From positions 1-22,273 of the IMG/VR virus record IMGVR_UViG_3300027987_000462: a stretch of DNA of 22,273 nucleotides; one strand, given 5' to 3'. Source of the stretch: a virus. Made by a program: the position numbers and the translations under genes. The notes under the pieces were generated by a model that ran no database searches, was not told where the DNA came from, and saw nothing but the letters and a program-made list of their open reading frames with translations. Position 1 is the stretch's first letter; the number at the start of each line of letters is the position of its first letter. This document shows, one piece after another, positions 1 to 22,273 of the stretch.

Positions 1-1014
1 GGCGATCTCGAGGTGGATGCTTCGGGCGCCCTGCCGAAGCTCACTACCACCACGCAGGATCTCACGCTGCTCGGTCTCAACCCCGGCGAGACGATCTTCG
101 TAGGCGGAGACCTCGCCACGGACCGCTTCTTCAACGGCGCGAACAACGGCTTCAAGCGGATTCTCTCGATCGCCACGAACGAGATCGTGCTCGACAAGAG
201 CGACGTCGCCATGATCACGGATGATGGCACCAGCACCGGCTCGGGCGGAACGAACCTCGCGATCCGGATCTTCTTCGGGCGCGTCCTGAAGAACGAGAGC
301 GACTCCACACTCATCAAGCGCCGTTCGTACCAGCTCGAGCGCACCCTCGGCGCACCGGACGACGCTCTGCCGGCGCAGATTCAGTCCGAGTACGTCGTCG
401 GTGCGGTTCCCAACACCTTCGCGCTCAACGTCCCGCAGGCTGACAAGGCGACCGCGGACCTGGCCTTCGTGGCCACCGACCACGAGCAGCGCAGCGGTGC
501 CACGGGGGTCAAGTCGGGCACCCGCCAGGCGCTCGTCGAGGCGGACGCCTTCAACACCTCGAGCGACATCCCTCAGATCAAGCTGGCTCAGGTGGTGGCC
601 GGTGACGAGTCGCCCGCGGCTCTCTTCGCCTTCGTCACCGAGCTCACCATCAACATAAACAACGGCGTCACGCCAACCAAGGCGGTCGGTACGCTCGGTG
701 CGTTCGACGTGAACGTTGGCCAGTTCGCGGTATCGGGCTCGCTCACGGCCTACTTCGCAGACGTCGCCGCGATCCAGGCCGTTCGCAACAACGCGGACGT
801 GACCCTGGCGATCGCCTTCGTGAAGTCGAACGCTGGCATTCACATCGACCTGCCGCTGCTCGCCCTGGGCGATGCGCGCGCGAACGTCGAGCAGGACCAG
901 CCGATCACGCTGCCGATCACGGCCGATGCCGCCACGGGTGCGAAGATCGACGCGGGCCTCGATCACACGCTCTTCATGAGCTTCTACGACTACCTGCCGA
1001 GCGCCGCCGGCTGA
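1..1014 (+). CDS. Major tail tube protein (5' end outside window)
   Basis: Tail tube subunit that should polymerise into the hollow tail shaft around the tape measure protein. The frame is open from base 1, and the GTG at 13 is only an internal codon candidate, so the gene very likely begins upstream. The visible 337 codons are rich in beta-strand residues and end with the block [15 protein letters not shown] followed by [20 protein letters not shown] (about residues 230-262 of the visible part), which I recognise from the siphophage tail tube family (Pfam Phage_tail_tube_3 type). The next genes, a frameshifting chaperone pair and then a tape measure gene, are what normally follows a tail tube gene. 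Family assignment is from memory of motifs, not from a search. Confidence 0.87.
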
Positions 1015-1041
1015 TCGGAGTTCGGTCACAGCGGGCTCGAG

Positions 1042-1050
1042 CGAGAGGAG
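1042..1050 (+). promoter_or_regulatory. Ribosome binding site fixing the chaperone start
   Basis: The purine-rich CGAGAGGAG stretch is close to the consensus and sits eight bases before the ATG at 1059. It overlaps the alternative GTG at 1050, which argues against the longer start. Confidence 0.7.
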
Positions 1051-1058
1051 TGCCTCGG

Positions 1059-1502
1059 ATGTCCATGTATGGGAGGTACGAGACCGACCCGAAGCTCGAG
1101 ACCAACGGAGTACCGCTGGAGTTCGGCGACTTCGTGGTGACGGTGTCGCGGGCGGGTGGATCCAACGAGAAGTGGCTATCCGAGTTTCGGAAGCGGATGC
1201 GACCGTTTCGCAGGGCAGGCGGGTTGGCCGATATCGAGGGCAACCCAGCCGTCCAGAGGATCATGCGCGAGACCTTCGCGAGGATCTGCGTGCTCAACTG
1301 GCAGCGAAGATTACCGTCCGAGGAGCCCGGGGGAGAGGACAAACTCGTGCAGGGCATCGAGGGTCCCGATGGCGAGACCCTCGAATTCACCGTCGCGAAC
1401 GTGATCCGAACGTTCGAGCGTCTTCCCAAGCTCTACGACGACATCATCGGCCAGGCTTCGGATCACTCGACCTTCATCGAGCAGGCGGAGCGGGGAAACT
1501 GA
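1059..1502 (+). CDS. Tail assembly chaperone, short form (gpG analogue)
   Basis: Short 147-residue product of a gpG/gpGT-type chaperone pair, expected to coat and fold the tape measure protein before tube assembly and to be absent from the finished virion. I chose the ATG at 1059 because GAGAGGAG at 1043-1050 lies eight bases upstream. The in-frame GTG at 1050 overlaps that ribosome binding site. The protein is small and acidic, with no membrane segment. Identification rests on position between tail tube and tape measure genes and on the slippery heptamer immediately before its stop, which is the diagnostic arrangement of this pair in lambda-like and many other long-tailed phages. Sequence similarity to gpG itself is not evident. 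Confidence 0.82.
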   Translation: MSMYGRYETDPKLETNGVPLEFGDFVVTVSRAGGSNEKWLSEFRKRMRPFRRAGGLADIEGNPAVQRIMRETFARICVLNWQRRLPSEEPGGEDKLVQGIEGPDGETLEFTVANVIRTFERLPKLYDDIIGQASDHSTFIEQAERGN

Positions 1503-1864
1503 CGGCGGCTCTGCTCTACACGCTCGAGCAGGGGCCGACGGAGCAGGCCATCCTCTCGAGGGCCCTCGCCGATCCGGCCGTGCGGATCGGAGGGGCAGAG
1601 CCCCGAATCCCCAAGGCGATCGCGGAGGCACCCGAGGTCGAGCCGGACCTCGAGCTCTACTGGGTGGCCTTCTGGCGGCTCAGCTCCACGCGCCAGGTCG
1701 GCATGGGCCTGGGGCCCATCTCCTGGATGGTCGTGGAATCCTACTGCGACTCGCTCGGCCTCCACGGCGAGGACCGCGAGGAGATGCACGCCTTCGTGAG
1801 CGCACTCGACCACGAGTACCTCGCGTGGCACGACAAGAAGGCGAGGCGCCATGGCGACTCCTGA
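1059..1864 (+). CDS. Tail assembly chaperone, frameshifted long form (gpGT analogue)
   Basis: Predicted -1 frameshift product, join(1059..1499,1499..1864), 268 residues. After slipping on GGGAAAC the ribosome reads CTG-ACG-GCG at 1499 onward and adds 121 residues, beginning LTAALLYTLEQG and ending HGDS. The T-like extension contains a compact alpha-helical block, ELYWVAFWRLSSTRQVGMGL and then ISWMVVESYCDSLGL (about extension residues 52-88). This is conserved-looking sequence and not the low-complexity shadow of another gene. The extension frame has no well-placed start of its own near 1500, which supports production by frameshifting. Its stop overlaps the next gene start by 14 bases. In lambda the T domain recruits tail tube subunits while G coats the tape measure; I infer the same division here. 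Confidence 0.85.
1493..1536 (+). promoter_or_regulatory. Programmed -1 ribosomal frameshift site
   Basis: The heptamer G GGA AAC occupies 1493-1499 in the zero frame, directly followed by the TGA stop at 1500-1502, and fits X XXY YYZ exactly. Nine bases further on, CTCTGCTC (1509-1516) pairs with GAGCAGGG (1526-1533), an 8-bp stem with one G-U pair and a 9-base loop. GG 1507-1508 can extend it onto CC 1535-1536 past one bulged G. Slippery site, adjacent stop and correctly spaced hairpin together make this a strong call. Confidence 0.88.
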
Positions 1865-2267
1865 CCGCGCAGCTCGGAACCTCAGGAGGTTGGGCGATCG
1901 CATCGTGGATCGCGCGGATGAGCTGACGCGCCGTGTCGCCTTGGCGGTTCTTTCGGAGGTGGTGGTTTCAACGCCGGTGGATACCGGAAGGGCGCGCGGC
2001 AACTGGCTGGTCGGCCTGGGCGGTCCCGACGAACCAGGTCTGGATGAGCAGAGGGCCAACGCCGATCGATCCGGCCAGAGAGCCATCCGACGCGGATCGG
2101 AACGGATTCGCGATCGACGACCGGGGCAGCAGATCTTCGTCTCGAACAATGTCCCGTACATCGGTCGCCTGAACGACGGGAGCTCCGCGCAGGCACCGGC
2201 CGGATTCGTCCCGGACGCGGTGGCAGCAGGGATCGAGGTCGCCCGACGGGCGACGCTGACGAGGTAG
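1851..2267 (+). CDS. HK97 gp10-like tail/neck component
   Basis: 138-residue basic protein resembling the HK97 gp10 / tail completion family. The N-terminal half is a charged helix (about residues 5-40) followed by STPVDTGRARGNW (40-52), the 'PVDTG..R..W' signature of that family. Later it has IFVSNNVPYIGRLNDG and then FVPDAV near the C-terminus, matching the usual 'N.vpYa..ln.G' element. The ATG at 1851 lies inside the end of the long chaperone form, so translation is probably coupled. In many phages this family is encoded before the tail tube gene, so a position between the chaperone and tape measure genes is somewhat unusual. It should act in tail termination or head-tail joining; the exact role is inferred. 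Confidence 0.72.
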   Translation: MATPDRAARNLRRLGDRIVDRADELTRRVALAVLSEVVVSTPVDTGRARGNWLVGLGGPDEPGLDEQRANADRSGQRAIRRGSERIRDRRPGQQIFVSNNVPYIGRLNDGSSAQAPAGFVPDAVAAGIEVARRATLTR

Positions 2268-2271
2268 AGCC

Positions 2272-5200
2272 GTGGCGGAGCGCATCGACATCGTCATCGA
2301 CGATTCCGGCTCGCGCGCACGAGTCATCCAGCGGGACCTGGACCAGATCTCCGACCGATCAGAGAGGGCTGGTCGCAGAATCACCGGTGTCGGAAGGGCA
2401 CTGCGAGCGGCCTTCGCGGGTCTTACGATCGGTTTCCTGGTCCGGGAAGTCTTCCAGCTGTCGGACGCGTTCGTCTCTCTCGAGAACCGCACACGGATCG
2501 CGCTCGATGGCCTCGGCGACGTCAACGGCACCCTCGATGAGCTCTTCGCGATCGCGAATCGGACACGGGGACCGGTCGAGCAGATCGTCGAGCTCTTCCA
2601 GCGGGGCTCGATCGCGTCCGCCGAACTTGGCACGACCCAGGCCGAGTTGCTGCGCTTCGTAGAAGCCGTATCCCAAGGTCTCGCGATCCAGGGTGGAGCC
2701 GCGGGGACCTCCTCGGGTGCTCTACTTCAGCTATCCCAGGCCCTTGGGTCGGGCATCGTGCGAGCGGAGGAGTTCAACTCGATCCTCGAGGGTGCGTTCC
2801 CGATCGCTCAGGCTGCTGCCCGTGGCTTGGACGCGGCGGGGGGGTCCGTCGCTCGACTTCGCACCCTGGTGATCGAGGGCAAGGTCAGCTCCGACGCGTT
2901 TTTCCGGGCGATCCTCAGCCAGTCCGAGGAGCTCGAGGCCACCTTCCGGCGCACGAACCCGACCATCGGTCAGGCCCTCACGGTGCTACGGAACAGCGTG
3001 CTTCAGCAGTTCCGAGACTTCACCGAGACGACCGGACTGGTGGCCCAGGGCATCCAGGCCCTCGCGGGAAACGTAGGAGCCCTGGTGGACATCCTGGGCA
3101 ACCTGACGCGGGCGGCTACTGCGGCCGGCGCCGCCCTGCTCGTGGCCTTCGGACCCGCGATCCTCCGAGCGATCACGGGGTACACGACCACTCTGCTGAC
3201 AGCGATCGCGCGCAACATCGAGCTGCGGACCGCCGTGGCGACCGGCAACGCGATCATCATCGGCTCCGAGCAGGCGAAGCTCGCCCAGGCGCTCCAGACG
3301 GCCACCGTCGAGGCGCAGGCCGCCGCAGCCACGGTCGCGTCCGCCGAGGCCGAGGTCGCCGCGACGGCCGCCACGCTCGCGCGGGTCCGCGCGGAGAACG
3401 CCAAGGCGCTCATCGTCGCGGAGAACGGAGCCGCCGCATTCGCGCTAGCAGCGGTGGATCGCCAGCTACTCGCGCTCGAGGCTCAGCAGGCCGCCGCCGT
3501 GACCGCTCTGACGGCGGCTCGGAACGCCGCCACCGGCGCCACGCTGCGCCAGGCGGCCGCGCAGGAGGCACTGAACGGGGCCAGCGCACGAGGTCTGGGC
3601 GTCGTGACCTCTCTTCGGGCAGCCCTGTCTGCGGCGCGCGCGGCGGGCGCCGGTCTGCTAGCCGCGCTCGCCACGCCCACCGGGATCGCTGTAGGGATCG
3701 GAGCGGCAGCTGCTGCGCTTGTCGCCTTCCGCGAGCAGATCCCCGTCACCCAGGACGGGCTCGTGAACCTGGGCCAGTTCGGTCAGGCGGCGTTCCTTGA
3801 GCTCCGCGACGGCGTCACTGCTGCTCTGCGGGCGATCGCCGACTCCGATGCAGTGCAGGCACTCCGTGCAGGCTTCCGCGCACTCGGCGAGACCGTGACG
3901 AGTTTCGTTCAGAGTGTCGCCGGGCAGTTTCCGGAGCTCATGCGTGTTTTCTCGGAGATCACCGAGGGGATCACCTTCTCCCTCGAAGGTCTCCTTCGAG
4001 CGAGCGCTCGTATCATAGACACCCTGGTCGGTCTGTTCCGAGGGGCGCGCGCGGCGATCCAGCGGATCTTCGAGCAGCTCGGAGACTCGATCGTCCGAAT
4101 CCTGGCGCAGTCCCTGAACTTCGTGATCGGTCTGGTCGAGACGACCGTGAACCAGTTCAACGCTGCTCTCTCTCCGTTCCTGGAGTTGAGCGGCTTCGAT
4201 CCGATCGCTCGCATCGATCTGGGGAGGCTCGAGACCGGTGCATCCGAGGCCGGATTGACCGTTGCGCAAGCGTTCGACAAGGCATTGGAGGAGAGCACCG
4301 GGGTAGAGGACTTACTCGACCGTGTCCTCGCCACAGCGCGCAAGATCGCTCTGGAGGAACGGGGTGCGATTCCTGCGCCCGCGGCCCAGAGGGTCGATCC
4401 GAATGCCTTCTCGGCGACCGCTACCGCCTCTACGGGTCCGACCTTCGACGACATCATCCGCGCGGCAGAGACCGAGGCAGACCTCCTCCAGCTCACCAAT
4501 CGCGAGCGGGTGATCCAGGAAGGTCTACTGGCCGCGGAGCAGTCGCTGAAGCGCAGCCTGACGCCGATCGAGCGGCAGCTTCTTGAGACCCAGATCCGGC
4601 AGAACCTCGCCTTCGAGGAGCGGAACGACCTGCTCGAAGAGCTGCGGCGCCCGCAGGACGAGCTCAACCTCGCGGTCGAGGAATACTCGCGCCTCCTGAA
4701 CCTGGGTCTCATCGACCAGGAGCAGTACAACCGGGCACTCGACAACGCCGCGCGCAGCATCCTGGGTGACACCCGCACCGAGCTCGAGCGCCTGTCCGAG
4801 GACCTCGAGAGCTACAACGCGGCGCTCCAGGCCGGCGCGATCGACCAGGACGAGTTCAACCGGCTCGTCTCGGGGGCGGTGCTCGGCACCCGCAACCTCG
4901 GCGGCGCGCTCGACGACCTGTCGCGCTCGACCACGCGCGCGTTCGGCGACTTCCTGAGCGGCTCCCAGAGTGCGTCTGGTGCCCTCAAGCAGCTCGAGCG
5001 CGACATCCAGGACATCATCCTCCGCGTGCTCGTCCTGGAGCCGCTCACGGAGAGCCTCCGCGAGGCCCTGGCCAGCACTGTCTCCGGCGGTGGCATCATC
5101 GGCGACCTGCTCGGGCTTCCGGATCCCGCGGCCGCCTCAGCACAGGAGGCGGCTTCTGGTGCGACGGGTGAGGGATCGGCCCAGGTGGCCGCGGCGCAAG

Positions 5201-5982
5201 GCGCTGCTGCGAGTGCGCAGGCGTCGGCGACGGCGGCTCAGACCGCGGTCACGGCGGCCGCGTCCCAGTCCGCTTCCGCCCAGGCCGCTGCGGCATCTTC
5301 CCAGTCCTCGGTGGCGGCCGCAACGTCGCAGAGCGCTTCTGCCCAGGCTGCTGCCGCCACGAGTCAGGCATCCATCGCCCAGGCCGTCGCGCAGGCGAGC
5401 GCCGCGCAGGCGGCGGCCGCAGCCGCCCAGTCAGCTGCCCGACTCGCCGAGCAGGCCGCGCTCCGCGCCGAGAGGGCCTCGAGCTCGGGCTCAGCAGGCG
5501 GCGGCGGTACGGACAGCTCCGCAGCATCCGGAGCCTTCACCTCAGCGCTGACCACGGCGATTGCCTCCTCCTTCGCGGAGGGCGGCGTGGTCCGAGGTCC
5601 GGGCGGCCCCCGGGATGACCTGATCCCGGCCCTGCTCTCCAACGGCGAGTTCGTGGTCAACGCCGATGCGGTTCGTCGCTTCCGCCCCCTGCTCGAGGCC
5701 ATCAACTCGCAGCGGCTCGCCCTCGGAGGCATGGTCGAGCAGCAGCGCCGCATGGACCGTCCGGTCCGGCTACAGACCGGCGGCTTCGTCGGCAGCCTCC
5801 CAGCCGTACCACAGGGCACGCGCCGTACCACGTTCGATCGCACGCAGCCGAGCCGGGAGCGTCCTATGGTCGTCAACTTCAACGTCCAGACGCCAGACGT
5901 CACGAGCTTCCAGCGAAGCGAGGGCCAGATCTTGGCGCGGATCGGCGCTGGGATCCAGCGCGCGCGACGCAGGGATGGCTGA
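2272..5982 (+). CDS. Tape measure protein
   Basis: 1236-residue tape measure protein, which sets tail length and is ejected with DNA. It starts at GTG 2272 with GAGGT seven bases upstream. Residues about 65-250 match the classic tape measure domain (TIGR02675 type), with ENRTRIAL, SGALLQLSQALGSGIVRAEEFN and a long helical run. Ala-rich coiled coil fills about 335-440. Hydrophobic segments occur near 280-310 and 460-486, as often seen in proteins that enter the host membrane. Four 21-residue Ala/Gln units lie at 977-1060. The C-terminal part carries EGGVVRGPGGPRDDLIPALL and then SNGEFVVNADAVRRF (about 1102-1136), typical of the C-terminus in this family. At about 0.15 nm per residue a tail near 185 nm would be expected, less if the ends are processed. 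Confidence 0.95.
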   Translation: MAERIDIVIDDSGSRARVIQRDLDQISDRSERAGRRITGVGRALRAAFAGLTIGFLVREVFQLSDAFVSLENRTRIALDGLGDVNGTLDELFAIANRTRGPVEQIVELFQRGSIASAELGTTQAELLRFVEAVSQGLAIQGGAAGTSSGALLQLSQALGSGIVRAEEFNSILEGAFPIAQAAARGLDAAGGSVARLRTLVIEGKVSSDAFFRAILSQSEELEATFRRTNPTIGQALTVLRNSVLQQFRDFTETTGLVAQGIQALAGNVGALVDILGNLTRAATAAGAALLVAFGPAILRAITGYTTTLLTAIARNIELRTAVATGNAIIIGSEQAKLAQALQTATVEAQAAAATVASAEAEVAATAATLARVRAENAKALIVAENGAAAFALAAVDRQLLALEAQQAAAVTALTAARNAATGATLRQAAAQEALNGASARGLGVVTSLRAALSAARAAGAGLLAALATPTGIAVGIGAAAAALVAFREQIPVTQDGLVNLGQFGQAAFLELRDGVTAALRAIADSDAVQALRAGFRALGETVTSFVQSVAGQFPELMRVFSEITEGITFSLEGLLRASARIIDTLVGLFRGARAAIQRIFEQLGDSIVRILAQSLNFVIGLVETTVNQFNAALSPFLELSGFDPIARIDLGRLETGASEAGLTVAQAFDKALEESTGVEDLLDRVLATARKIALEERGAIPAPAAQRVDPNAFSATATASTGPTFDDIIRAAETEADLLQLTNRERVIQEGLLAAEQSLKRSLTPIERQLLETQIRQNLAFEERNDLLEELRRPQDELNLAVEEYSRLLNLGLIDQEQYNRALDNAARSILGDTRTELERLSEDLESYNAALQAGAIDQDEFNRLVSGAVLGTRNLGGALDDLSRSTTRAFGDFLSGSQSASGALKQLERDIQDIILRVLVLEPLTESLREALASTVSGGGIIGDLLGLPDPAAASAQEAASGATGEGSAQVAAAQGAAASAQASATAAQTAVTAAASQSASAQAAAASSQSSVAAATSQSASAQAAAATSQASIAQAVAQASAAQAAAAAAQSAARLAEQAALRAERASSSGSAGGGGTDSSAASGAFTSALTTAIASSFAEGGVVRGPGGPRDDLIPALLSNGEFVVNADAVRRFRPLLEAINSQRLALGGMVEQQRRMDRPVRLQTGGFVGSLPAVPQGTRRTTFDRTQPSRERPMVVNFNVQTPDVTSFQRSEGQILARIGAGIQRARRRDG
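5200..5451 (+). repeat. 63-bp tandem repeat inside the tape measure gene
   Basis: Four consecutive 63-bp units (5200-5262, 5263-5325, 5326-5388, 5389-5451) encode 21-residue Ala/Ser/Gln blocks. SQSASAQAAAA opens units two and three exactly, and glutamine recurs at unit positions 7 and 14 in all four. Each unit is therefore three heptads. The pattern is most consistent with an alpha-helical coiled coil grown by duplication. Confidence 0.8.
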
Positions 5983-5985
5983 TTC

Positions 5986-6588
5986 GTGGCGACCATCGAT
6001 GAGATCCGGATCCCCGACCAGATCAAGTACGGCGCCATCGGCGGTCCCGGATTCAAGACGACCATCTTCCAGGCATCATCGGGCGTCGAGCAGCGCAACG
6101 TCGACTGGCAGGACATCCGGGCCCAGTACAACATCGGCCACGCGATCACCGACAAGGCGGACCTCGATCCGCTGATCGCCTTCTTCTACGCAAGGCGCGG
6201 GCGCGCGTACGGATTTCGCTTCAAGGACTACCTCGACTTCGAGATCACGGGTCCGCAACAGATCGGCGTGGGCGATGGCGTCCAGACGGCATTCCAGGTT
6301 TTCAAGCGGTACGACGACACCGTCCGGCCCTTCGACCGCGTGATCACGAAGCTGGTCTCCGGAACGGTCACCGTCTATCTCGACGGCACGCCTCAGGTAA
6401 GCGGCTTCACGGTCAACTTGAACACGGGCATCGTCACCTTCACCGCGGCCCCATCCGCAGCGGTGATCGTCGGCATCGTGTGCGAGTTCGACGTACCCGT
6501 GCGATTTGACGTTGATGACATGGGCGTGGCCATCGACTCGTTCAGCGAGTTCAACTGGGATGGCATCACGCTGGTCGAAGTCCGGTGA
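5986..6588 (+). CDS. DUF2460 distal tail protein (GTA g12-like)
   Basis: 200-residue protein of the DUF2460/TIGR02217 family, whose Rhodobacter gene transfer agent member is the distal tail protein linking tube and baseplate hub. Recognised from IRIPDQIKYGAIGGPGFKTT near the N-terminus, then FYARRGRAYGFRFKDYLDFE (about residues 65-84), the beta-hairpin QIGVGDGVQTAFQVFKRY (about 90-107) and a terminal FSEFNWDGITLVEVR. It starts at GTG 5986, three bases after the tape measure stop, with a weak upstream AGGGA, so coupling is likely. It is the first of four genes in the same order as g12-g15 of gene transfer agents. The full family length is present. Confidence 0.9.
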   Translation: MATIDEIRIPDQIKYGAIGGPGFKTTIFQASSGVEQRNVDWQDIRAQYNIGHAITDKADLDPLIAFFYARRGRAYGFRFKDYLDFEITGPQQIGVGDGVQTAFQVFKRYDDTVRPFDRVITKLVSGTVTVYLDGTPQVSGFTVNLNTGIVTFTAAPSAAVIVGIVCEFDVPVRFDVDDMGVAIDSFSEFNWDGITLVEVR

Positions 6589-7634
6589 AGGCCCTGCCGG
6601 GCGGGATCGTCACGCACCTAGCCCAAACAGTGACGACGCTCTCCACCTGCTTCATGATCGAACGACGGGACGGCCAGGAGTTCTTCTTCACCGACAACAC
6701 GCGGGACCTCGTCGTCGGTGGTGAGACGTACCTCTCCGCGGTCGGTTATGAACGCACCGAGATCTCGAACAACGACCGCCTCTCGGTGGATGGGCTCGAG
6801 GTCACCGGGATCTTCGACAACGTCGTGATCCTGGATACGGAGCTCCGCGCTGGCTTGTTCGACGACGCGGCTATCCAGGCCTTCGCCGTCAACTGGGCCA
6901 ACACGTCGCAGGGCGTTATCCCGCTCCGTCGTGGGCGCCTGGGCGAGGTGATTCTAGGGGATAAGGGCACATTCCGCGTGGAGCTGCGCGGCCTCACGCA
7001 GGCGCTCAGCCGCGTCATCGTCGAGCTCAGCACGCCGGAGTGTCGCGCAGATCTAGGCGACTCCCGCTGCAAGATCCCGATCGACCCGCCCGCCGTGCAG
7101 CGAAGCACAGCCTACGTCGCGTCACCGAACCCGGACTTCGTCACCGCAGGTCTGACGAACCGGATTCACGAATGCACCACGGCTGGAACGACTGCCGCCA
7201 GCGCGCCCACATACAACTCCACCGTCGGCGGCACGACCAACGACGGCACGGCCGTATTCACGACGCGCGAGGCCTGGACCAGAGAAGCGGTCGTCACCGA
7301 CGTGACAAATAACCGCACCTTCGAGATCGACGTGGACGAGGATCGGGACGTCACCGGCTGGTTCGATGGCGGGCTCGTCACGTTCGTCGACGGGGAGAAC
7401 GCGGGTGTCGACATGGACATCAAGACATGGACGAAGACTGGCGGTGATCTTGGGGACATATCGCTCTTCTTGCCAATGCCGCTCAACGTCGCCGTCGATG
7501 ACGCCCTGCTGATCTCGCCGGGCTGTTTCAAGCGACTAGACGAGGACTGCGTGACGAAGTTCGCGAACGCTATCAACTACCGAGGCGAGCCGACGCGTCC
7601 GGGCCGCGACGAGTTCCTGCGGCAGGTCTCGTGA
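6585..7634 (+). CDS. DUF2163 baseplate hub protein with predicted Fe-S site (GTA g13-like)
   Basis: 349-residue member of the DUF2163/TIGR02218 family, the hub component equivalent to gene transfer agent g13 and functionally similar to lambda gpL. GTG 6585 overlaps the preceding stop as GTGA. Family landmarks include FFTDNTRDLVVGGETYLSAV (about 34-53) and the C-terminal block FANAINYRGEPTRPGRDEF. Cys153/Cys162 and Cys314/Cys322 form two pairs, C-x8-C and C-x7-C. Lambda gpL is known to hold a [4Fe-4S] cluster through C-terminal cysteines, so the same is inferred here. Between the pairs lies an insert (about 175-232) containing CTTAGTTAASAPTY, related to a module in the gene at 14263. It should cap the tube and seat the host-specificity protein. 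Confidence 0.9.
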   Translation: MKALPGGIVTHLAQTVTTLSTCFMIERRDGQEFFFTDNTRDLVVGGETYLSAVGYERTEISNNDRLSVDGLEVTGIFDNVVILDTELRAGLFDDAAIQAFAVNWANTSQGVIPLRRGRLGEVILGDKGTFRVELRGLTQALSRVIVELSTPECRADLGDSRCKIPIDPPAVQRSTAYVASPNPDFVTAGLTNRIHECTTAGTTAASAPTYNSTVGGTTNDGTAVFTTREAWTREAVVTDVTNNRTFEIDVDEDRDVTGWFDGGLVTFVDGENAGVDMDIKTWTKTGGDLGDISLFLPMPLNVAVDDALLISPGCFKRLDEDCVTKFANAINYRGEPTRPGRDEFLRQVS

Positions 7635-8065
7635 TCGCCAGGGATGAGATCCTCGCCGAGGCGCGCTCTTGGATTGGAGAGCGCTGGCGCCATCAAGGAC
7701 GCGGCCCCCGCGGGCGCGGTGTCGATTGCGGCGGCGTGATCGTCTGCGTCGCTCAGGGTCTTCAGATCAGCAACTACGACATCAGCGGCTATCGTAGGAT
7801 GCCTCCGACGCGCACTGCATTCCTTGAGCACTTCGAGCAGAACATGATGCGCCTCTCCGCGCCGGTTCCGGCCGCTGTCGGGGTGTTCCGGAATGAGACC
7901 ACTGTCATCCACTGCGGCATCTTTTCGGAGAAGTACGGCCGTCTCCACATCATAGAGGCGAACGCATCGATCGGACGGGTCATCGAGGCTCAGCTGACGA
8001 AGGAGCAGCGATCGACTCTGGTCGGCATCTTCGACTATCCGGGGGTCGAGCCTTGGGCCGGGTAG
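7631..8065 (+). CDS. NlpC/P60 tail peptidase (GTA g14-like)
   Basis: 144-residue cysteine peptidase of the NlpC/P60 type, matching the tail-tip peptidases that nick peptidoglycan cross-links during entry. The nucleophile is Cys33 in RGVDCGGVI. The general base is His94 in VIHCGIF, and the polar third element lies around His106-Glu109 in LHIIEA. The N-terminal helix EILAEARSWIGERWRHQG has the usual 'A..w.G.py.hqG' form. GTG 7631 overlaps the previous stop as GTGA. The length is normal for the stand-alone tail form. All expected active-site positions are present, so the enzyme looks functional. The cytosolic protein has no signal peptide, as expected for a virion component. Confidence 0.92.
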   Translation: MIARDEILAEARSWIGERWRHQGRGPRGRGVDCGGVIVCVAQGLQISNYDISGYRRMPPTRTAFLEHFEQNMMRLSAPVPAAVGVFRNETTVIHCGIFSEKYGRLHIIEANASIGRVIEAQLTKEQRSTLVGIFDYPGVEPWAG

Positions 8066-11000
8066 CCGTCACTGCGGTAGGCACGATCGCCGGTGCTCTG
8101 ATCGGATCTCGCTTCGGAAACGCCCAGCTCGGTGCGCAGATCGGCGCAAGCGTCGGCGCGCTCGCCGGCGATGCGCTCTTCCCGCCCGACCCGACGGTAA
8201 TCCGTGGGCCACAGATCGGCGATCTTCTGGACTCGGGAGCAGACTACGGCACCCCGATCCCGATCTCGTACGGCACCACGCGAATACCCGGACAGCTGAT
8301 CTGGGCACAGACGCGCGTGATCGAGACGGAGACGGAGTCCGGCGGCAAGGGCAGCAGCGAGCCGACCACCATCAGTCGATTCGAGACTGCGTTCGCCGAC
8401 GTCGCATACTCCTTCGGCGAGGGCCCAGCAGACGACATTCTCCAGCTGTACCTGAACGGTCAGCTCGTGTTCGACAAGACGCCGGGCCCGATCACGATGG
8501 ACATCGGGATCACGTTCCGCTTCTACCCTGGCGACGAGGAGCAGCTCCCTGATCCTCTGATCGAGTCGGTCGAGGGTGTAGGACGCACGCCGGCCTACCG
8601 CGGCCAGGTCATCGTGGTGATCCCAAACCTCGAGCTGACGCGATTCGGAAATACTGTTCCCAAGCTGGTGGAGGCTCTGATCGCGAAGGCGTCCACGCCT
8701 GCGACGGCTTCGCTGAGCCTTACCCGCATTTCCTCATTCGGTGCTCAGGACGATGAAAGATACCCAGACTTCCTGCGGGGTTTCATCTACTCGAGCGGAA
8801 CCGACGGCGTCAACTACTACATCGCACGCTTCCGCCTCTCAGATCTGGTCGAGGACAGGTTCGTCACGTTCGCAGGGCTGACGGCGGTCGAGATTCGCGC
8901 CGTGCTTCCGACTGGTGAGCTCTTCGTAGAGCACTCTCCGTCCTATCGGATCGTGGATCCGGTCTCGTTCGTGACGCGATACTCGTTCCCGCGGTCTGGA
9001 ACGGGCACGTTCTCCACCACGACGTTCGGACTGATGGGCAGCGGCGGTCGGGCGGATGTAATGTCTGCCGTCGGCCCTAAGGGACTCGTCCAGTTCATCA
9101 TGGTGACCTCGTCCGTAGCATCGACGAAGATCGGACTGCTGCGCTTCGGTCTCGAGGAGAAGCCCCTATTCGGAGACGTGCAGGAGCTATCCTACCTGTT
9201 CATCGCGACGCTGCCTGCTGGCATCTCTACGTTCGGTTGCTGTGCTGGTTTCCCGGCTGCGGGCCTCTCGTTCGGGTACGTGTTGGCCGGCAGCCTGACC
9301 ACGGGCGTCTACCTCGTCAAGCTGACGGTGTCTGCGATCGCGCAATACTTTGCCGATCTCGATCTGACGACAGGCGTGATCGTCAACTCCTTCTCGAACG
9401 TCGCTCCCGGTGACATCGTCTCCGGGGAAACGACCTTCACCAGGATTCGCGGTCTCACCTTCGACGAGACCGATGGCAACGTGATCCTGGGCGTCGGATA
9501 CGCTGGAGATCAGAGCAAGGACTATCTGGTCAAGCTGTCCACGAACGACGGCTCAATCATATGGGTCACGAAGGTGTCGGCGGTTCCGCCGATCGCCATG
9601 CAGAATCACTCGCGCTTGCAGAATGGCACCTATGGCGTACTGGGCGCCGCGTCATTCCAGAGCTACGTGATCGACACGACGACGGGGGACTTCCTCGAGC
9701 AGCGGACCATCGGAGGCGTCAACTTCACGTCGCAGTTCTACGATTCTAGGACTGCTCTCGTATACGGAAGCACTCCTCTCCAGGCTCACTCCTTCTTCCG
9801 TCGCTCTGGAGATGGCGAGCTTCTCTCTGACGTGGTGACGGATCTGTGCCTTCGCGCCGGACTCGACGCTTCCGAGATCGACGTCAGCCAGCTCACGGAC
9901 ACGGTCCGAGGTCTGGCCATCGCGCGTCAGACCTCGGTGAGGTCTGTGCTCGAGATCTTGCAGGGGGCCTACTTCTTCGACTCGATCGAGACCGACTACA
10001 AGCTGAAGCACGTGAAGCGCGGCGCAGCGTCGGTGGCCACGATTCCTGAAGACGATCTCGCAGATGTGGACGGATCCAACGTCCTGCCGGAGAGCAGAGA
10101 GCAGGAAGCCGACCTGCCCAAGCGGCTCTTCCTGCGCTACCTGGACGCCGACAAGCAGCAGATCCCCAACACGGCCCAGTCTCAGCGCATCGGTCTACCA
10201 AACCGAGCGTCGGTGACGACCCGATCCGAGATCACTGTGGACATCCCCCTGGTGCTCACGGCGCAGGAAGCGAAGCGGATCACCGAGCGCCGACTATACG
10301 CTGCGTATGTGGGCCGAGTGAGCTTCGCGGCTCGCACGCCATGGAAGTACCTGGCGCTCGACCCATCGGACGTCGTGACCATCAACATGGCTACGGTCAG
10401 CCGGCTCGTGCGGATCCGTCAGCTGTCAGTGGGGAGTCCCGGATTCGCCCTCGAGATGGGTCTCGCTCAGGAAGATGCGCCCGTCTACACCAGCGGCGCC
10501 CTGGCCGACGCCGGAGACGGGGCTCCGTCCCAGACCTTCGCCTACCAGGGCGCGAGCAAGCTCTTCGTGCTGGACATCCCCCTCCTACGCAATGGCGACG
10601 AAGCGGGTCCGGCGTCGTCTCTGCGGTACTACGCGGGCAGCTTCTTCCAGGACGGCATCAACTGGCCTGGCATGACGGTCTTCCAGTCTGTCGACGACCA
10701 GGTCGGCACACCGATCGTCTCGATCCTGTCGCGTTCGATCTGGGGCTCTGCGGTGACGGCGCTTGCTGCGCCTGCCTCGCCTTTCCGGACGGACGACGTC
10801 AACTCCGTGACCGTATCTATCGCTGTAGGCTCCGACGATCTGGCAAGCGCAACGCAGGACGATCTCTACAACGGAGCAAACGTCGCGCTCCTGGGCGAAG
10901 AGATCATCCAGTTCGGGGACATCACCGACAACGGCGATGGAAGCTTCACGCTGTCGCGTCTGCTGCGTGCCCGTCGCGGTACGGACCCCTTCGTCGGAAT

Positions 11001-11502
11001 CCACGCGGCCGGTGACCTGTTCCTTGTGCTCACAACGTCCACGGTCAAGCTGGGACTGACCCAGATTCCCGATCTCGGTCGCTCTTTGTTCTTCCGCGGG
11101 GTGACGCGAGGCACGGTTCCGATCCGGACTCCGGCCGAGGTCTTCGTGCTGGAGGGACGCGACCTGAAGCCGTATGCCCCGGTCTTCCCGACCCGAGCCG
11201 ACAACACGCCTTCCTCTGGAGACATCACGCTGGGTTGGACGCGCCGCAGCCGCCTTGGAGGCGGCAGCCTCAGCGTTTCGCCGCAGCTTGCCGAGGCAAC
11301 CGAGGCGTATGAGGTGGACATCCTCTCCGGAGCTGGCGGCACCCTGAAGCGCACGCTCACCGCGACCACCAACTCGGTCGTCTACACGGCCGCCAACATT
11401 TCTACGGACTTCGGTTCGACGCCGTCGCCACTCTACTTCCGGGTGTACCAGATCAGCGCTGTGGTCGGTCGCGGCTTCGCCTCGGAAGAGTTCGCGCTAT
11501 AG
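8053..11502 (+). CDS. Large tail tip hub / host-specificity protein (GTA g15 'megatron'-like)
   Basis: 1149 residues, the expected last member of the tail-tip block. The TTG at 8053 lies in the end of the peptidase gene with GGGGG seven bases upstream; no better start occurs nearby. Domains: a Gly-rich hydrophobic segment (about 5-45) like lambda gpI-type N-termini; a conserved hub segment with YGTPIPISYGTTRIPGQLIW (about 74-93) and TPAYRGQVIVVIPNLELTRF; an insert at about 220-582 that looks like a beta-propeller; the hub core with LLSDVVTDLCLRAGLDASEI and then a block typical of the Phage_tail_3 domain (about 587-720); and a C-terminal fibronectin-like domain (about 1055-1149). I see no TIM-barrel domain of the kind found in the gene transfer agent protein. 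It probably contacts the receptor and guides membrane penetration. Confidence 0.88.
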   Translation: MGRVAVTAVGTIAGALIGSRFGNAQLGAQIGASVGALAGDALFPPDPTVIRGPQIGDLLDSGADYGTPIPISYGTTRIPGQLIWAQTRVIETETESGGKGSSEPTTISRFETAFADVAYSFGEGPADDILQLYLNGQLVFDKTPGPITMDIGITFRFYPGDEEQLPDPLIESVEGVGRTPAYRGQVIVVIPNLELTRFGNTVPKLVEALIAKASTPATASLSLTRISSFGAQDDERYPDFLRGFIYSSGTDGVNYYIARFRLSDLVEDRFVTFAGLTAVEIRAVLPTGELFVEHSPSYRIVDPVSFVTRYSFPRSGTGTFSTTTFGLMGSGGRADVMSAVGPKGLVQFIMVTSSVASTKIGLLRFGLEEKPLFGDVQELSYLFIATLPAGISTFGCCAGFPAAGLSFGYVLAGSLTTGVYLVKLTVSAIAQYFADLDLTTGVIVNSFSNVAPGDIVSGETTFTRIRGLTFDETDGNVILGVGYAGDQSKDYLVKLSTNDGSIIWVTKVSAVPPIAMQNHSRLQNGTYGVLGAASFQSYVIDTTTGDFLEQRTIGGVNFTSQFYDSRTALVYGSTPLQAHSFFRRSGDGELLSDVVTDLCLRAGLDASEIDVSQLTDTVRGLAIARQTSVRSVLEILQGAYFFDSIETDYKLKHVKRGAASVATIPEDDLADVDGSNVLPESREQEADLPKRLFLRYLDADKQQIPNTAQSQRIGLPNRASVTTRSEITVDIPLVLTAQEAKRITERRLYAAYVGRVSFAARTPWKYLALDPSDVVTINMATVSRLVRIRQLSVGSPGFALEMGLAQEDAPVYTSGALADAGDGAPSQTFAYQGASKLFVLDIPLLRNGDEAGPASSLRYYAGSFFQDGINWPGMTVFQSVDDQVGTPIVSILSRSIWGSAVTALAAPASPFRTDDVNSVTVSIAVGSDDLASATQDDLYNGANVALLGEEIIQFGDITDNGDGSFTLSRLLRARRGTDPFVGIHAAGDLFLVLTTSTVKLGLTQIPDLGRSLFFRGVTRGTVPIRTPAEVFVLEGRDLKPYAPVFPTRADNTPSSGDITLGWTRRSRLGGGSLSVSPQLAEATEAYEVDILSGAGGTLKRTLTATTNSVVYTAANISTDFGSTPSPLYFRVYQISAVVGRGFASEEFAL

Positions 11503-11514
11503 GAGCTTCCCCGG

Positions 11515-11898
11515 ATGGCCACGAACAACTTGCAGTTCCCGGAGATCGCGACCAGCCAGGCGAGCCCCGAGGTAACCCATAACGACGCCCTGCAAGCGAT
11601 CGACGACAACTTGACCAAGTACCTCGACGTCGATTGCAGCGCCGGAGGCACCATCTCGGTCACCGCCGCGAACTTCCGCGCCCAGCGCGTGCTTCGCCTC
11701 ACGGGCTCGCCTGCGGGCAGTTTTACGCTCGAGGTGCCACTCGTCCAGCGGGAGTTCGCAGTTCTCAACGAGAGCGGCCAGCAGGCCACAGTCCAGCAGA
11801 CGAGTACCCCAGGTAACACCGTGACCGTGGCCAACACCGTCTACTCCGTTCTGTACGCCACCGCTGGCACGTCCAAGGACATCTTCAAGGCAGCCTAG
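11515..11898 (+). CDS. Small tail appendage protein with DUF2793-like N-terminus
   Basis: 127 residues. ATG 11515 is preceded by AGGAG (11501-11505) with nine-base spacing. The N-terminus FPEIATSQASPEVTHNDALQ (about residues 8-27) resembles the DUF2793 element often seen at the start of phage tail fibre-like proteins ('QA.k.vThNeAl..ld'). The rest is predicted beta-sandwich, with the recurring block FRAQRVLRLTGSPAGSFTLE and LNESGQQATVQQT, a pattern of small virion knob or fibre domains. It has no signal peptide or membrane segment. It follows the tip protein directly, so a minor tail or adhesion role is inferred; the receptor or partner is unknown. Confidence 0.68.
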   Translation: MATNNLQFPEIATSQASPEVTHNDALQAIDDNLTKYLDVDCSAGGTISVTAANFRAQRVLRLTGSPAGSFTLEVPLVQREFAVLNESGQQATVQQTSTPGNTVTVANTVYSVLYATAGTSKDIFKAA

Positions 11899-11930
11899 AG
11901 GCCGCATTCCAATCCGAGGCGAGGACATCC

Positions 11931-12170
11931 ATGCCTGTACTTAGCAACGCGAAGCGCCAGCGGCTACGCACTCTGCTTCGAGACGCGTTCCCCAATGTCT
12001 CTTGGACGCGAGCCGAGGCCGACGCCGCTCACCAGTCGATCGAGGACCTGCTCGACAACTCTGCGAGTGCGTTCGGATCGGCCATCGAGGGTGCGGTCCC
12101 CGGGAAGTTCAACGCCGCGCAGAAGACCAAGATCTCCGAGAGCGTCCTGGCGCTGAGGTTGGAGTCATGA
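11931..12170 (+). CDS. Small conserved-looking phage protein, function unknown
   Basis: 79-residue, probably all-helical protein that I do not recognise. ATG 11931 has GAGG/GAGGA purines at 11916-11926 upstream. The composition is soluble and mixed-charge, with helices around residues 6-18 (NAKRQRLRTLLRDAF) and 25-45 (RAEADAAHQSIEDLLDNSAS). Its stop overlaps the next ATG as ATGA, so both are probably translated together. A cytosolic accessory or small chaperone role for the neighbouring structural proteins is possible. The coding call rests on spacing, ribosome binding site and tight packing. Confidence 0.7.
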   Translation: MPVLSNAKRQRLRTLLRDAFPNVSWTRAEADAAHQSIEDLLDNSASAFGSAIEGAVPGKFNAAQKTKISESVLALRLES

Positions 12171-12667
12171 GTCTGCGACACATTCCCCTGGTCGGACGCG
12201 GTGCCCGACCCAAGGACAGCGAGCTGGTGCGGTTCGCGATCGGCTCCTCGATCGGGATGACCCAGAGAGAGAAGTTGTACGTGGTCTTCGAGGACCCGGT
12301 CCAGAACGTGGTCTCTGGGCTCCACTTCTCGTTCCGGGTGCCGCTCGATTACTCCTCTGGGGGGTCGCTCAAGTGGCTCTGGACCATCTTCGCGGGGACC
12401 GGCCTGGCCGGCTGGGCCTCGAGGTACGACGTGACCGGAGACGGCTCCCCCTCGAACCAGGCCTTCGGGGCGCCCGTGGCTCCCGCGGGCGTGACGCTCC
12501 CCGCCAGCCTGACCTGGGAGGAGACCTCGCACGCGATTCCGGGCACCCTCGCACCCGCGGGCCTCGTGAACGTCGACCTCTACCGCAATAGCCTGGTCGA
12601 CACGCACGCCAACGGCTTGATCGTGGACCCCGACACCTTCGCCTTCGAGTACGACGACGGTGCGTGA
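12167..12667 (+). CDS. Putative minor virion protein (beta-rich)
   Basis: 166 residues from ATG 12167, which overlaps the previous stop and has AGGTTGGAG at 12156-12164. The same frame stays open further left, but that extension lies inside the upstream gene. The protein contains EKLYVVFEDPVQNVVSGLHF, a turn-rich middle (WASRYDVTGDGSPSNQAFGA) and a final ANGLIVDPDTFAFEYDDGA, suggesting a beta-sandwich. It is not assigned to a named family. Its place among appendage genes and lack of any signal peptide suggest a virion component. Confidence 0.7.
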   Translation: MSLRHIPLVGRGARPKDSELVRFAIGSSIGMTQREKLYVVFEDPVQNVVSGLHFSFRVPLDYSSGGSLKWLWTIFAGTGLAGWASRYDVTGDGSPSNQAFGAPVAPAGVTLPASLTWEETSHAIPGTLAPAGLVNVDLYRNSLVDTHANGLIVDPDTFAFEYDDGA

Positions 12668-13357
12668 GTGGCATCACCCGAATTCGACCCGAGCTCCGAC
12701 TACGAGGTAGCGAGCACATCGGGGGCGGGCACCTTCGCCGTAAACGTTCCGGCATCGGTCGGCGACGGCGACCTGCTGATGGCCGTCCTGATCTCGAACG
12801 GATCGGACGAGGGCAACAACTCGCTGCCGGCGGCCTTCGGCACCCCCGTCCAGTCAGACGACCAGGGCTCATCCAACGCTGCGGAGATCGCCATTGGGCT
12901 CAAGATCGCGAGCTCCGAGCCCGCGAGCTACACGTTCACGAACGCAGACGGGGGTAAGGCGGTCGGCCTGATTGCTAGGATCACCGGCCACCACGCTACT
13001 GCCTACCTGGACGCGTCTGGCAAGAATACCGGGAGCGGCACTACGCCCCAGTCGCCCGCCGTTACGGCCACGGTCGCGGATACCTTGCGCATCCGGATCA
13101 CGACGGAGCGTCAGGCTCAAGACGTATCCTCCTTCCCGGAGAGCAATGATCAGATCGACGAGCACTCGGCGGCAGGGAACCGGTGCGGGATCGGCATCTG
13201 CACCGCGCCCCAGGCATCGGCCGGATCGACGGGCACCGCCGATTGGACGCTCGACTCCAGCGAGAACTGGGCGGCCTTCACAATCGTAATCGCACCTCCT
13301 AGCGCGGCGGGAGAGGTCTACGTGCCGCAGTTCCACTACATGAGGAGGGCTGCCTAG
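12668..13357 (+). CDS. Putative lectin-like minor structural protein
   Basis: 229 residues, starting at GTG 12668 immediately after the previous TGA, so re-initiation is likely. Alternating small and hydrophobic residues dominate. The string SVGDGDLLMAVLISNGSDEG (about 31-50), the later SSEPASYTFTN, and a terminal NWAAFTIVIAPPSAAGEVYV are typical of a jelly-roll or concanavalin-like phage surface domain, in which 'GDLLva.i' and 'W....i.i' form the core strands. Cys172 and Cys177 form a close pair (RCGIGIC). The C-terminus ends PQFHYMRRAA, where AGGAGG doubles as the ribosome binding site of the next gene. A role in tail surface decoration or carbohydrate binding is inferred. Confidence 0.68.
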   Translation: MASPEFDPSSDYEVASTSGAGTFAVNVPASVGDGDLLMAVLISNGSDEGNNSLPAAFGTPVQSDDQGSSNAAEIAIGLKIASSEPASYTFTNADGGKAVGLIARITGHHATAYLDASGKNTGSGTTPQSPAVTATVADTLRIRITTERQAQDVSSFPESNDQIDEHSAAGNRCGIGICTAPQASAGSTGTADWTLDSSENWAAFTIVIAPPSAAGEVYVPQFHYMRRAA

Positions 13358-13825
13358 ATGCCCGCGGTCTACTCTCTTCCGATTTCTGCGGTCGCCGTGA
13401 CTGCTGTGCAGGACATCCTGGAGATCCTGGCGCCGTCCGTGCGAAGCACACGTCTCCTTCGTGTCGTCATCGACCAGACGGGACTGACGGCTTCGGAGCT
13501 TCTCCGGGTCACGATCAAGCTCGTCACGGGCGCTCCCACGAGCGGCAGCGGTGGCGGCACAGTGACCCCGGTCCCTCCGAACAGCCTCTTCGGGAGCTCT
13601 GGACTCACGGTGGAGCGAAACAACACGACGCGGATCTCTGGGGGCACGCAGACGATCTACGCGGACAAGACGTTCAACGTTCTCGCGGGTTTCGATTGGG
13701 TAGCCTCACGGGACGAAGAGGCCCCCGAATCGCCTGGTGCTGCATACCACGTCATCGGGCTGGAGACCGCTCCCAGTGCATCCATGAATCTGTCCGGCTA
13801 CGCGCTGGTGGAGGTGTTCGGATGA
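13358..13825 (+). CDS. Conserved phage structural protein (head/tail surface type)
   Basis: 155 residues. ATG 13358 directly abuts the previous stop, with AGGAGG (13343-13348) nine bases upstream, the strongest ribosome binding site of this cluster and so perhaps abundant expression. The pattern ISAVAVTAVQDILEILAPSV at the N-terminus, LLRVTIKLVTGAPTSGSGGG in the middle (about 49-68) and TPVPPNSLFGSSG belongs to a widespread, poorly characterised family in phage genomes, found near minor structural genes. Predicted beta-sandwich, no signal peptide. Function beyond a virion component cannot be given. Confidence 0.75.
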   Translation: MPAVYSLPISAVAVTAVQDILEILAPSVRSTRLLRVVIDQTGLTASELLRVTIKLVTGAPTSGSGGGTVTPVPPNSLFGSSGLTVERNNTTRISGGTQTIYADKTFNVLAGFDWVASRDEEAPESPGAAYHVIGLETAPSASMNLSGYALVEVFG

Positions 13826-14073
13826 GCCGCGGATACGGCTACGACACGGACTGGGCGGATCGGAACGCGGCGCCTCGGCCCGGAGGAAATACGCCCGATC
13901 GCGTTCAGGCTCTGAAGGACGAACGCGATGGACTTCGGACCAAGCTGGGAACGCTGAGCGTGAACTTGGAGCACGCCAGGAATTCCGTTCGGACCTTCGA
14001 GGGCGCGAAGTCCGACGCCGAGGAGCGCATCGCCGCGATCGAGTCGGTACTCGAGCGCGAAGGAAAGGGGTAG
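13822..14073 (+). CDS. Small coiled-coil protein A
   Basis: 83 residues from ATG 13822, which overlaps the previous stop (ATGA) and has GGTGGAGGT just upstream. The first 25 residues are polar and Gly/Tyr-rich (SRGYGYDTDWADRN). Residues about 27-80 form one charged helix with heptad leucines (VQALKDERDGLRTKLGTL, then EERIAAIESVLE). No cysteine, signal or membrane segment. The helix resembles that of the next gene product, suggesting an ancient tandem duplication. It could be a fibre-associated trimerisation or chaperone protein. Not assigned to a known family. Confidence 0.75.
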   Translation: MSRGYGYDTDWADRNAAPRPGGNTPDRVQALKDERDGLRTKLGTLSVNLEHARNSVRTFEGAKSDAEERIAAIESVLEREGKG

Positions 14074-14076
14074 ACG

Positions 14077-14259
14077 ATGGCCGGGCCGAGTGAGCAGGAA
14101 CAGCGCCTCGCGACGCTCAGGGATCGCGAGAAGATCCTCGAGCGAGACCGAGAAAAGCACGCTGGCTACGCCAAGCGCGCGGAGAAGCGGCTCGAGGAGA
14201 CCCGTGAGGAGATCGCGCAGGTCGAGGCTTCTCTCGAAGAGCCCGACGGGGGAGAGTGA
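14077..14259 (+). CDS. Small coiled-coil protein B
   Basis: 60-residue, almost wholly helical and highly charged protein, starting at ATG 14077, three bases after the preceding stop, with AGGAAAGGGG upstream. Heptad-like spacing runs through RLATLRDREKILERDREKHA and RLEETREEIAQVEASLEE. The C-terminal EEIAQVEASLEE matches the EERIAAIESVLE of the preceding protein closely, and the N-terminal R-L-x-x-L-R/K-D-x-E pattern also lines up. It is likely to form dimers or a heteromer with its neighbour. The role is unknown. Confidence 0.72.
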   Translation: MAGPSEQEQRLATLRDREKILERDREKHAGYAKRAEKRLEETREEIAQVEASLEEPDGGE

Positions 14260-14262
14260 TCC

Positions 14263-14949
14263 ATGCCGGCCACGAAGCACCGCATCACGAAGTACGGCAA
14301 GGCCCATATCAACATGCTCGGCGGGGAGGCCGGAGCCGATGCCTTCGAGACCGACTTCCTGACCGACACGATCAAGCTGGCTCTGACCACCAGCGCGCAC
14401 TCGCCCAATCTCGACACCCATGAGACCTTCGCAGACCTCACTAACGAGGTGAGCGGCGGCGGCTACCCCAGTGGTGGCGTGACGCTCGGCTCGAAGACCC
14501 TGGCCTACACCGCTGCCAACTCTTTCGGGACCACCTGGGCCGCGAGCACCGCCTACACGGTCGGTCAGATCGTGCGTCCGACGACCGGTAACGGCTTCCT
14601 CTATATGTGCGTGGTGGCGGGCACCTCGGCAGCCTCGGAGCCGACCTGGCCCACGACCCGACTCTCGCAGGTCACCGACAACACCGTCGTCTGGTGCAAC
14701 GTCGGGGCGGGCATCACGGTCATCGACGCAGCTGATCCCGTCTACAGCAGCGTTACCCTGACGGCACGACACGGACACTTCTACCGGGACAGCGGCGTGG
14801 CTTCGACCTCTCCACTTCTTTGGCTCGTGGAGTTCCTGGACGCCGATGGCGTCACGCCCGCAGACGTCTCTCCGAGCGCTGCGGACCTGACGGTCCAGTT
14901 CAATACCCTTGGCATCGCGAACCATTTCGTGCTGCCCGGAGTGGGGTGA
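14263..14949 (+). CDS. Putative tail appendage protein with inserted binding module
   Basis: 228 residues, ATG 14263, with GGGGGAGAG at 14248-14256 upstream. The frame is a widespread phage structural family recognised by HRITKYGKAHINMLG, LTDTIKLALTTSAHSPNLDT (about 34-53), HETFADLTNEVSGGGYPSGG (about 53-72) and a C-terminal half with strands such as LLWLVEFLDADG. Residues about 93-147 appear to be an inserted module with AYTVGQIVRPTTGNGFLYMC and VAGTSAASEPTWP ending in TVVWCNV. This module type recurs in phage tail proteins, looks like a small carbohydrate-binding fold, and has a relative in the hub gene at 6585. Host surface binding is inferred. Confidence 0.75.
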   Translation: MPATKHRITKYGKAHINMLGGEAGADAFETDFLTDTIKLALTTSAHSPNLDTHETFADLTNEVSGGGYPSGGVTLGSKTLAYTAANSFGTTWAASTAYTVGQIVRPTTGNGFLYMCVVAGTSAASEPTWPTTRLSQVTDNTVVWCNVGAGITVIDAADPVYSSVTLTARHGHFYRDSGVASTSPLLWLVEFLDADGVTPADVSPSAADLTVQFNTLGIANHFVLPGVG

Positions 14950-14988
14950 TCTGATCTAGGCGAGCTGCGTTCCGGGGGGTCCTGATCC

Positions 14989-16461
14989 GTGCCGATCCGC
15001 TTCCTTCCCGTAGAGGAGAGGCCACGCCTCCCGCGCAAGCCGTTCATCCCGATCGAAGAGGCGGGCGGCGGCGTCACGGTCACGGGGAAGCCGGCGGTCT
15101 CCCTCGAGGCGGGGCAGAGCGGCACACTGACGGCGCCCGCGGTCGCGACGGGCACGGCTGCTGCGCACATCTCGTCGGGCCCCGCTGGCTCCCTCGCGGC
15201 GGCGGCCACTCTCAGCGGTACGCCCGCGCCCTCGATCTCGTCCGGACGTAGCGGTAGCGCGACGGCCGCAGCCCTGTTGGACGGGACGCCGGCTGCCGAG
15301 ATCTCCTCCGGTCCGTCCGGCAGCGCGACCGCAGCGGCATCGCTCACGGGCACCCCGGCGTCCGCGTTCTCGGCGTCCGTCGGTGGAGCCCTGAGCGCAG
15401 CCGCGACTCTGAGCGGAGCTGCGGCGGCCGAGATCAGCGCGGGTGCCCCTGGCGCTGCGACGGCAGCTGCGATCCTCAGCGGTACCGCCGCGGTTGCGCT
15501 CGAGGTCGGCCCCAACGGCACGCTCTCGATCGGCGCCGTGCTGGTGGGCACCCCCGCGGCCTCCATCTCGGTTGGTCCCTCGGGCGCCGCCACGGCCGCC
15601 GCGCTGCTCGCGGGCACCCAGGCCGCGGAGATCTCCGCGGGTCGCGCCGGCGCGCTCACGGCCGCTGCGCTCATCTCGGGCACGCCAGCGGTCTCCATCT
15701 CCGTCGGACCGAACGGCACGATCTCGGTCGACGCCGGGAACGTGACCCTGACGGGCACGCCAGCGGTGGTCATTTCGACTGCAGCGGCGGGTGTCCTGCT
15801 CGCGGCGGCGGTGCTCGACGGCACGCCCGCGAGCGAGATCTCGGTGGGGCAGGGCGGCGGCCTGGCCAGCGCTGCGCTCCTCGTGGGCCCGGCAGCGGCC
15901 GAGTTCGTCGCTGCGCTCGGTGGCAGCACCACCGCGCCGGCGGTGGTCGTCGGTACGCCCTCCGCGGAGATCTCCCAGAGCCGCGGCAGCATCGTCATCA
16001 CCGGGCTCCCGATCAGCCTCGGCACCACGCTCGCGCGCGATCGGGACTTCTCCGTCCCCGCTCGAACGCGCGTCTACACCACCGTGGCCCGGGATCGCGG
16101 CTACTCGACTCCCGCTAGGGACCACACGGCCGGAGGATCGCCGTTGTCAGCGATGCCTGAGACCTTCGAGAAGCGCCCGGACGAGGACTACACCCGCGAT
16201 TTCGACTTCACGGGCAAGCTCACTGCCGGTCGTACGGTCGCATCCGCCGTGCTCAGCGCGTTCGACCTGTCCGACGGCAGCGATGTCTCCGGCTCGGTGC
16301 TCTTCAGCACCACCGCCACCGTCGCGCACCCCAACGTCTTCTATCGGGTTCTGGGCGGGGCGATCTCCAAGACCTATCGGATCGAGGCGGAGGTCACGCT
16401 CGACAACGGCGAGACGGTAGAGGAGGTGATCCTCATGAAGGTCGTGGAGTACCCGAGCTGA
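14989..16461 (+). CDS. 22-residue-repeat protein fused to a fibre-tail adaptor-like domain
   Basis: 490 residues, starting at GTG 14989 with a run of six G nine bases upstream. Region one (1-31) is Pro/Arg-rich. Region two (32-337) has thirteen tandem 22-residue repeats (one with a 3-residue insertion) plus a partial copy, consensus GTPAAxISxGPSGxxTAAALL. Region three (349-379) has three 9-residue units ARDRDFSVP, ARTRVYTTV, ARDRGYSTP. Region four (about 386-490) contains FEKRPDEDYTRDFDFTGKLT and ends with GETVEEVILMKVVEYPS, an Ig-like phage domain usually found as a separate small protein linked to fibre attachment. The period suits a beta-solenoid or fibrous stalk, so a stalk joined to a tail adaptor is inferred. 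An internal start may also give region four alone. Confidence 0.8.
   Translation: MPIRFLPVEERPRLPRKPFIPIEEAGGGVTVTGKPAVSLEAGQSGTLTAPAVATGTAAAHISSGPAGSLAAAATLSGTPAPSISSGRSGSATAAALLDGTPAAEISSGPSGSATAAASLTGTPASAFSASVGGALSAAATLSGAAAAEISAGAPGAATAAAILSGTAAVALEVGPNGTLSIGAVLVGTPAASISVGPSGAATAAALLAGTQAAEISAGRAGALTAAALISGTPAVSISVGPNGTISVDAGNVTLTGTPAVVISTAAAGVLLAAAVLDGTPASEISVGQGGGLASAALLVGPAAAEFVAALGGSTTAPAVVVGTPSAEISQSRGSIVITGLPISLGTTLARDRDFSVPARTRVYTTVARDRGYSTPARDHTAGGSPLSAMPETFEKRPDEDYTRDFDFTGKLTAGRTVASAVLSAFDLSDGSDVSGSVLFSTTATVAHPNVFYRVLGGAISKTYRIEAEVTLDNGETVEEVILMKVVEYPS
15082..15999 (+). repeat. 66-bp tandem coding repeats (13 full copies plus one partial)
   Basis: Units begin with a [TSDVA]-G-T-P-A-like turn and end with an A-A-x-L-like strand. 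Copies 1-9 and 11-13 are exactly 66 bp and the tenth is 75 bp. The partial fourteenth copy covers 15949-15999. Copies differ widely at DNA level, so this is an old, diverged array and not a recent slippage product. Confidence 0.88.
16132..16461 (+). promoter_or_regulatory. Internal ribosome binding site and candidate nested start
   Basis: GGAGG at 16132-16136 lies seven bases before an in-frame TTG at 16144, and an ATG follows at 16153. Use of TTG 16144 would give a 105-residue protein equal to the complete C-terminal adaptor-like domain. That domain is normally encoded by its own small gene, so a nested product is plausible. The signal is better placed than those of several real starts nearby. 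Confidence 0.55.
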
Positions 16462-16805
16462 TGCCCGAAACCATCGCGCAGCTCATCAGCGCCGGAGCCG
16501 CCGGGATCATGGTGGTGGCCTTCTGGATCTTCACCAAGAACCAGCGTGAGCAGAACGACGCCTTCATGAGGCACCTCGCGGAGGAGCGCTCCCATCGGGA
16601 ACGCATGGCCGAACGGTGCCACGAGCACGCGACTCTCGAGTCCGAGAAGACGCGCGCCGTAGTTGATCGTTCGACAGCACAGAACGAGAAGCACGCACTG
16701 GTGCTCGGAGAGGTCTCGACCCACCTGAGCGCATGCGCAGAGCAGACGAAGCAGCTCGAGCGGACCATGAGATTGCGTTCCGCGAACGGAGGTCAGTCGT
16801 CATGA
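16461..16805 (+). CDS. Membrane-anchored coiled-coil protein (inner-membrane spanin- or holin-like candidate)
   Basis: 114 residues. ATG 16461 overlaps the preceding stop by one base. One N-terminal membrane segment (about 5-24, IAQLISAGAAGIMVVAFWIF) is followed by a positively flanked polar helix with coiled-coil character to about residue 105 and two cysteines (Cys54, Cys92). This resembles the architecture of inner-membrane spanin subunits, and its position at the start of the membrane/lysis section supports this. A holin or a simple membrane anchor is also possible. The expected partner, a small Pro-rich outer-membrane lipoprotein with a lipobox, is not visible nearby or nested in another frame. 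GGAGGT at its 3' end (16788-16793) serves the next gene. Confidence 0.6.
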   Translation: MPETIAQLISAGAAGIMVVAFWIFTKNQREQNDAFMRHLAEERSHRERMAERCHEHATLESEKTRAVVDRSTAQNEKHALVLGEVSTHLSACAEQTKQLERTMRLRSANGGQSS

Positions 16806-17545
16806 TGAATCACAGCACGCGGCCCTTGGGTTCGTCGCGCCCTCGAGGACCGAGCGGACCGGTCCACGGCATGGCCCGTGACGGTGCCGGCACCGCAGGC
16901 ACGGTGGCAGCCCTCCTGGGCACCGCAACGGCTCTGGGTGTCGTCGATCTCGACGCCCAGCAGATCGCGCAGATCTCCGGACTGGCTGGTGTCGCCGCTG
17001 GCGGCTTCGTCGCCGCCGGCAAGGACTTCCGCAACTTCCGCCACGAGGGCCGAGGGGGTCTGTTCCCCTGGATGGGCTCTTGGCTCTTCCGCACCCGCCT
17101 GATCCCGCTGATCCTCGTCTTGGGGTTCGCGGCGCAGGCCTCCGCCCAGACCTACGTCCAGGAGTACACCTTCTCCGTGCCGGAGCCGGCGGCCAACGCT
17201 GACAACCCGGCCACCGACCAGGTGGACGAGAGCACGGTGCCCCTCGCGGACCTCGAGTCGATCGAGCTCGTGATCCGCAGCGGCGGTGCAGACATCTACA
17301 CGGACACTCAGCCCGCCACGGGACCCGGTGGCGGTGGGACCGTGGACTTCACGGTCACACTTTCGCCGGGGGTCTACGAGGTGTTCGCCACGGCCTGCTC
17401 CAGCGCGGGGCGTTGCTCGATCGAGGCCGGAAGCCCAGCGAACCCCTTTGTCGTGCAGGCGCTCCAGCCGATCCCGTTGCCTCCAGGCTCGATCCTCGTC
17501 GTGCCCGGGCCGGCGATCCTGACGCTGCCTCCGCCGGGCCCCTGA
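16802..17545 (+). CDS. Exported/membrane protein: holin-like N-terminus plus secreted domain
   Basis: 247 residues from ATG 16802 (GGAGGT eight bases upstream; overlaps previous stop). The N-terminal part has two moderately hydrophobic segments, about 31-48 (TAGTVAALLGTATALGVV) and 55-73, resembling a small phage holin. A third segment starting at Met91 looks exactly like a cleavable signal peptide: GSWLFRTR, a hydrophobic core LIPLILVLGF, then AQASA|QT with an Ala-x-Ala site. Residues 116-225 form a fibronectin-like domain ending VYEVFATACSSAGRCSIEAG. The C-terminus PIPLPPGSILVVPGPAILTL nearly repeats the C-terminus of the next gene. Either it is a three-segment membrane protein with a periplasmic domain, or Met91 (17072) starts a separate secreted product. 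Function unknown. Confidence 0.6.
   Translation: MMNHSTRPLGSSRPRGPSGPVHGMARDGAGTAGTVAALLGTATALGVVDLDAQQIAQISGLAGVAAGGFVAAGKDFRNFRHEGRGGLFPWMGSWLFRTRLIPLILVLGFAAQASAQTYVQEYTFSVPEPAANADNPATDQVDESTVPLADLESIELVIRSGGADIYTDTQPATGPGGGGTVDFTVTLSPGVYEVFATACSSAGRCSIEAGSPANPFVVQALQPIPLPPGSILVVPGPAILTLPPPGP
17052..17074 (+). promoter_or_regulatory. Possible internal start for the secreted half
   Basis: GAGGGGG at 17052-17058 precedes ATG 17072 by 13 bases. The spacing is long, but GGGG/CCCC (17055-17058 with 17065-17068) could fold and shorten it. The ATG opens a perfect signal peptide. Confidence 0.35.
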
Positions 17546-17546
17546 C

Positions 17547-18302
17547 GTGCGCTGGCTTGTCGCTGCCGTCTTGGCTCTGCTGACTCCGCAGGGCAACTAC
17601 GTCCTGGAGTTCCAGCTCACGAGCCCCGCGTCCGCCGATGTGAGCACGTGCCAGGTGTACCTGCCTGGTCAGCCGCGGCTGACCGTACCCGCGTCTCCGC
17701 CCGCCGGCCAAGTGTTCGTCTACGCTCCGGCCGACGAGTGCGCAGCGCTCAACGCGACCGAGCTGTGCGCCGTGTGCGTGTCCGACACAACTGGGCTGGA
17801 GAGCGTGGAGTCATGCTCTCCCATCCCGCTCGCATCGATCCAGGCGGCCAAGACGCAGCTCGCGGCCGGCTGCGCGACTCCACCGCCACCACCACCGCCC
17901 CCTCCGCCCGCTGGCTGCGCGACCGGCTCTCCCGTGGTGGAGGTCTCCGGCCTCCCCGATACGATCCTCTACACCCCCTCCTGCGGCGCGAGCTCATGCG
18001 AGGGGCGGGTCTACAGCCCGACCACTCTCGTGGTCCAGGTCGATGATCCGGGTCTGACCGGCGTGGTCGATCTCACGGGCGCGGACCTTGCTCAGCTCCG
18101 CCTGGGCACGGTCGCCGCCGTGAAGTGCTTCGACCCGACGGGGCTCGTGATCCCGCAGACCCGACTCGACTTCGACTTCGCGGCTGCGCTCACTCCCAAG
18201 CCCCAGCCTCCGCCGCCGCCACCGACCCAGGCGCCGGAGCCGATCCCGCTGCCCACGGGCCAGATCACCGTGACGCCCGGCCCGGTGCTCGTGTTCCCGT
18301 GA
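17547..18302 (+). CDS. Secreted proline-rich protein sharing a C-terminal motif with its neighbour
   Basis: 251 residues from GTG 17547, one base after the previous stop and without a clear ribosome binding site, so coupled translation is likely. Residues 1-14 (MRWLVAAVLALLTP) form a short signal-like segment. Then come a fibronectin-like domain (about 17-92, ending CAVCVSDTTGLESVESCSP), a ten-proline linker (about 112-121), a second Cys-containing domain (about 122-215), a PPPPPP linker and a C-terminus PIPLPTGQITVTPGPVLVFP. The first domain and last 20 residues resemble the preceding protein, so they look like paralogues. Several cysteines (among them CQVYL, DEC, LCAVC, SCSP and the domain-two Cys) suggest disulphides outside the cytoplasm. 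Envelope modification or superinfection exclusion is possible; no family recognised. Confidence 0.66.
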   Translation: MRWLVAAVLALLTPQGNYVLEFQLTSPASADVSTCQVYLPGQPRLTVPASPPAGQVFVYAPADECAALNATELCAVCVSDTTGLESVESCSPIPLASIQAAKTQLAAGCATPPPPPPPPPPAGCATGSPVVEVSGLPDTILYTPSCGASSCEGRVYSPTTLVVQVDDPGLTGVVDLTGADLAQLRLGTVAAVKCFDPTGLVIPQTRLDFDFAAALTPKPQPPPPPPTQAPEPIPLPTGQITVTPGPVLVFP

Positions 18303-18796
18303 GCGCACCGGCGCCAACAGCCGATCCACCCAGCCGGGAGGAGCTCTGCCTGATGGCGGGCGCGTACGCGCGGCGTCTCGCGGGCCCCTACGAGGATCCA
18401 GACGACGTCGCCCAGGACGCCGCCATCCGCGTATTGGGCGCCCCGGATCGCGCCTCGCCTCGAGACTGCGCCTACTGGGCCGTCAAGGAGGCGCGCAGGG
18501 TCTCCTTCCGTCAGCCCGTCGTCGTCCGCTCTCTCACCGGCCAGACGTCCGGCGAGGAGCGCTTCGGGGAGGACGATCCCAGCCTCGATCAGGACGACCG
18601 AGTCCGCACCGTGCTGAAGCAGCTCCGGCCCGACTGGCGCGAGTCCCTCGAGCAGACGGTCATGGCGGACCGGCCGGTCGCAGAGTACGCCCGGCGGATC
18701 GGCCGGCACCACAAGACCATCGAGGATCGGGTCCGCAGGGCGAAGCGTGCCTTCGAGGCAGCCTGGATCCGCATGGAGCATCCGATCTCGAGGTGA
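18299..18796 (+). CDS. Phage ECF-like sigma factor
   Basis: 165 residues starting at GTG 18299, which overlaps the previous stop as GTGA. Region-2-like sequence runs from LCLMAGAYARRLAGPYEDPD to DVAQDAAIRVLGAP (about 16-50), with the typical 'D.eDv.Qda.irv' signature, followed by the helix YWAVKEARRVSFR. Region-4-like sequence is VLKQLRPDWRESLEQTVMA and then RPVAEYARRIGRHHKTIEDR (about 105-145), with a helix-turn-helix resembling sigma-70 region 4. There is no long region 3 or C-terminal extension. It should direct host RNA polymerase to selected promoters. Its position inside the late operon suggests feedback on late genes or delayed control of another set. Sigma-like regulators lacking true promoter activity cannot be excluded. 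Confidence 0.75.
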   Translation: MSAPAPTADPPSREELCLMAGAYARRLAGPYEDPDDVAQDAAIRVLGAPDRASPRDCAYWAVKEARRVSFRQPVVVRSLTGQTSGEERFGEDDPSLDQDDRVRTVLKQLRPDWRESLEQTVMADRPVAEYARRIGRHHKTIEDRVRRAKRAFEAAWIRMEHPISR

Positions 18797-18800
18797 GCCG

Positions 18801-19583
18801 ATGGCCGACGAGCGCTCGATCCCGTGCCCGACGTTCGCAGGGATTGCGCTCGCCCTCTGCTGGGCCGGCTCCCTGGTCTGCGCGCACTCGTGCGGCCGGC
18901 ACCAGGTGCAGGAGTGCATCCGGGTCTACCTGCCGAAGATCGTGCCGAAGCCGACCCGGCTCAGGGAGGCGAGCGTGCCCGTAGAGTGTTTCTGGCTCGA
19001 GCCCACCGACCGGATCAAGCTCTACCTGCGCAGGTACGCCTCTGGCTCGAAGTGCCCGGGCACCGATGGGTACCACCACGCCCGCAATCACGTCGGCCAG
19101 GAGCAGGCGCGCTGGTCGGGGGAGGGCGCGAGCCGCAGGCTCATCGAGCCCGCCGTCGAGATCCCCAGGACCTTCCCCCACTGGCCCGCGCAGTGTGCGG
19201 CGTGTGGCTACCGCTTCCAGGACACCGACGAGTGGCAGCTCTTCCAGGAGCTGATCTACACGCGCGCGGACGGGGGAGGGGAGACGACGATCCGCGACGC
19301 CCCGCCGGGCGCGATGTGGGACGCCTGGTGGTACCCCTGGAAAGGCCCGGACGGCCGATCGCTCATGGTGAAGTGCCCCGATGGGCACGACTGGTCGATC
19401 GACAGCCGGGCGAGCAACTGCACGCTACCGAACGACACCGAGCACCGATGCTGGCTGCGTACCGGTGAGCCGCCGCGGATCACTGTGAGCAAGGCCGGGC
19501 CGGGACGCACGTGCTCGGCCGGCGGAGGCTCGATCGGGACCCCCGGCTACCACGGCTTCCTGCGGGACGGGTGCTTCACGTGA
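18801..19583 (+). CDS. Conserved cysteine-rich phage protein, function unknown
   Basis: 260 residues from ATG 18801, with GAGGTGA at 18790-18796 upstream. Residues about 11-30 form a hydrophobic segment with Cys20, Cys27 and Cys31 but no good lipobox. A possible zinc site is CAAC at 132-135. The C-terminal two thirds carry strings I recognise from a widespread but unnamed phage family: LYLRRYASGSKCPGTDGYHH (75-92), APPGAMWDAWWYPWKGPDG (167-185), WSIDSRASNCTLPNDTEHRC (198-217) and SAGGGSIGTPGYHGFL (239-254). Fourteen cysteines in total. I do not know the biochemical role. The stop overlaps the next micro-ORF as GTGA, so it shares a translation unit with the lysis genes. Confidence 0.78.
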   Translation: MADERSIPCPTFAGIALALCWAGSLVCAHSCGRHQVQECIRVYLPKIVPKPTRLREASVPVECFWLEPTDRIKLYLRRYASGSKCPGTDGYHHARNHVGQEQARWSGEGASRRLIEPAVEIPRTFPHWPAQCAACGYRFQDTDEWQLFQELIYTRADGGGETTIRDAPPGAMWDAWWYPWKGPDGRSLMVKCPDGHDWSIDSRASNCTLPNDTEHRCWLRTGEPPRITVSKAGPGRTCSAGGGSIGTPGYHGFLRDGCFT

Positions 19584-19636
19584 TCTGGTGGCGCCGGATC
19601 TGGAACTGGCTCTGGCCTGAAGGCGTGCCCGCGTGA
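19580..19636 (+). CDS. Tryptophan-rich 18-residue micro-ORF
   Basis: GTG 19580 overlaps the upstream stop as GTGA, and its own stop at 19634-19636 overlaps the GTG of the lysozyme gene in the same way, so it is bracketed by two four-base overlaps. The predicted peptide MIWWRRIWNWLWPEGVPA has five tryptophans, two adjacent arginines and an amphipathic first half, resembling membrane-active Trp/Arg peptides. It has no obvious independent ribosome binding site. It could be a membrane-disrupting lysis accessory, a leader that couples translation of the lysozyme, or only a chance junction. The double overlap makes chance less attractive. Confidence 0.5.
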   Translation: MIWWRRIWNWLWPEGVPA

Positions 19637-20406
19637 CTCTCCGGCGCCTCGACCAGGGCCGCCTGGTTTCCGAGCTCCAGCGCGACCTCCGCGCGGTCGG
19701 CGGCCACCTGGTGGTCGACGGCTGCTTCGGCCCCGAGACCCAGACCGCGGTGAAGATGTACCAGGCGAGCTGCGGCCTCGAGGCGGACGGGATCGCGGGC
19801 CCGCGCACCTTCGCCTCGCTCGCGGCCGACCTCGAGGCGCGCAACGTGGTCGGGCTCCAGTTCTTCCGCGGGCGCCTGGGCTTCATCGTGGCGCACGAGG
19901 GCTTCCGGAGCCGCCCCTACTGGGACACCGGACGCCACTCCGGGGTCACACTCAGCTACGGCCTGGATCTCGGCCACCAGAGCGTCCAGGGCGCCCAGCG
20001 AATCCTGCGGGACGTGCTCGGGCCCGGCCAGATCAAGATGCTCGAGCCGGCGGTCGGCCTGAAGGGCCCGGACGCGGGTGCGCTCTGCGACGGCGTCGGG
20101 ATCGGCTCGATCGAGCTCACTCGCTCCCAGGCGGCGCGGATCCTGGCGCGCGCGGCGCCGGCCTACTGGGGACGCGTCGAGGCGGCCTGCCCGGAGATCC
20201 TGCGCCCGCAGGTCCCGGACGCGGTCCACACCGCCGTTCTCGACCTGGCGTACAACCGGGGCCCCGCGCCTGTGCGCCCGCTACGCAGCCTGATCGTCGA
20301 GCGCAACTGGCCCGCGCTGGCCTCGGTGATCGGCTCGATGCAGCAGGATCACCCGCTCGAGGGCGTCCGCGCTCGCCGGCGGGCGGAGGCGGATCTCCTG
20401 GCCTGA
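19633..20406 (+). CDS. Endolysin: peptidoglycan-binding domain plus lysozyme-like domain
   Basis: 257 residues from GTG 19633. Residues about 6-66 are a peptidoglycan-binding domain (PF01471 type) with LVSELQRDLRAVGG and VDGCFGPETQTAVKMYQASC, then ADGIAGPRTF. The catalytic part (about 80-250) resembles T4-type lysozyme (GH24 class): Glu89 in FIVAHEGFRSRPYW, Asp98 nine residues later and Thr106 in VTLSYGLDLGH line up with the T4 Glu11/Asp20/Thr26 triad, with two extra residues before Thr. A late DLAYNRG block matches the 'sfvfNvG' region of the family. There is no signal peptide or SAR segment, so release to the wall needs a holin. It cleaves the glycan strand of murein. It is the last gene of the rightward operon. 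Confidence 0.92.
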   Translation: MTLRRLDQGRLVSELQRDLRAVGGHLVVDGCFGPETQTAVKMYQASCGLEADGIAGPRTFASLAADLEARNVVGLQFFRGRLGFIVAHEGFRSRPYWDTGRHSGVTLSYGLDLGHQSVQGAQRILRDVLGPGQIKMLEPAVGLKGPDAGALCDGVGIGSIELTRSQAARILARAAPAYWGRVEAACPEILRPQVPDAVHTAVLDLAYNRGPAPVRPLRSLIVERNWPALASVIGSMQQDHPLEGVRARRRAEADLLA

Positions 20407-20422
20407 CTCAGTGCAGGCCGGG
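20397..20422 (+). terminator. Hairpin at the convergent gene junction (terminator candidate)
   Basis: CCTGGCCTG (20397-20405) can pair with CAGGCCGGG (20414-20422) around an 8-base loop, a 9-bp GC-rich stem with one G-U pair in rightward RNA. It overlaps the stops of both converging genes. There is no T-run after it, so intrinsic termination would be weak. In leftward RNA the G-U pair becomes a C-A mismatch. Confidence 0.4.
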
Positions 20423-20656
20423 CACCTCGATCAGCTCCGAGGTCCCGTCGAAGTTCACGACCACGACGGCCCCGCCGCCGCGCTCCATCACCAGTCGGAG
20501 CGCGCGCTCCTTCGCCTCCGCCTTCTTCCGCGACCACTCCTCGAACATCCTCCGGACCGACTCGTCGATCTCGCCCATCCCTCGATCCTCCAACACGTAG
20601 ACGTGCTGCGTGTGCGACAGCGGTACCCGCGGCTTCAGCTCGTACCTACGCCCCAT
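20408..20656 (-). CDS. Small DUF2188-like protein
   Basis: 82 residues, leftward from ATG 20656, with GGGAG a few bases upstream. The middle is a basic helix (SVRRMFEEWSRKKAEAKERA) between short strands HVYVLEDRGM and GGGAVVVVNFDGTSELIEV. The order and the final 'vvv...dG...e' strand resemble the DUF2188 fold, which packs a helix bearing K-x-E-A against strands. Similarity is moderate and from memory. It is the last gene of the leftward unit, and its stop lies one base from the lysozyme stop. Possibly a small accessory protein; no activity is predicted. Confidence 0.6.
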   Translation of the reverse strand: MGRRYELKPRVPLSHTQHVYVLEDRGMGEIDESVRRMFEEWSRKKAEAKERALRLVMERGGGAVVVVNFDGTSELIEVPGLH

Positions 20657-20671
20657 CAGTCTCCCATCCGA

Positions 20672-20929
20672 TCAAAAGTCCAGCTCGTCGACCAGCTGGA
20701 CGCTGATCCGGTCACCACGGAGGAACCGATTGATCTGGGTCGGGTTCGTGAACGCATCGAGTTTCACCAGCGCCTGATCCAAGTCCCCTCCGCACTCCTG
20801 CATCGCCCTCCGCACGATCTCCTTCCCCAGCCGCGTCAGCGCGTCCTCGAGGCTCTCGCCCTCGAACCGGAGCGCTACCGGCTCCATCACCAGCCCCTCT
20901 CGGGGCTCTGGGTACTCTCCGCTCGACAT
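20672..20929 (-). CDS. Small protein, possibly Fis-type HTH DNA-binding
   Basis: 85 residues from ATG 20929, chosen because GGGAGGCAGG (GGAGG six bases from the start) precedes it. A longer open frame to the right is an artefact lying antisense-like across the next gene. The C-terminal half, SLEDALTRLGKEIVRRAMQE and then CGGDLDQALVKL, followed by TNPTQINRFLRG, resembles the Fis-type helix-turn-helix ('I..AL...gGn...AA..L'), but Ala/Asp choices are atypical. A small regulator acting on the neighbouring unit is possible. Confidence in coding is good; in the fold it is low. Confidence 0.65.
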   Translation of the reverse strand: MSSGEYPEPREGLVMEPVALRFEGESLEDALTRLGKEIVRRAMQECGGDLDQALVKLDAFTNPTQINRFLRGDRISVQLVDELDF

Positions 20930-20958
20930 CCTGCCTCCCTGGGCCGGTCCGGCCCGAC

Positions 20959-21738
20959 TCACCCCTCGCATTCTACGATCCCCTGCGCCTCCGCCCACTG
21001 TCGCCAGCTCCCGGGCCGAGTCTTCGTCGCCCGGCGCCAGAGACCCTCGACCTTCACCAGGTTCGGCCGCGAGTTGTCCTCGAGAGCGATCGCGCGCGCC
21101 AACAGGTCCGGGTGCCGCGCCTGGAGCTCGAGCAGCTCCTCGGGCTTGCTCGCCGGGCAGAAGAAGCACGCCGACTTCGGCGGCACTGGCAGGCCCTCGG
21201 CCGCGATCTCCCGCTCGCACCGCTCCCGGTCCCATCCCCAGTCCCGCAGCGGATACCAGTAGCGGAAGCGCCTGTCCTCGACCCGCCCCACGGCGCGCCG
21301 CGAATCGCGCGGGCCCGCGTCGTACCCGATCGCCTTCACCGGCTTCTCGCCGGCCGCCCAGGTCGCGCGGGCGAGGTCGTCGCCGGCGAGCCAGCGGTCC
21401 ATGGGCTCCGCCTTCCACTTCAGCGAGCAGGACTTTCGGCCGAAGGCCAGCGAGGGCAGCGTGCGGTTCTGGAGGCAGTTCCCCTCGAGCGTGCTGTACC
21501 CCGGACCGGTCTTGCTAGGCCGCGACTTCGGACGCCGCACGATCGTCACCTCCGGGAAGTCCTGGTACAGCAGCCACTTCCCGAACCGCTCGATGTAGTC
21601 GTATGTCTCGGGCTTCTCTCCGCCCGTGTCGGCGAATAGGATCCGGTCGGGGCGGATGTCGCGCCGCACGAATCCGATCAGCATCGCGGTCGAGTCGACG
21701 CCACCGCCGTAATTCGCGATCAGCATCCGGGCGGTCAC
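20959..21738 (-). CDS. PAPS-reductase-like PP-loop protein
   Basis: 259 residues from GTG 21738, overlapping the previous stop as GTGA. The N-terminal PP-loop is YGGGVDSTAM (10-19), a variant of SGGxDS used for nucleotide alpha-phosphate chemistry. It is followed by ILFADTGGEKPETYDYIERF (33-52). A cysteine set comprises Cys88, Cys104 (RKSCSLKWK), Cys174 and Cys191/Cys194 (KSACFFCPASKP), plausibly for a metal or Fe-S site. The sequence matches the phage branch of the phosphoadenosine phosphosulfate reductase / adenine nucleotide alpha hydrolase superfamily, distantly like DndC. Its reaction in phages is not established; sulphur or nucleotide transfer to DNA or RNA is a reasonable idea. No catalytic region is missing. 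Confidence 0.85.
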   Translation of the reverse strand: MTARMLIANYGGGVDSTAMLIGFVRRDIRPDRILFADTGGEKPETYDYIERFGKWLLYQDFPEVTIVRRPKSRPSKTGPGYSTLEGNCLQNRTLPSLAFGRKSCSLKWKAEPMDRWLAGDDLARATWAAGEKPVKAIGYDAGPRDSRRAVGRVEDRRFRYWYPLRDWGWDRERCEREIAAEGLPVPPKSACFFCPASKPEELLELQARHPDLLARAIALEDNSRPNLVKVEGLWRRATKTRPGSWRQWAEAQGIVECEG

Positions 21739-21935
21739 AGGTGCAGCCTCATGCGCATCTCACGGACCGGCGCGCCTTCGTGGCGGCACCGCGCCCGGCA
21801 GCACTGCGCGCAGCGCCCGTTCGTGCAGCGCTGGAAGCGGGGCGCCGGCGCGGAGCACTGGTTGCAGACCTCCAGCTCCCGGCATCCGGCGCAGCCGACT
21901 CCGTGCGGGCGAGGCCCGGTGTGCTGGGGCTTCAA
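21735..21935 (-). CDS. Nine-cysteine mini-protein, probable zinc binder
   Basis: 66 residues from TTG 21935, which overlaps the preceding stop (TTGA) and has GAGG eight bases upstream. Nine cysteines occur between residues 15 and 50: CAGC, CNQC, then RCTNGRCAQCC and RC. Spaced C-x2-C pairs suggest one or two zinc ribbons. The stop overlaps the GTG of the PP-loop gene, so the two are probably co-produced. It could feed or regulate the PP-loop enzyme, or bind nucleic acid. Not assigned to a family. The rare start codon and small size make the boundaries less certain. Confidence 0.6.
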   Translation of the reverse strand: MKPQHTGPRPHGVGCAGCRELEVCNQCSAPAPRFQRCTNGRCAQCCRARCRHEGAPVREMRMRLHL

Positions 21936-22273
21936 GAGCGCGCCTCGAGCCGAAGCCTGGGAGCGATGTTCGCCAGGTCACGACGGAGGCACGGGTCAGG
22001 GCCTGCGAGCTGTTGCTCGAGGAAGAGCTGCGCGCACCAGCCGAGTGCCTGGATTCTGCCCTCGCACATCGTGTAGAGCGCCTCGAGCACGAGGAAGCGC
22101 TCGGCGAGAGTGTACGGCCGCTGACAGTCGCTCAGCCGGTACGACTCCGGACCGCTGCGTCGCTCCACGTCGTCGTAGACCTGGGAGAGCGCTCGGCCGG
22201 CCGCTCGGAAGATCGAAGCCTCCCACTCGCCCCGCGCACTATGCGGGTTCACCCCGCGCGCGATCGCCAGGGA
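21932..22273 (-). CDS. Unknown protein, 5' end beyond the window
   Basis: The frame runs leftward and remains open to the right edge, so GTG 22252 is only one candidate start and the true one is probably further right. The visible 113 residues are helical and polar, with SIFRAAGRALSQVYDDVERR, then PYTLAERFLVLEALYTMCEG and a C-terminus ending PRLRLEARS. No signal, membrane segment or known motif is visible. The 3' end overlaps the nine-cysteine gene. It is the most upstream visible gene of the leftward unit. I do not recognise it. Confidence 0.6.
   Translation of the reverse strand, partial: SLAIARGVNPHSARGEWEASIFRAAGRALSQVYDDVERRSGPESYRLSDCQRPYTLAERFLVLEALYTMCEGRIQALGWCAQLFLEQQLAGPDPCLRRDLANIAPRLRLEARS

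Follow-up and report, generated by a model that had tools for sequence, protein, structure and literature searches.

Translational Coupling and Small Lysis Proteins

A well described way of linking the synthesis of neighboring gene products is termination-reinitiation coupling via 4-nt NTGA overlaps (Huber et al., 2023, PMC10666635; Brown and Wade, 2025, PMC12548453). The −4 nt overlap is by far the commonest coupled arrangement, and in reporters made from E. coli gene pairs reinitiation is down by 80–100% once the gap is 38 nt (PMC10666635). The subject of this work is a tryptophan-rich micro-ORF which shares with these systems a GTGA at both ends and the position of a short ORF before a gene of the same operon. 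It differs from them in that its arrangement is found at chance frequency, and that it is here known from sequence alone.

Two other groups of known peptides and proteins are relevant. One consists of short Trp/Arg-rich antimicrobial peptides, of which HRWWRWWRR-NH2 has been studied by modelling on E. coli outer membranes (PMC9916935). The micro-ORF product is likewise Trp-rich and short and has a pair of arginines; unlike these peptides it has only two Arg and one Glu, is encoded in a phage spacer, shows no homology to them, and is known only as a reading frame. The other group is formed by the small phage holins, pinholins and single-gene lysis proteins. Like some genes of this group the micro-ORF adjoins an endolysin gene, but its product of 18 residues has no segment of transmembrane length, and holin-like proteins are seen by inspection elsewhere in the same DNA (16461–17545).

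The interpretation which we prefer is that the 49 nt between the two flanking genes are probably an ordinary spacer carrying the Shine-Dalgarno (SD) site of the lysozyme gene, and that the Trp-rich frame is open in it by chance.

The Window and the Genes Around the Micro-ORF

The window, that is the whole stretch of DNA analyzed, is a virus record of 22,273 bp with 67% GC. It carries a tail module (with an rcc01698-like tail protein), a sigma-factor-like gene, an ORF at 18801–19583 and a lysozyme gene at 19633–20406. The sigma-factor-like gene (18188–18796) lies just upstream of the lysis region and codes for a phage sigma-70/ECF-like factor (Sigma70_r2, E 2.8e-5; TIGR02937, E 4.8e-8). On the opposite strand a PAPS-reductase-like auxiliary gene is found at 20959–21738 (PHROG 424, E 1.2e-30). 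By inspection the frame at 16461–16805 codes for a membrane protein that has one helix and a coiled coil, and that at 16733–17545 is a hydrophobic ORF with holin-like segments; neither is named by a family match. From their sequences these two are likely to be the real lysis membrane proteins of the phage.

The upstream ORF (18801–19583, plus strand) codes for an N-terminal hydrophobic segment followed by the C-terminal domain of a widespread uncharacterized phage family with a weak Pfam match to DUF6527. This match (E 0.0053) was obtained with one of five aligned family members, and a Pfam search with the window's own protein gave none. Relatives of residues about 55–260 are present in at least 177 IMG/VR contigs, and the C-terminal domain is also common to phages of Burkholderia and Rhizobium. 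The relatives terminate at the motif HGFLxxGxFT or no more than a few residues from it, and the stop at 19583 is thus where the family naturally ends. Several of the relatives adjoin, as judged by eye, lysis-type genes which are amidase-like, holin-like or spanin-like (e.g., the loci L176, L195, L198, L206, L211, and L213).

The lysozyme gene (19633–20406, plus strand) codes for an endolysin with an N-terminal PG_binding_1 domain (PF01471, E 2e-14) and a C-terminal lysozyme-like domain. Matches to Phage_lysozyme and Pesticin were sub-threshold, whereas PHROG endolysins were matched, and the protein is 37–38% identical to proteins from Desulfoluna. The gene has no earlier in-frame start, because there is a TGA at 19618–19620 and no start codon between this and the GTG at 19633.

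The micro-ORF (19580–19636, plus strand) runs from the GTG at 19580, read as Met, to the TGA at 19636 and codes in 18 codons for MIWWRRIWNWLWPEGVPA, which has five Trp. Together with the preceding codon the DNA reads CAC GTG ATC TGG TGG CGC CGG ATC TGG AAC TGG CTC TGG CCT GAA GGC GTG CCC GCG TGA. At its 5′ end the overlap is GTGA at 19580–19583, in which the stop codon TGA of the upstream ORF is 19581–19583; at its 3′ end it is GTGA at 19633–19636, where the lysozyme gene opens with GTG ACT. The micro-ORF thus overlaps both the upstream stop and the downstream start, as is expected of a coupling leader. A first-pass annotation had pointed to the five Trp in 18 residues and to the exact fit between the two genes, and both are borne out by sequence and coordinates. 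The open frame itself is real; what we do not consider a real feature is the selected peptide that was claimed for it.

Two SD-like sites are of interest. One, the weak site GGGACGGG (19564–19571, plus strand), lies inside the upstream gene 8 nt before the GTG of the micro-ORF; its duplex with the anti-SD is −6.5 kcal/mol, a value not out of line with those of other genes here. The other, AAGGCGTG (19620–19627, plus strand), lies inside the micro-ORF, has AAGG at 19620–19623, and would serve the lysozyme gene with −4.5 kcal/mol and a spacing of 5. The site of the micro-ORF is at least as good as that of the lysozyme gene. No significant RNA fold was found at the spacer (z-scores 0.77, −1.02, and −0.50), and a search for tandem repeats in it gave none.

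A Probably Fortuitous Frame in a Spacer

The preferred interpretation can be put as follows. The spacer would supply the ribosome-binding site of the lysozyme gene (AAGG, 19620–19623), and in GC-rich DNA the Trp-rich frame would have stayed open by chance. For the two GTGA overlaps nothing more would be needed than a TGA stop after a G and a GTG start before an A, both of which are common. Some of the ribosomes that end the upstream gene may reinitiate at the GTG at 19580, so that small amounts of peptide are made, but selection would act neither on this product nor on its sequence.

We favor this because bridging frames of this kind occur at the chance rate, the lysozyme gene has an SD-like site of its own, the coding signal is neutral, and no homologue was detected. 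Counting against it are the rarity of the Trp, a synonymous log-likelihood ratio (LLR) which lies nearer to the in-frame mean, and an SD-like site in front of the micro-ORF which is not inferior to that of the lysozyme gene. On balance we infer that the micro-ORF has no function.

The Double Overlap

The double four-base overlap had been taken as a sign of selection for translation. To judge such overlaps we counted, in the loci retrieved, gaps of 20–150 nt that are flanked by ORFs of 120 aa or more. Single stop-start overlaps are frequent, on the 5′ side in 169 and on the 3′ side in 132 of the 560 gaps. Under independence about 7–9 gaps are then expected to be bridged by an open frame with overlaps at both ends (169/560 × 132/560 × 1/3 for frame match × about 0.7 for being open), and five were found. 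It should be noted that many of the ORF pairs in this set are mechanical, which means that the set gauges sequence chance and not real operons; this is the relevant null. Bridging by a double overlap is no more frequent than chance, and as evidence for selection it fails. The case shows that NTGA-bridged micro-ORFs arise readily in GC-rich phage spacers, and double overlaps alone should not be read as a sign of selection.

Another small frame with this anatomy is a hydrophobic ORF of 51 aa (L020:3040–3194). It overlaps each of its neighboring ORFs by 4 nt, its locus also carries a peptidoglycan-binding gene, and as a small membrane gene it is more plausible than the Trp-rich frame.

The count bears directly on the hypothesis that the micro-ORF is a coupling leader. 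Ribosomes coming from the upstream gene would restart at the overlapping GTG, read through the 18 codons, and restart once more at the GTG of the lysozyme gene, with the peptide as a by-product. The exact 4-nt overlaps at both ends and the weakness of the lysozyme SD site agree with such a role. As judged from the reporter data (PMC10666635) a gap of 49 nt is too long for direct coupling, so the lysozyme gene would need a relay if there is any coupling to the upstream gene, and would otherwise depend on its own SD site. This requirement keeps the leader alive as a possible, if somewhat doubtful, role for the micro-ORF and makes it the chief rival of the preferred interpretation. Against it are the bridging frames, which are no commoner than chance, and the SD-like site which the lysozyme gene has for itself.

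Tryptophan Content and Peptide Properties

The tryptophans were compared with chance in different ways. Dinucleotide shuffling of the gap gave five or more in-frame Trp in 0.015% of cases, and for 49-mers drawn at random from the window the figure was 0.025%; when reading this rarity per ORF (p about 2e-4) it has to be remembered that the micro-ORF was singled out among the oddest features of the whole window. Among 3,034 start-stop pairs of 14–24 codons in 330 kb of phage loci with 62–72% GC the micro-ORF is the only distinct case with a Trp content of at least 5/18. As 22 kb contain about 200 such pairs, we calculate a chance of about 4–7% of meeting one Trp-rich case per window. The Trp excess is real per ORF, yet nothing ties it to function.

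The first-pass annotation had likened the product to membrane-active peptides and proposed a small lysis peptide. A Trp/Arg-rich product might have a role at the membrane, such as that of a small helper of the holin or endolysin, and for this there is the precedent of the antimicrobial peptides (PMC9916935), the location next to the lysozyme gene, and a composition, five Trp in 18, which is indeed rare. By inspection the polar residues R5, R6, and N9 lie on one side of a helix. The net charge is only +1, and the hydrophobic moment at 100 degrees, 0.537, is nothing unusual for a peptide of this composition, being no better than that of permutations of the same residues (p 0.25). A transmembrane segment of about 15–20 residues is absent, the longest uncharged run being the seven residues IWNWLWP between RR and E, and the searches made gave no homologues. 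A small lysis peptide is a possible product of this frame with no positive support beyond composition, and we regard it as unlikely.

One may also combine the two ideas and let the translated 18-residue peptide be both a ribosome relay into the lysozyme gene and a minimal membrane accessory in lysis. We know of no description of such a peptide class in endolysin cassettes. If real, it would rank among the smallest peptides associated with phage lysis and at the same time be a relay ORF carrying coupling across the gap; we find the combination very unlikely.

Coding Signal

The codon statistics of the micro-ORF are neutral to faintly favorable. Its frame has an LLR of −2.8 bits for full codon usage and of −1.9 bits for position-base composition. 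For synonymous choice the LLR is +1.9, to be compared with an in-frame mean of 3.0 and an out-of-frame mean of −1.8, which gives an in/out likelihood ratio of about 1.5, in a test that has little power on 17 codons.

The other two frames of the spacer (19584–19632, plus strand) suggest a further explanation, that the 49 nt are left from a longer frame and that the Trp frame is its out-of-frame shadow. The longer frame would have been either a Gly/Ser linker in frame 0, in which the upstream gene reads SGGAGSGTGSGLKACP past its stop, or, in frame 1, a part that once extended the N terminus of the lysozyme; this frame reads DLVAPDLELALA before the stop at 19618. By codon usage frame 1 (LVAPDLELALA) scores best, with +4.3 bits for 11 codons, though it is no plausible gene; the positional bias of frame 0 is poor (−6.8). 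The upstream gene stops where its relatives do, and the PG-binding domain of the endolysin begins near the present start, as it does in its relatives. A remnant of this kind is most improbable, and the chance frame in an ordinary spacer is still the reading we prefer.

Search for Homologues

In three pattern scans of 2.9 million viral contigs (IMG/VR) no related micro-ORF was seen among the matches listed. The pattern ATG-I-W-W-R-R-I-W gave one chance match, inside another gene, and [AG]TG-(I/M)-W-W-R-R-x-W gave three further matches, all within longer ORFs in another frame; the strict patterns together thus gave four loci, each of them another gene read in a different frame. With the loose pattern WWRRxWxW most of the matches among those listed look like out-of-frame Gly-rich tail-fibre repeats. 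Frame 0 of the spacer DNA is likewise Gly/Ser-rich, which speaks for a chance frame here too.

Searches with the peptide itself were equally negative. A tblastn search of INPHARED with a 41-residue extension of the peptide and a phmmer search of the PDB gave nothing, both being weak tests for so short a peptide, and a 21-residue stretch containing it matched no PHROGs family up to E 10, a test which is weak at such length.

We also looked at the neighborhoods of related genes. The 77 relatives of the upstream gene all lack a comparable Trp-rich micro-ORF that would span the distance from their stop to the next gene, and no Trp-rich micro-ORF is found in front of the lysozyme genes at two Desulfoluna loci or in front of the genes at 29 loci with a related peptidoglycan-binding domain. 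In none of the relatives examined do a DUF6527-like gene and this lysozyme gene lie side by side; the neighbors differ. As the gene pair is not retained at any of these loci, the absence of the micro-ORF from them does not refute the frame.

With the single lysozyme protein as query no close relative was found among the viral contigs, and with an alignment of three lysozyme sequences the match was limited to the peptidoglycan-binding domain. Plasmids gave no lysozyme relatives, and bacterial genomes gave the two Desulfoluna proteins. Where relatives of the tail protein at 8053–11502 (32–37% identity) occur, the lysis regions are different. The lack of homologues is weak evidence, because no close relative of the window was found in the collections and very near records may be missing from them.

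The matches listed for WWRRxWxW include three unrelated small phage ORFs which end in very similar C-terminal tails, AWWRRLWRWMREQP (L098:1560–1781), RWWRRLWRWWRGR (L070, minus strand, about 5133 in reverse-complement coordinates), and SWWRRVWRWIRARIQ (L052, about 8325–8440). These may be amphipathic tails that bind membranes and have arisen by convergence.
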